DNA of 54,215 nt. Origin: Bdellovibrio sp. GTDB taxonomy: Bacteria > Myxococcota > SpSt-1050. The translations under genes were made by a program, and so were the position numbers. Below, in pieces: positions 1-54,215 of the stretch; the stretch's first letter is position 1; each line of letters begins with the position of its first letter. The DNA lies in NCBI GenBank assembly GCA_020725805.1, contig DYEF01000091.1:1-54215 (forward strand), in the 5' to 3' direction. The notes beneath the pieces are model-generated. The model searched no databases. It saw only the letters and a program-made list of their open reading frames with translations, and had not been told where the DNA came from.

Positions 1-64
1 ACAAAGGAAAAAGACTTTGCAAAACAAAATCAGGGATAGTAAAAGAATATAGTGAGGCAGTTAT

Positions 65-151
65 ATGAAAATCAATGAAGCCGAAAAATGTAACATTTTA
101 ATTTTGCAGAAATGTAACATTTTGACGTTGCAGTTACAGACAATTTTCTGA
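65..151 (+). CDS. Putative 28-aa leader peptide coupled to the hybrid kinase
   Basis: A short ORF starts at ATG 65, seven bases after a GTGAGG Shine-Dalgarno-like stretch (52-57), and ends in TGA at 149-151. The A of that TGA is the first base of the kinase ATG at 151 (TGATG). The peptide contains two near-identical octapeptides, KCNILILQ and KCNILTLQ, encoded by a 24-bp tandem repeat. The kinase ATG at 151 has no good ribosome binding site of its own, so translational coupling from this ORF would explain its expression. This is inference: such a short ORF could be chance, and the repeats could instead be DNA-level operator sites. Confidence 0.4.
   Translation: MKINEAEKCNILILQKCNILTLQLQTIF
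86..133. repeat. Two tandem 24-bp repeats, each carrying a 13-bp dyad
   Basis: Copies lie at 86-109 and 110-133 and agree at 21 of 24 positions. Each begins with the perfect dyad AAATGT-A-ACATTT (86-98 and 110-122). The 24-bp spacing puts both dyads on nearly the same face of the helix, as expected for paired operators. The repeat length is a multiple of three and is also read as a peptide repeat in the leader ORF. Confidence 0.7.
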
Positions 152-1335
152 TGTCTCAGGCAGTTGCACAGAGGATGGCAGTGAAACAAGGTAATAATAA
201 TCAACCGGACGAAAAGAGGGAGAATATTTTAATTGTTGATGATTCTCCGGAAAATCTTAATGTCTTAAACGCCATACTTTCTGAACGATACAAAATAAGT
301 GTTGCTAATTCCGGGGACAGGGCACTTGAAATTCTTGGGAAAAGGCCAGAATTTGATATGTTCCTTCTTGATATAATGATGCCTGATATGGATGGAATTA
401 CGCTCTGCAAAGAGATAAAAGCGAAAAGTGAATTTCTTGATGTGCCGGTAATATTTATAAGTGGACTTTCAGGAATTGATGACAAGAAATCCGCATTTGA
501 GGCAGGAGGTGTTGACTATATCGTCAAACCCTTTGAAAAGGAAGAGGTGCTCCTAAGGGTCGATAATCATCTGAGACTCCGCAGATTGCAGCAGGAACTC
601 AAAAATACGAATGCGGAACTTGAGAGAAATTACCGTAGACTTAGGGAACTCGAGGAGTTGAGAGACAACCTTATAAATATGATTGTTCATGACATGAGGT
701 CCCCGCTGACTGGTGTATTATCTATGTTTGAAATATTAAAGATGGAATGTGAAAGGCTCGGTAATCCGGATATTATGGATTACATTAAATCTGGCTATTC
801 TGCTGCGAGTTCACTTCTTGAGATGATAAATTCGCTGCTCGATGTGGCAAGGCTTGAAGAAGGGAAATTCCCTCTGAATATTCAAAATTATTCGGTTTCG
901 GATATTATTAACGGAGCAGTCTCATCAATTGCTGCAAGTTTGAGTAATTCAGAGATCATTCAGGATATTCCGGAGGATTTCAGGATTAAGTGTGACGGTG
1001 AGATTATCAGAAGAGTTCTTATTAATATCATTACAAACAGTATTAAACATTCAGGGAGTAAAAATCCTGTAAAGGTGAGTGTAAGAAGAGAGGAGGGGAT
1101 TATAACTTTCTCGGTAATCGATGACGGTGTAGGTATTCCAAAAGAGTATCACAGCAAGATTTTCGAGAAGTTTGGTCAGGTTCAGATACGGCAGGAGAAG
1201 AAAAAATATTCTACCGGACTCGGACTGACTTTCTGTAAACTTGCGGTTGAGGCACACGGCGGTACAATTGGTGTGGAGAGTGAGCCGGGTAAGGGAAGCC
1301 GGTTCTATTTCAGGTTGCCTGAAAGTCCAGAATAA
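151..1335 (+). CDS. Soluble response regulator-histidine kinase hybrid
   Basis: This 394-aa protein has an N-terminal receiver domain (about residues 25-140; acidic pair in ILIVDDS, phospho-acceptor Asp74 in LLDIMMPDMDG, Lys in VKPF), a coiled coil (about 143-170), a HisKA domain with H-box His180 (MIVHDMRSPLTG) and a HATPase domain with N-box (NIITNSIKHS), G1 (DDGVGIP) and G2 (STGLGLTF). No membrane segment is present, so it should act in the cytoplasm, taking phosphate or a partner signal through the receiver. All catalytic motifs look intact. ATG 151 overlaps the stop of a possible leader peptide. An in-frame GTG at 181 preceded by GAGG is an alternative start that would remove only ten residues before the receiver. 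The output partner is not in this neighbourhood. Confidence 0.9.
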   Translation: MSQAVAQRMAVKQGNNNQPDEKRENILIVDDSPENLNVLNAILSERYKISVANSGDRALEILGKRPEFDMFLLDIMMPDMDGITLCKEIKAKSEFLDVPVIFISGLSGIDDKKSAFEAGGVDYIVKPFEKEEVLLRVDNHLRLRRLQQELKNTNAELERNYRRLRELEELRDNLINMIVHDMRSPLTGVLSMFEILKMECERLGNPDIMDYIKSGYSAASSLLEMINSLLDVARLEEGKFPLNIQNYSVSDIINGAVSSIAASLSNSEIIQDIPEDFRIKCDGEIIRRVLINIITNSIKHSGSKNPVKVSVRREEGIITFSVIDDGVGIPKEYHSKIFEKFGQVQIRQEKKKYSTGLGLTFCKLAVEAHGGTIGVESEPGKGSRFYFRLPESPE

Positions 1336-1371
1336 CCGAAAATCTTCAATTATAACAAAATAATACCAAAA

Positions 1372-1391
1372 TATAAGGTGTTAACCTTATA
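1372..1391. repeat. 8-bp inverted repeat between kinase and propeller gene
   Basis: Perfect arms TATAAGGT and ACCTTATA enclose a four-base loop, GTTA. It lies 36 bp after the kinase stop and about 90 bp before the next start. No T-run follows, so it is a poor intrinsic terminator and could equally be an operator for the downstream gene. Confidence 0.4.
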
Positions 1392-1479
1392 GACGTAATT
1401 GTTTAAATGTTATACAAGATTAGTTAGGATGCTTGAATCTTTTTTAATGTAAAGTAATCCTATAAAGAGGTGTATGCCA

Positions 1480-4400
1480 ATGCAAATTACCAGATTTATA
1501 ATAGTTTTCATTTTTGTTTTGCATTCATTGTGGTTATATGGTGGCACTGTATCCTTACAACTCGTTAAACCATATAATTATACAATTATGCAGACCGAAA
1601 ACCGTGTTGATATATCTGTAAGGAATATTTCGGCTGACCCTTCTGATATCATCAGCCAGATTCAGTTTACATTCCCGGCCGGCTATTTAATAACCGGAGG
1701 TTCAGCAACGGGATGGGATGTGCAGAGTATAGCTTCTCCCGATATCACGTTCAGGTCTTCAAATTGTACTTATTCTCTTGATCCGGGTGAGACTGTAATT
1801 TACTCAATAAATGTTATTCCGCCGTCAGGGGCTTCCAATATAACTGATTCGGTTCAGATACTTGCTTCAAAGGGGAAGGGATATTCGGGTTGTGTGAATT
1901 ATTCAAGGACAAATGGTCAGACCCCGACATATACAAGGCATTCATTTTATACATCGATTGACGCATCTCCTACGGCCGTTAATATCGGAGGCAGCATAAC
2001 GGTTATATATACGGTTACAAATAAGACATCGGCATCGGTAAGCAATATACTCCCTGTCATTCAGAAAAATACTTCCGATGGAGGGAACTGCACTCTCTCC
2101 TCACCGTCTCCGGCAAATCTCACGCTCGCCGCCAATTCGACAGGGTATTTTACCTATTCCTGCACAGCAACGCAGAGCGGGACATTAGGTTTTAGCGGTT
2201 ATACGTATTCAGGTACGACGAGGACTTCACCCTCAGTGACCTCCCAGTATGTATCAATTGGTAATTTTACATCGGTTATCTCTGTTGTCCCGAATAACAT
2301 AGTCTCAGGTGACAATGTAGATGTCTATATGACCGTTACAAACTGGGGTACAACAACGATTACGAATATATATCCTACATCAACCTGTCCGCTTTCTCCG
2401 GGCGGGATCTGCTATTTTGGTACAGCCACATCAATGTATAATAAGGGACCTGAGCCGGCAATCGTCAATCAACTGCTTACGGGGCAGAGCACCTCTTTTG
2501 TATGGAATTTTACTATTACGGGTTCTGTAGGTAATACTTTTGCCTATTCGGGACTGGCAATGGCAGACGGCGGAATGCAGACTAATATCTCACAGACAGA
2601 GACCGGACAGATTAGCTCCTATTCCGTTATTGTAAGCCCCTCGTCGGTTCTAAGGAATTCAACCAACAAGACACTGATTTGGAATGTAAAGAACTCATCT
2701 GCTGTTGGAATCAAGACAGTTACGATTTATAATCCCAACACTACTATATGGGTAAAAGCCACGCAATCAGGAGTATCCTGTCAGGGATGCATCTGGACGT
2801 ATTCGAGGCTTACCAATCCCGAAAGATATCAGTTTACTACAACTAACAGTAGCTGTTATATCTACCAGAATGAGGAATGTGATTTTTCATTGTTATTCTC
2901 TCAGGTCGGAAGTTCTACTCAACCCGCATCTACAACAGATTATACTTTTGAGACCAGAGTTCTTGATGCAAAGAATGTAACGAGCCGTTTATATGATACA
3001 GTTTCGGTTATCGTGGCGACTCCTCCGCCCGACGTAACAGGACTGGTAACAGCTTCCGCAAACAACAGGGTAAAACTAATCTGGAATAATCCGTCAGACC
3101 ATTACGGCACATTGATATTGAAGACGGCAGGCAGCTCTGGTACCTGCACACCTCCGGATACAAAGCCAAATGACGGAGTTCAGTATAGTATTGGCCAGTC
3201 GATAGGGAATGCTGTGGTTGCCTATTCAGACTCAGGTGGTTCTACAACAAGTACCTTTACTGATACTTCAGTAACTAACGGCACAGTCTACTGTTATAAG
3301 GTTTACAATCTGAACGACTATTTTATATATTCATCGGGCAATGTCCCCTCCTCAAACGGAATAAAGGGCCAGCCAACAAACGGTGCCGAGCCGAATCCTT
3401 TGTGGGTATATTCGGTCGGTGTATCTTCTCTCTTTACACCCTCGGTATTCCCGGGCACAAATGTATATACATCATCGAACCTCGGGACAGTAAATTCTCT
3501 CAATCCGTCAAGCGGCGAGGAGTATTACAGACCGATATTGCTGGGGGGAGCAATAAATAACAGATTCTCTGTTGTTCCTCTCGAGGACGGGACGAAGATG
3601 ATTCTGACGGGCGCACAGAACGGTTATGCATATGGGATATATGCCGATACAGGAGTAGTCAGATGGTCCGTCCAGCTTACAACCGGGATGATAACAGCTC
3701 CGCCCGCCGTTATATTGAGAAAGTACACAAACTCAACATATCAGGCAAAATATACAACTGACCTTGCATTTTTTGCAACACGAAATTCCGACAGAACATC
3801 CAATAAAATCTTTGCGATTAATCCGAATAATGGTCAGATTCTCTGGACATTCAATCAGGGAGGCACTTATCAGGTAGATATCTTTGCAGCAGGCCCAACT
3901 GTTGATTACTCCAACAACTGGCTGTATGCAGCAAGCTATTCAGGTGCAGCCCAGAACCAGAATTCGCTGTGGGTTCTGGATATAATAAATAACGGGGCTC
4001 TGCTATACTCGGCTAATTACGGGGATATTGATTTCGGAGTGGCACTAAGCAATAACAGAACAGTTGTAAATTTTGCCAGCAGGACGACAGGACTTCTCTA
4101 TTCTATAAATGCATCCGATAAATCACTCAGGTGGAGTTATAATCCCGGGCTCGGGACGAATCTCAATTACTCCTATATACTTCCTCTCACAAACGGGTTT
4201 ATATTTACTGTCTCCTCTCATCTTATAAAGATTAATGATAACGGTAACAGCGCATCGACTGCCTATGATATTTCCATAGCCGGAGCGACACCGCCGCTTC
4301 TGTCTGTAACATGGAATAAGGTCTATGTGGGTTCGAATACCGGAACTCTTTATCAGATCAATCTTACAGACGGAAGTACTGAGTTTACGCGTAATGTTGG

Positions 4401-4503
4401 ATACGCAATAGGATATATGTCTGCTGATACCTCACTCAAGAATATTTACTTCGGGACTACTGACGGAAGAGTATTCGCCTTCAGGGTTCCGTTTACACAG
4501 TAA
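1480..4503 (+). CDS. Large secreted protein, repeated beta-sandwich domains plus PQQ-like beta-propeller
   Basis: A Sec signal peptide (MQITRFIIVFIFVLHSLWLYGG) leads into about 500 residues of repeated Ser/Thr/Asn-rich beta-sandwich segments of CARDB/DUF11 character, recognisable from recurring patterns such as ITVIYTVTNKTSASVSN and VDVYMTVTNWGTTTITN. A fibronectin-III-like segment begins near PPPDVTGLVTAS. The C-terminal third carries PQQ/YVTN-like blades (GVVRWSVQLTTG, GQILWTFNQGG, KSLRWSYNPG, GTLYQINLTDGS, DGRVFAFRVP). ATG 1480 is preferred over ATG 1474 because AGAGGT lies eight bases before it and only two before the other. It probably acts as a cell-surface or extracellular binding protein; the ligand is unknown. 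A second secreted protein follows 13 bp downstream, so the two are probably cotranscribed. Confidence 0.8.
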   Translation: MQITRFIIVFIFVLHSLWLYGGTVSLQLVKPYNYTIMQTENRVDISVRNISADPSDIISQIQFTFPAGYLITGGSATGWDVQSIASPDITFRSSNCTYSLDPGETVIYSINVIPPSGASNITDSVQILASKGKGYSGCVNYSRTNGQTPTYTRHSFYTSIDASPTAVNIGGSITVIYTVTNKTSASVSNILPVIQKNTSDGGNCTLSSPSPANLTLAANSTGYFTYSCTATQSGTLGFSGYTYSGTTRTSPSVTSQYVSIGNFTSVISVVPNNIVSGDNVDVYMTVTNWGTTTITNIYPTSTCPLSPGGICYFGTATSMYNKGPEPAIVNQLLTGQSTSFVWNFTITGSVGNTFAYSGLAMADGGMQTNISQTETGQISSYSVIVSPSSVLRNSTNKTLIWNVKNSSAVGIKTVTIYNPNTTIWVKATQSGVSCQGCIWTYSRLTNPERYQFTTTNSSCYIYQNEECDFSLLFSQVGSSTQPASTTDYTFETRVLDAKNVTSRLYDTVSVIVATPPPDVTGLVTASANNRVKLIWNNPSDHYGTLILKTAGSSGTCTPPDTKPNDGVQYSIGQSIGNAVVAYSDSGGSTTSTFTDTSVTNGTVYCYKVYNLNDYFIYSSGNVPSSNGIKGQPTNGAEPNPLWVYSVGVSSLFTPSVFPGTNVYTSSNLGTVNSLNPSSGEEYYRPILLGGAINNRFSVVPLEDGTKMILTGAQNGYAYGIYADTGVVRWSVQLTTGMITAPPAVILRKYTNSTYQAKYTTDLAFFATRNSDRTSNKIFAINPNNGQILWTFNQGGTYQVDIFAAGPTVDYSNNWLYAASYSGAAQNQNSLWVLDIINNGALLYSANYGDIDFGVALSNNRTVVNFASRTTGLLYSINASDKSLRWSYNPGLGTNLNYSYILPLTNGFIFTVSSHLIKINDNGNSASTAYDISIAGATPPLLSVTWNKVYVGSNTGTLYQINLTDGSTEFTRNVGYAIGYMSADTSLKNIYFGTTDGRVFAFRVPFTQ

Positions 4504-4516
4504 TAAGAGGTGATAT

Positions 4517-5101
4517 ATGAGAAATATAATTATAGTTTTATTTTTTCTTCTCTCTGTCCTCACAGCAGGTGCTGAGAACAATTCTTATATCCTGAAGACA
4601 GATCCGGAGAGGATTGTAAGTCCGGAATTCAGCAGGAATATTCCGGTAGTCGATTATTCGAAGGTCAGAAAGGGCGTATCTGCATTTAATTTTTACCCTG
4701 TATATTTCTATGTCTCTTCTGACGGTTGTAACAGTCCGATCGAAAAACTGAATAAGGATGATGCCATTAATATAGAACTCTGTGCAGGATTCAATGTGAT
4801 TGACGATTTTCATCATTTGAGGTTTGAACTGATAACCCCCGACAATGCTACATATCAGAGCATAAGTCTTTTTGTGGATAAGCCGGAAGCTGTCCCGAAA
4901 TTGATAAAATACGGTGAAAATTATACTCCTTTTAAGATAACAAAGCCGGTTATTATGAGAGGAGTCAGTATAGTAAATACAAGTATGCCGATAGCAGGTT
5001 CATCGATTCAGAGCCAGAATCTTGTTGGCAAATGGAGAATAAATCTCTTCATCGATGATTCCTCTGATGCCTCCGGGACATTGACATTCGAGATAGAATG
5101 A
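4517..5101 (+). CDS. Secreted protein of unknown function
   Basis: I do not recognise this 194-aa family. A clear signal peptide (MRNIIIVLFFLLSVLTAGAE) indicates export. The mature part is beta-rich, has two cysteines (in DGCNSPI and ELCAGF) and ends in a segment (GKWRINLFIDDSSDASGTLTFEIE) that resembles the last strands of an immunoglobulin-like sandwich. AGAGGTG five bases upstream supports ATG 4517. It lies 13 bp after the large propeller protein and probably shares its mRNA, so the two products may work together at the surface. Confidence 0.7.
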   Translation: MRNIIIVLFFLLSVLTAGAENNSYILKTDPERIVSPEFSRNIPVVDYSKVRKGVSAFNFYPVYFYVSSDGCNSPIEKLNKDDAINIELCAGFNVIDDFHHLRFELITPDNATYQSISLFVDKPEAVPKLIKYGENYTPFKITKPVIMRGVSIVNTSMPIAGSSIQSQNLVGKWRINLFIDDSSDASGTLTFEIE

Positions 5102-5111
5102 CAGACGCTTT

Positions 5112-5261
5112 ATGAGACAAACCAGAAATTCAGATAAAAAGAAGAAATACCTGAAGCCGAAGATTAAGTACAAATCAGATAAGAGACCAATAGTAGTAGC
5201 CGTGAGTTGTCAGAAGATATTTGGGGAATCTGATGTGTGCGGGACTGAGATTGAAATTTAA
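5112..5261 (+). CDS. Small 49-aa ORF, two cysteines, RiPP-precursor-like
   Basis: This ORF begins 10 bp after the stop of the secreted protein and encodes a very basic N-terminal half (KKKKYLKPKIKYKSDKRP) followed by a hydrophobic/acidic tail with two cysteines nine apart (VAVSCQKIFGESDVCGTEIEI). The K-x-Y-x-K-P-x-I pattern followed by a short Cys-containing tail is often seen in small peptide precursors modified by radical SAM or other enzymes, but no maturase is adjacent and there is no good ribosome binding site. It may be a real member of the upstream operon or a chance ORF. Confidence 0.4.
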   Translation: MRQTRNSDKKKKYLKPKIKYKSDKRPIVVAVSCQKIFGESDVCGTEIEI

Positions 5262-5378
5262 GTTATTGGTTAAATTTCTTTAAAATCATATTTGGAACAG
5301 GGGATGGACAAATTAATAAATGTTAATATTTTGATTTTTTTTTAAAAATATAATATAGAAATTGCAGAGTATTTACTT

Positions 5379-5945
5379 ATGAGAATTATTTCTGGTACAT
5401 TGAAAGGAAGAGTTATAAAATCACTCAAGGGAATGGCAATCAGACCTACTTCTGACAGGGTAAAGGAAGCTTATTTTAATATTATCGGACAATATTTTGA
5501 TGATGTCAGAGTTCTTGATATGTTTTGCGGAACAGGTGGCATAGGGTTTGAATTTTTGAGCAGAGGTGCAGGCAGTGTCAGTTTCGTGGATAATTCAAGA
5601 GAATCTATATCAATTGCGAGGGAGAATGCGCGCTCACTGAATATAATGGAAAAATGTCACTTTTATACTATGGATGCCAGCGATTTTTTAATGAAATATC
5701 AGAGTGATGCATTCAATTATATATACGTTGACCCACCTTACAGGGAGATAGTTACTAATTCGGTATTATCCCTTATCGGTGAAAATATATTGAAACCGGA
5801 CGGAATTCTTACTCTTGAACACAGTATTAAGGTGAAATATCCCGACAAGTCGGGTAGCCTGTATCTGTTCAGACAGAGGAGATTCGGTGACACGGTTCTC
5901 TCTTTTTATTCATTCGACGCAAATATCTTTGAGGAGAAAATATGA
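5379..5945 (+). CDS. rsmD: 16S rRNA (guanine(966)-N(2))-methyltransferase RsmD
   Basis: RsmD methylates N2 of G966 in 16S rRNA during 30S assembly using S-adenosylmethionine. The 188-aa length is normal. The N-terminal [11 protein letters not shown], the [13 protein letters not shown] block, the SAM-binding motif [14 protein letters not shown] and the catalytic DPPY (YVDPPYRE) are all present. ATG 5379 lacks a Shine-Dalgarno sequence but follows a TATAAT hexamer at 5349-5354, which could be its -10 element, although no good -35 is seen at the right distance. The stop overlaps the start of coaD by four bases (ATGA), the common rsmD-coaD arrangement. Confidence 0.95.
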
Positions 5946-6427
5946 TAAAGACGGCTATTTACCCCGGTTCCTTTGACCCCATTACAAACGGACATATTGA
6001 TATCCTGAAAAGGGCTCTTAAGGTCTTTGACCGCGTTATACTTGCAATTGCGTGTAATCCGAGGAAGCATTCTCTTTTTACGGTCGAGGAGAGAATAAGA
6101 CTTGCAAGAGAGGTTTTCAGAAATGACAAAAGGGTAATCGTCGACTCATTCACAGGGCTTCTCGTGGATTATGTCAGAAGAAAAAAATCGAATGTGGTAA
6201 TCAGGGGGCTGAGGGCTGTATCTGATTTCGAATATGAATTTCAGATGGCACATATGAATATGAAACTTGCCCCGGAAATCGAGACTTTCTTTATGATGAC
6301 AGGACAGGAACATTTCTATATAAGTTCACAGACCGTGAAAGAAGTTGCAACATTTAGCGGCTGTGTAAAGGGAATTGTGCCTCCTAATGTCGAGAAGGCA
6401 CTCAGGGAAAAATACGGGAATAAATGA
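5942..6427 (+). CDS. coaD: Phosphopantetheine adenylyltransferase CoaD
   Basis: CoaD transfers AMP from ATP to 4'-phosphopantetheine, giving dephospho-CoA in the penultimate step of CoA synthesis. The 161-aa protein starts with the nucleotidyltransferase signature [15 protein letters not shown] (T/HxGH motif) and carries the conserved [21 protein letters not shown] block and the C-terminal [10 protein letters not shown] motif that binds the nucleotide. It is translationally coupled to rsmD upstream and to the Ser/Thr kinase downstream, each through an ATGA overlap. Confidence 0.97.
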
Positions 6428-7587
6428 GTAGTTCAAAGCAGAAATGCCCTATATGTGGTTTTCAGAACGATGTCTCTATCTATGTAACGGGACAGAAGGC
6501 ACGTTGTCAGAAGTGTCAGATACTTTTCGAGGTAAAGAGGTCAGAGAGTTTTGACGGAACAATCGGGCAGGGAGAGGAGGGGAGAAAGAGTGAAGAGCAT
6601 CAGGGCGTTCAGAAGGAGACCCTTATATTTTCCGACATACCGCAGATTCCGGGCTACGAGATTATAGGGGTAATAGGCAAAGGAGGGATGGGTTCGGTAT
6701 ATAAGGCCAAACAGCTTTCATTAAACAGAATGGTGGCAATAAAGGTATTGAAGAGTGAATTTGCTTCGCAGAAGGATTTTATTCTGCGATTCAACAGGGA
6801 GGCCGAGGTTCTTGCCAGACTTTCCCATCCCAATATAGTACCGATTATCGATAAAGGTGCAAAGGACGGCCTTTTCTATTTCGTAATGGAATTTATTGAC
6901 GGAGAGACTTTGAGGCACAAACTTAAGAACGGAAGGCTCAGGTTTGACGAGGCAATAAAGTATACATTGCAGATTCTGAGGGCTATCTCGTTTGCCCATA
7001 AACAGAATGTCATACACAGGGACCTGAAACCCGAGAATGTGCTCATAGATACATCCGGTAATGTCAGAATCGCTGATTTCGGACTTGCCGATATTGTAGG
7101 TGCCCAGAACGATTATTCTCTGACAGGTTCGGGTATGGCTATGGGCACGGCACATTATATGGCACCTGAACAGAGGAGGGATGCAAAGAGGGTAGACCGG
7201 AGGGCGGACATCTTTTCTCTCGGAATTACGCTCTATGAAATGCTTGCGGGAGAAGTGCCTCAGGGAAATTTCAAAAAGATATGCCAGCTGAGGGGCGATG
7301 TGAATCCCGCAATCGATCTCGTAATTGAAAAATCCATAGCCTCCAAACCTCAGGAGAGATATCAGTCTGCCGATGAGATGACTACTGCCATAAGGGCTGC
7401 TATTGCAGAGGTAGAAAAAAAGACAATTGCTGCCGGAGAGAAACAGGAATCGGACGAACTGATAGAAGTAAAGTCCATTTCATCTGTCAAAGAAAATAAA
7501 AAACTTAAAAGATATTTGCTGTTTGGCGTCGTCTCATCGCTGATTGTTCTGGCTGTGGTCCTTTTACTCGTCTGGCTTTTAAGATAA
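6424..7587 (+). CDS. Zinc-ribbon Ser/Thr protein kinase with C-terminal membrane anchor
   Basis: This 387-aa Hanks-type kinase has an N-terminal zinc ribbon (CPICG...CQKCQ, residues 8-32) and a kinase domain at about 76-340 with glycine loop GKGGMGSVY, catalytic Lys in VAIKVLK, an intact HRDLKPEN loop, DFG (IADFGLAD) and a [10 protein letters not shown] activation segment. It ends in one hydrophobic helix ([20 protein letters not shown]) with only three residues after it, so it is a tail-anchored cytoplasmic kinase without an external sensor. It is coupled to coaD by an ATGA overlap. All catalytic residues are present, unlike the kinase-like proteins at 22.4 and 49.5 kb. Its 3' end overlaps the convergent hybrid kinase by nine bases. 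Confidence 0.93.
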
Positions 7588-10500
7588 AATCTTTATAAGT
7601 TCATCTATATCGAACGGTTTTTCGAGCAGAAAGACTTCATTTTTAAGTTCGTTCATTTCACTGATTATCTTTTCGTCGGAAATACCGCCCGTTATGAAGA
7701 TGACCTTTTTGCCGGTGCCGGGGTCTACCTCCCTGAGCATTTTATAGAATTCAAGGCCGTTCAGGTCGGGCATATTTATGTCAATGATATAGCTGTCAAA
7801 GAGTTCGCCCCCGAGCAGCCTGTCAAGAGCCTTTGTGCCTGATGTCTCGATTGTTATTTCATATCTGTCGGAGAGGTTCATCTTGAGTGCCGAGAGAATA
7901 TATTCCTCGTCATCTATTATCAGTATCTTTTTGATGGTCCCGGTAACGGATTCTGAATCTGCTGCCGCCTTTTCATCCTGTTTTCTGACGGCATTCCTTA
8001 CGGTTGTCAGAAGTTCCCTGATATCGAGCGGTTTGTAGATTACCGATTTTATCCCTCTGAGAAATAGATTTATCGTCTTTTCATCGAATATCAGTCCTGT
8101 GTAGAGGATTATATCGGCATCGGGATATATGTCTGTAATCTTTTCGAATGTCTCCTCATCGGAAATTCTCGACAGCCCCGATTCCATAATAATTAGCGAA
8201 GGTTTTGTAACCTTGAGACTTTCGAGGGCATCATATGAGTCTACGGCTGTATATGCATCGTAATTATGTCTGATAAGAATTCTCTTTATGATATCCCGTT
8301 CGAGGCTGTTTTCAGATAGAATGAGAATCTTTTCCATATTGCCGTTATCTTTTCCGTCAGGGGTTTCGGGGGTTGCATCTGCTACTGGAAGGGTAATTGT
8401 AAAAGTTGTCCCCCTATTGGGTTCTGATTTGAAACTGACAGAGCCTTTGTGTCTGATAACCGTATTATATACTACACTGAGTCCGAGACCTGTTCCGGGG
8501 GTATTCTTTGAGGAAAAATAGGGAGTAAAAATATTATTTCTTATATCTTCTGGAATTCCCCTTCCTGTGTCCGAAATGCTGATTCTGATTTTCTGTTCTG
8601 TCTGGTTCTCCGGACCGGCATCAGTTACATTTTCTGTATTGATTGTAATTCTTCCGCCGTCCTCCATAGCCTCGATTGAGTTCATAATGATATTGAGAAA
8701 GGATTGAAGCAGTGCGTTGTAATCTCCTATTACGAAGTTATGAGAGGAGAGTCTCTCTGATTTGATTTCAATGTTTTTGGGGAGAGAATATTTGATAATG
8801 TCCATGAGTTCATCTAAAACCATCTGTATATCGAGAGGTCTGAATTCCTCTGAACCGGCGCTTAAGAGGTTTGAAATCTTTGAAAGTGCACCCGCAGCAT
8901 TCTTCGTCAGCTTCTTTATTATGTTTGCAGTCAGTCTGATTTTTTCTGCATCCGTATCTGATTTTGTAAGAAATTCTGCAAAGTTATTGATACCTGCAAG
9001 AAAATTATTGATATTCTGTACTATACCTCTGTTGATTTTTGCAACGGTGTCCAGACGGTCGATGTAGTTGATTCTCTCTTTCTGCGCGTTTTCTGTCATC
9101 TCCTTTTCTTTCTTCTCCGTAATATCGGAAAGTTGTAAGAGAATATGCCTTTCTCCTCTGATTGTAATGCTGAATATCTTCAGAAGAAAGAACTTCTTTT
9201 TTCCGTCTTCACAGCTAACCGTAATCTCCTTTGCACCTGTATCCACAAGGTGTGATTCGTGTATAAAAGGCAGTGCCGAAAAAATATTCTGTTTTATTAA
9301 TGTCTCCCGCTTTTTTCCCGAAATATTTTCAATCTGTCTGCTTATTTCCACAACTGTATTATTTCTGAGAAGTATGAATATGTCCTGAATGTTTTCAAGT
9401 ATCATCCTCTGAAGGTGTTCACTGTCTTTGAGATTCTGAATCAGTCTGCTGTTTTCTGTATAATCATAAATAATTATCAGAATAAAATCCCTTCCGGCCG
9501 AGGATATCTTCTGTGCCTCGAAAATCAGGACCTTCTCATTTTCTCCCCTGCCAAGGTAAATCTCTCTTCTGAATATTACATTCTGGTTTATGGCATCGGT
9601 CATGTCCTTATAAAACGATGATTCGACGATTTTTATGAGTTCATCTAGATTATTATGTTGTATACCGAGAAGACCTTTTGCCGCTGAATTGATGTTTATT
9701 ATCTGGTTTTTTTCGATGAGAATTATGCCATATCTGGATTCATTCAGAATTGTTTCGAGTTTGAATTCATTCTCCTTGCTTTTGTTGATGATTTCGATAG
9801 TCCCGGTATTATCAGTAATATGCTCGAGCATAAGAATGGTATTGTTCTGGGGGTTGAGAACAGGGGCAAAGTGAATATTCAGATGTCTTCTGATACCGCT
9901 GTTTTCGGTGACAAAATAGTGTTCGGTTGAATTCTTTTCCTGAATTACTCCGAGTATAGGGCAGCGATGTCCCTCGAAGTTACAGACTTTATTGCTCTTA
10001 TATATCAGGTTATAACAGAATCTGTTTTTGATCTCTTCCTTCTCTTTGATGCCCAGATATTTCAGACCTGCTTCGTTGATATCTGTTATTCTGAAATCCT
10101 GACTTACGAGAAATATTGCAGATGGTATGCTGTTGATTAGGTTGTGAATGAAAAGCTGATCGGCTTCGAGTTCGCGGACCCTCTTCTGAATCCGTCTGGT
10201 AAGGATATTGCTGTATTCTTCAACAAATTCTTCGTCCGATAGGACTTTCTGGCGGGAATCGAAACTGAGTTCCTGCGAAGTAAGGTATTTTTCGATGATA
10301 GTCTGAATGCTTTTGTAGGTTAAGGGCTTCTCGATTATTGATATAGCACCGAGTTTTCTGAAAAAGGAGAGGTCCTCTTCGTCTTTTAAGGCAGATGATA
10401 CAAGTACAAACGGGATATTTGCAAGATTATCCGAGTTTTTGATACGGCGAAGTATCTGTATCCCGTCTATCCTGTCCGATATCAGTTCGCATATGATTAA

Positions 10501-10638
10501 ATCTATCTTTACCCTAAGTAATACCTCTGAGGCCTCATTGTAATTTCTGGCTGTATAGATACTATGTCCGCCGCTATTTAAGGCCTGTTCGATATTATTG
10601 ATTTCACTGAGATTGTTATAAATGAAAAGTATATTCAT
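7579..10638 (-). CDS. Hybrid sensor protein REC-PAS-PAS-PAS-HisKA-like-HATPase-REC-REC with lost phospho-acceptors
   Basis: The 1019-aa cytoplasmic protein runs: receiver 1 (1-118), three PAS-like domains (about 160-500), HisKA-like helix (about 530-600), HATPase (about 640-755), receiver 2 (about 770-890) and receiver 3 (about 905-1019). The ATPase keeps its N-box (NIIMNSIEAME), G1 (DTGRGIP) and G2 (GTGLGLSV). The H-box reads GIVQNINNFLAGINNFA where relatives read GVAHDFNNILxAIxGYA, so the phospho-accepting His is Gln541 (codon 9016-9018). Receivers 1 and 2 have Glu in place of the Asp (Glu51 in DLIICELIS; Glu819 in SLIIMESGL) and lack the acidic pair. Only receiver 3 (IIDDEE, IIDINMPDLNG) looks phosphorylatable. 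The first PAS-like domain contains a Cys/His cluster (FCY...VCNFEGHRCP) that might bind metal. The protein is transcribed divergently from the isomerase-like gene. Confidence 0.9.
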   Translation of the reverse strand: MNILFIYNNLSEINNIEQALNSGGHSIYTARNYNEASEVLLRVKIDLIICELISDRIDGIQILRRIKNSDNLANIPFVLVSSALKDEEDLSFFRKLGAISIIEKPLTYKSIQTIIEKYLTSQELSFDSRQKVLSDEEFVEEYSNILTRRIQKRVRELEADQLFIHNLINSIPSAIFLVSQDFRITDINEAGLKYLGIKEKEEIKNRFCYNLIYKSNKVCNFEGHRCPILGVIQEKNSTEHYFVTENSGIRRHLNIHFAPVLNPQNNTILMLEHITDNTGTIEIINKSKENEFKLETILNESRYGIILIEKNQIININSAAKGLLGIQHNNLDELIKIVESSFYKDMTDAINQNVIFRREIYLGRGENEKVLIFEAQKISSAGRDFILIIIYDYTENSRLIQNLKDSEHLQRMILENIQDIFILLRNNTVVEISRQIENISGKKRETLIKQNIFSALPFIHESHLVDTGAKEITVSCEDGKKKFFLLKIFSITIRGERHILLQLSDITEKKEKEMTENAQKERINYIDRLDTVAKINRGIVQNINNFLAGINNFAEFLTKSDTDAEKIRLTANIIKKLTKNAAGALSKISNLLSAGSEEFRPLDIQMVLDELMDIIKYSLPKNIEIKSERLSSHNFVIGDYNALLQSFLNIIMNSIEAMEDGGRITINTENVTDAGPENQTEQKIRISISDTGRGIPEDIRNNIFTPYFSSKNTPGTGLGLSVVYNTVIRHKGSVSFKSEPNRGTTFTITLPVADATPETPDGKDNGNMEKILILSENSLERDIIKRILIRHNYDAYTAVDSYDALESLKVTKPSLIIMESGLSRISDEETFEKITDIYPDADIILYTGLIFDEKTINLFLRGIKSVIYKPLDIRELLTTVRNAVRKQDEKAAADSESVTGTIKKILIIDDEEYILSALKMNLSDRYEITIETSGTKALDRLLGGELFDSYIIDINMPDLNGLEFYKMLREVDPGTGKKVIFITGGISDEKIISEMNELKNEVFLLEKPFDIDELIKILS

Positions 10639-10721
10639 AATCTGATTCTCCCTGAAAATTGGTAATAATTATATGGATTAATTTAAATAAATAAAGTATA
10701 AAAATCAACCGAGGTGTTTTT

Positions 10722-11585
10722 ATGAAGTTTTCCATTTCGACACTCCCTTTTATTGATAAAAAAGTAGATCCGTTACTTTTCGGATTATTGCTTCAAAACG
10801 GTATCGAATCAGTAGAACTCTTTGCACAACGTCCACACTGCGATATTACAGACCCTGATTGTTTTGGTCTGGTCGAAAGGACGGAGAGAGAGACGAATCT
10901 GAGGATAAATTCGGTTCATCTGCCAATATATTTCAACAGGGTACCGGAGGTAACAGAGAGAAAGAAGATCAATATCAGTTCATCTGATAATAATATCAGA
11001 TCGAATTCGGTAAGGGAGATTGTGAGACACATCGAGGCGGCAGGAAGACTGAATATACCGGTGGCGGTTCTGCATACCGGAATAGAGAAGAATGATGAAA
11101 ATGAAATTAACAGTCTTCTGGAATCTCTTTTTATTATTAATGAGGCGGCTGTAAAGAACGGGATTCTCCTTGCCCTTGAGAATCATACGACGGAATCAGT
11201 TTCTGTTAATATACTTATCTCCCTTATACAGAAGGTTGACACCGAAAATATCGGGATATGTCTCGATGTCGGTCACTCCAATATATTCAGCAATTATATG
11301 AGTGACCTGAGCGAGGCGAGGAGATATCTCTTTTCACTTCACCTGCACGACAACAACGGTGAGGAGGATGAACATCTGTTCCCCTATGAAGGAAATATTG
11401 ATTTTGATTATATTATTGGTTTTCTCCGCACAAGTAAGTTTCAGGGGGTAGTAACGCTCGAACTCAACGGCGAGCATCCCGGTAATGATGAGGATATAAA
11501 GGAATTCCTGAAGAAGGCAGCTGCATTTATCCGCGGATTTGCTAATCCCAGATTAACATACAGCAACATACTTGAACCGACATAA
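10722..11585 (+). CDS. Sugar phosphate isomerase/epimerase-family TIM-barrel protein
   Basis: The 287-aa protein belongs to the xylose-isomerase-like/AP endonuclease 2 superfamily. Conserved metal-site patterns are visible: INSVHLPIY, VAVLHTGIE, LALENHTTES (metal Glu), ICLDVGHSNIF (Asp-x-x-His), LHLHDNNGEEDEHLFPYEG (His-x-His/Asp) and VVTLELNGEHPG (final Glu). The substrate cannot be told from sequence. AGGTG six bases before ATG 10722 supports the start. It is divergent from the hybrid kinase over an 83-bp gap and has no obvious pathway partner nearby. Confidence 0.85.
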   Translation: MKFSISTLPFIDKKVDPLLFGLLLQNGIESVELFAQRPHCDITDPDCFGLVERTERETNLRINSVHLPIYFNRVPEVTERKKINISSSDNNIRSNSVREIVRHIEAAGRLNIPVAVLHTGIEKNDENEINSLLESLFIINEAAVKNGILLALENHTTESVSVNILISLIQKVDTENIGICLDVGHSNIFSNYMSDLSEARRYLFSLHLHDNNGEEDEHLFPYEGNIDFDYIIGFLRTSKFQGVVTLELNGEHPGNDEDIKEFLKKAAAFIRGFANPRLTYSNILEPT

Positions 11586-11751
11586 ATATCAATGACCTGA
11601 TATTGTCAGATCTTTGTTATCAGAGTTCGTTATTGACGGTCGAGGCAAAGCTTATCTGCTGACCGGATATTCTTACAAAGGAGTTTTGATATTCCGGGGT
11701 GTCACAATTTTAAGTGGTTATGCCGGTGTTATTGTTAATAACCTGCAAGGA

Positions 11752-12513
11752 TTAAACGATTTTGAGCAATATACAGGTGATATTGTCGACTCCGCCGTTT
11801 TCGTTGGCCCGCTGAATCAGAATCTCGTTTGCCTTTTCGAGGTTGTCTCTGTTTGATAGTATGATATTCTTCATCTCATCATCTTTGACCATCCCTGAGA
11901 GACCATCTGTGCACAGCAGAAAAATATCGCCCGGATTGGGTCTTATACGGTTTATGTCAACCTGAACGGTCTCTTTCATCCCGAGGGCTCTTACAATGAC
12001 ATTTTTATGAGGGAAATTTTCGAGTTCCTCGGGTGTAAGTTTTTTGGCCTTGATATAGTCATTGAGGAGAGAATGGTCTTCTGTAATCTGTTTCATCTCG
12101 GAACCACTTATAAGATAGCATCTGGAATCTCCGACGTGGGCAATGATAACTTCATCGTTTTTGAAGAGTGCAGAAACTATTGTAGTACCCATACCTCTGT
12201 ATTTTGCCTCGCGCTGGGCAGATTCGTAGATTCTGAGATTGGCAAGTTTGATAGAGGTTACAAGCCTGTTCTCCTGATAATCCCTACCTTTGTCCATCTT
12301 GAACGGCCAGGTTACTTCGTCATCATTGGAGGTCGATTTGAAAAAATTGGCTACCGTCTCGACAGCCATCTGAGAGGCTATCTCTCCGGAGGAGTGCCCG
12401 CCCATTCCGTCAGCAATAATGTAGAGCCCTTCATCCTCGACAATGAAGAAAGAGTCTTCATTATGGCTTCTCTTCATTCCTACATTTGTAATACCGGCGG
12501 CAACTGGTTTCAT
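11752..12513 (-). CDS. PP2C-family protein Ser/Thr phosphatase
   Basis: This 253-aa soluble enzyme should dephosphorylate Ser/Thr residues with two metal ions and is the natural counterpart of the Hanks kinases in this window. PP2C motifs are in order: RSHNEDSFF (first metal Asp), YIIADGMGGHSSGE, MGTTIVSALF, IAHVGDSRCYL, ITEDHSLLN, LLCTDGLSGMV and GGVDNITCILLKI. Length and motif order match the stand-alone PrpC/Stp class. It is divergent from a degenerate membrane sensor at 12.6 kb with a dyad between them. No kinase sits directly beside it; the nearest intact one is at 6.4-7.6 kb. Confidence 0.95.
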   Translation of the reverse strand: MKPVAAGITNVGMKRSHNEDSFFIVEDEGLYIIADGMGGHSSGEIASQMAVETVANFFKSTSNDDEVTWPFKMDKGRDYQENRLVTSIKLANLRIYESAQREAKYRGMGTTIVSALFKNDEVIIAHVGDSRCYLISGSEMKQITEDHSLLNDYIKAKKLTPEELENFPHKNVIVRALGMKETVQVDINRIRPNPGDIFLLCTDGLSGMVKDDEMKNIILSNRDNLEKANEILIQRANENGGVDNITCILLKIV

Positions 12514-12530
12514 AAATTACTCATAAAAAT

Positions 12531-12562
12531 CAGATAATTTATACTATCAGAATAATTATCTG
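12531..12562. repeat. 9-bp inverted repeat in the divergent PP2C/sensor intergenic region
   Basis: Perfect arms CAGATAATT (12531-12539) and AATTATCTG (12554-12562) are separated by 14 bases. The centre-to-centre distance is 23 bp, about two helical turns, and the repeat sits 17 bp from the PP2C start codon between two divergent genes, as an operator would. The protein that would bind is unknown. Confidence 0.45.
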
Positions 12563-12626
12563 TCAAATTAATTGTATTAACATTTTTTTCATTGTTATTG
12601 GTTTAACTTTGGGATAGATATTTATT

Positions 12627-13856
12627 ATGCATTACGGAAGATATTTTACTGCGTTTTTTATATCAGTTGTGATTCTGATACTCTTTGTAGTTCTTTCCCT
12701 GTATTCTGCTTTTTTCGGGGATATTTCAAAGGAACTGAATCAGCTTAGGTTTCAGAAAATCAGGGCAACCGTTAATTCCGTTTATATTTCAATGAAGTAC
12801 GACCTTCAGAATATTGCAAGGGATGAGAATTATGTACCGTCATATGCAGTATATCTTTACAATAAAGAAGAACAATCTTTATCATTTTACAAAGGCAACA
12901 GGATATCAGAAGGGGACGAATCTGATTATATAAAGAAGAACATCGGTAAAATTGTCTATCTTGAAGACGGATTCGGGTATATCATTCCAGAGAAAAAGGG
13001 TGAGAATCTCTTTATCTTTCTTGCCCTTGAAAGGGGAGATAATATTTATATTTCGCTAAGCATTTACAGAAATAATGATTCGGACGTAAAACTATGTATT
13101 CTTCCCTCTGATAAAAAGGCCGGAGAATCAGAGCCTTTTTGCGACAATGCCCATCTGGTAAAGGTTTTTGAAAAGGATTTTTTCAGTATAGGATACACTT
13201 ATCAGGGTAAACTGAATAACAGGCTGCTTGTTTTGTATGTCATTCTGTTTGTTATAGCGGGGGCGTTTCTGTCGTTCTGGGTCTCGAGGCATTTTGACCT
13301 CGAGGAGAAACGGATTTTGTCGGAGATTCAGAATTCTGTTGAGGCCGTTGAAAAGGGGCATACACCGTTGATTAATACAGGTAGTATATATCCTTCACAC
13401 AAGAGACTTATTGAACAGATTAACAGGCTGATTCAGACTCTTTCATCAGAGATTGACAGACATAAGGTGGTTTATGACAGACATTTTTTGCAGGAAGAGG
13501 AGAGGAAGGCTTCGGAGGAATCTGCAGCCGTTGTACTGAATCTCTTCACAAACGGATTTTCCGAGGACGGATACCGGGATATTCTGAAATCACTGGACCT
13601 TTTACTGCAAAGAAAGGGTGGTTCTCTCAGATTTACGGGTCATAATTCCAATCCTGTTCTTGTCAGGATTATGGTTTTTATTATTCTCGAATTGATAAGC
13701 CATCAGAAGGGTTATTCTCTGATAGTAGAGGCAAATAAAGATAAGATCGCAATAGTTTCGGATAATTCTGATTTTGAGATAGAGCCTGATAAATCTGCCC
13801 TCCAAAGCTTAAGGAATATTAAGTTTGAAAAACGGGTGATCACTGTTTTTTTATGA
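12627..13856 (+). CDS. Membrane sensor protein with degenerate histidine-kinase-like C-terminus
   Basis: The 409-aa protein has an N-terminal membrane segment (about 7-29), an extracytoplasmic sensor region (about 30-190), a second membrane segment (LLVLYVILFVIAGAFLSFWV), a HAMP/coiled-coil-like stretch and a C-terminal part resembling a shrunken kinase core (PVLVRIMVFIILELISHQKGYSLIVEA, DKIAIVSDN). No H-box, N-box Asn or glycine motifs can be found, so catalysis is unlikely. It may pass a signal to a partner, perhaps the divergently encoded PP2C phosphatase or a separate kinase. The family is not recognised with certainty. It converges on dnaE2 with a 54-bp gap. Confidence 0.7.
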   Translation: MHYGRYFTAFFISVVILILFVVLSLYSAFFGDISKELNQLRFQKIRATVNSVYISMKYDLQNIARDENYVPSYAVYLYNKEEQSLSFYKGNRISEGDESDYIKKNIGKIVYLEDGFGYIIPEKKGENLFIFLALERGDNIYISLSIYRNNDSDVKLCILPSDKKAGESEPFCDNAHLVKVFEKDFFSIGYTYQGKLNNRLLVLYVILFVIAGAFLSFWVSRHFDLEEKRILSEIQNSVEAVEKGHTPLINTGSIYPSHKRLIEQINRLIQTLSSEIDRHKVVYDRHFLQEEERKASEESAAVVLNLFTNGFSEDGYRDILKSLDLLLQRKGGSLRFTGHNSNPVLVRIMVFIILELISHQKGYSLIVEANKDKIAIVSDNSDFEIEPDKSALQSLRNIKFEKRVITVFL

Positions 13857-13910
13857 AAATCAGTCCTGTCATTCATAATTCGTAGCAGAATACAGAATAT
13901 ATCGGGTAGT

Positions 13911-16900
13911 TTAGAAGATTTCCGTATTTTTATCACTGTTTATATTTGCCGTCTGAATTTTCAGAGTATCTTTCGTGTGTCTTAAGAGTTCTGCCTTATG
14001 ACAGTTCAGATATACTGCACCGTGGTCGTCTTCGACCCTTCCTGTGAGGAGGAGAGGTAGTCCGTCCGATATTGTGTTGTGGCAGCTTCTGAATGCATCC
14101 GGAAAGAAGACTGCTTCGAAAATACCTGTCTCGTCTTCAAATGTAACAAACTCCATCAGTTCCTTTGTGCGGGTCTGAACAGGTTTGGATGTTATGGGCA
14201 ATCCGGCAATCCTTACGAATCTGCCTGTTGCTCTGTCTATATCTTTTGCAGTAATTGTCCCGCAGGGCAGGTCTTTTTTCCCAATCATACTTACAGGATG
14301 GACCGAGAGGGGGAATCCGAACATCTCGTATTCATATCTGATGAGTTGTTCGTCTGAGTAAGGCGGGAGTTCGGCGAAGGTGCGGGGATAATTTTTCAGA
14401 AGACTTCCCGCCTTCCCTTTGCTGAGTATTTCGGATTTCAGGAGGATAGCGGGACGGTTTTTTATACCTTCGGTTCTGTCGAATGCACCGGAGAGAATCA
14501 GTCTTCGTATGTCACAGAAGTCGATATGCGGATTTCTTTCGAGAAAGTTTTCCAGTGAGGTGTAATATCCCCTTTCTTCCCGCTCTTTCACAATGTTATG
14601 AGATACTTCTCTTGAGAGGGAGATTATGTCATCGAATCCGAGCCAGACCGAATCCCCGCAGGCCGTGGCCCCTGTCTCCGAGACGTTTATATCGGGCGGA
14701 TTGACTCTGATTCCCATTCTTCTCGCCTCCGAGATATAGGCAAAGACCGGGTAGTAGCCGCCCTTGTTTCTGATGACCGAAGCGATGAATTCGGCAGGAA
14801 AGTGTGCCTTTATGTAGGCCGACATAAACGAGACCTGTGCGTATGATGCCGAATGAGGTTTACAGAATGAATATCCTCCGAATGATTCGATCATTGCCCA
14901 GATTTCGGTCAGGATGGTATCCGGTGTCCCGTTCTTTCTCCCGCCTTCGAGGAATTTTTCGCGGTAGTACTGAATTTTTTCAGCCCTGTGTTTTTTCGAG
15001 AGCGTCTTTCTGAGTCTGTCGGCCTCCTCGTATGAAAATCCGGCAACCTGAATCGCTGCCTTCATTACATCTTCCTGATAACACATAATCCCGTATGTCT
15101 CCGAGAGCAGGTCGGAGAGGGCGGGGTGGAGTGGTCTGTACGGTTTGCCTTTCAGTCTTTCCACGTATTCGTTGATATATCTGTTTGCTGCAGGCCTGAT
15201 AATGGAGCTGTGAATGACAATGTGTTCGAAGTCGGAGACGCCGGTCTTTCTCTGGAGTTGCCTCATCGCCGGAGACTCTATATAGAATACCCCGATGGTC
15301 TTCCCCTCTTTTATCAGTTCGAGGGTTTTCGGGTCTTCCTCGAATATAATTCCTCTTTTGTCTATATCTGTCCCGTAGTTCCTTTTTATCATCTCTTTTG
15401 CATCTCTGATAACCGCGAGTGAACGGTTGCCGAGTACATCAATCTTGATTATATTCAGATTCTCGATATCATCCTTGTCCCACTGCATTACATATTTTCC
15501 GCCGCCTGTTATCCCGACCGGTACTGTCTCTTTTATATCCCTGTCTGATATTACAATCCCTCCGCAGTGAGTTGATATGTGACGGATATTGTTGCAGATA
15601 AGACGTGCTATGCCGGATATCGTTTTTACTGGTTCTCTCCGGCAGATTTTTCCTTCGGGTTCTTCAAAATGAGTATTACTGCTGTTCCCGTGATGCAGAC
15701 TGATTCTCTTTACGATACGGTTTATCTCGGCTTCGCTGAATCCGAATACCCTTGCGACCTCCCTTATCGCGAGTCTGTTTGAGAATGAGTTGTGATTGGA
15801 GACCTGAGCCACCCTGTCTTTGTATTTTTCAAATATGTAGTTTATGACCTTTTCCCTCTCGTCCCATGCAAAATCGATATCGATATCGGGCGGGTCACTC
15901 CGTTCGGGGTTCAGGAATCTTTCGAACATCAGATTATGTCTTACCGGGTCGACATTTGTGATGCCGAGACAATATGATACAAGACTTGCGGCGGCCGAAC
16001 CTCTTCCGCAGGTCAGATGGCTCTTCTCCACTATATCCCTGACCAGAAGAAAGTACCCTGCATATCCCTTTTTTGAGATTATATCCAGTTCGTAACATAG
16101 CCGTTTCTCTATTCCGGCTGTGATTACCTTATATCTTGCCTTTGCCCCTTCGAATGCGAGCTGCGTAAGTCTTCCGGGGGCATCTTTTATGTCGCTGCCC
16201 GGAAGTATGCGGGCAAAATTGTATTCTGCCCTGAAGAGTAAGGATTCGATTGAGTTCATATTTACGAATGCCTCTTTTATATGTGCAAATCTCGTCTCTG
16301 TAACCTTTGAGGGGAGCAGAACCGAATCTTTGAGCTGATAATAAAGATGTTTCATCTCATCGAATCTCTTCTTATGAGCAATGCACCTGAGGACAATCCC
16401 TGTGAAAATGTCTCTGCCGGACAGAAAGATTGTCTCCCGGTATATAACCGGTTTTATCCCTTCAGCTCTGATGAGAGGGTATAGTCTGATATTACCTGTG
16501 CCGATACCGAAGAAGATATTCTCCGTTGAGTCCCTGAGGATTCTGCTTAGCCTCAGGTCGGAACTGATTATAATGAGACCGCTGTTCCTCTCTTTTATGA
16601 GATTTGTAAATTCCTCCGTGCTAAGGTTCTTTTCTGTGTTTATGACAGATATCAGATAGCAGAGATTTGAAAACCCTGTATCGCTGACAGGGATTGCCAG
16701 AACCGAAAGATTCTTCTCTCTGTCCGGATATTTAAGATATGTGCCTGTAAAAATCTTCTTTTTGTGTTCTTTTCTCAGACTGAGAATCTCTGCAAGACCG
16801 TAGAGATTATTTGTATCGGCAATCAGTACCGATGAATATCCGGCCTCCTCCGAATATCTGATTATCTCCTCCGGACTGTGAACTCCTTCAAGTAGTGAGA

Positions 16901-16928
16901 ATGAGGATTTGAAAGATATCAGCATCAT
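13911..16928 (-). CDS. dnaE2: Error-prone DNA polymerase III alpha subunit DnaE2
   Basis: The 1005-aa protein is a C-family polymerase of DnaE2 (ImuC) size. The catalytic palm is intact: GRGSAAASLVSY, the Asp348/350/352 cluster in PPDIDIDF and the KIDVLGNRSL motif with the third Asp. Fingers (YGIMCYQEDVM, DRLRKTLSKK), the CKPHSASYAQ motif, a HhH region and a C-terminal OB fold (VRIAGLPITSKPV onward) follow. The N-terminal PHP domain is present but its metal ligands are gone: SFKSSFSLLEG replaces HxHSxFSLLDG and ADTNNLYG replaces TDHGNLYG, so no proofreading is expected there. The open frame continues upstream, but ATG 16928 overlaps the imuB stop as ATGA and starts directly at the PHP homology. 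Its place in a LexA-controlled operon supports a role in SOS translesion synthesis. Confidence 0.93.
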   Translation of the reverse strand: MMLISFKSSFSLLEGVHSPEEIIRYSEEAGYSSVLIADTNNLYGLAEILSLRKEHKKKIFTGTYLKYPDREKNLSVLAIPVSDTGFSNLCYLISVINTEKNLSTEEFTNLIKERNSGLIIISSDLRLSRILRDSTENIFFGIGTGNIRLYPLIRAEGIKPVIYRETIFLSGRDIFTGIVLRCIAHKKRFDEMKHLYYQLKDSVLLPSKVTETRFAHIKEAFVNMNSIESLLFRAEYNFARILPGSDIKDAPGRLTQLAFEGAKARYKVITAGIEKRLCYELDIISKKGYAGYFLLVRDIVEKSHLTCGRGSAAASLVSYCLGITNVDPVRHNLMFERFLNPERSDPPDIDIDFAWDEREKVINYIFEKYKDRVAQVSNHNSFSNRLAIREVARVFGFSEAEINRIVKRISLHHGNSSNTHFEEPEGKICRREPVKTISGIARLICNNIRHISTHCGGIVISDRDIKETVPVGITGGGKYVMQWDKDDIENLNIIKIDVLGNRSLAVIRDAKEMIKRNYGTDIDKRGIIFEEDPKTLELIKEGKTIGVFYIESPAMRQLQRKTGVSDFEHIVIHSSIIRPAANRYINEYVERLKGKPYRPLHPALSDLLSETYGIMCYQEDVMKAAIQVAGFSYEEADRLRKTLSKKHRAEKIQYYREKFLEGGRKNGTPDTILTEIWAMIESFGGYSFCKPHSASYAQVSFMSAYIKAHFPAEFIASVIRNKGGYYPVFAYISEARRMGIRVNPPDINVSETGATACGDSVWLGFDDIISLSREVSHNIVKEREERGYYTSLENFLERNPHIDFCDIRRLILSGAFDRTEGIKNRPAILLKSEILSKGKAGSLLKNYPRTFAELPPYSDEQLIRYEYEMFGFPLSVHPVSMIGKKDLPCGTITAKDIDRATGRFVRIAGLPITSKPVQTRTKELMEFVTFEDETGIFEAVFFPDAFRSCHNTISDGLPLLLTGRVEDDHGAVYLNCHKAELLRHTKDTLKIQTANINSDKNTEIF

Positions 16929-18079
16929 ATCCTGTCTTCGATCCCGAATCTGATTGCGCTGTCGCCGAATCGTTTCCGTATGGTATCTATAGCGGAGAAG
17001 AGCCTTCTCTCCCTGCTTTGCGGAAGGCTTATCAGCTCCTGCTGTGCAAAGACAGGTGAGAGGAGAGATGCCTCTGCCGTTATGTCTTTTATATTTATCC
17101 TCCGCGTTCTGATGCGGTAGAAAAGTGCTCTTAGAAGACGGTATATCGATATATCGGTATTTATTTTCGGTTTTGCACCTGAGTATCCCTCTGCGGAAAT
17201 ATTGTCTGTATATGTGATTACGAGCCTGAATCTGCCCGCGGCGCATCTTCTCTCCCTGAGCCTGAATCCGATATCCGATGCAAGAAAGAATATCTTTTTT
17301 GAGAGAGTTTCGTAACTGTTTTCTTCGTATGAAATAACCGTCTCTTCCCTTATTAAAGGGTGGTTTTTTGTAAAAATCGGTCTGATATCGGTCCCGCAAC
17401 TCCAGAGTTTGAAGAGATTACCTGATTTGCCGAATATTGCACACAGCTCTTCTGTGCTGAATCTGGTGATATCTCCTACCTTGAATATGCCGTAGTCAGA
17501 GAATCTTTGAAGTATCCATTTGTCGGTGCCGGGGAGAATTCTGACAGACATCGGGGAGATGAATGTCTGCTCCGAACCGTTTATGACCCTCAGCAGGGCG
17601 TCGGTATTGAAGAAGGATGCGGCGGCTTTGCTTATAAGTTTGCTGCTTCCGATTCCTATGTGACTCCTGAGTCCTGTCTGGTAATATATTTCCCTGAAAA
17701 GTCTGAGGGCAAGGTCTTCCGGTGCCCCGAATGCCCTGCCTGTCCCTCTGATATCCATATATGTCTCGGATGTGGGAAGTATTTCGTATATCGGGGTAAA
17801 TCTGCCTATGAGAGACTCAATTGCGGATAGTACACGGGTATATTTTCTGTTATCTGGTCTTATGATGAGAGTATCCTTTTCCAGTGTTTTTGCCTCCGCA
17901 ACTGTCATATCACGTCTGATACCTGCCCTGTAGGCAGTCTCTGATATCTCAAGAACGGGAGAATAAAGGGAATCCGAGGATGCGATTATAAAAGGTCTCC
18001 CTTTGAGTGAATGGTCGTATAGTGACTCTACCGATGAGAGAAAGAACGGTATGTTTATGTGCAGTATCTCTTTCTTCAT
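16925..18079 (-). CDS. imuB: ImuB-like inactive Y-family polymerase
   Basis: The 384-aa protein has a Y-family (DinB/UmuC) fold, with conserved landmarks such as RAGIRRDMTVAEA, SHIGIGSSKLISKAAA and ILPGTDKWILQRF. The metal-binding residues are lost: HINIPFFLSSVES replaces HVDMDCFFASVE (both Asp gone) and LPTSETYMDI replaces SIDEAYLD (Asp to Ser; Glu kept). This is the hallmark of ImuB, a non-catalytic adaptor that recruits DnaE2 to the sliding clamp. A QQELISLP segment near residue 350 could be a weak clamp-binding motif. It sits between lexA and dnaE2, 31 bp after lexA and coupled to dnaE2 by ATGA. No imuA/recA-like gene is present. Confidence 0.88.
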   Translation of the reverse strand: MKKEILHINIPFFLSSVESLYDHSLKGRPFIIASSDSLYSPVLEISETAYRAGIRRDMTVAEAKTLEKDTLIIRPDNRKYTRVLSAIESLIGRFTPIYEILPTSETYMDIRGTGRAFGAPEDLALRLFREIYYQTGLRSHIGIGSSKLISKAAASFFNTDALLRVINGSEQTFISPMSVRILPGTDKWILQRFSDYGIFKVGDITRFSTEELCAIFGKSGNLFKLWSCGTDIRPIFTKNHPLIREETVISYEENSYETLSKKIFFLASDIGFRLRERRCAAGRFRLVITYTDNISAEGYSGAKPKINTDISIYRLLRALFYRIRTRRINIKDITAEASLLSPVFAQQELISLPQSRERRLFSAIDTIRKRFGDSAIRFGIEDRI

Positions 18080-18110
18080 AAGATGACAGAATCTGTAAAG
18101 ATGATTCCGT

Positions 18111-18734
18111 TTACAGTTTCCTGATTAGCCCAATAACTTTCCCTATAATTTTGACATCTGAGCCGGATGTGGAGTCTATATTTATGTCTGCATAGAGCGG
18201 ATTCGATGCCTTGAGTATTACTCTGTCTCCTTCTTTGTAGAAATATTTAAGTGTGGCTTCCTCTTCTATGATGGCAACTACTATTTCACCGTTTTCCGCA
18301 TCATTCTGCGGGTGAATAATTGCTATGTCACCGTCATTTATACCGGCCCCCTTCATACTGTCGCCCTTTATCCGTAGTGCGAATATGTCGTTGCCTTTGA
18401 AGAGTTCACGGTCGACCGATATATATTTTTCGAGATTTTCGAGAGCAGTAATTGGTTTGCCGGCCGCTATTGTGCCTATCAGGGGGATATTGACCGAATT
18501 GAGTGAGGATATACCGAAAAATTCAGATGTTTTCAGACCACGCGCTTTATTGGGCTCTTTTTTGAGGAGGCCCTTTTTGTGAATGAGTCTCAGGTGTGTC
18601 CGCACTGAGTTGTCAGAGGCATATCCGAAGCGCTTTGCTATCTCTTTGAGGGTAGGGGGACGGCCCTCTGTCTGTATATGCAGATTGATAAAGTCGAGAA
18701 TTGCCCTCTGCTTTTGTGTAAGGACTGTTGCCAT
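18111..18734 (-). CDS. lexA: LexA SOS repressor
   Basis: LexA represses SOS genes and cleaves itself when RecA filaments form on damaged DNA. The 207-aa protein has an N-terminal winged helix (RPPTLKEIAKRFGYASDNSVRTHL), the Ala91-Gly92 cleavage site (IAAGKP) and the Ser126/Lys163 catalytic dyad (GDSMKG, ATLKYFY). The spacing of these residues equals that of E. coli LexA. The ORF is open further upstream, but ATG 18734 is preceded by GGGAGG and by a promoter with an SOS box, and the homology starts at MATVLTQKQR. It is the first gene of lexA-imuB-dnaE2 and is expected to repress its own operon. Confidence 0.97.
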   Translation of the reverse strand: MATVLTQKQRAILDFINLHIQTEGRPPTLKEIAKRFGYASDNSVRTHLRLIHKKGLLKKEPNKARGLKTSEFFGISSLNSVNIPLIGTIAAGKPITALENLEKYISVDRELFKGNDIFALRIKGDSMKGAGINDGDIAIIHPQNDAENGEIVVAIIEEEATLKYFYKEGDRVILKASNPLYADINIDSTSGSDVKIIGKVIGLIRKL

Positions 18735-18766
18735 CGTATAAAAACCTCCCTTATAATACGAAATCT

Positions 18767-18795
18767 GTAATACTGCATATTTACGCAGTATGCAA
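18767..18795 (-). promoter_or_regulatory. lexA operon promoter
   Basis: On the minus strand TTGCAT (18790-18795) and TATTAC (18767-18772) are separated by exactly 17 bp. The SOS box fills the spacer and overlaps both hexamers, so bound LexA would block RNA polymerase. A GGGAGG ribosome binding site and ATG 18734 follow. Confidence 0.65.
18770..18791. promoter_or_regulatory. LexA operator (SOS box), CTG-N10-CAG type
   Basis: A perfect inverted repeat ATACTGC-N8-GCAGTAT lies 36 bp before the lexA start. It contains CTG-N10-CAG and matches TACTG-N10-CAGTA, the classic enterobacterial SOS box. Its symmetry, position and overlap with the promoter make autoregulation very likely. Confidence 0.88.
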
Positions 18796-19060
18796 GTAAA
18801 AAGATGTATGGTAACAGGTGCTGATAACCGGTGCCAGTTAGACATATTCGCTGACTTTCCTGAAGACACATTTTAACCACTTGGATTTATTGAATATTTT
18901 GATATGTGTGCCGGGTATCGCATTGGTTTGGATCTGAACTGAGCCCGTCTTAACCGGATATATGATTCAGGTTTAATCCTTAATTCCGATTGGCTTCTTT
19001 TGAATTTTTCAGACTTTTTAATTCTTCCCTTTTTCCCTGTTTTGGGATATCTGTCCGGAT

Positions 19061-19729
19061 ATGAGTCTGAGCCGGCATGATAATCTTGATAATGTAACGG
19101 GCTTTGTAATGAATTACACGGAGGTCGTTACATTCCCCCTTTTGCCCGAGATCCGTCTGCGTGTTCTGACCGAAAAATCAGAATATTTTTACGCAAAGGA
19201 GTCAGAATTTGCAAAATATGGTATCAGTGACCCGTTTTTTCTGTTCTGCTGGCCCGGTGGTCAGGCATTATCAAGGTTTGTTCTGGATAATTCCGGACTT
19301 TTGCGTGGCAGAAAGGTTCTCGTCTTTGGTGCGGGCTGCGGGGTGGAGGGGATAGCGGCCAGACTTTGCGGAGCAGAATATGTATTGGCATCGGATACCG
19401 ACCCCAATGCCCTTGTAATGTCCTCAATCAATATGAAACTGAATTGCGTGGAATTTGAATTGACTGAAAAAGACTTCTTTTTATCTGATTGCAGCTATTT
19501 TGATGTAATTCTGGCCGGAGATATGTTTTATGACAACAGAATGACTGAGCAGGTTACAGGCTGGATGAGATCCTTAAAAAGAAACGGTAAATCAGTCCTC
19601 TGTGCTGACCCTTCAAGGGGTAATCTGAAATCAGGGGAAATAGATATTCTGGGCACTTATGACACTATCAGAGATGGTGAAATTATTACCGGAAAATCCG
19701 TGAAAACAACTGTTTTTACAATCAGATAA
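19061..19729 (+). CDS. Class I SAM-dependent methyltransferase, ETFB-lysine/nicotinamide N-methylase-like
   Basis: The 222-aa protein shows a Rossmann methyltransferase core: FLFCWPGGQALSRFVLDN, SAM motif VLVFGAGCGVEGIAA, acidic strand VLASDTDPNAL, and a substrate-side motif DVILAGDMFYD followed by VLCADPSR. The WPGGQALARY and AGDxFYD patterns are typical of the branch containing electron-transfer-flavoprotein beta lysine methyltransferase and related predicted N-methylases, so the target may be a protein lysine. The start at ATG 19061 has no clear ribosome binding site. It stands alone, divergent from the lexA operon over 326 bp that also contain the SOS promoter. Confidence 0.8.
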   Translation: MSLSRHDNLDNVTGFVMNYTEVVTFPLLPEIRLRVLTEKSEYFYAKESEFAKYGISDPFFLFCWPGGQALSRFVLDNSGLLRGRKVLVFGAGCGVEGIAARLCGAEYVLASDTDPNALVMSSINMKLNCVEFELTEKDFFLSDCSYFDVILAGDMFYDNRMTEQVTGWMRSLKRNGKSVLCADPSRGNLKSGEIDILGTYDTIRDGEIITGKSVKTTVFTIR

Positions 19730-20043
19730 ATATTAAAGTAATACTTGAGAATATCTTTCTAACATATTGATATTACAAAATATGTATGCAATATTGATAT
19801 TTGTTTAGTTCGGTTATGCTGCAGGATAATTTTTGACAGGTGCCGGGTAAAGAAGGGGTAGCAGGTTCTGCAGAAAGTAATAAATTATCTGCATAATGGG
19901 CTTGGTATCAAGGTATATATTTCGACAGAAAGAGACTGGTATGGTAAGTTATAAAAATTGTCAGGCAGGATTCTGTGAATATTTATAGGGTTGCCGTTAT
20001 TAATTTTCATTGGATTTTTAACTAATTATATTATATACCCTCC
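19730..20043. other. 314-bp AT-rich intergenic region upstream of ksgA
   Basis: No ORF or RNA gene is recognised here. The 11-mer ATATTGATATT occurs twice near its left end (about 19763 and 19788). A promoter candidate lies at the right end, immediately before ksgA. Confidence 0.5.
20010..20037 (+). promoter_or_regulatory. Candidate ksgA promoter
   Basis: TTGGAT (20010-20015) and TATATA (20032-20037) are 16 bp apart. Transcription would begin at about 20044, exactly at the GTG that opens the ksgA frame, which suggests a leaderless message. Confidence 0.45.
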
Positions 20044-20883
20044 GTGGATATTCCGGATATGAATTATTCAAGGTCGAAATCCCGGTCAGGTAATCTCAAA
20101 AAATCGTGGGGTCAGCATCTGCTTGTAAACGAGACCGTTCTTGAGACGATTGCCTCGGAGGTCAGCAGTTCTGCCGGCGGCAATCCTGTCATAGAGTTTG
20201 CGGCGGGAACGGGCAATCTTACTGAATATCTGCTAAAAAAATGTAATAAGGTTATTGCCATTGAAATGGAACGGGACGTAATAAGTAAACTTAAAGCCAG
20301 ATTTTCGGGCAACGGCAGTCTTGAAATAATCGAGATGAATATGATGCAGTTTGACTTTGAAAAGTATTTTGAGAAATACGGAAGGCTGACGGTTGCTGCA
20401 AATCTGCCTTATAATCTTTCGAAGTTATTTCTCTTCAGGTTATTTGAAAATGCGGCTTATATTAAGGATGCCTGCCTTATGTTTCAGAAAGAGGTGGCAG
20501 AGAGGATTACTGCCCGTCCCGGTGACAGAGACTGGTCCGCAATGTCTGTGTTTGCAACGTTGCTTTCGTCTCCCTCGGTTATTATCAGGGCAGACAGAAA
20601 TTCCTTTAGTCCTCCCCCGAGAGTCGATTCAGCTGTTGTTTATATGCAGTTTTATGATGACGTCAGCAGATATCTGTTGTATAGGAAGTTCGACAGGATG
20701 GTACAGGATATTTTCAATTATCCGAGAAAAAGTCTGAGAAATATTATCAGGTCACGTTTCGGTGAGAAGTATCTTATCGAGATCTCCGGCAGGGTTGATC
20801 TGTCCAAGAGACCTCAGAATCTGACCCTTGATGATATTGAATTTATTTACAGGGTTATTTCGGAAAATGAAAACGGGGCTTAA
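20044..20883 (+). CDS. ksgA: 16S rRNA (adenine(1518)-N(6)/adenine(1519)-N(6))-dimethyltransferase KsgA
   Basis: KsgA dimethylates the two adjacent adenines in the 3'-terminal hairpin of 16S rRNA. The 279-aa protein has the expected KKSWGQHLLVNETVL start region, SAM motif VIEFAAGTGNLTEYL, IEMERDVISKL, the catalytic NLPYNLS motif and the FQKEVAERI and FSPPPRVDSAVV blocks. GTG 20044 gives the full frame; ATG 20059 (MNYSRSKS) is an equally good start and neither has a Shine-Dalgarno sequence. The 3' end overlaps the following lipoprotein gene by 17 bp. Confidence 0.95.
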   Translation: MDIPDMNYSRSKSRSGNLKKSWGQHLLVNETVLETIASEVSSSAGGNPVIEFAAGTGNLTEYLLKKCNKVIAIEMERDVISKLKARFSGNGSLEIIEMNMMQFDFEKYFEKYGRLTVAANLPYNLSKLFLFRLFENAAYIKDACLMFQKEVAERITARPGDRDWSAMSVFATLLSSPSVIIRADRNSFSPPPRVDSAVVYMQFYDDVSRYLLYRKFDRMVQDIFNYPRKSLRNIIRSRFGEKYLIEISGRVDLSKRPQNLTLDDIEFIYRVISENENGA

Positions 20884-21997
20884 ATTTTTTTGTTCTCTTC
20901 TGCTGATGGGTGTTCTGCTTATTTCCTGCAAGGGAAAGAATACCGGTTCCGTTCTTCCTGAAAACAAAAAGGGTGTGACATATTCGAAGGTAAAATACAG
21001 GATAGATGCGCACGCACATATCGGATATGACGGCTTCGACAGGGCAATCAGAATTATGGATTTTGCAGGTATCAGAAGGCTTGTAAATCTCAGCGGAGGA
21101 ATCCCCGGTTATGATTTTGAAATGATGCAGACGCTGGCAAAAATGACAAAGAACAGGATAATTAACTACGTAAACCTCAACTGGTATTATCTGGATAATC
21201 CGGAGATATTCCAGAGGATTAATATACGCAATCTGAACCGCGCAAAGGCAATGGGTGCAAAGGGGCTGAAGATTTTCAAGGCTCTGGGACTTGGTTTCAG
21301 ATATGCCGACGGCAGGTTGCTCAGGGTAGATGAAGAGATTCTGGACCCTATATGGAAGGAGTGTGGGAGACTCGGCCTGCCTGTATCGATTCATTCGGCA
21401 GACCCTGTTGCATTCTTTAAGCCCCCGACTCCCGACAACGAGAGATATATCGAACTTCTCGCCCATCCCGGCTGGTCCTTTTATGGCAGGGATTATCCTT
21501 CGTTTGAGGAATTAATGGTTCAGTTTGAAAATCTCGTGAGAAAGCATCCGGAGACCACATTTATAGGAGTTCATTTCGGCAATTATGCAGAGAATCCTGA
21601 TTTTGTGGGTGAGATGCTCGATAAATATCCGAACTATTACATCGATATCGCTGCAAGGGTGCCGGAATTCGGCAGACACAATGCAAAGAAGATGCACGAC
21701 TTTTTTATAAAATATCAGGACCGGATACTCTTTGGTACGGATATAGGGATACATTCCGACAGCCTCTGGCTTGGTTCGAAGGGGTTTGAGCCCGAGCCAA
21801 ACGATGAAGATGCGGTCGAGTTTTACAGAAAACATTATAAATATTTCGAAACCGTCTCTGTCCAGATGGAGCATATGACCCCTGTTCAGGGAGACTGGAA
21901 GATAGATGCAATAGATCTCCCCGAACCGGTCCTTGAGAAGTTATATTATAAAAATGCCGAAAAGGTACTGAATATTACCCTTATGGGAGATGAGTAA
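20867..21997 (+). CDS. Amidohydrolase-2-like metal-dependent hydrolase, lipoprotein
   Basis: The 376-aa protein starts with a lipoprotein signal (MKTGLKFFCSLLLMGVLLIS, then the lipobox Cys). The rest is an amidohydrolase TIM barrel: metal-binding HAH in RIDAHAHIGYDG, GLKIFKALG, LPVSIHSADP, FIGVHFGNYAENP and a final metal Asp in ILFGTDIGIHSD. Family members hydrolyse or decarboxylate small cyclic or aromatic substrates, and the exported lipid-anchored form is the uncommon point. An upstream in-frame ATG at 20828 is rejected because the signal peptide starts at ATG 20867. It overlaps ksgA by 17 bp and is probably coexpressed. Confidence 0.85.
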   Translation: MKTGLKFFCSLLLMGVLLISCKGKNTGSVLPENKKGVTYSKVKYRIDAHAHIGYDGFDRAIRIMDFAGIRRLVNLSGGIPGYDFEMMQTLAKMTKNRIINYVNLNWYYLDNPEIFQRINIRNLNRAKAMGAKGLKIFKALGLGFRYADGRLLRVDEEILDPIWKECGRLGLPVSIHSADPVAFFKPPTPDNERYIELLAHPGWSFYGRDYPSFEELMVQFENLVRKHPETTFIGVHFGNYAENPDFVGEMLDKYPNYYIDIAARVPEFGRHNAKKMHDFFIKYQDRILFGTDIGIHSDSLWLGSKGFEPEPNDEDAVEFYRKHYKYFETVSVQMEHMTPVQGDWKIDAIDLPEPVLEKLYYKNAEKVLNITLMGDE

Positions 21998-22002
21998 AAA
22001 AT

Positions 22003-22030
22003 TTGATAATTGGCAATTATTACCTATAAT
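22003..22030 (+). promoter_or_regulatory. Promoter of the Cys-rich protein/kinase-SUMF1 operon
   Basis: TTGATA (22003-22008) and a perfect TATAAT (22025-22030) are 16 bp apart. Transcription would start near 22037, one to two bases before ATG 22039, leaving no room for a Shine-Dalgarno sequence. Confidence 0.65.
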
Positions 22031-22038
22031 ACGGTATT

Positions 22039-22410
22039 ATGAGATTTTTTAAGTTTATATATTCGCTCTTTTTTCTCGGAATCCTCTTTGCGCTTCATCT
22101 GGCCAAATATATATTTACAAAAAAACTGAGCAGCCGGGAATTTATTGAGAGGTTCAGGCAGGATAATATCGGTATCATAAGCGGCGAGGAGGTTCGCATT
22201 ATTCAGAATTCTGCTGACTGTATATGCTGTAATGTATGTTCGGTCTATACTTCAAAAGAGAGTTTTGCCGATGGTTCGGAAATCTGTTCAAGGCTTGTAA
22301 GGGATTCTACACAGTATATCAAAGCAGATAAGCGGAATAAGAATTCAGGTTACGGGGATTGTCCCTATCAGATTGATATCGGAAGAATCTCCGGGTTTGT
22401 CTCAAAATAA
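22039..22410 (+). CDS. Small membrane-anchored Cys-rich protein
   Basis: I do not recognise this 123-aa family. It has one N-terminal membrane helix (FFKFIYSLFFLGILFALHLA) and a soluble domain with a tight cluster Cys61, Cys63, Cys64, Cys67 (DCICCNVC) plus Cys83 and Cys108. The cluster could hold a metal or Fe-S centre, or form disulfides, depending on which side of the membrane it lies. The gene begins almost at the predicted transcription start, so it is probably leaderless. The kinase-SUMF1 fusion starts 12 bp downstream and is preceded by CGGAGGAG, so the two are cotranscribed and may work together. Confidence 0.7.
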   Translation: MRFFKFIYSLFFLGILFALHLAKYIFTKKLSSREFIERFRQDNIGIISGEEVRIIQNSADCICCNVCSVYTSKESFADGSEICSRLVRDSTQYIKADKRNKNSGYGDCPYQIDIGRISGFVSK

Positions 22411-22422
22411 TCGGAGGAGTTT

Positions 22423-24474
22423 GTGCTCTGTAAAAAATGCGGCAGTTATAATCCCGACGGTTCAGAGATATGCGGAGTCTGTAAAGAGCCGCTTCTTGTA
22501 AAGTCCTCCGGCTCCATCAGACAGAAGATCGATTCCGAAAAACTGCTGGTTCAGATTAAAAGCACTATAAACGAACGTTATTTCATTACACGTTTTATAG
22601 GTGAGGGTACTTTTGCACAGGTCTTCTATGCCATAGACAAGGCGACCAACAGCGGGGTGGCACTGAAAATATTCAAGCCGTTCGTTTTCAAAAATGAGGA
22701 AGAGATGTCTCGGCTTGTCTGGGGTGTAAGAGGGATTAAAGACATTTCTCATCCGAATCTGGTCAGAATTTTTGACTCGGATATCTCACATGAAGGCTGG
22801 GTCTATATCTCTATGAAATTCATCTACGGGATGTCTCTCAAGAATACAATAAAACTCAGGACGGAGGTAGGCAAGCCTTTCAGTTTCGAGGAGATCGAAC
22901 CTCTCTTCTTCCAGATGGGAGAGATCCTGAACGAGATGCATCCTACTATATGTCACGGGGATTTTAAACCTTCGAATATAATTATTCAGCCCGACTATAT
23001 CAAACTTACCGATACGACTATTCTGAACTATATTACGCTCTCCAACTGCATAAAGCAGATTAAGGAGGACAAGTCGAATATCTATCTGGCACCTGAAATT
23101 CTGGAAGGTAATGAACCATCATACAGGAGTGATATCTATTCCTGCGGCAGAATACTGCAGACGCTCCTCTCCGGTTCAGAGGAGAAGGATATCAGCAAAA
23201 TCCAGCTGTTCAAATACAATGAGGAGATAGACAGGAGACTGAAGGCTGTAATCAGCAAAGCCACGAGTCCGGACCCGCTCGCAAGGCATAATGATGTAAA
23301 TGAATTTAATGCAGAATTGTTCGAAGTCCTTTCGATCTACAATGAACTCCCCCAGACAGTAAAGGATGAGTATCACCAGAGTATCTCTGCAGTAGAGACA
23401 AAATTTGTTCATATCAGAAAAAAATCCGAATCACGGAAGGCGGAGGATGAAAAAAAGCCCCTGAAAACCCTGTTTGGTAAAAGAGCCCTGATAATCGTGC
23501 TATTTTTACTGATAGCAGTTCTGACTGCAACAGGTCTGTTTCTCTATGACAGATTCAGATCCGATACGACCTCACTTACAGCGGATATAACTGTTCCTCT
23601 TATTGCGGGAAAAGACGTCGCAGCGGATATCCCGGTCAGTGAAGAACCTGATGTGGTTTATGAAGATATTTTGGCTTTATCATCAGATGATGCTGCCTCT
23701 GTATCGGATCTGACTCCGGGGCCTGAAAAGAGACCACCGGAACAACAGAAAGAGAAGGCAGAGAAAAAAGAGACAGGCGGTACAGCGCTGACCGAGAAGC
23801 AGAAGACGGAGGAGAAGAAAAAGGAGGAGAAGCCGGAAGAGAAGGGGAAGACCGAAAAGGAGCAGTTGACAGAGGAGAAAGAGAAGGTTAAGGGTGCGGG
23901 CGGGTGTCCGAAGGATATGATTTATATCAAAGCCGGTTCCTTCAAAATGGGCTCGGTCCCCGGTGATGAGGGGCGTCAGGCAGATGAGCCGGCATTTGTT
24001 TCCGTAAATACACACGCATACTGCATCGACAGATATGAATATCCCAACAAGAAGGGTGCTATGCCGAAGACCTCCGTCTCCTTCGATGAGGCTGATAAAC
24101 TCTGTGCCGCCGCCGGTAAAAGACTCTGTTCGGAGGAGGAGTGGGAGAGGGCCTGTAAGGGTCTTTCGATGCTCAAATATCCGTATGACAATGTCTTCGA
24201 CCCGACTATATGTAACGCCGAGAGTAATTCCGGTGAAGAGAAGAAGGTGGCAGCTTCAGGGCAGTTCCCGAAATGCAGGAGCACCTACGGTGTATATGAT
24301 ATGTCCGGAAATGTTGCCGAATGGGTCTTTATGAAGGATGGCCAGAAAGGTGTCAAGGGAGGTTATGTAAACAAGCCCGACTGGGCGGTAAGATGTGCCT
24401 CCAGAAGGGTCGAGTTAGGTTCCAAGAAATCCCCGTTTTACGGTTTCAGATGCTGTATGGATGTCGATGAATGA
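22423..24474 (+). CDS. Zinc-ribbon / degenerate Ser-Thr kinase / TM / SUMF1-fold fusion
   Basis: The 683-aa protein starts at GTG 22423 after CGGAGGAG. Order: zinc ribbon (CKKCG...CGVCK, 3-21), kinase-like domain (about 52-310), one membrane helix (about 353-373), charged linker (about 400-490) and a C-terminal SUMF1/formylglycine-generating-enzyme fold (CPKDMIYIKAGSFKMGS to GFRCCMD). The kinase keeps its glycine loop (GEGTFAQV), Lys in VALKIF and the catalytic Asp180, but HRD is HGD and DFG is DTT (KLTDTTIL), so activity is doubtful. In SUMF1 the region between VKGG and RCASRR holds Asn/Trp where true enzymes have two active cysteines, so it is likely a binding module outside the cell membrane. 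A similar fusion lies at 49.5 kb. Confidence 0.88.
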   Translation: MLCKKCGSYNPDGSEICGVCKEPLLVKSSGSIRQKIDSEKLLVQIKSTINERYFITRFIGEGTFAQVFYAIDKATNSGVALKIFKPFVFKNEEEMSRLVWGVRGIKDISHPNLVRIFDSDISHEGWVYISMKFIYGMSLKNTIKLRTEVGKPFSFEEIEPLFFQMGEILNEMHPTICHGDFKPSNIIIQPDYIKLTDTTILNYITLSNCIKQIKEDKSNIYLAPEILEGNEPSYRSDIYSCGRILQTLLSGSEEKDISKIQLFKYNEEIDRRLKAVISKATSPDPLARHNDVNEFNAELFEVLSIYNELPQTVKDEYHQSISAVETKFVHIRKKSESRKAEDEKKPLKTLFGKRALIIVLFLLIAVLTATGLFLYDRFRSDTTSLTADITVPLIAGKDVAADIPVSEEPDVVYEDILALSSDDAASVSDLTPGPEKRPPEQQKEKAEKKETGGTALTEKQKTEEKKKEEKPEEKGKTEKEQLTEEKEKVKGAGGCPKDMIYIKAGSFKMGSVPGDEGRQADEPAFVSVNTHAYCIDRYEYPNKKGAMPKTSVSFDEADKLCAAAGKRLCSEEEWERACKGLSMLKYPYDNVFDPTICNAESNSGEEKKVAASGQFPKCRSTYGVYDMSGNVAEWVFMKDGQKGVKGGYVNKPDWAVRCASRRVELGSKKSPFYGFRCCMDVDE

Positions 24475-24538
24475 TTGGAATCCTTTTTTGATGGATTTTA
24501 TCGGAAATATATACTAACAGACACTTAGGAGGTGTTTG

Positions 24539-24769
24539 ATGAAAGAAGATATCAGGAAGTACATCGAAGAGAAGATCAGGCCATTTCTGGTTGCGGACGG
24601 AGGGAATATTCAGTTTGTAGATTATGATGAGAATACAGGGATAGTCAAGGTAGAACTGCAGGGTGCCTGTGCCCACTGCGCGGGTGCACTGATGACGCTT
24701 CAGTACGGAGTGGAAGAGGCACTGAAGGAAAAATTCGGTGATAAGGTCAGGAAAGTAACGCTCGCTTAA
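24539..24769 (+). CDS. NifU-like C-terminal domain Fe-S scaffold protein
   Basis: The 76-aa protein is a single NifU C-terminal domain, which carries and donates Fe-S clusters. The signature FLVADGGNIQFVDYD is followed by VELQGACAHCAGALMTLQYGVEEAL with the essential Cys-x-x-Cys. AGGAGG six bases before ATG 24539 decides this start over the upstream TTG. The gene lies between the kinase-SUMF1 fusion and a peptidase with short gaps, but other Fe-S assembly genes are absent here. Confidence 0.93.
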   Translation: MKEDIRKYIEEKIRPFLVADGGNIQFVDYDENTGIVKVELQGACAHCAGALMTLQYGVEEALKEKFGDKVRKVTLA

Positions 24770-24791
24770 TCAAATTTACCGGAGGAAAAAA

Positions 24792-25910
24792 ATGGAGAAG
24801 AGAAGTTATGTAATGTATGCCTGTCCCGAGACAGAATCGAATATTTATTATGCAACCGGCTTTATGGCTCCCGACCCGTTCCTTCTGATAGTGAGAAACG
24901 GTGTAAGATATATGGTTATGTCAGACCTCGAGATCGACAGGGCGAAGAAACAGTCAAAGGTGGAGGAGGTTATCTCACTCTCAAAGACTGCTGCCGAAAT
25001 AGACAAGAATTCGATGCCGCCCATCGAGGTGATAATCGAGCATCTCTTAAAGAAGTTCAGGATGAAGTCCTTTGAGGTACCTGCTACCTTTCCGTCACTT
25101 ATATATTCGCACCTGATTTCGAAGGGATTCAAGATAACGATCGTTCCGGACCCGTTCTTCTCGGAGAGGGCATACAAACGTCAGGATGAAATAAAACATA
25201 TTGCCCACTCCCAGAAAATAACCGAAGAGGCAATGGCAAAGGTAGCCTATATTCTCAAGGAATCGAATATCAGGGGCAAGAGGATTTATTTCGACGGCAC
25301 CTGTGTGACGAGCGAATACCTCAAGAAGGTTATTAACATCTTCCTTATGGAAAAAAATATGGTAGGTGCCCATACGATAGTTGCCTGCGGAAATGATGCG
25401 GTTGACCCGCACAACGAAGGTGCCGGACCGATAAGGCCCAATGAGTCAATAATTGTGGATATCTTCCCCCGTTCGATGGAGACTCTCTATTTCGGGGATA
25501 TGACGAGGACATTCGTGGTGGGTAAGCCGTCCGAGGCATTGCTCAGGCTTTATGATGCAGTTCTGACAGCACAGAACAAGGCACTTTCGATGATAAAGGA
25601 CGGAGTTCTGCTCGCCGATGTCCACAAGGCCGTTCAGAATGTATTCGAGCAGCTCGGGTATAAGACAGGACTTATAAAGGGAAGGATGCAAGGGTTCTTC
25701 CATTCCACCGGCCACGGACTCGGTCTGGATATTCACGAACCTTTCAGAATTGCAAACGTTCCGGGATACCTCAGGACGGGGATGGTTCAGTCTGTCGAAC
25801 CGGGTCTGTATTATTACGGCATCGGCGGAGTGAGGATCGAGGACCTGATAGTAGTTCAGAAAAACGGACTAATCAACCTCAACAGGTTCCCGAAATCTAT
25901 TTTTCCGTAA
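24792..25910 (+). CDS. M24-family Xaa-Pro aminopeptidase
   Basis: This 372-aa metallopeptidase should cleave the N-terminal residue from X-Pro peptides. The C-terminal pita-bread fold has the five metal ligands in order: Asp in IIVDIFP, Asp in GDMTRTFVVG, His in HSTGHGLGLDIHEP, Glu in SVEPGLYYYG and Glu in GVRIEDLI. The N-terminal creatinase-like domain (about 1-125) is also present. GGAGG lies seven bases before ATG 24792. The 3' end overlaps a convergent secreted-protein gene by 14 bp. It may feed amino acids to the fermentation genes at 33-43 kb. Confidence 0.93.
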   Translation: MEKRSYVMYACPETESNIYYATGFMAPDPFLLIVRNGVRYMVMSDLEIDRAKKQSKVEEVISLSKTAAEIDKNSMPPIEVIIEHLLKKFRMKSFEVPATFPSLIYSHLISKGFKITIVPDPFFSERAYKRQDEIKHIAHSQKITEEAMAKVAYILKESNIRGKRIYFDGTCVTSEYLKKVINIFLMEKNMVGAHTIVACGNDAVDPHNEGAGPIRPNESIIVDIFPRSMETLYFGDMTRTFVVGKPSEALLRLYDAVLTAQNKALSMIKDGVLLADVHKAVQNVFEQLGYKTGLIKGRMQGFFHSTGHGLGLDIHEPFRIANVPGYLRTGMVQSVEPGLYYYGIGGVRIEDLIVVQKNGLINLNRFPKSIFP

Positions 25911-26382
25911 TACCACTTCTGATTCTCAATGAATATTCAGCAGTAATCTCTGGCTCTAATAGCTGTAATCTTTTCTTATGTAATTTTATTTTCGCCCCGA
26001 TACATTTTTTGAAGCTTTCGCCGGCATTTTCTGGAAATTCTGTATCCTTTATTTCCCCGTTACTATCAAAATTAATCTTAAATTCTGACGGATTGTTGGT
26101 AAAACAGGGCTTAAGTTTATCAAAAAATGTCTTTAAACGATTGAGAATCTCTTTTGTATCGGTCTTTTTAAGCACAATTTTGGTCTCAACGAGAATCTCT
26201 GCCTTATTTTCTGCATCCAGCTCAAATTCATAAACCGATAAATCTCTTTTCTGAATTTCTACATATTCAGTTTTATATTCTGAATTCCCTTTTTTCACCT
26301 CTGTTTTTTGATTTTCTGGTTCCTCTCCTCTTGAAAGAATTGGAAAAATAACAAGAAAGATTATCAATAACGTTTTATTCAT
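25897..26382 (-). CDS. Secreted protein, possibly AgmX/PglI-C-terminal-like
   Basis: The 161-aa product has a signal peptide (MNKTLLIIFLVIFPILSRGE) and a charged stretch rich in Lys and Glu. Two cysteines (LKPCFTNNP and SFKKCIGAKIK) enclose a strand pair with NFDSNGEIKDTEF. This resembles the TonB-like AgmX/PglI C-terminal domain of myxobacterial motility proteins, but the match is weak. It is convergent with the M24 peptidase and divergent from the SUMF1 lipoprotein. Confidence 0.6.
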   Translation of the reverse strand: MNKTLLIIFLVIFPILSRGEEPENQKTEVKKGNSEYKTEYVEIQKRDLSVYEFELDAENKAEILVETKIVLKKTDTKEILNRLKTFFDKLKPCFTNNPSEFKINFDSNGEIKDTEFPENAGESFKKCIGAKIKLHKKRLQLLEPEITAEYSLRIRSGITEK

Positions 26383-26462
26383 TGGGACATATAATATCAG
26401 AAGTCTTTATTATCTTCAATCATCTCCTGTTTTCTCTCCTCGTTATTCCGGTTTAATTTCTT

Positions 26463-26490
26463 TTGACAAAAACGGGCTTGTTGTTATTAT
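26463..26490 (+). promoter_or_regulatory. Promoter of SUMF1 lipoprotein-BtuCD-type operon
   Basis: A perfect TTGACA (26463-26468) and TATTAT (26485-26490), 16 bp apart, precede ATG 26513 by 22 bp, with GGAG in between. Confidence 0.75.
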
Positions 26491-26512
26491 CATAAGGACT
26501 TTTGGAGAATGT

Positions 26513-27226
26513 ATGCAAAATCTTTTCGTTTTTATTCTGTTTTCTGTGTTTTTAATTTCCTGTAAGGCAGGGGATTGTCCGCCGGAGATGGTTGAATTCA
26601 GGCTGGATTCTAAGAGTTTTTGTATCGACAGATACGAAAATTATATCATCGGTTATGATAAGAATGGAAAGTCATACAGATATACACCTGTATTTGAATC
26701 AGTGATAAAAAAGGATGGTAAATTTCTCCCCGGCAATATTTTCAATAAATCGGAACTTAAAGATAAAATCTATGCAAGGGCCGGAAAAGGAATGACACCT
26801 ACGGATAACATAAGCTGGATGGAGGCGGAGATTGCCTGTAAAAATTCCGGCAAGAGATTATGTAAGTCTGAGGAGTGGGATTTTGCCTGTATGGGGACGG
26901 AGAAGAGAAAATATCCCTACGGGAACGAATATGCAGAGGATTTCTGCAATAGTTTCGAATCTGGTAAGAAGAGGGGGGTTATCGGAGTGCTTCCTTCAGG
27001 GACATTCGGAAAATGTGATAATGGTAAGGGGGTCTTTGACCTCTCCGGAAATCTCTGGGAATGGATAGATGCCACTGACGACTCTGGTTCCCTGAAACTT
27101 ATCAAAGGTGGCGGATTTTCAAATTCGGGCTACGATGAAGATACGATGACCTGCGGAAAGAAGAGGTTTCAGCCGCCTGATGTAAGACTCTCCGGTGCCG
27201 GATTCAGGTGCTGCAAAGACAGATGA
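26513..27226 (+). CDS. SUMF1-fold lipoprotein
   Basis: This 237-aa protein begins with a lipoprotein signal (MQNLFVFILFSVFLIS, then Cys). It consists of one SUMF1/formylglycine-generating-enzyme fold: CPPEMVEF, FCIDRYEN, ISWMEAEIACKNSGKRLCKSEEW, GVFDLSGNLWEWI, LIKGGGFSNSG and the terminal GAGFRCCKD. The two catalytic cysteines of true enzymes are not found in the segment after IKGG, so a binding or structural role is more likely. Its stop overlaps the start of an ABC permease as ATGA, so it is the first gene of a three-gene unit with a vitamin B12/iron-type importer, in the position where a substrate-binding lipoprotein would be expected. Confidence 0.88.
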   Translation: MQNLFVFILFSVFLISCKAGDCPPEMVEFRLDSKSFCIDRYENYIIGYDKNGKSYRYTPVFESVIKKDGKFLPGNIFNKSELKDKIYARAGKGMTPTDNISWMEAEIACKNSGKRLCKSEEWDFACMGTEKRKYPYGNEYAEDFCNSFESGKKRGVIGVLPSGTFGKCDNGKGVFDLSGNLWEWIDATDDSGSLKLIKGGGFSNSGYDEDTMTCGKKRFQPPDVRLSGAGFRCCKDR

Positions 27227-28212
27227 ACTCCGGAAGATATACAGGGCTGAAGATATTTCTGATACTGATAATCTTTATTATTTCGGTATTTCTCGGGGTC
27301 TTTTTCGGCAGTACAGGTTCAATCTTAGGACTGGATGCCGGTTTCGGGGAACTGTTTAATCTCAGACTTCCGAGGGTAATCGCTGCCCTCATTACAGGCG
27401 GGGCACTTGCAATATGCGGTGCTGCTCTTCAGTCTGTTCTGGAAAATCCGCTTGCCGAACCGTTCCTTCTCGGGGTCTCGGGTGGTTCAGTACTTGGCGG
27501 AACTATATGGATAGTATCGGGTGCTTTCATTTCCGATTCTGTATTCGGGATAAGGTTCTTTTCTTTTTCAGGAGCGATCGGCTCGATTTTCCTGCTACTC
27601 TACATCAACCGGCGGCAGGGGGGCCTCAGCCCTGTCAATATGCTCCTTACAGGTGTTATCTTCAACGGCTTTGTATCGGCTCTCGTAACTATATTCAAGG
27701 CATTTATACCTCCGGTAAAGCTCCAGAAAGTTACACTCTGGCTCTCCGGTTATATCCCATACCTTTCGCTGAATGATATCCTTTTGGAGACGATAGTTGT
27801 CTTGGTTATCTCTTTCTTGCTTGTTCTGGAGTCACCGCGGCTCAATATACTTGCTCTGGGTGAAGATATCGCCCGTACTTCGGGTATAAATGTGGGGTAT
27901 CTGAGAAAGAGGGTTTTTATTTATACCTCCTTACTGACAGGGATTGTAGTTTCTCTTACGGGTCTGATCGGTTTTGTAGGACTTATAATACCGCAGATGC
28001 TGAGATTTGCCGGCATCATCAACAACAGATATCTGTTGCCGTTATCATTCTTTGCCGGAGGTGCATTCGTTGTATTGTCCGACCTCCTTTCGAGGGTGAT
28101 GTCAGGATTGTACAGCTTCGAGCCGCCCATTTCGGCTATTACGGCGGTCATCGGTTGTCCGGTCTTTGTCATTCTGCTCAGGGATTATTACAGAGAGAGG
28201 GGAGGCGTGTAA
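27223..28212 (+). CDS. FecCD/BtuC-family ABC transporter permease
   Basis: The 329-aa integral membrane protein belongs to the family that imports iron-siderophore, haem or cobalamin. Typical blocks are LRLPRVIAALITGGALAICGAALQ, NPLAEPFLLGVSGG, NMLLTGVIFNGF, LIGFVGLIIPQMLRF and a C-terminal SFEPPISAITAVIGCPVFVILL. About nine to ten hydrophobic helices are seen. ATG 27223 (ATGA overlap) is chosen over ATG 27208 because it starts at the family N-terminus. It is followed by its ATPase with a one-base overlap. Confidence 0.93.
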   Translation: MNSGRYTGLKIFLILIIFIISVFLGVFFGSTGSILGLDAGFGELFNLRLPRVIAALITGGALAICGAALQSVLENPLAEPFLLGVSGGSVLGGTIWIVSGAFISDSVFGIRFFSFSGAIGSIFLLLYINRRQGGLSPVNMLLTGVIFNGFVSALVTIFKAFIPPVKLQKVTLWLSGYIPYLSLNDILLETIVVLVISFLLVLESPRLNILALGEDIARTSGINVGYLRKRVFIYTSLLTGIVVSLTGLIGFVGLIIPQMLRFAGIINNRYLLPLSFFAGGAFVVLSDLLSRVMSGLYSFEPPISAITAVIGCPVFVILLRDYYRERGGV

Positions 28213-28970
28213 TGCTCCGGATTTCGGGTCTGTCAGCAGGTTATTCGGAGGAGTTTGTGATAAGGGATATATGTGCCGATATCAGTGAAAACCTCTTCGT
28301 GGGAATAATCGGGAGAAACGGCTCAGGAAAATCAACACTTATCAGGTCGGTAGCGGGACTGATACCCATGTTCAAAGGCGAAATACTGTATAACGATATC
28401 AGTCTGACAGGAACGGACAGGACGGATATTCTCTCATATGTTCCGCAGGAGACTAAAGTATTGTTCGGTTTTTCTGTATATGAGATACTCAGGATGTCAC
28501 AGCGGTCATACGGCAGTTTTTTCGGTAAGTTTTCGCAGAAGGAGAAGAGGAGGCTCGAGGAGGTTATCGAGAGATTCGAGCTGAAAGAGATTCTAAAAAG
28601 AAATGTTCTTTCGCTATCCGGCGGTGAGAGGAGAAGGGTAATGGTTGCGAGAGGGGTTGCACAGGGTTCGGATATTATTCTGCTGGATGAACCGCTTTCA
28701 GGGCTGGATATTGACAATCAGGTTAAGGTTTTCCAGATACTGAAGGAGATATCCCTTGAGGGCAAGATTGTAATGGCATCCGTTCACGACCTGAATATGG
28801 CCGCCCAGTTCTGTGACAGGATTTTACTTATTGATAAAGGCAGGCTTGTAAAATTCGGGACAATAGAGGAAGTCCTTACTTATTCAAATATCAAAAATAC
28901 ATTCGGGATTGATGTCTATGTCGGGGTAAACGAGATCAACGGCAAGAGGTTTCTTATACCGTTCAGGTAA
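28212..28970 (+). CDS. FepC/BtuD-family ABC transporter ATPase
   Basis: The 252-aa nucleotide-binding subunit energises the permease encoded just upstream. It has Walker A (GRNGSGKST), Q-loop (YVPQET), the signature LSGGERRRVMVARG, Walker B (IILLDEPLSGLD) and the switch His (ASVHDL). ATG 28212 shares its A with the permease TAA stop (TAATG); the longer ORF start at 28155 lies inside the permease and precedes no family sequence. No periplasmic substrate-binding protein of the usual type is encoded nearby. Confidence 0.93.
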   Translation: MLRISGLSAGYSEEFVIRDICADISENLFVGIIGRNGSGKSTLIRSVAGLIPMFKGEILYNDISLTGTDRTDILSYVPQETKVLFGFSVYEILRMSQRSYGSFFGKFSQKEKRRLEEVIERFELKEILKRNVLSLSGGERRRVMVARGVAQGSDIILLDEPLSGLDIDNQVKVFQILKEISLEGKIVMASVHDLNMAAQFCDRILLIDKGRLVKFGTIEEVLTYSNIKNTFGIDVYVGVNEINGKRFLIPFR

Positions 28971-28972
28971 AT

Positions 28973-29395
28973 TCATTTGATACTATCGATTATCTTCTGA
29001 AACGGTCCGATAGAGCCGTTACCTACAAGCTCCTCGAGAATCCTACCCTGATAATATATCCTTGTGGTGGGATATGCCCTTATTCCGTATCTGTCAAAAT
29101 CTATATTGTTCGGGTCTGCTACGACGTAGCGGGCTTTATCTTTATTCTTTTTTGCAAAGTCGATGAATTTCGGGGCGAAAACCTTACAGACATTACAGGT
29201 GTTTGTCTTGAAAAGGACCATAACGGGGATATCGGAATCGGACATAAGGATATCCTTGTTTGATTCGTTCAAAACAGATATGCCTGCCTCCTTAAAATCC
29301 TCGTCAGACGGACCTTTGTAAAAGAGATTGAATGATACGAATGCACCTACAATTATTGCTATTGCTAAGTATGATTTCCAGTTTTCCTTCATCAT
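28973..29395 (-). CDS. Membrane-anchored thioredoxin-like protein
   Basis: A 140-aa protein with one N-terminal membrane helix (YLAIAIIVGAFVSFNLFY) and a thioredoxin fold outside the membrane. The redox motif is Cys-Asn-Val-Cys (KTNTCNVCKVFAPKF) and the cis-Pro loop is AYPTTRIYY. It should exchange or reduce disulfides in the cell envelope, perhaps serving the many Cys-rich SUMF1-type products. Either of two adjacent ATG codons (29395 or 29392) may be used. It is convergent with the ABC ATPase, two bases apart. Confidence 0.88.
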   Translation of the reverse strand: MMKENWKSYLAIAIIVGAFVSFNLFYKGPSDEDFKEAGISVLNESNKDILMSDSDIPVMVLFKTNTCNVCKVFAPKFIDFAKKNKDKARYVVADPNNIDFDRYGIRAYPTTRIYYQGRILEELVGNGSIGPFQKIIDSIK

Positions 29396-29477
29396 ATACC
29401 TCCGTTATATTTTGATAGACTTTCTTTGAAAAGGATTCAACAAAATATGAAAAATTCTTCTCAATACAGCTCTTGTC

Positions 29478-29506
29478 TTGAATTCAGATGTATTTGGTGT
29501 TAAAAT
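29478..29506 (+). promoter_or_regulatory. Promoter of the Trp-rich secreted protein
   Basis: TTGAAT (29478-29483) and TAAAAT (29501-29506) are 17 bp apart. Then comes ACGGAGGTGG ahead of ATG 29528. Confidence 0.65.
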
Positions 29507-29527
29507 TATTCTTACGGAGGTGGAAGT

Positions 29528-30715
29528 ATGAGAAGGTATCTTCTGATTGCAGCTCTGGTTATCTGGGTTTTACTGCCATTTGAGGCAAATGCCAATGTTG
29601 CGGTTGAGGTCGGGGTCTTTTATGACGCACTTGCACCTTACGGAGACTGGATATATCTGGATTCCTACGGAGTCTGGGTCTGGAGGCCTGTAGGGCTATG
29701 GGCCGGCTGGCAGCCCTATACCTACGGCAGATGGGAATGGTCTGACGAATATGGCTGGATATGGATAAGCTACTTTGAATGGGGATGGGCACCTTTTCAC
29801 TACGGGAGATGGTTTTATCACGATTATTACGGCTGGTTATGGGTTCCGGGTACAATCTGGAGACCTCACTGGGTTGTCTGGATTCATAGCGGGCCTTATG
29901 TGGGATGGTATCCTTACTACCCGTCGTTCATTTACATAGATTATTACTCTCCGGTCGTTTATGAGAGATGGGTAATAGTCGAAGCAGGGCAGATCAATTC
30001 GGGGAAATACCGGCACAATGCGATTCCGCAGGACAAGAGGGCTCAGGTCTTCGGTTCCGAATCCGGAGTTCATAAATATATTCCGAAGGAAGATGACAAC
30101 TCATATCACAGTTACGGACCTCCGAAGCAGGAGATAGAAAAGTATTCGGCAAAGAAGATAGAGCCTGTAAAGACCGAATTTGTTAGTAAGCCAGTCAATC
30201 TCTACAGACCTCAGGAGAGAAAATTCGAGCTCTATAAACCCGATTTCAAGAGTCAGGTCGGGGATATCGGAAAACTTAAGGATACGAATTTCAATAAACA
30301 GGTTCTGTCACCACAGACCGGGCAGGGGAATCTCCCCTCATACAAACCTGATGCGGCCTTTTCTCCCAAGTACAGTTATCCGCTGGGGAGCAGTTTCGAG
30401 AGGGCAGAGAAGGGATATCAGTACAATAACCTGAATAAGCAGAACTTTACTCCTAAGAACAGACCTGTGGATTATCAGTCTCCGAAAGGAGTTTATAATT
30501 ACAAATCTGATGACAGTTACAGTTCTGACGGCAAGATACTCAGAGAGGATGCCGCAAAGTCTTATTCTCCCTCCGGCCAGAAGAATTTTTATCTTCCCAG
30601 CAGCGGTAGTTCTGATGACGATGATGACGATAATGCGTTCAAGAAGAGTGTACCCAAATTTTCACCTAAGAGTTCAACGGTGCCTAAATCCGTGCCTCAG
30701 CTGAAAGGGAAATAG
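29528..30715 (+). CDS. Secreted Trp/Tyr-rich protein, DUF6600-like
   Basis: The 395-aa product has a signal peptide (MRRYLLIAALVIWVLLPFEANA), then about 130 residues of repeated Trp/Tyr-rich units (APYGDWIYLDSYGVWVWRP, GRWEWSDEYGWIWIS, GRWFYHDYYGWLWVPG), the pattern of the DUF6600 family of envelope proteins. The C-terminal half is a low-complexity, Tyr/Pro/Lys/Ser-rich tail with an Asp run (SSDDDDDDNAF). The function of the family is unknown; the tail suggests an extended surface or periplasmic spacer. It has its own promoter and stands alone. Confidence 0.8.
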   Translation: MRRYLLIAALVIWVLLPFEANANVAVEVGVFYDALAPYGDWIYLDSYGVWVWRPVGLWAGWQPYTYGRWEWSDEYGWIWISYFEWGWAPFHYGRWFYHDYYGWLWVPGTIWRPHWVVWIHSGPYVGWYPYYPSFIYIDYYSPVVYERWVIVEAGQINSGKYRHNAIPQDKRAQVFGSESGVHKYIPKEDDNSYHSYGPPKQEIEKYSAKKIEPVKTEFVSKPVNLYRPQERKFELYKPDFKSQVGDIGKLKDTNFNKQVLSPQTGQGNLPSYKPDAAFSPKYSYPLGSSFERAEKGYQYNNLNKQNFTPKNRPVDYQSPKGVYNYKSDDSYSSDGKILREDAAKSYSPSGQKNFYLPSSGSSDDDDDDNAFKKSVPKFSPKSSTVPKSVPQLKGK

Positions 30716-30810
30716 TATAAATCCTGCTGCATTCGGAAAATTTTTGCAGTTTTTACTATCAGCGGAATTATTTTACCTGTATTCTGTTTAATCCTTATAA
30801 GGAGGTTTTT

Positions 30811-32769
30811 ATGAATTACAGACCGAAGGTTTTGTTTACAATTTTTGTTATCTCACTGTTTTTTATGTCAGCAGCCAAGGATGATTGTGAGAAGAAGGGA
30901 TTATATAATCTTCCGCAGATTTCCCAGACAGATTTCAACAGGCTTGCCGCAATCTCCGGTATCCCGCTCTTCTGGGCTGATGACAGCAGAAATGAAGGTG
31001 TTCTGGACCCCGATGAGCTTGTAGTACTCGGGACGGGTGAAAAGATTGAGAAATGGGTATCAAAAGGTAAATTCACGATGGGATTCGAATCCGCATATAA
31101 AAAGATAATCAATATGAAGCGACAGGAGGTTGTGGCAAGTGAACTGAATCAGGGTATCCCTACACTGGTCCAGACAGACCTCTCGAAAGCCGATGCAAAG
31201 GAGAAGGAGTTTGTAAAACAGATGATAAAGATAGGGCAGATGATAGAAGAACTCCATATGAAGCAGAGGGGTTCGTTTCAGCTGATGAATAAGACCAAAA
31301 ATACCGATATCCCGAGCAGGACGCTGTTTGTGAGAAATCAGGGACCGTGGTGTTTTGCTCCCAAGACAGAGAAAGACCCGTTCTGCAATGCCTTCCCTGA
31401 TTTTACAAAACAGGTATGGGATACATATCCTCCCGATGAGCAGAAGGAAAAGGATTTCTGTGAAAGGCTTTCCAAAGACCCGGATGCAAAGAATCTCTTA
31501 AATCCGTTTACTGTTGTCAGAAAGGAGAAGGATAAATTTGTGGCAGTTCCCTATATTACTGCCTATGGCAAAGAGATGAAGGCGATTGCAGCTGAGATTA
31601 GAAAGGCAGCTATGTTTCTGGACCCGAAGACGGAACCTGCGCTCGTTGCCTATCTTCAGGCAGATGCAAAGGCCTTCGAGACAGGTCAGTGGGAGGAGGC
31701 AGATGAGGCATGGGCAAAGATGAACGCACTTAACAGCAAGTGGTATCTGAGACTCGCACCAGATGAGGTTTACTGGGATTTGTGTCAGCAGAAGGCGGGA
31801 TTCCATATGTCATTTGCACTGATCGATAAATCATCGGTCGAACTTCAGAAGAAACTCGAACCAATCAGGGATGAGATGGAGGCCTTGCTCGAAAAGATAT
31901 CCGAAAATACCTATAAAGCCCGGAAAGTCAGTTTTGCAATGCCTGATTTTATCGAGATAATTATGAACGCCGGGGATGCGAGGTCTCCTCTCGGTGCAAC
32001 TATAGGTCAGTCTCTGCCGAACTGGGGAAAAGTTGCCGAAGAGGGGAGAGGCAGAACGGTGGTTATGACCAACCTTTATCAGGATGCCCAGAGTAAAAAG
32101 ATGGCAAGGGAGAAGGCCTCCACACTACTTACTGATGATACATTAAAATACTACACCGATGACAAACTGCTCTCCCTCATCGATATTGTGCTTCACGAGG
32201 CAACACATAACCTTGGCCCGCACTCCGATTACAAGATAAACGGCAAGGGTCCGTCAGAGATATTCGGCGGAGGGCTCGGGAGTACTCTCGAGGAACTGAA
32301 GGCTCAGACAGGTTCGCTCTATTACACCGAGCTTCTGAGAAAAAAGGGTATTATCACCGATGAAGATGCGAAAAAGATATATACCCACGCGATAGTCTGG
32401 GCATTCGGGCATATATCACAGGGGATGTTTACAAGTTCGGGAAATCCGAAGAATTACAGTCAGCTCTCGGCGGTTCAGATAGGTTTTCTGACGGAAGAAG
32501 GTGCTCTCGAATGGAAGATGGTAACGGATGATAAGACCGGCAAGCCGCTCGGGAAATTCAGTATTGTTTACGAAAAGATGCCGGCTGCAATCGAGAAGCT
32601 GATGGCAAAGGTGGTCAAAATCAAGGCAACCGGAGATGTTGAGGCGGCTAAACAACTTGTGGAGCCGTATGTCTCGGGTAACAAAAGGGGCGTTGTTCAT
32701 CACGACGAGATAACCGAAAGACTCCTCAGGTTCCCGAGGGCGAGTATGGTTTACAGTGTTAGACTATAG
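30811..32769 (+). CDS. Exported M49-like (DPP III/NUDT3-type) zinc metallopeptidase
   Basis: The 652-aa product begins with a signal-like hydrophobic segment (VLFTIFVISLFFMSAA) and ATG 30811 follows AAGGAGG. Its core carries a zinc motif HExxH (His462-Glu463-x-x-His466 in IVLHEATHNLGPHS) and, 28 residues on, STLEELKAQTGSLY with the likely third ligand Glu. The combination H-E-x-x-H...GPHS...STLEExKA is that of the dipeptidyl-peptidase-III-like domain also fused to some plant Nudix proteins, whereas classical DPP III has HExxxH. Cleavage of peptides or another zinc-dependent activity in the envelope is inferred. Nearest neighbours do not suggest a pathway. Confidence 0.75.
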   Translation: MNYRPKVLFTIFVISLFFMSAAKDDCEKKGLYNLPQISQTDFNRLAAISGIPLFWADDSRNEGVLDPDELVVLGTGEKIEKWVSKGKFTMGFESAYKKIINMKRQEVVASELNQGIPTLVQTDLSKADAKEKEFVKQMIKIGQMIEELHMKQRGSFQLMNKTKNTDIPSRTLFVRNQGPWCFAPKTEKDPFCNAFPDFTKQVWDTYPPDEQKEKDFCERLSKDPDAKNLLNPFTVVRKEKDKFVAVPYITAYGKEMKAIAAEIRKAAMFLDPKTEPALVAYLQADAKAFETGQWEEADEAWAKMNALNSKWYLRLAPDEVYWDLCQQKAGFHMSFALIDKSSVELQKKLEPIRDEMEALLEKISENTYKARKVSFAMPDFIEIIMNAGDARSPLGATIGQSLPNWGKVAEEGRGRTVVMTNLYQDAQSKKMAREKASTLLTDDTLKYYTDDKLLSLIDIVLHEATHNLGPHSDYKINGKGPSEIFGGGLGSTLEELKAQTGSLYYTELLRKKGIITDEDAKKIYTHAIVWAFGHISQGMFTSSGNPKNYSQLSAVQIGFLTEEGALEWKMVTDDKTGKPLGKFSIVYEKMPAAIEKLMAKVVKIKATGDVEAAKQLVEPYVSGNKRGVVHHDEITERLLRFPRASMVYSVRL

Positions 32770-32810
32770 ATAAATACTAAAAAATATTTTTCTTCCGAAG
32801 GATAAAAAAA

Positions 32811-33437
32811 TTATACCCCGAGGAGCTTTTCGATACGGCTTTTGTTTTCCGAGAAAAGTTCATCCTTTCTCTGTGTCATCTTCTCGACAACCTTTTTTAC
32901 TTCATCTGTATATGAGGTGTCAGAGAGCGAACCCAGATTGATATAGACATTGTAGAGTGCCCCTTCGCAGGCGGCTTTTAAGAGCAGATTTGCAACGCCG
33001 AGGTCCGATATGGCATTTTTGTTGGATCTGTCGATTACGCTGTTTATTATCGAGAGCCCTTCGATGCACTGCTTCCCTGTCTCGAGCGGGACCGCGATTG
33101 CCTGCTTCGTTGCCTCTTCTATTGCCTTTTTTCTTTCTGATTTTTCTTCATCTGTATTCTTGGGCAATTTGAAGGCTGCCATAACTTTGTCGAATGCCTC
33201 TGCATCTTCGACGACGAGCTTCTTTAACCTCTCCGAGATACGTGATACTTCTATCTGTGTCTCGTTTGCAAAGCGGTGAAACTCCTCGTATTTCTTGCTC
33301 GAGGCCGTAAGATTGAGGACCATACTTACGAGTGAGGTGCCAAGGGCTCCGGTAATTGCCGATACCGAACCGCCTCCGGGAACGGGTGAACCTGATGAGA
33401 CATCATTCAGAAATTCGATAACGCTCTTGCTAAGCAT
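32811..33437 (-). CDS. Formimidoyltetrahydrofolate cyclodeaminase
   Basis: The 208-aa enzyme converts 5-formimino-THF to 5,10-methenyl-THF and ammonia. The glycine-rich SGSPVPGGGSVSAITGALG start and the long helical pattern (LSIINSVIDRSNKNAISDLGVA...) are typical of this family. It corresponds to the C-terminal half of animal FTCD. A GGAGGA site lies in the 15-bp gap after the formimidoyltransferase gene, so the two are cotranscribed. Confidence 0.93.
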   Translation of the reverse strand: MLSKSVIEFLNDVSSGSPVPGGGSVSAITGALGTSLVSMVLNLTASSKKYEEFHRFANETQIEVSRISERLKKLVVEDAEAFDKVMAAFKLPKNTDEEKSERKKAIEEATKQAIAVPLETGKQCIEGLSIINSVIDRSNKNAISDLGVANLLLKAACEGALYNVYINLGSLSDTSYTDEVKKVVEKMTQRKDELFSENKSRIEKLLGV

Positions 33438-33452
33438 AATCTCCTCCGTTTC

Positions 33453-34451
33453 TTATACCATAAGGTCAAGAACCTTCTTCTCCGGTTCGAAAGGATACAG
33501 ATAGTTCAGTCCCAGTCTTTCTATGACGAGATTTATTGCCTCTTTTTCGGTAATCTCCCTGCCGCCGGAATAGAAGAGTGCAGACTTTTTTATTGCATCA
33601 AAGGGGATTAGTCCTACTATCTCCGAACCTCTCACCTCGGCGCTTTCCTTTGCGGCATATTCCTTTATAAGTTCGAATGCGGTGTGCATGCCGGTTGTAT
33701 TGTAATCCACAAGATTCATCGAGACCTGTGCGATATTATACTGCTTCAGCTCCACGCCCATACCCTTTACGGCCTTCAGTCTGCCCGCAACCCTCGTGCC
33801 GTCAGGCAGTTTGTATCCGCTCTCCCTGATGTTCTTCGCGATATAATCTGCGACTTTTACGCTCGTCTCGAGGTTCTCCCTGAAGATATTGACGTTGTAG
33901 GCTATCAGAAACTGTCTTGCGCCTATTACGGATGCCCCTGATTTGGGGATAAATTCAGAAGGACCGAAATCGGGCTTGAATTCGGGATTCTTCATCTTTT
34001 CCGGCAGTGCCTCATATTCACCCTTCCTGATATCAGAGAGGTTCTTCCTCTGGGGCGTTGATGCCGAGTATTCGTAGAGATATACGGGAATTTTCAGTTC
34101 ATTTCCTACCCTTGATGCAAGCTCTTTCGAGAGTCTGACGCAGTCTTCCATAGTTACACCTCTGACAGGGATGAACGGGAAGACATCGACCGCTCCCATT
34201 CTGGGGTGTTCACCTTTGTGTACGCTCATGTCGATGAGTTCGACGGCCTTTCTGAAGAATCTGAATCCTGCATCTACTATCACCTCCGGTTCACCCACGA
34301 ATGTAATTACTGTTCTGTTGTAATCCGCATCCGGCTCCACATTGAGCAGTTTGATACCCTTTATGTCTTTCAGTACAGAAGTAATCAACTCGATTTTATT
34401 CTTGTCCCTTCCTTCGCTGATATTTGGGACACACTCTATAATTCTGTTCAT
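33453..34451 (-). CDS. Glutamate formimidoyltransferase
   Basis: The 332-aa enzyme moves the formimino group of formiminoglutamate to tetrahydrofolate, releasing glutamate in the last step of one histidine degradation route. Conserved blocks include CVPNISEGRD, DADYNRTVITFVG, MSVHKGEHPRMGAVDVFPFIPV, YEYSASTPQRKNL and VSMNLVDYNTTG. GGGAGGT seven bases before ATG 34451 supports the start. With the cyclodeaminase it forms a split FTCD pair; hutH, hutU and hutI are not in this window. Confidence 0.95.
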   Translation of the reverse strand: MNRIIECVPNISEGRDKNKIELITSVLKDIKGIKLLNVEPDADYNRTVITFVGEPEVIVDAGFRFFRKAVELIDMSVHKGEHPRMGAVDVFPFIPVRGVTMEDCVRLSKELASRVGNELKIPVYLYEYSASTPQRKNLSDIRKGEYEALPEKMKNPEFKPDFGPSEFIPKSGASVIGARQFLIAYNVNIFRENLETSVKVADYIAKNIRESGYKLPDGTRVAGRLKAVKGMGVELKQYNIAQVSMNLVDYNTTGMHTAFELIKEYAAKESAEVRGSEIVGLIPFDAIKKSALFYSGGREITEKEAINLVIERLGLNYLYPFEPEKKVLDLMV

Positions 34452-34506
34452 ATTTACCTCCCGAAAGTGCTATTCAGATAACACAACAGATAATTAATGG
34501 CAACAA

Positions 34507-35643
34507 TTATAAGTTTTTCAATCTGAGTTTTTTCTCGAATACCCTTATGAGTGAAAGACCAATGATGATATTTACGAAAATGATTGCTGTGGAGATGACC
34601 GATATAAGCGCGAAGCTCTTTTCGTCGAGGTAATTGATTGATATCGCTGCAAGCACTATCGAAAATTCTCCTCTGATGGTAAGGAGTCCGAAGAGCAGAT
34701 TCCTGAACAGTGATGATGTTTTCTGAGGGTAGAGCAGATATGAAACCAGATATTTGGAGATGACTGCGATAAGAACCGTCAGTATTATGATGAGCCACTG
34801 GTCGAGGACAAAACCGATTTTTATATTGAGCCCGAAGTACAAAAAGAAGAACGGTGAAAAGATATCCTTTATCGGTGCAAATGCCCTTTTTATGTCGATA
34901 CGGTATCCCGTCGCCTTGATTACGGAACCCGCTATAAAGGCACCCATTGCCTCGGAGTTTATGAGTTTGCTGGATATGTACGATGAAAATATCATTGCCG
35001 CAAATGAGAGCAGAATAATCGTCTCGTCCGAACTGCGGTTAATGAAATCCCTTGTGTATTTCAGAAGAAAATAGATGATATTCAGAAAGACTCCGAAAAT
35101 GAAGACATTCGAGAGGGAGAGAAAGAGGGAGGTGCTCTTGAATTCCACAAAGAAGAGCGGCAGAATAATAATGAAGAAGGAGACCAAAAGGTCCTGAAAG
35201 AGCGCAATATTGATAGCCTTTTCCGCAAAACTGTATATTGCAAATTTCGAATCTACAATGATTTTCAGATTGATGGCACTGCTTGACACATAGAGCAGTG
35301 CAGAGAGGAAGAGGGCAAATTTTATCTCCCTTACAAAAGCAAAGGTAATTATAAGGGGGAGTATGAATGCAAATATGAGATCGATACTTCCGTCGTAGAG
35401 AACTTTCCTGATATTCTTCAGATACCTGATAGGGGAGATTTCGAAGCCGATGTAAAAGAGCAGAAGGAGAAGGCCGAGCTGGGCGGGAATGGAAATTATA
35501 TTGAGAGTATCCGATAGTAACGGCTGAAGCAAAATACCGCCGATTATAAACAGGGGTATAGAGAAGAAATTCAGAATATTGGAGAGAAGAGATAAAACGA
35601 ATAGAAGGGCAGTTGCTACAGTAAGGGAATATAAAAAATCCAT
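34507..35643 (-). CDS. khtU: K+/H+ antiporter membrane subunit, KhtU-like (CPA2)
   Basis: The 378-aa protein has about eleven to twelve hydrophobic helices of the CPA2 cation/proton antiporter family, with the signature region MGAFIAGSVIKATGY and ISKYLVSYLLYP. It has no TrkA-N/C domain of its own; that role is filled by the gene two bases upstream, which is KhtT-like, so together they should export K+ in exchange for H+ under regulatory control. A longer frame exists, but ATG 35643 starts at the first helix and immediately follows the khtT stop. Confidence 0.85.
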   Translation of the reverse strand: MDFLYSLTVATALLFVLSLLSNILNFFSIPLFIIGGILLQPLLSDTLNIISIPAQLGLLLLLFYIGFEISPIRYLKNIRKVLYDGSIDLIFAFILPLIITFAFVREIKFALFLSALLYVSSSAINLKIIVDSKFAIYSFAEKAINIALFQDLLVSFFIIILPLFFVEFKSTSLFLSLSNVFIFGVFLNIIYFLLKYTRDFINRSSDETIILLSFAAMIFSSYISSKLINSEAMGAFIAGSVIKATGYRIDIKRAFAPIKDIFSPFFFLYFGLNIKIGFVLDQWLIIILTVLIAVISKYLVSYLLYPQKTSSLFRNLLFGLLTIRGEFSIVLAAISINYLDEKSFALISVISTAIIFVNIIIGLSLIRVFEKKLRLKNL

Positions 35644-35645
35644 AA

Positions 35646-36110
35646 TCAGTTGCTGAAGAGTCTCTTGAATGCCTCGATCGATTCCTTCTTGCCGACAATC
35701 AGGAGTACGTCCTGCGGGAGTATATTGTCCTGAGGACCCGGACCCGGGATTGTCTCTTTCTCTCGCAGTATTGCCACTACGGATACACCTGTCTTTTTCC
35801 TTATCTGTATGTCCCCTATCGTCCGTGATTCGTATCCTGAGGGGACCTTGAACCATTCTATTATCAGATTCTTGACGAGTATATCCATCTTCTCCACTAT
35901 CTTCTGGTGAACCTTCTGGGCGAGTACAGAGCCGATTTCTATTGCCTCCTCCTCGGTTACTTCGGAATAGTATTCCGGTATTTCGCTCTCCTGTCCCGAA
36001 TAGGCGATTTCGAATCGTCCCGAGTCGTGTCTGATAATGGTCAGTGTGGTCCCGTTTTCGAGCTTCTTCCAGTACTTTGTGCCCACACCGGGCAGTTCCG
36101 ATTCATTCAT
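35646..36110 (-). CDS. khtT: TrkA-C-domain antiporter regulator, KhtT-like
   Basis: This 154-aa soluble protein matches KhtT: N-terminal ESELPGVGTKYWKKLENGTTLTII and DSGRFEIAYS, then a TrkA-C (RCK-C) domain with IRKKTGVSVVAI, PGPQDNILPQDVLLIVG. KhtT controls a K+/H+ antiporter through nucleotide or pH binding. GAGGAGGG lies before ATG 36110, which begins at the KhtT homology (MNESELPG); the ATG five codons upstream is less likely. It overlaps the exonuclease gene by eight bases and precedes khtU by two. Confidence 0.87.
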   Translation of the reverse strand: MNESELPGVGTKYWKKLENGTTLTIIRHDSGRFEIAYSGQESEIPEYYSEVTEEEAIEIGSVLAQKVHQKIVEKMDILVKNLIIEWFKVPSGYESRTIGDIQIRKKTGVSVVAILREKETIPGPGPQDNILPQDVLLIVGKKESIEAFKRLFSN

Positions 36111-36894
36111 CTTTTCCCTCCTCATTTAATATAAGTCCCTTATCCTTCATAAGGTTTACTCCGTACTGATACATATAATCCGATAATTTTGCCAGATTGA
36201 GCACATCGTATTTGTTGTATTCTATGAGCAGATTCAGACACTCCTTTTCTCCCGCACAGTATCTGTCCCAGAGTTTGACCGCATCATATCCGTCGAGCTC
36301 TCTTATCTCAGGCGGCCTGTAAAGGCCTATCTTTCTTTCGAGTGTCTTGAGCCCCCCCCTGAATTTACTGTCCATAGAAGCACAGACCGGTTTCATATCT
36401 ATGTGTGCTATGTTCGAGAAATACCTTGTTCTGAAATAGCGGGTTATGACAGGAAAATCGAAAAGTTTGCCGTTGAACGTTATTATCAGGTCATATTTCA
36501 GAATGTCATCCTCGAATCTTTCGAGATTTTGCCCGTTTATATAACACCTGTATCCGTTGTCAGAATAAATACCGATAACGGTAATGTCAGAATCCATACC
36601 CGATTTTCCGTCTGTCTCAATATCGAGGAAACACGCATATTTCCTGAACTCCCTGTAAATCCGCCAGTAGTTTCTGCTGCTCAGTCTGTGGAGAAAGTAG
36701 TTGATATCCTTCTCGGTGAATTTTATGTAGGACAGGCGAATCTCCTTTTTGAGTTTCTCTAGTTTTTCCTCCGGGAAGATATCTATATCCCTTGCCCTGA
36801 GAAGGTCATCCCAGCTGTATATCCCTTTCTGGTAGAGAAGGATTTCGTTTTTTTCTCCGATACCGTCGAGATGTATAAATGTGTTAAAGAGCAT
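36103..36894 (-). CDS. RNase H-like 3'-5' exonuclease domain protein (YprB-like)
   Basis: The 263-aa protein has an N-terminal region that could be a helix-hairpin-helix (FIHLDGIGEKNEILLYQKGIYSW) and a DEDD-type nuclease core: CFLDIETDGKSG, LIITFNGKLFDFPVI, and a C-terminal YNKYDVLNLAKL. All four acidic positions appear present. This matches the YprB-like family of predicted exonucleases, whose substrates are poorly known. It is the first gene of the unit with khtT-khtU and divergent from buk. Confidence 0.85.
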   Translation of the reverse strand: MLFNTFIHLDGIGEKNEILLYQKGIYSWDDLLRARDIDIFPEEKLEKLKKEIRLSYIKFTEKDINYFLHRLSSRNYWRIYREFRKYACFLDIETDGKSGMDSDITVIGIYSDNGYRCYINGQNLERFEDDILKYDLIITFNGKLFDFPVITRYFRTRYFSNIAHIDMKPVCASMDSKFRGGLKTLERKIGLYRPPEIRELDGYDAVKLWDRYCAGEKECLNLLIEYNKYDVLNLAKLSDYMYQYGVNLMKDKGLILNEEGKDE

Positions 36895-37006
36895 AAAAAT
36901 CCCCGCAAAACGCGACTACTTATAACAGTTTTGCATATAATTGTCTAATATAAAGATTGGAGTTTACCCTTCGGTTATTCATTTAATTTTTGTGTATCAT
37001 AATAGG

Positions 37007-37035
37007 TTGACAACTCTTTTCTCTGTTGCTATGCA
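37007..37035 (+). promoter_or_regulatory. Candidate buk operon promoter
   Basis: A perfect TTGACA (37007-37012) and TATGCA (37030-37035) are 17 bp apart. The inferred start near 37042 lies just before GGAGG (37049-37053) and GTG 37061. The -10 is poor, so confidence is moderate. Confidence 0.5.
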
Positions 37036-37060
37036 AGGTCTGCTCTCTGGAGGTTTTGCC

Positions 37061-38131
37061 GTGAATCCACCGGTCTTTATACTTGCAGTAAATCCCGGAA
37101 ATACATCGACAAAAATTGGGATTTTTGAGGATACAAAGTGCATATTTGTCAGAAATATCCAGCACGGCGATGAAGAGCTCAGAAAGTTCAGTTCTGTTAT
37201 GTTGCAGAAGGATTACAGGACAGAGTGTATACTCTCGGAAATCGAGAAGGAGAGATTCGACCTGAGGACACTCAACTGCGTGGTCGGCAGGGGAGGGCTT
37301 CTCAGGGCGCTCAAAAGCGGTACCTATTTAATAAATGAGAATATGCTTTCTGACCTCAGAAAGGCGGAGAGGGGAGAACATGCCTCGAATCTGGGTGCAA
37401 TTATTGCCTATGAAATTGCCTCGAAATACAATATCCCGTCGTATATCGTTGACCCGGTCGCCGTTGACGAGATGGATGAGATTGCCAGAATATCGGGTTT
37501 TGCAGAAATCGAGAGGGAGAGTCTTCTGCATGCCCTCAATACCAAGGCAGTTGCCAAAAGGTATGCCAGAGATACAGGCAGAAAATACGAGGAGTTACGG
37601 CTTATAGTTGCGCATCTTGGCAGTGGTATCAGTATCTCTGCACATACAGGCGGCAGGATGGTCGATGTCCTGAATCCGCGGGATGAAGGGCCGTTCTCTC
37701 CGGACAGGTCCGGTGGTCTTCCGGCATTGAAGCTCGCAAAGCTCTGTTTTTCGGGTAAATATGACTACAAGACCCTCGAGAAGAGGCTTTTCGGTGAAGG
37801 CGGGATTTATTCGTATCTCGGCACCCGTGACCTCAGGAAGGTTATGGAAATGATCGACTCAGGTGACCAGAAGGCCAGAATGATATTTGATGCAATGGTC
37901 TATCAGATATCCAATTATATCGGTTATATGGCACCTGTACTGAAAGGGCGTATAGACTGTATTATCCTGACAGGTGGTATGGCAAATGAGAAGAGGCTGA
38001 CAGATGCCATTTCAGAGAGAATATCTTTTCTGGGGAATATAGAGGTCTTTCCGGGAGAGGATGAGCTTCAGGCGCTTGCGGAGGGGGCTTACAGGGTCAT
38101 AAAGAACGAAGAGCAGGTAATGATTTATTAG
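37061..38131 (+). CDS. buk: Butyrate kinase (or branched/aryl-acid kinase)
   Basis: Buk transfers phosphate between acyl phosphate and ADP, making ATP and a carboxylic acid. The 356-aa length is normal. Acetokinase-family motifs are visible: VNPGNTSTKIGIF (ATP site), VVGRGGLLRALKSGTY, IVAHLGSGISISAHTGG, DEGPFSPDRSGGLP and IILTGGMANEKRL. GTG 37061 is chosen because GGAGG lies seven bases before it, the family sequence starts there and a promoter lies inside the longer frame. It leads a run with iorA, iorB, ptb and an aldehyde dehydrogenase, so its acid may be branched-chain or aromatic rather than butyrate. Confidence 0.93.
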   Translation: MNPPVFILAVNPGNTSTKIGIFEDTKCIFVRNIQHGDEELRKFSSVMLQKDYRTECILSEIEKERFDLRTLNCVVGRGGLLRALKSGTYLINENMLSDLRKAERGEHASNLGAIIAYEIASKYNIPSYIVDPVAVDEMDEIARISGFAEIERESLLHALNTKAVAKRYARDTGRKYEELRLIVAHLGSGISISAHTGGRMVDVLNPRDEGPFSPDRSGGLPALKLAKLCFSGKYDYKTLEKRLFGEGGIYSYLGTRDLRKVMEMIDSGDQKARMIFDAMVYQISNYIGYMAPVLKGRIDCIILTGGMANEKRLTDAISERISFLGNIEVFPGEDELQALAEGAYRVIKNEEQVMIY

Positions 38132-38162
38132 AACATTAAAACAATAATTTTCAGGAGATTGT

Positions 38163-39971
38163 ATGGCAAAGGAAATTTTATCAGGAAATGAAGCAATAGC
38201 AAGGGGAGCCTACGAGGCAGGGATTGCCTTTGCGTCGGCATATCCCGGGACTCCTTCGACAGAGATTCTCGAGAATATATCCAGATACAAAGAGATATAT
38301 TCCGAATGGTCTCCCAACGAGAAGGTGGCCTATGAGGTGGCTTTCGGGGCATCTCTGGCGGGCGGCAGGGCACTTGCCGCGATGAAACACGTAGGTGTCA
38401 ATGTGGCGGCTGACCCCCTGATGACATCCGTTTACACCGGTATTAATGCCGGTATGGTACTGATTTCAGCGGATGACCCCGGTATGCACTCCTCTCAGAA
38501 CGAACAGGACAACCGCAGATTTGCCTATTTTGCGAAGATGCCCTGTATCGAACCGTCAGATTCGCAGGAGGCAAAGGATTTCTTAAAGCTTGCCTTCGAG
38601 ATATCGGAGCAGTTCGATACCCCGGTTATGCTCAGGGTTACTACGAGGGTTTGTCATTCGAAATCGGTCGTCGAACTCGGAGAGCGTAGGGAATCGGCAT
38701 ACAGGGAATATAAAAAGGATTTTGTAAAATACTGTATGCTTCCGTCCTCAGCAAGGGTAAGGAGAGTGGAACTCGAGAAGAGGCTTTCGAAATTGCGGGA
38801 GTACTCTAATAAATCACCCCTCAACCGTATCGAACTCAGCAATACGGAAATCGGCATTATTACCAGCGGTATATCATACCAGCATTCAAAGGAGGCATTC
38901 CCTGATGCGTCGATACTCAAGATCGGAATGAGTAATCCTCTCCCTGATGAACTGATAAGGGAGTTTGCAAAAAAGGTAAAGAAACTCTATGTAGTAGAGG
39001 AACTCGAGCCCTATATGGAAGAGCAGATAAGGATGATGGGGATTGAGGTTACGGGCAAGGAAGTAATCCCCGGTATAGGTGAACTGACACCTGATATTGT
39101 GAGAAATGCCATTTTAGGCAAAAAAGTGACGTATGAAATACCTAAGATACCTATGAGACCTCCGATCCTTTGTCCGGGATGTCCTCACAGAGGATTTTTC
39201 ACCATCACGTCGAAACTGGGTCTTACGGTCCTTGGTGATATAGGTTGCTACACCCTCGGTGCCTATGAACCGCTGAGTGCTATCGAAACCTGCCTCTGTA
39301 TGGGGGCTTCGGTCAGTCAGGCAGTGGGGTTTGCCAAGGCTTACAAAGGCTCAAAGAAGAACAGAATTGTTGCTGCAATCGGCGATTCGACATTCATTCA
39401 CAGCGGAATCACACCTCTCATTGATGCGGTCTATAACAAGGCAAATGTGGTCGTCTGTATTCTCGATAACGAGACAACTGCAATGACCGGTCATCAGGAG
39501 CATCCCGGAACCGGCAGGACACTTATGGGTGAGGATGCACCAAAACTCGATTTGGAAGCCTTATGCAAGGCAATCGGGGTCCCTCACGTAAGGGTTGCCA
39601 ACCCCAACAATCTGAAGGAGACAGAGAAGGTACTGAAAGAGGAACTCGCATTTGACGGCCCGTCGGTAATCATTTTCAGGTCTCCCTGTGTGGTGCGTGA
39701 CAGGAGTGTATGGAAGAAGCCGCTTATAGTTATCAACGAGAAGTGTGCTGCCTGCGGTGCCTGTTTCAGGATAGGGTGTCCGGCTATCACAAAGGATAAG
39801 AGCGGAAAGGCAGTTGTAGACCCGATTCTCTGTATAGGTTGCGGTGTCTGCATACAGGTCTGCAAGTCGAGCGGTGCCGACAAGTGCAAGAATGTCAGTA
39901 TCGGATACTGTTCGGATATCTGCTCTCAGATATGCAGGGCTTCCGCCCTCGTTGAAAAGGAGGATTTATGA
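38163..39971 (+). CDS. iorA: Indolepyruvate ferredoxin oxidoreductase alpha subunit
   Basis: IorA with IorB oxidises arylpyruvates to aryl-acetyl-CoA, reducing ferredoxin and using thiamine diphosphate. The 602-aa protein starts with LSGNEAIARGAYEAGIAFASAYPGTPSTEI, has the TPP-binding ILCPGCPHRGFF and GDIGCYTLG/AIGDSTFIHSGI with the NxxTAMTGHQ block, and ends in a double [4Fe-4S] ferredoxin (CAACGACFRIGC, CIGCGVCIQVC). It overlaps iorB by ATGA. Confidence 0.97.
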   Translation: MAKEILSGNEAIARGAYEAGIAFASAYPGTPSTEILENISRYKEIYSEWSPNEKVAYEVAFGASLAGGRALAAMKHVGVNVAADPLMTSVYTGINAGMVLISADDPGMHSSQNEQDNRRFAYFAKMPCIEPSDSQEAKDFLKLAFEISEQFDTPVMLRVTTRVCHSKSVVELGERRESAYREYKKDFVKYCMLPSSARVRRVELEKRLSKLREYSNKSPLNRIELSNTEIGIITSGISYQHSKEAFPDASILKIGMSNPLPDELIREFAKKVKKLYVVEELEPYMEEQIRMMGIEVTGKEVIPGIGELTPDIVRNAILGKKVTYEIPKIPMRPPILCPGCPHRGFFTITSKLGLTVLGDIGCYTLGAYEPLSAIETCLCMGASVSQAVGFAKAYKGSKKNRIVAAIGDSTFIHSGITPLIDAVYNKANVVVCILDNETTAMTGHQEHPGTGRTLMGEDAPKLDLEALCKAIGVPHVRVANPNNLKETEKVLKEELAFDGPSVIIFRSPCVVRDRSVWKKPLIVINEKCAACGACFRIGCPAITKDKSGKAVVDPILCIGCGVCIQVCKSSGADKCKNVSIGYCSDICSQICRASALVEKEDL

Positions 39972-40555
39972 GCCATAAGAATATGTCTGTGGTCTTTACG
40001 GGTGTCGGCGGTCAGGGAGTAATTCTTGCAAGTGACCTTCTCTCGGAAGTTGCACTCATACACGGGGTTGATGTCAAGAAGGCAGAGGTCCACGGGATGG
40101 CACAGAGGGGAGGCTCTGTCATCAGTTATGTAAAATTCGGTGAGAAGGTCTATTCACCCATCGTCGAGAAGAAATCTGCTGATATCCTGTGTTCGTTCGA
40201 ACCGCTCGAGGCAATCAGATATATAGATTTTCTGAAGGAAGACGGATACGCAATCACAAATACAGTAAGGAATTTCCCGCTTACATCGATTTTCGGCAAG
40301 ATTCCGTACCCGGAAAATCCCTATGAGATTCTCAGCAAATTTACATCGAAGGTCTACGAAATAGATGCACTGAAGATCGCCCTCGAACTGAAGGTCCCGA
40401 ATGTGGTCAATGTGGTGCTGCTCGGTGCCATCTCGAAACTTCTTCCGTTTAAAGATGAGGAATGGATTCAGGCTATCCAGAAGAAGGTCAAGGCAAAGTT
40501 TGTGGATATAAACAAGGAGGCATTCAGAAGAGGTAAGGAGGCAATAGTTTTTTAA
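39968..40555 (+). CDS. iorB: Indolepyruvate ferredoxin oxidoreductase beta subunit
   Basis: This 195-aa gamma-domain subunit pairs with IorA. Diagnostic segments are VVFTGVGGQGVILASDLLSE, VKKAEVHGMAQRGGSVISYVKFG and a late NVVNVVLLGA. Its start overlaps the iorA stop, and the phosphotransacylase follows after 12 bp with an AAGGAG site, consistent with direct use of the CoA ester product. Confidence 0.97.
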   Translation: MSHKNMSVVFTGVGGQGVILASDLLSEVALIHGVDVKKAEVHGMAQRGGSVISYVKFGEKVYSPIVEKKSADILCSFEPLEAIRYIDFLKEDGYAITNTVRNFPLTSIFGKIPYPENPYEILSKFTSKVYEIDALKIALELKVPNVVNVVLLGAISKLLPFKDEEWIQAIQKKVKAKFVDINKEAFRRGKEAIVF

Positions 40556-40567
40556 GGAGTGTTTAGA

Positions 40568-41488
40568 ATGATAAGAACCTTTAGGGAAATCAGGGAAAAG
40601 GTAAAGGGTTACAGTAAAAAGTTCTTTATCGCAATTCCGGCAGCCGATGATAACGTCTCTGTTGAAGCGGCAATAGATGCCAGAAAAGACAATATCGCAG
40701 AGTCAATCCTTATCGGCGACAGAGGTAAGATATCCGGACTGCTCGAGGCAGCCGGAGGTTCTGATTCGGATTTCGAGATAATTCACTGCACTGATTATGC
40801 AGAGGCCGCAAGGATAGCCGTAAGGCTTTGCAGGGAGAAGAAGGCTGATATGCTCCTGAAGGGTCATCTGGATACCGGACTCCTTCTCAAGGCAGTCCTC
40901 GACAGGAACGAAGGTCTGAGAACCGACCGCCTTCTATCTGATGTTTTTATCTTCGAAGACCCTCTGTGGGATGACAGGGGAGGGAAACTGGTCGGAATTA
41001 CCGATGGCGGGATTACTCCGCTGCCGAATCTTCAGCAGAAGAAGGAGATGCTCGAAAATGCCGTCGATGTATTCAGAAAACTCGGATATACCAGACCAAA
41101 GGTAGCGGTAATGAGCGCCACGGAGAAACCCAACGAGAAGATTCCCTCCACCTGGGATGCAAAGCTTCTTGTGGATATGTACAGAAACGGTGAGATAAAG
41201 GATTGTATTGTGGAAGGTCCTATGGCACTCGATGTGGCTGCATTCAAGAGGTGTGCAGAGATGAAGGGTATAGAGTCCGAGATTGCAGGTCAGGTAGATA
41301 TTATGCTGATGCCGTCCTTTGAGGCCGCCAATATGGTAGCAAAGGTATTTGTTTTTTATATGAAACGGCAGATCGGTCACGTAATAAAAGGGGCAAAGGT
41401 TCCGGTTCTAATAAATTCGAGGACGGATGATGCCGACCTGAAGATAAATTCAATAGCATTATCAATATTAACAGGATTAAATGATTAA
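40568..41488 (+). CDS. ptb: Phosphate butyryltransferase (acyl-CoA phosphotransacylase)
   Basis: The 306-aa enzyme exchanges CoA for phosphate on an acyl-CoA, giving the acyl phosphate used by Buk. Family landmarks include AESILIGDRGKI, DMLLKGHLDTGLLLKAVL, VFIFEDPLWDDRGGKLVGITDGGI, CIVEGPMALDVAAF and VDIMLMPSFEAANMVAKVF. ATG 40568 lies eight bases after AAGGAG and is preferred over the GTG at 40559. Placement between ior and buk functions suggests 2-oxoacid-derived substrates. Confidence 0.93.
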   Translation: MIRTFREIREKVKGYSKKFFIAIPAADDNVSVEAAIDARKDNIAESILIGDRGKISGLLEAAGGSDSDFEIIHCTDYAEAARIAVRLCREKKADMLLKGHLDTGLLLKAVLDRNEGLRTDRLLSDVFIFEDPLWDDRGGKLVGITDGGITPLPNLQQKKEMLENAVDVFRKLGYTRPKVAVMSATEKPNEKIPSTWDAKLLVDMYRNGEIKDCIVEGPMALDVAAFKRCAEMKGIESEIAGQVDIMLMPSFEAANMVAKVFVFYMKRQIGHVIKGAKVPVLINSRTDDADLKINSIALSILTGLND

Positions 41489-41500
41489 AAGGAGGCCAAT

Positions 41501-43078
41501 ATGACTTTTAAGAACGAGAGAACATTTTTCGAGATGAGTAAGGCAAAGAAGACAGAGTTGTTTCACAAAAAGTACGATGAGGCAGTTGAAAAGGTTAAGA
41601 AGGGATTCGATACGCATTACCCGAATTATGTAGGAGGAAAGAAGGTCTTTTCTTCGGATGGTGAGTATGCCGTCATTACACCGATTAACAAAAATCAGGT
41701 AATCGGATACTGCCAGAAGGGGACCGTAGAGGATACGAGGAATGCAATTGCAGCAGCAAAGGAGATGTTCGGCAAATGGTCGCGGACCCCGTATCAGAAA
41801 AGAGTTAAGATATTCCAGAAAGCGGCAAAGATTATGTCAGCAAAGAAATTCGAACTTGCCGCCCTTATGACTTTCGATAACGGAAAGAACAGATATGAAT
41901 CCATAGCGGATGTGGACGAGGCTATCGACTTTCTGAATTTCTATTCGTATCTTATGCTGAAGAACAGGGGTTTTGTAAATAAAATGGGCAAGCCTTTCCC
42001 GAACGAGGATTGCACCAGTGTACTGAAGCCATATGGTGTATGGGCTGTCATATCTCCGTTCAATTTCCCGCTCGCGATTACAGCAGGGATGAGCACCGGA
42101 GCAATGATTACCGGTAATACCATTGTCCTCAAACCTGCGAGTGATACGCCACTTATGGCGCTCAAGTTTTACGAGATAATGAAAGAGGCAGGTCTGCCGG
42201 ACGGAGTAATGAATCTGGTTGTAGGTTCAGGTTCAACCGTCGGAGAGGAACTGATATCTAATCCGGATATTGCCGGTGTGGTATTTACAGGTTCGAGGCC
42301 CGTCGGGAAGAGAATCTATGCAAAGATGACATCGGATGTCGTTAAACCCTGCATCACAGAGCTCGGCGGCAAAAATCCGATTATTGTGACTTCGAAGGCG
42401 AATCTGAATAAGGCGATCGAGGGTGTTGCAAGGTCTGCATTCGGATTCGACGGTCAGAAGTGTTCGGCCTGTTCGAGACTGATTATTGCTGAGGATATCA
42501 AGGAGAAGTTTATGGAAGGACTTCTCAGATGGACAAAGGAGAGAGTGACTGTCGGAGACCCGACCAGAAAGGAAATTTTTATGGGCCCGGTCATAAATCA
42601 GAAGGCCTATGATGATTTTGCACACTATTCCGAAATGGCAAAAAGGGACGGGAACGTTCTTCTCGGCGGAAACAGATTTGAGACCGGTGAACTGAAGGAC
42701 GGATTCTTTGTAGAGCCGACAATTGTAGATAATCTGCCGCCTGACCACGAGATTATCAGAACCGAACTCTTTCTCCCGATAATGGCTGTGATAACGGTAA
42801 AAAATCTCGAAGAGGCTGTAAAGGTTGCCAACAGCACCGAATATGGTCTCACGGCCGGAATCTTTACGGAGAGCACAAAGGAGAGGGATTACTTCTTCGA
42901 CAATATTGAGGCCGGTGTAACCTACTGCAACAGGACGGTCGGCGGTTCGACAGGTGCTATGGTCAATGGTCAGCCCTTCGGTGGCTGGAAGGCAAGTTCG
43001 TCTACGGCAAAGGGCGCCGGCGGGCTGTACTATCTGCAGCAGTTTATGAGAGAGCAGAGCCAGACGATAGTAAAATAA
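41501..43078 (+). CDS. 1-Pyrroline-5-carboxylate dehydrogenase-like aldehyde dehydrogenase
   Basis: The 525-aa NAD(P)-dependent dehydrogenase has the ALDH motifs FNFPLAI, VFTGSRPVGKRIYA, ELGGKNPIIV (general base Glu) and FGFDGQKCSACSRLI (catalytic Cys). The QKCSACSR form and the ending QPFGGWKASSSTAKGAGG followed by a YLQQFMREQS tail are typical of the P5C dehydrogenase branch, so glutamate semialdehyde to glutamate is the best guess; another aldehyde cannot be excluded. GGAGG precedes ATG 41501. It ends the fermentation run. Confidence 0.87.
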   Translation: MTFKNERTFFEMSKAKKTELFHKKYDEAVEKVKKGFDTHYPNYVGGKKVFSSDGEYAVITPINKNQVIGYCQKGTVEDTRNAIAAAKEMFGKWSRTPYQKRVKIFQKAAKIMSAKKFELAALMTFDNGKNRYESIADVDEAIDFLNFYSYLMLKNRGFVNKMGKPFPNEDCTSVLKPYGVWAVISPFNFPLAITAGMSTGAMITGNTIVLKPASDTPLMALKFYEIMKEAGLPDGVMNLVVGSGSTVGEELISNPDIAGVVFTGSRPVGKRIYAKMTSDVVKPCITELGGKNPIIVTSKANLNKAIEGVARSAFGFDGQKCSACSRLIIAEDIKEKFMEGLLRWTKERVTVGDPTRKEIFMGPVINQKAYDDFAHYSEMAKRDGNVLLGGNRFETGELKDGFFVEPTIVDNLPPDHEIIRTELFLPIMAVITVKNLEEAVKVANSTEYGLTAGIFTESTKERDYFFDNIEAGVTYCNRTVGGSTGAMVNGQPFGGWKASSSTAKGAGGLYYLQQFMREQSQTIVK

Positions 43079-43158
43079 CCATATATCGTTGTTTATATAA
43101 AAGCTGGTCATATCAGTAATTTTTGATTTTCAGAAGTTACTGGAATTATTCTGATCAC

Positions 43159-43172
43159 AGATACATGTATCT
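43159..43172. repeat. 14-bp perfect palindrome
   Basis: AGATACATGTATCT is its own reverse complement. It lies in the 235-bp intergenic region between the aldehyde dehydrogenase and hybrid kinase genes, about 75 bp before the kinase promoter. It could be an operator. Confidence 0.5.
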
Positions 43173-43195
43173 CTGTATATTTAAGATGATTCCGG

Positions 43196-43290
43196 TCTGA
43201 ACCGGTATGTTTTTGCAATGACATTAACCTTATGATTGACTTTAATGTAATTCTGGTATTATAGGTATAACCATATAATACCGGTTCAGA
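43196..43290. repeat. 13-bp inverted repeats flanking a promoter
   Basis: Left arm TCTGAACCGGTAT (43196-43208) and right arm ATACCGGTTCAGA (43278-43290) are perfect reverse complements, 69 bp apart. The kinase promoter lies between them, at 43236-43262. The left arm overlaps a smaller hairpin, CCGGT-CTGA-ACCGG (43192-43205). Either the pair is a double operator built on an ACCGGT core or the segment is an invertible promoter cassette. Confidence 0.6.
43236..43262 (+). promoter_or_regulatory. Promoter of the PAS hybrid kinase-UbiA operon
   Basis: TTGACT (43236-43241) and TATTAT (43257-43262) are 15 bp apart. An extended -10 TGG before TATTAT may compensate for the short spacer. It lies about 50 bp before ATG 43314. 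Confidence 0.55.
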
Positions 43291-43313
43291 TAATATTTGT
43301 TCAGCGGTTACGG

Positions 43314-44948
43314 GTGATGAGTGGTTATATGAATAATATCGAGATGCTCGACAGAGAGATTCTGGAATATATTCTGGACTTTCTGCCTGACGCTATGTTC
43401 GCAATCGACAGGGAAGGCCGTGTAATAAAGTGGAACAGGGCTGTTGAAGAGATGACAGGGGTTAAGGCCTCGGATATTATTGGTAAAGGTGATTATGAGG
43501 TTGCTGTACCTTTTTATGGCCATAAGAGACCGGTACTTGCCCATTATGCAATGCTGATTGATGAAAAGGATATAGAAAAGAATTACTCGACTATCAAACA
43601 GGAAGGTAATGTACTGATTGCCGAGGTCTATGTGCCGTTTCCGGGATACAGGAAGGAGGGTGCGTGGTTGTGGGGGAGGGCGGCTCCGCTATATAATGCC
43701 GAAGGTGTCATAATAGGTGCTGTTGAGGTGGTCAGGGATATTACTGAGAGAAAGAGAATGGAGGAAGAAAGACTCCTTATCGAAAGGAACAAGGCCGAGA
43801 GCGAAAAGAACAAGAGTATAGAGATTCTCGCCGCGGGTGTGGCGCACGATTTCAATAATATTCTGATGGCAATTCTCGGTTATGCCGACCTGATTAATGT
43901 CTCAAATACGAGTGAAAATATAAGAAAACATATAACCGAAATAAAAAAAGCCGTCCTGCGGGGTTCGGAACTCAGTCAGCAGATGCTCAGGTTTGCCGGA
44001 AAGACGAATGTGGTCTTCGAACCGGTAAATCCTTCACAGATTGTTACGGATATCATTGACCTTCTGAGAGTCTCTGTCTCCAGAAAGATCGAGATTCAGC
44101 TGAATGCCGGCAGCAGTGACCTTTTCATCAGAGGTGACCCGACACAGCTTAGACAGATTATTCTGAATCTTGTATTGAATTCCGCGGAGGCAATCGGAGA
44201 TAAAACAGGTGTGATAAGGATAGATATAGACAGGATTTATGCAGATAAGGAGTTTCAGAGGTCCTTTTTGAGGGGATTTGATTGTGAGGAAGGATATTAC
44301 ATCAGGATAGGGATAACGGACAACGGCTGCGGAATGGACGAAGAGGTTCTCAAACATATATTCGAGCCGTTCTTCTCCACCAAGTTTGCCGGCCGTGGTC
44401 TCGGTATGGCCGAAGTTCTCGGAATCATCAGGTCACATAAGGGTGCAATCAGGGTTACAAGCCGTGTTGGTGAAGGGTCGACTTTTGAAATATATCTGCC
44501 GTCAGTGAGCAAATCGGAATTTTCGGATAAGGATGGGGAAGATTTGTCAGGGAATATCAGGAAATTTTCCGGAACTGTACTTCTTGCAGATGATGAAGAT
44601 GCAGTGCGGTTATCGGTAGGAGCGATGCTCAAAAGGCTTGGGTTTGAAGTATTAGTGGCAGAAGATGGTGAGGAGGCACTGAAATTATATATTTCGATGA
44701 AGAAAAAACCTGAATTCATGTTTCTGGATATTCTGATGCCTGCGATGGATGGTGTGGAATTGTTAAGAGAGGTTAGAAAGATCAATCCATTTCAAAAAGT
44801 AGTTTTCATAAGTGGATTTACAGGAAATAAAATAAACCTGTCAGGATTAAATGAAAAAATAACCGCTTTTATCCAAAAGCCGTTTGATGCTTATGCTTTA
44901 TCAGATGTTATTTCAAAACTGAATGATAAGGAGGAAGAAAAAGTATGA
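43314..44948 (+). CDS. Hybrid histidine kinase PAS-HisKA-HATPase-REC
   Basis: The 544-aa cytoplasmic protein has a PAS domain (about 10-140; ILDFLPDAMFAIDREGRVIKWN), a HisKA domain with H-box His178 (AAGVAHDFNNILMAILGYA), a HATPase (NLVLNSAEAIG, DNGCGMD, GRGLGMAEV) and a C-terminal receiver with Asp472 (MFLDILMPAMDG). All catalytic residues are present, a useful contrast with the hybrid protein at 7.6 kb. ATG 43314 or ATG 43329 may be the start. It is coupled by ATGA to a UbiA-family gene. Inverted repeats flank its promoter. Confidence 0.93.
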   Translation: MMSGYMNNIEMLDREILEYILDFLPDAMFAIDREGRVIKWNRAVEEMTGVKASDIIGKGDYEVAVPFYGHKRPVLAHYAMLIDEKDIEKNYSTIKQEGNVLIAEVYVPFPGYRKEGAWLWGRAAPLYNAEGVIIGAVEVVRDITERKRMEEERLLIERNKAESEKNKSIEILAAGVAHDFNNILMAILGYADLINVSNTSENIRKHITEIKKAVLRGSELSQQMLRFAGKTNVVFEPVNPSQIVTDIIDLLRVSVSRKIEIQLNAGSSDLFIRGDPTQLRQIILNLVLNSAEAIGDKTGVIRIDIDRIYADKEFQRSFLRGFDCEEGYYIRIGITDNGCGMDEEVLKHIFEPFFSTKFAGRGLGMAEVLGIIRSHKGAIRVTSRVGEGSTFEIYLPSVSKSEFSDKDGEDLSGNIRKFSGTVLLADDEDAVRLSVGAMLKRLGFEVLVAEDGEEALKLYISMKKKPEFMFLDILMPAMDGVELLREVRKINPFQKVVFISGFTGNKINLSGLNEKITAFIQKPFDAYALSDVISKLNDKEEEKV

Positions 44949-45841
44949 GTTTAAAGGATTTTTTTGGGATTATTAGAGCACCGTTTCTTATTCTTGCACC
45001 TATGTGTGTTTTGCTTGGAGTAGCCACTGCGTATAGTCAGGGTGTCGAATTGTCTCCGTTTAATTTATTTCTGGTTTTTCTAGGTGGTGTTATGGCACAT
45101 ATTTCGGTCAATTCACTTAATGAGTATTTCGATTTCAGAAACGGTCTCGATTTCAAGACATTAAAGACACCCTTTTCCGGTGGAAGCGGTACCCTCGTAT
45201 CAAAACCATATCTTGGCAGATATGCCCTTATTATCGGTCTTCTATCAGCTTTTGTCGTTATAATGATTGGAATTTACTTTATTAATCAGAGAGGCGAAAA
45301 GATTTTGCTGTTTGGACTACTGGGACTTATAATGGTATTATTTTATCCGGTTATATTTGTAAAAAATTCTATATTATCGCTTATATCTCCGGGACTTGGT
45401 TTTGGAACTGCGATGGTTTTGGGGACACATATTGCACTTGGTGGCTCTGCAGGATTGAAGGAGGTACTTGTCTCTCTTGTCCCTTTTTTTCTGGTAAATA
45501 ATCTTTTACTGCTTAATCAGTTCCCCGACAAGGAGCCTGACGAGAGTGTCGGGAGAAAAAATGTAGTGATTATTTTAGGACGGAAGAGGGCAGCCGTTAT
45601 TTATCTGCTCTTTAATGTTTTTGCTTATCTAACCGTGGTCCTCGGTGTTGTTATGGACCGCTTTGGTCTATCTGCCCTGCTTGCCTTAATAACTATTATT
45701 TTTGCAATCCCTGCATCTCTGAAAGCTATTAAAAATTCAGATGATGTCAGGTCATTATTACCAGCGCAGGGGATGAATGTAATAGTAAATATTCTGACAC
45801 CATTGCTGCTGGCTATCGGTCTGATGGTCCGGTTGTCATAA
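44945..45841 (+). CDS. UbiA-family prenyltransferase (MenA-like)
   Basis: The 298-aa integral membrane protein has eight to nine helices and both prenyl-diphosphate/Mg motifs: NSLNEYFDFRNGLD in the first half and NQFPDKEPDESVGRKN in the second. The MenA branch attaches a polyprenyl tail to dihydroxynaphthoate in menaquinone synthesis, but other UbiA substrates are possible and no other quinone gene is near. Translational coupling to a sensor kinase is unusual and may hint at redox control. Confidence 0.87.
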   Translation: MSLKDFFGIIRAPFLILAPMCVLLGVATAYSQGVELSPFNLFLVFLGGVMAHISVNSLNEYFDFRNGLDFKTLKTPFSGGSGTLVSKPYLGRYALIIGLLSAFVVIMIGIYFINQRGEKILLFGLLGLIMVLFYPVIFVKNSILSLISPGLGFGTAMVLGTHIALGGSAGLKEVLVSLVPFFLVNNLLLLNQFPDKEPDESVGRKNVVIILGRKRAAVIYLLFNVFAYLTVVLGVVMDRFGLSALLALITIIFAIPASLKAIKNSDDVRSLLPAQGMNVIVNILTPLLLAIGLMVRLS

Positions 45842-45917
45842 ATAATATTCCCGTAATACCAGAGGTCAGCATAAAAGCATTCAGGATTTATAACCGGCAC
45901 TGAGTCCTATCGGTCTT

Positions 45918-46376
45918 TTATTCTGATTTGCACGGAGGGTCTTTTATCTCGAGTTTCTTTTCAGATAAAAATGTCTTCAATACGAACTTTTCGTCGGCAA
46001 ATTCATCCTGTTTTTTTATGAGCAGCCATTGTTTGGGCTTCCCCTTGAGGGCAAAGAGAGAGAATTCGCCTTTGAGAATACTGCCCCGGAGAAAGATAGT
46101 AAGTTTCTGTTTCCTAAAATCGCCATCTGTAATCTCAAAGTCACCTTTATCCCATATTACTACCGGACCAGCCCCGTACTGGCCTTCCGGAATAATTCCT
46201 TCATAATCGGCATATTCCAGCAAGTGGTCGTCGACAAGGATGGCGAGTCTCTTATCTTTGGGGTTCATTGACGGACCTTTGGGGATTGCCCATGATTTGA
46301 GTACTCCGTCTGTTTCGAGTCTGAAATCAAAATGAAGATTTGTGGCGTGATGTTCGTGAACGACAAAGATTGCCAT
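45918..46376 (-). CDS. Stand-alone LigD-type 3'-phosphoesterase
   Basis: The 152-aa protein equals the phosphoesterase domain of bacterial NHEJ ligase D, which trims 3'-phosphates and ribonucleotides at breaks. Signature residues are visible in FVVHEHHATNLHFDFRLE, SWAIPKGPSMNP, YEGIIPEGQYGAGPVVIWDKG and a late KQWLLIKKQD. No Ku or ligase domain is encoded here. The gene starts one base after the radical SAM stop, so the two are cotranscribed. Confidence 0.93.
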   Translation of the reverse strand: MAIFVVHEHHATNLHFDFRLETDGVLKSWAIPKGPSMNPKDKRLAILVDDHLLEYADYEGIIPEGQYGAGPVVIWDKGDFEITDGDFRKQKLTIFLRGSILKGEFSLFALKGKPKQWLLIKKQDEFADEKFVLKTFLSEKKLEIKDPPCKSE

Positions 46377-46377
46377 T

Positions 46378-47289
46378 TTATTTTCTCACCGGAATAAATT
46401 CACCGAATCCGTATCTCTCCGGATACTCCCTCCACGGACCTTCACAGACCCTGAAATATCTGCACTTTCTGCACTCTGGTCCTTTTGATTTCCCTTCCTT
46501 CAGTCTGAATTCGGTATAGTTTTCAACTACAAAGTCTGCATCATAAATAGTGGTGACAGGTATAATCTTTTCGGCGATATAATCCTCATATCCCTTCATA
46601 ATACAGTAAGGGATTGCTTCTGTCATAACCCGTCTGCCGGCTTTGATTCCGATATCAAGTCCTTTCTTTACATAGGGCTCTATCATTTTCATCCTCGGGA
46701 CGACCCGTTCGAAATATTCGAGTGCGGTCCCGACCGGATGGACGAATGCAAACTGATACTGGTCGACCCCGAGCCGAACAAGGAGTGAGGCAAGTTCCGG
46801 AAGATGCCTGAAATTGCTCTTCGTAATTACGGAATTAGTCAGGACATACTGGTTTAGTGACTTCAGGTTTTTTATTGCGGCAACTGTTTGTTCAAACGAA
46901 CCTCTCGAGCGCGTAAGAAAATCGTGCAGGGCCGCTGTGTGTCCGTGAAGTGCAGGAGAGAATTCGTTTGCACCGGCCCTGATTGCATCTTCACAGAATT
47001 TTTTGTAGGCAAACATCCTGCCGTTTGTCTGAATCTGGATAATGCGGAAATCAAGACCTTTTGCAAATCTGACGAGTTCGATAAAATCCTTTCTGATGGT
47101 TATTTCGCCGCCTGTGAATACAATCGAATCGGCTATCTTTCTGGACTCCTCCAGTTTCTTCTGTATTTCCTTCGTGGTGAAATCCCCTATATCATATCTC
47201 TTTCTCCCCTGTACACAGAAGAGGCATCTGTTATTGCAGGAGAAGCCTACCTTTACATCGACTCTCTTTTCACTTCTAATTCTTGACAT
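46378..47289 (-). CDS. Radical SAM protein with C-terminal cysteine cluster
   Basis: The 303-aa enzyme binds a [4Fe-4S] cluster through the Cys-x3-Cys-x2-Cys motif in FSCNNRCLFCVQG, followed by the SAM motif VFTGGEITIRKD. A C-terminal CRKCRYFRVCEGPWREYPERYGFGEF segment probably holds an auxiliary cluster or zinc. The pattern resembles MoaA-like peptide or RNA modifying enzymes, but the substrate is not evident. It is divergent from the TPR lipoprotein (29 bp) and cotranscribed with the LigD-type phosphoesterase. Confidence 0.87.
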   Translation of the reverse strand: MSRIRSEKRVDVKVGFSCNNRCLFCVQGRKRYDIGDFTTKEIQKKLEESRKIADSIVFTGGEITIRKDFIELVRFAKGLDFRIIQIQTNGRMFAYKKFCEDAIRAGANEFSPALHGHTAALHDFLTRSRGSFEQTVAAIKNLKSLNQYVLTNSVITKSNFRHLPELASLLVRLGVDQYQFAFVHPVGTALEYFERVVPRMKMIEPYVKKGLDIGIKAGRRVMTEAIPYCIMKGYEDYIAEKIIPVTTIYDADFVVENYTEFRLKEGKSKGPECRKCRYFRVCEGPWREYPERYGFGEFIPVRK

Positions 47290-47318
47290 ATTCCAAAATA
47301 CACCTATGATAATCTGCT

Positions 47319-48677
47319 ATGAACAGAAGATTCACGGCAATCATCTGCATTGCAATATTATATATTTTTCAGGGTTGTGCAACAGAATACAGCAGGAAGA
47401 AAATTGTTGCCGATGCGGAGAGCTATCTTCAGAGAGGTAAGACAGACAGGGCATATTATGAATTTGAACGGGCACTGGATGACCATCCTGAAGATATTGA
47501 GCTGCACAAGGAATTTATTAGATTTGTCTCCCGTATTCACAGGTGTGAAGAAGCATCAAAGTATTATAATTCATCAAGGTTTGAAGACGGAAAACTGAGA
47601 CATATTTACTTTTATGCAAGGGCACTTCTGGGAATCTCCTGCTTCCTGAAGGATAAGAAAGAGGTATTGGGTGATTTTGAGGAGGCTCTCAGACTGGCGC
47701 CGGAGAATACCGAAGTCAGAATGAGGTATGCGGTAGTCCTGACAGAATACGAAATGTATAAGGAAGCATATACTGAATTCAGCAAACTATCATGGAAGAT
47801 AAATGATTCTCCTTCATTATACTCATATATTGCCCTTTGTTCGGCACATCTCGGTGACAGGGAGACAGTGAGGAAGTCGGTAAAACAGATGCTCTCACTC
47901 GGTTTTTCGCCTCAGGACCTTAAAAGGGCAAACGAATCTCTTGATATCATCAACTCGCATTGCCTCGATGTGCCCGATGATATAAGAGAGGAGTTCAGAA
48001 AGACATTCGATATGATTCTTATGGAGGAGAATCCCTCACAGGCAAAGAATGCAATCGAGAATTTTATTGTCAAATATCCCGGGGTGCCGGCGCTCCACCT
48101 CGTCAAGTCGCTATCTCTTGCACTCACAGGTGAATACTCTTCAGCTCTGTACGAACTCAATTCGGTTGAGATGGCCTCCGGATCCTGCAGTTATTTCCAG
48201 TATGCCGGAGGTATTATCTATCTTGGTGTGCAGAAGGAGGAGAAGGGTATTCTTCTGCTCGAGAGGGCAGTGGAGTATGACCCTCTGTTCGGTAGTGCAT
48301 ACAGGATTCTTTCGGAGCTATATCTGGCAAAGAAGGAGTATGTAAAGGCTTCGGATGCCCTAAGGATTTACCTGAAACTCAGTCCTGATGACCACAAAAG
48401 CCGCTTTATCTACGGGCGGACACTGTTAAAACTCGGCAGAATCAGCGAGGCAAAATCGGAGTTCGATTATATTGCCGGTAAAGAACCAGATAATATATTC
48501 GGAATTATCGGGAAGGGGCTTACCGAAAAGGCATATGCAAGGGTATCGAAGGACAAGAAAAAGAGGGAAGAGCACATCAAACGTTCTCTGGAGTATCTGA
48601 ACAGTGCTATCAAAAGAGACCCCGAAAACGAGAATATCAGGACACTTATTCAGTCTATAAACAGTGAGGAGGATTAG
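47319..48677 (+). CDS. TPR-repeat lipoprotein
   Basis: The 452-aa product has a lipoprotein signal (ICIAILYIFQG then Cys) and about nine TPR-like repeats, e.g. AESYLQRGKTDRAYYEFERALDDHP, FEEALRLAPENTEVRMRYAVV and YVKASDALRIYLKLSPDDH. It is probably a scaffold for envelope proteins. The next gene starts two bases after its stop, so it heads a unit with the FmdB-type, LEA14-like and kinase-SUMF1 genes. Confidence 0.87.
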   Translation: MNRRFTAIICIAILYIFQGCATEYSRKKIVADAESYLQRGKTDRAYYEFERALDDHPEDIELHKEFIRFVSRIHRCEEASKYYNSSRFEDGKLRHIYFYARALLGISCFLKDKKEVLGDFEEALRLAPENTEVRMRYAVVLTEYEMYKEAYTEFSKLSWKINDSPSLYSYIALCSAHLGDRETVRKSVKQMLSLGFSPQDLKRANESLDIINSHCLDVPDDIREEFRKTFDMILMEENPSQAKNAIENFIVKYPGVPALHLVKSLSLALTGEYSSALYELNSVEMASGSCSYFQYAGGIIYLGVQKEEKGILLLERAVEYDPLFGSAYRILSELYLAKKEYVKASDALRIYLKLSPDDHKSRFIYGRTLLKLGRISEAKSEFDYIAGKEPDNIFGIIGKGLTEKAYARVSKDKKKREEHIKRSLEYLNSAIKRDPENENIRTLIQSINSEED

Positions 48678-48679
48678 AT

Positions 48680-48889
48680 ATGCCGATTTTTGAGTACAGA
48701 TGCAAAAACTGCAAGAAGATATTTGAGGAACTTGTGAGGAACAAGGAACAGGTAATAACCTGCCCTGAGTGTAATAAGTCGGATGTCGAAAAACTGATGT
48801 CGGCATCGGTTCAGATAGGGGGAGAGAGTAAGGGTGGAGGTTCTTCCTGTTCGAGCTGTTCTTCAGGCAACTGTTCACACTGTCATTAA
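48680..48889 (+). CDS. FmdB-family zinc ribbon protein
   Basis: The 69-aa protein has the MPIFEYRCKNCKKIFEEL start and a second CPEC knuckle, the FmdB/CxxC-CxxC regulatory family. The tail is rich in Ser, Gly and Cys (CSSCSSGNCSHCH) and may bind another metal. The role is unknown. Confidence 0.92.
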   Translation: MPIFEYRCKNCKKIFEELVRNKEQVITCPECNKSDVEKLMSASVQIGGESKGGGSSCSSCSSGNCSHCH

Positions 48890-48898
48890 GGAGGAGTT

Positions 48899-49396
48899 AT
48901 GAAAAAGATACTAACTGTTTTTTGTTTTATATTTCTTTTGTTCTCTTCCGGTTGTGAGCTTCTTCAGAAAGAATTTATGGGGAGATACGGACTAAAAAAC
49001 TGCAGCTTCGAACTTACTTCCGTCAATGCAGATATTTACCCGAATTACTCTAATCTCTACAAGAGTTATGCCATTATAAATATGAATATCAGGGTCGATA
49101 ATCCGAACTCGTATAAGGTTATACTCGACAGGATGCTCTTCGACCTTCTTATTAATGACAAGGCGGTTTTAAGGGACATCGAGAATACTACAAAGAGAGA
49201 TGTTGACCCGGGGTCGAGTATGACATTCTCCATAGCAGTCAAGGTAACCTATGATGAGGTTAATAATGCAGCGGACGGACTTTTCGAAGGAATTAAAGAA
49301 GGGAATGTAGATTATAAACTGGATGCAACTGTATTCTTTGATTCAGAAGTTACTTCTTTCAGCTATAAGACAACAATTAAAGAAGGTAAGATTTAA
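48899..49396 (+). CDS. LEA14-like (WHy domain) lipoprotein
   Basis: The 165-aa lipoprotein (FIFLLFSSG then Cys) is followed by one beta-sandwich of the LEA2/WHy type: CSFELTSVNADI, INMNIRVDNPNSYKVILDRMLFDLLIND and DPGSSMTFSIAVKV. Such domains bind lipids or stabilise membranes under stress. AAGGAGGAG precedes ATG 48899, nine bases after the FmdB-type gene. Confidence 0.85.
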   Translation: MKKILTVFCFIFLLFSSGCELLQKEFMGRYGLKNCSFELTSVNADIYPNYSNLYKSYAIINMNIRVDNPNSYKVILDRMLFDLLINDKAVLRDIENTTKRDVDPGSSMTFSIAVKVTYDEVNNAADGLFEGIKEGNVDYKLDATVFFDSEVTSFSYKTTIKEGKI

Positions 49397-49458
49397 GTTG
49401 CACCCGACTATTGTTATATGATATATAACTTTTTGTTTTTATTCAAGGAGTAGAGGCC

Positions 49459-51999
49459 GTGATATGTTATAAATGCGGAAGTCATGTCCCGGATGGTTCA
49501 AAGACCTGTCCTACCTGTGGCAATAGTTTTGAAAAAGACAGCAAGAAGCAGGATTCGAAGGTAAAGCCACAGCCGAAGGCAAAGGAGAAGATAGGGTTCG
49601 ATATCGGTGATCTGGTAGCAGGCAGATATAAAATAAAAGCGAGAATCGGTGAAGGACCATCGGGAGTGGTCTTCCGTGTGCTTGATACTGAGATGGACGT
49701 AGATATTGCTCTGAAGGTAATATACAAGAGCGTTATTGAAAATGAGGCTGAAAACAAGAAGTTCCAGTCAGAGATGAGAATAGCCCGCAAGATCGCCCAT
49801 CAGAATATCGTCAGGGTTTACGATATCGACAGGGATAATGGTTATTCGTTTTATACAATGCAGCTTCTTGAAGGTCTTACCTTAAAGAAGATTATCAATC
49901 TCCGGACGGATAAGAAGCAGGTATTCTCGTTACAGGAAATCGAGCCGATATTTATACAGATTTTCAATGCACTGAGTGCTGCCCAGAGTTTTACTTATCA
50001 CGGCAACCTCAAACCCGAAAATATTATGATTCTTCCGGACCTCCTCAAGGTCTGTGATTTCTGTCTTGCGAAGGCACTGGGCAACGAAAAATTCAATGAG
50101 ATAAACGGCGCAAATGAGATATATATTGCACCCGAGATTAAATACAACTGGGATATCGTTGACTCGCGGGCAGATATCTATTCGATGGCAGTAATCATTT
50201 ACGAGATGGTAACCGGAGAGAAGTTCAAAAGTCTTCCGGTGTCGGCATCCCTCAAGAATCCCAATGTTCCGAAATCGATTGACAGTTTTCTCAATAAGGC
50301 ACTGAGCGAGGAACAGGATAAAAGATACGATTCGCTAAATGAGTTCATCGAGGAATTCAAGAAGGTTGTCGATAAGGAGGCCTCTTCAGGATACGAGGAA
50401 GGTCCCGAGGACGAGGAATTCATCGAGATTTCGACTGATGATTTCGAACTCATCGAGACACAGGAGAGGGAGAAGACACGCAAGAGGCTGCCCAAAGACA
50501 GGATTTTCTTCAGTGTGGAAGAGGAACTCAAGAAGAAGAAGGGAGAGGAGGAGGAGACGGAATCCTTAAAAGAAGAGGAGGGCGGCGAAGAATCTGTGAG
50601 ACCTTCTTCAAAGAGGCCGGAAAAGAAAGTCAGTCAGTTTGAAGAAGCCGATGAAGAAGAATCAAGAGAGGAGATAGTGGTAAAGAGAAGACCATTACCT
50701 CCTCCTGTAAAGGAAGAAGTAAAGACACCTCCTCAGAAGGAGATAAAGGTAGAGAAACCCGTAAAGCCATCTGCACCGCCCCCGCCTTCGGGTCATCAGG
50801 GTTCGAAGAGTATGGTAATCCCGATGATGATTCTGGTAATCATTCTTGCAGTTCTGGGAGGTGGAGTCTTTCTGCTCTACAAGGCTATGGAGAATCAGAG
50901 GGAGAGAGACAGGATTATGCTTGAGCAGCAAAGGATGGAGATTGAAAAGCAGAGAATGGCTCTTGAAAAGTATCAGCAGGAACTGCTCGCCCAGCTCGAG
51001 GCAGCCAAAAAATCTATGGCACAGCCAAAACCGGAGACAGATAAACCTAAAACTCCGGAACAGATAAAAAAGGAAGAAGAAGAGAAGAAAAAACTGATGG
51101 AACTCGAGGCGAGACTCTCCGAATTACAGAAGGAAAAAGAGAACCTTGATAAGAAGAGAGATGAAATTAAGGTTAAGGAGAAGACTGTCAAGAAAGAGGA
51201 GAGACCCAAATATCAGGAAGAACCGCCAAAGAAGAAGGAGAGACCGGTAAAGGAGACCGAGCCACCCAAAAAGATAGAAGTTGTAAAGGCAGAGGAGAAG
51301 AAGGCCGAACCTGCAAGAATTGAGGAGGCAAAGAAAGAGGAACTGAGACCTGTCGAGGAGCAGCCCAAAGTTGAGGAGAAGAAGGAGGAACCTGCAAAGG
51401 AAGAGAAGGCCACAGAAGAGACCCCGCCTCCGCCTCAGGAGAAGAAGCCTCAGTGCCCGAAAGGTATGGTATTGATTCCTGAGGGGACATTCACTATGGG
51501 TTCGTCCCCGTCTGACCCGATGAAGGGGTTTGGCGAAAAGAATAATACACAGGTTACAACACCCGCTTACTGCATCGATATCTTCGAATACCCCAATAAG
51601 AGAGGTGTCACTCCTAAGACGAATGTCGGTCAGCAGGAGGCTGAATCTCTCTGTCAGAAAGCAGGGAAGAGACTCTGTTCAGAGGAAGAATGGGAGAAAG
51701 CATGCAAGGGCCCCGGCAATGCAAAATTTGCCTATGGCAACACATTTGTACCGGGGAAGTGTAATACCGCAGATGCCGAAGGAAACAAGAGTGGCCTTCA
51801 GGCCTCCGGTTCACTCTCGGGCTGTGTAAGCGGTTACGGAGTCTATGATATGTCAGGCAACGCCGCTGAAATCACAAAGAACGCAGTCAAGGGAGGGTCG
51901 GCAGATAAGGCTGACTATGCCTCCAGATGCGCGGCCCGTGTCGCCAAGACAGCGGCTTCTCCAATGACAGGATTTAGGTGCTGTGCAGATCCGAAGTAA
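49459..51999 (+). CDS. Zinc-ribbon / pseudokinase / TM / coiled-coil / SUMF1-fold fusion
   Basis: The 846-aa protein starts at GTG 49459. Order: zinc ribbon (CYKCG...CPTCG, 3-21), kinase fold (about 55-310), acidic linker, one membrane helix (about 454-477), a long Lys/Glu-rich coiled coil (480-660) and a SUMF1 domain (CPKGMVLIPEGTFTMGS to GFRCCADPK). The catalytic loop reads HGNLKPEN: Asn183 (codon 50005-50007) replaces the proton-accepting Asp, and DFG is DFC, so it is almost certainly a pseudokinase. The ATP-anchoring Lys (IALKVI) remains. SUMF1 lacks both FGE active cysteines in VKGGSADKADYASRCAAR. It is a larger relative of the fusion at 22.4 kb; the CopZ-like gene begins inside its last codons. 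Confidence 0.9.
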   Translation: MICYKCGSHVPDGSKTCPTCGNSFEKDSKKQDSKVKPQPKAKEKIGFDIGDLVAGRYKIKARIGEGPSGVVFRVLDTEMDVDIALKVIYKSVIENEAENKKFQSEMRIARKIAHQNIVRVYDIDRDNGYSFYTMQLLEGLTLKKIINLRTDKKQVFSLQEIEPIFIQIFNALSAAQSFTYHGNLKPENIMILPDLLKVCDFCLAKALGNEKFNEINGANEIYIAPEIKYNWDIVDSRADIYSMAVIIYEMVTGEKFKSLPVSASLKNPNVPKSIDSFLNKALSEEQDKRYDSLNEFIEEFKKVVDKEASSGYEEGPEDEEFIEISTDDFELIETQEREKTRKRLPKDRIFFSVEEELKKKKGEEEETESLKEEEGGEESVRPSSKRPEKKVSQFEEADEEESREEIVVKRRPLPPPVKEEVKTPPQKEIKVEKPVKPSAPPPPSGHQGSKSMVIPMMILVIILAVLGGGVFLLYKAMENQRERDRIMLEQQRMEIEKQRMALEKYQQELLAQLEAAKKSMAQPKPETDKPKTPEQIKKEEEEKKKLMELEARLSELQKEKENLDKKRDEIKVKEKTVKKEERPKYQEEPPKKKERPVKETEPPKKIEVVKAEEKKAEPARIEEAKKEELRPVEEQPKVEEKKEEPAKEEKATEETPPPPQEKKPQCPKGMVLIPEGTFTMGSSPSDPMKGFGEKNNTQVTTPAYCIDIFEYPNKRGVTPKTNVGQQEAESLCQKAGKRLCSEEEWEKACKGPGNAKFAYGNTFVPGKCNTADAEGNKSGLQASGSLSGCVSGYGVYDMSGNAAEITKNAVKGGSADKADYASRCAARVAKTAASPMTGFRCCADPK

Positions 52000-52516
52000 A
52001 AATAGTAATAATTGTTGTTCCTCGGGCTGCAATTGCAGTTCAGAGATAACAGAAAGCGAAATTTGCCGTTATTGTAAGTCTTCAGGGATTTCTGTTAAAG
52101 GTCAGGTTCTGAAAACATTTCTGAAAGAAGAATGGAGTAAAGATATTGCGGAGAATGCAAATTTCTCTCTATGCTCAAATCCCGGTTGTAATATTTCTTA
52201 TTTCTCAAACAGAGAGAATGTATATTTTACGACAGAGGATTTGAAGTTACCAATATGGTTCAAGCGTGGTGCAGAACCCAAGATAATCTGTTATTGTCAC
52301 AGAATTACAGAGGAGATGATAAGAGAACAGGTGGAAAAACATAATCTTACTTCTTTTAGGGATATAGTATTGAAATACCGAAAGAAAATAGTTTGCAATT
52401 GTGACCGTTTAAACCCTACCGGTAATTGTTGTACAAAATACTTCTATGCTGTGATAAATGATACCCTGAAGTCTCTCGGGAGACCGGAAGTAGAAGTACC
52501 TGAGAACTGCTGCTGA
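51983..52516 (+). CDS. CopZ-like zinc/[2Fe-2S] metallochaperone domain protein
   Basis: The 177-aa protein resembles the N-terminal half of archaeal CopZ: zinc-binding cysteines (CRYCKSSG, LCSNPGCNISYFS), the FTTEDLKLPIWFK strand and a BFD-like [2Fe-2S] site (CYCHRITEEMI and CNCDRLNPTGNCC). The C-terminal HMA copper domain of CopZ is absent and no copper ATPase is near. A Cys-rich N-terminal tail (CCSSGCNCSS) may be a further metal site. GTG 51983 overlaps the previous stop by 17 bases. Confidence 0.8.
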   Translation: MQIRSKNSNNCCSSGCNCSSEITESEICRYCKSSGISVKGQVLKTFLKEEWSKDIAENANFSLCSNPGCNISYFSNRENVYFTTEDLKLPIWFKRGAEPKIICYCHRITEEMIREQVEKHNLTSFRDIVLKYRKKIVCNCDRLNPTGNCCTKYFYAVINDTLKSLGRPEVEVPENCC

Positions 52517-52602
52517 ACAATAAATATAATTTTGGTTTATATACCTTTAAATTACTGTTGTCATATTTTGCTTTCAGCATATCAGCACTAATTCCTCTGC
52601 GG

Positions 52603-52630
52603 CTGTGGTCTGTGGACAGTCGACTGTGGA
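52603..52630. repeat. Four 7-bp direct repeats upstream of the GH114-like gene
   Basis: Consecutive heptads CTGTGGT, CTGTGGA, CAGTCGA and CTGTGGA end 21 bp before the -35 box. They overlap a 12-bp palindrome ACAGTCGACTGT (52616-52627). The layout suits an activator that binds direct repeats. Confidence 0.5.
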
Positions 52631-52651
52631 CTTAATTATATCATACACAAT

Positions 52652-52681
52652 TTGACTTGAATCTGCCAGTTAGGTTATAAT
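52652..52681 (+). promoter_or_regulatory. Promoter of the GH114-like gene
   Basis: TTGACT (52652-52657) and a perfect TATAAT (52676-52681) are 18 bp apart, 31 bp before ATG 52713 with AAGGAG in between. Confidence 0.75.
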
Positions 52682-52712
52682 CCTCACATCGGGTAAGAAA
52701 GGAGAAAAGAAT

Positions 52713-53915
52713 ATGCAGTTATTCAAAAGTATTTATTTGCTGATAGTATTCTCTATATCCGGTTTTCTGTTTTTCTGTTGCACCGATGAAGCCAGCCAAA
52801 ATATCGATTTGGGCGGCGTCAGTAATGAAGGCGTATCTGATACTATAACGAATCTGACTGATGATTATTTTTACAATGATATTTCGGAAACCGGTACGGC
52901 TGATAATGAAACGGAGGCAGATATTTATAGTGTCGATTCAGTCAGCGATAGTGGTTACGGAATTGATGATGAGATTTTGTATCCAGATGTTTTTATAGTT
53001 GATATAGATACAGACATAAGCGATACCTCTGATTTAAGCGATACAGGCAGTATTTCTCCTAATAGAGGTTTCCCCTCTGGTTTTCCCTGGGTAAGTTTCT
53101 ATGGTTCTGCCGAGAACATAGACTTGAATAGAGTTGCCCAGTATTTTAGAATAATTAATATTGATGTTGATCCGGACATTGGTAATTTTACTGATGATCA
53201 GATAAAATTGTTGAAAAATGGTGGTAAAAATAGAGTGATTTCTTATCTGAACGTAGGCTCCTGTGAAAACTGGCGGAGTTACTATAAAAACAATCCCCCG
53301 GGTTTCAAGTCCTGTGTTAGCACCGGTGCACTCACGACAGTATATTCTACGGAATATCCTGATGAAAAGTGGGCGGACCTATCAAATAAAGACTATCAAA
53401 ATCTGATAATTAATTATGTCGCAAAGCGTCTTGCAGATAGAGGTGTAGACGGATTCTTTCTCGACAATATGGAAGTTGTAGAGCATGGCCCTGATGCAAA
53501 GTATGGTCCCTGTGACAGCAAATGTTCTCAGGGAGGACTCGACCTTGTCTATAAACTGAGAGAGAAATTCCCTGACAAACTGATTGTGATGCAGAATGCG
53601 ACATCGGATATTACACTCAACGGATATACCAACGGAATCTGGTATCCGCTTCTTCTGGACGGGATTTCGCACGAAGAGGTCTACTCGAACGGAGGGGATG
53701 CGGAGGCACTCTCTCAGATGAAGAAATGGAGAGACAAAAAAATATTTGTGAACGGATTTCCCTTCTGGCTCGGAGTAGAGGAGTATGTAGGCAAGTGCGA
53801 TTCTGCCCATAAGAGTGAGGCTCTCTCTCTGTATAATAAGGCTACATCGGACGGATTCAATGCATATGTGACAGATGAATCTTCGGTGCAGCAATCCCCC
53901 TGCTACTGGGAATGA
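52713..53915 (+). CDS. Exported GH114-like glycoside hydrolase (polygalactosaminidase family)
   Basis: The 400-aa product has an N-terminal export signal (IYLLIVFSISGFLFFC, then Cys; an atypical lipobox), a long Asp/Ser/Thr-rich linker (about 28-125) and a TIM barrel with GH114 landmarks: WVSFYGSAENIDLNRVAQ, VISYLNVGSCENWR, RGVDGFFLDNMEV and VNGFPFWLG. GH114 enzymes cut alpha-1,4-linked polygalactosamine, a matrix exopolysaccharide, so biofilm or capsule turnover is plausible. The barrel has many cysteines (GPCDSKCSQ, GKCDS) that may form disulfides. The linker resembles those of myxobacterial lipoproteins. It has its own strong promoter. Confidence 0.8.
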   Translation: MQLFKSIYLLIVFSISGFLFFCCTDEASQNIDLGGVSNEGVSDTITNLTDDYFYNDISETGTADNETEADIYSVDSVSDSGYGIDDEILYPDVFIVDIDTDISDTSDLSDTGSISPNRGFPSGFPWVSFYGSAENIDLNRVAQYFRIINIDVDPDIGNFTDDQIKLLKNGGKNRVISYLNVGSCENWRSYYKNNPPGFKSCVSTGALTTVYSTEYPDEKWADLSNKDYQNLIINYVAKRLADRGVDGFFLDNMEVVEHGPDAKYGPCDSKCSQGGLDLVYKLREKFPDKLIVMQNATSDITLNGYTNGIWYPLLLDGISHEEVYSNGGDAEALSQMKKWRDKKIFVNGFPFWLGVEEYVGKCDSAHKSEALSLYNKATSDGFNAYVTDESSVQQSPCYWE

Positions 53916-53939
53916 GATAAATTGAGGCAGATATTGTTG

Positions 53940-54020
53940 AAAAAAATTTATTTATAAAATTAAATGACGCGCGGATGCCCGATTTTACTGGGTTTGCCGA
54001 ATCGTAAAAAAAATTTATTT
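53940..54020. repeat. Two AT-rich 14-bp direct repeats upstream of the rRNA promoter
   Basis: AAAAAAATTTATTT occurs at 53940-53953 and 54007-54020. The second copy ends six bases before the -35 box, where an UP element would lie. Confidence 0.6.
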
Positions 54021-54026
54021 TTTTGC

Positions 54027-54055
54027 TTGACAAGGTGAAGGAAATTTATTATAAG
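54027..54055 (+). promoter_or_regulatory. rRNA operon promoter
   Basis: A perfect TTGACA (54027-54032), 17-bp spacer and TATAAG (54050-54055) follow an A/T-rich UP-like stretch. Transcription should start near 54062, about 105 bp before mature 16S. Confidence 0.88.
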
Positions 54056-54061
54056 CGTCTT

Positions 54062-54083
54062 CCCTTCGTTGATGAAAGAAGGG
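54062..54083 (+). other. rRNA leader hairpin
   Basis: Arms CCCTTC and GAAGGG enclose a ten-base loop at the very 5' end of the predicted transcript, just before boxA. Confidence 0.5.
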
Positions 54084-54085
54084 TT

Positions 54086-54098
54086 TGCTCTTTGAAAA
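54086..54098 (+). promoter_or_regulatory. boxA antitermination site
   Basis: TGCTCTTTGAAAA closely matches the bacterial rRNA boxA (TGCTCTTTAACA) that loads Nus factors on the leader transcript. Confidence 0.85.
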
Positions 54099-54140
54099 CT
54101 GAATAGAGAGGGCTCAAAAAAGTGCGAGTTACAAAATTTT

Positions 54141-54159
54141 TGGCATCATTAAGATGCCA
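54141..54159 (+). other. 16S leader hairpin
   Basis: Perfect arms TGGCATC and GATGCCA with a five-base loop lie just before the mature 16S 5' end. It may guide processing or folding of the leader. Confidence 0.55.
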
Positions 54160-54166
54160 GTCAGTT

Positions 54167-54215
54167 TTTACTGAGAGTTTGATCCTGGCTCAGGACGAAC
54201 GCTGGCGGCGTGCCT
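54167..54215 (+). rRNA. rrs: 16S ribosomal RNA, 5' end (cut by the window edge)
   Basis: The conserved AGAGTTTGATCCTGGCTCAG begins at 54174, equal to E. coli position 8, and continues into GGACGAACGCTGGCGGCGTGCCT. The mature 5' end is therefore near 54167. Only about 49 bases are inside the window. Confidence 0.97.

Follow-up and report, generated by a model that had tools for sequence, protein, structure and literature searches.

Architecture of the fusion protein and its locus

The window, i.e. the whole stretch of 54,215 nucleotides analyzed here (contig DYEF01000091.1 of the Bdellovibrio sp. assembly GCA_020725805.1), contains two closely spaced genes on the forward strand. The first, P0002 (22039–22410), encodes a small membrane-anchored protein of 123 residues with a CxxCxxC...C...CP pattern, and the second, P0001 (22423–24474), begins 12 bp further downstream with a GTG codon and encodes a protein of 683 residues. 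P0001 combines an N-terminal zinc ribbon (22423–22512), a Hanks-type kinase-fold domain of the non-RD type (22558–23334), a single transmembrane (TM) helix at approximately residues 356–374 (23488–23544), a charged, disordered linker of about 116 residues (23545–23892) and a C-terminal SUMF1 domain with the formylglycine-generating enzyme (FGE) fold (23893–24471). The kinase and SUMF1 domains score above the Pfam cut-offs (Pkinase, 1.3e-26; FGE-sulfatase, 3.2e-24), and the zinc ribbon, recognized by its CxxC...CxxC pattern (C3, C6, C17 and C20), attains only 15 bits and falls under the cut-off. The TM helix was predicted by a combined hydropathy and charge scan that places the kinase side inside. 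In the AlphaFold2 model the kinase and SUMF1 domains are confidently folded, with a helix spanning residues 353–395 and a disordered segment at 384–489 (pLDDT <50). The composite architecture that had been proposed in the first-pass annotation is thus borne out by sequence, Pfam, structural model and TM scan, and the two open reading frames, including the cysteines at positions 61, 63, 64 and 67 of P0002, are as it described.

The modelled kinase domain superimposes on M. tuberculosis PknA (Z 26.6, 2.2 Å over 245 residues). As a fold search with the whole model recovered only kinases, the SUMF1 domain was modelled alone (pLDDT 93), and it then superimposed on the S. coelicolor FGE (PDB: 2q17) with Z 23.0 and 2.4 Å over 182 residues. 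PorK, which is a GldK-type lipoprotein from the PorKN ring of the T9SS, shares the same fold with a Z of about 21. P0001, by contrast with PorK, is not a lipoprotein, and it lacks the FGE cysteine pair: the stretch that corresponds to the catalytic cysteines (GG...R) reads KGGYVNKPDWAVRCASR, in agreement with the earlier statement that the active cysteines are missing.

Several established classes were considered for P0001 and set aside. It has the fold of an FGE and none of its active-site cysteine pair; an EgtB/SenA-type sulfoxide or selenoxide synthase would have an N-terminal DinB-like iron-binding domain, for which Pfam gives no match, the kinase occupying that place; and as a GldK/PorK lipoprotein of the T9SS it scores 39 bits against an NCBIfam cut-off of 350, its N-terminus being a zinc ribbon. 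As a canonical Hanks-type kinase it has the fold and the Lys/Asp/Asn/Asp set, and lacks the HRD arginine, the Phe-Gly of DFG and the αC glutamate. A SUMF1 receptor diversified by a diversity-generating retroelement (DGR) was likewise dismissed, there being no match to the reverse transcriptase profile RVT_1 in this 98% complete genome.

Phyletic distribution and conserved features of the family

Fusions of kinases to SUMF1 (DUF323/FGE-sulfatase) domains are known, for example in chlamydial kinases, in which the kinase fold is followed by SUMF1 in one protein as in P0001 (PMC1262709). Compared with these, by description, the family typified by P0001 adds a zinc ribbon, a TM helix with a long linker, a non-RD or pseudokinase domain throughout and a SUMF1 domain with ten cysteines. 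A literature search found no paper describing the zinc ribbon-kinase-TM-SUMF1 fusion, and the family is apparently uncharacterized.

The fusion occurs in a single open reading frame in 39 of 58 sampled genomes. Both the kinase and SUMF1 domains are found in 44 open reading frames from these 39 genomes and two named MAGs, and further cases, truncated at the end of a contig or broken into pieces, lie outside this count. All family statistics refer to the 58 genomes and two MAGs, and the distribution outside the phylum is only a sketch drawn from the matches listed for strict SUMF1 peptides. Full-length matches to P0001 fall from 72% identity in the same genus (G001) through 42% in the same order (G002) to 33% elsewhere in the phylum (G031), and the proteins range from about 680 to 1170 residues. 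P0001 itself has the domain order, the catalytic loop of the form H[GSL]x and the ten cysteines by which the family is defined. A member from the MAG K_Offshore_0m_m1_055, labelled Myxococcota, nests among the members from this phylum in the tree, which points to Myxococcota as the phylum sampled. In a rumen MAG (L066) the kinase domain of a member is interrupted at about 2977–2980 by an in-frame TAG, which could be a sequencing error, a pseudogene or a case of recoding.

The zinc ribbon is present in 40 of the 44 members, its four cysteines being invariant in 18 that were aligned. A TM segment separates the kinase (or zinc ribbon) from SUMF1 in all 45 proteins scanned for hydropathy and charge, in 33 of which positive charge is more abundant on the side of the kinase, and the linker between this segment and SUMF1 varies from 28 to 304 residues. 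Ten cysteines are invariant across 46 SUMF1 domains (each in 45–46 of the 46, one row being gapped at the first cysteine), a conservation that suits an oxidizing compartment; the FGE pair is found in none of the 46. From the charge bias and the cysteine pattern only, we infer that SUMF1 lies outside the cytoplasm and the kinase inside it.

A second member, of 846 residues, is encoded in the window itself (49459–51999, forward strand), as established by Pfam, motif comparison and the tree. It comprises a zinc ribbon, a pseudokinase with HGN and DFC motifs, a TM helix and SUMF1, and is the copy that stands closest to the phylum-wide lineage. P0001 and this second member belong to different subclades, each with orthologs in G001 and G002, and the duplication therefore dates back at least to the origin of the order. 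The 3' end of this second gene is overlapped by the gene for a Cys-rich protein (51983–52516) that matches zf_CopZ and, weakly, a BFD-like [2Fe-2S] domain. The first-pass annotation had mentioned neither this second fusion nor two further elements described below, namely a SUMF1 lipoprotein at 26513–27226 and an HRD/DFG copy elsewhere in the genome.

Degeneration of the kinase active site

Alignment confirms that P0001 has HGD (residues 178–180) in place of HRD and DTT (197–199) in place of DFG, as reported earlier, and additionally reveals a glycine in place of the αC glutamate; K82, D180, N185 and D197 are retained. These features are part of a family-wide trend. The HRD arginine is absent from all 49 family kinase domains (0/49), in which the motif is replaced by HGD (18), HGN (9), HSD (8), HGA (4), HGG (3), HGS (3) and others, and the catalytic aspartate is absent from 23. 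The β3 lysine persists in 48 of the 49 and the catalytic-loop asparagine in 46, and all four chemical residues are retained together in 25 members, P0001 included, for which reason P0001 and some of its relatives may be active kinases. When the state of the catalytic aspartate is placed on the tree, 9–10 changes are obtained, of which at least 5 are forced by well-supported branches. One lineage lacks the kinase domain altogether: the member in G047 (L055, 4315–5952) keeps dut upstream, the zinc ribbon, the TM helix and SUMF1. The complete absence of the HRD arginine, the repeated loss of the aspartate and this kinase-less member together argue that catalysis is not what maintains the family, and the last provides a natural variant with which the role of the pseudokinase domain becomes directly testable.

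A separate group in the tree, with a support of 100/99, is formed by six HRD kinases, of which five have the zinc ribbon-kinase-TM-SUMF1 architecture. The HRD proteins of this same genome (G000:C17, L001), of another Myxococcota MAG (L074) and of Acidobacteriota (L072 and L087) have the domain order of P0001; unlike P0001, they carry HRD with DFG, which is DFS in L087, and fall within this group by their kinase domains. G000:C17 is accordingly an active-looking copy of the same architecture at another locus of the genome that encodes P0001.

These observations bear on the foremost alternative, namely that P0001 is an active non-RD TM receptor kinase, in which SUMF1 would bind a ligand and the HGD kinase would phosphorylate without activation-loop control. 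Retention of the four chemical residues in P0001 and two orthologs, the close match to the active PknA and the kinase domain being the best conserved part of the protein within the genus (88% identity) speak for such an enzyme; the αC Glu-to-Gly and DFG-to-DTT replacements, the missing HRD arginine, the repeated loss of the catalytic aspartate in relatives of the same architecture and the loss of the entire domain in one of them speak against it, and on balance we regard this alternative as unlikely, if well worth keeping in mind. The earlier description of the kinase as "weak or dead" is fair insofar as it denotes a weak or non-catalytic domain, but "dead" is not claimable for P0001 because Lys82, Asp180, Asn185 and Asp197 are kept.

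The adjacent cysteine-rich gene

By profile searches, P0002 appears to be a diverged relative of small, membrane-anchored Fe-S proteins of the HdrC/Fer4_8-like kind, and a functional partnership with P0001 is not supported. A relative in G002 (L150) scores above the Fer4_8 cut-off (2.5e-8), and another in G018 (L146), which lies beside glpA- and glpB-like genes as judged from the translation, has a very similar spacing of five cysteines; the hhalign probability to both is 93%. A further protein, L156 of G006, matches a four-row P0002 profile at 5.8e-19. The conserved cysteines of P0002 are those at 61, 64, 67, 83 and 108, Cys63 being replaced by serine in G001. The complete 4Fe-4S motif CxxCxxCxxxC is not present in P0002, which has CxxCxxC and two separate cysteines only, and the putative cluster binding is unproven because the match extends mainly from the N-terminal anchor through CxxCxxC.

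The first-pass annotation had suggested that the two genes form a functional pair, perhaps sensing redox or metal, and had named a lack of conserved linkage as its refutation; such a lack is what the comparison shows. At E 0.001, only two of the 58 genomes gave a match to P0002, which lies beside P0001 in the same genus only. There it belongs to a block (rsmA, amidohydrolase, P0002, P0001 and pepP) that is conserved as a whole in G001, so that the adjacency carries little weight. The P0001 copies of G002 and G031 lack P0002, and the P0002-family profile has no match beside any other family kinase tested. The notion of a redox- or metal-sensing pair therefore has no support from linkage, although P0002 does resemble Fe-S proteins. 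In this alternative, P0002 would be the Fe-S redox module of the pair; the 12 bp spacing on the same strand, kept in G001, and the membership of P0002 in a diverged Fe-S protein family favor it, but the lack of linkage elsewhere, the incomplete cluster motif and the variable Cys63 render it quite improbable.

Functional interpretation

Between P0001 and its ortholog in G001, the domains are 83–88% identical and the linker 30%. Synonymous sites are saturated, and pN amounts to 0.064 in the kinase, 0.098 in SUMF1 and 0.455 in the linker, a pattern that identifies P0001 as a set of constrained domains on a free tether and indicates strong purifying selection. That P0001 is in decay, as the remnant of a kinase-SUMF1 enzyme on its way to losing function, is scarcely credible: motif loss in both domains would fit, but the low pN with saturated synonymous sites, a coding sequence free of stops and conservation across the phylum all oppose it. 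P0001 is therefore no lone decayed copy, as its motif loss is shared by the family and purifying selection on it is strong.

With moderate confidence, we interpret P0001 as a single-pass inner-membrane protein of a receptor- or scaffold-like nature, non-catalytic or weakly catalytic, which couples an envelope SUMF1 domain to a cytoplasmic partner. The essence of the earlier proposal, that an outward-facing SUMF1 module is coupled to a kinase that is weak or a pseudokinase, is supported. More generally, these proteins are probably not normal kinases themselves and serve to relay signals across the membrane or to hold structures on its two sides together. In the mechanism that we envisage, the disulphide-stabilized, non-catalytic SUMF1 domain, resembling a C-type lectin, would bind a ligand or envelope partner on its flexible tether, and the TM helix would relay this binding as a changed state of the zinc ribbon-pseudokinase unit. 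The latter would act mainly through its conformation or by binding proteins, either recruiting a partner in the cytoplasm or controlling it allosterically. That SUMF1 binds a ligand and that the signal passes without catalysis are inferences, and the kinase-fold domain probably still binds ATP.

Among the candidates for this partner are the ordinary HRD kinases of the genome. Its 16 kinase domains include 12 with HRD, one (L196) that the motif scan did not resolve and three without HRD (HQN, HGN and HGD), leaving about 13 ordinary kinases as potential partners; with 12 HRD kinases at hand, allosteric control of an active kinase by P0001 is possible. Within the window, an HRD/DFG kinase whose N-terminus likewise resembles a zinc ribbon (6424–7587) and a PP2C-like phosphatase (11752–12513), the latter judged from sequence only, are possible partners in ordinary Ser/Thr signalling.

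Bacterial pseudokinases are an accepted class, and the kinomes of Myxococcota are among the largest in bacteria. Of the 99 kinases of M. xanthus, 11 are reported to be pseudokinases (PMC6791715). A 2025 review of bacterial pseudokinase families recognizes seven that are rich in pseudokinases and mentions neither SUMF1 nor Myxococcota, as judged by its text (PMC12599244). The TM pseudokinase scaffold EssB/YukC (PMC12599244) offers a bacterial precedent for the membrane scaffold proposed for P0001, but it differs in having all three catalytic motifs degraded, in being part of the T7SSb and in lacking SUMF1. The plant non-RD receptor kinase EFR, whose catalytic activity is dispensable for signalling (PMC8463890), shares with P0001 an external sensor domain, one TM segment and a non-RD kinase; its ectodomain consists of LRRs and its lineage is unrelated, and the analogy is one of mode only.

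Association with dut and other genomic context

The dUTPase gene dut lies directly upstream of 31 of the 49 family genes, on the same strand, and is upstream of neither P0001 nor the copy at 49459–51999. Some of the dut-linked loci are near pnp and purB. Most lineages of the phylum retain the family pseudokinase, frequently as one copy per genome next to dut, and it is therefore likely to be of importance to the cell. More tentatively, and with distinct reservation, the family could be viewed as Myxococcota-wide TM receptors that have given up catalysis and kept ATP binding, and that would convey an envelope signal through ATP-dependent conformation or scaffolding in some connection with the dut locus.

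In this genome, SUMF1 seems to serve as an all-purpose module outside the cytoplasm. Its other contigs encode several secreted Cys-rich proteins that end in a SUMF1 domain (L004, L005 and L007), and the window contains the SUMF1-only lipoprotein P0003 (26513–27226, forward strand), whose C-terminal SUMF1 domain (residues 89–234) shares several of the family cysteine positions. The Cys-rich lipoprotein gene overlaps the start of a gene for a FecCD/BtuC-like permease, and this group, which also includes an ABC ATPase gene, extends over 26513–28970. Elsewhere in the window (13911–18869, reverse strand), genes for a LexA-like repressor, a Y-family polymerase-like protein and a DnaE-type polymerase stand in a row and, on sequence grounds alone, resemble the lexA-imuB-dnaE2 mutagenesis cassette.
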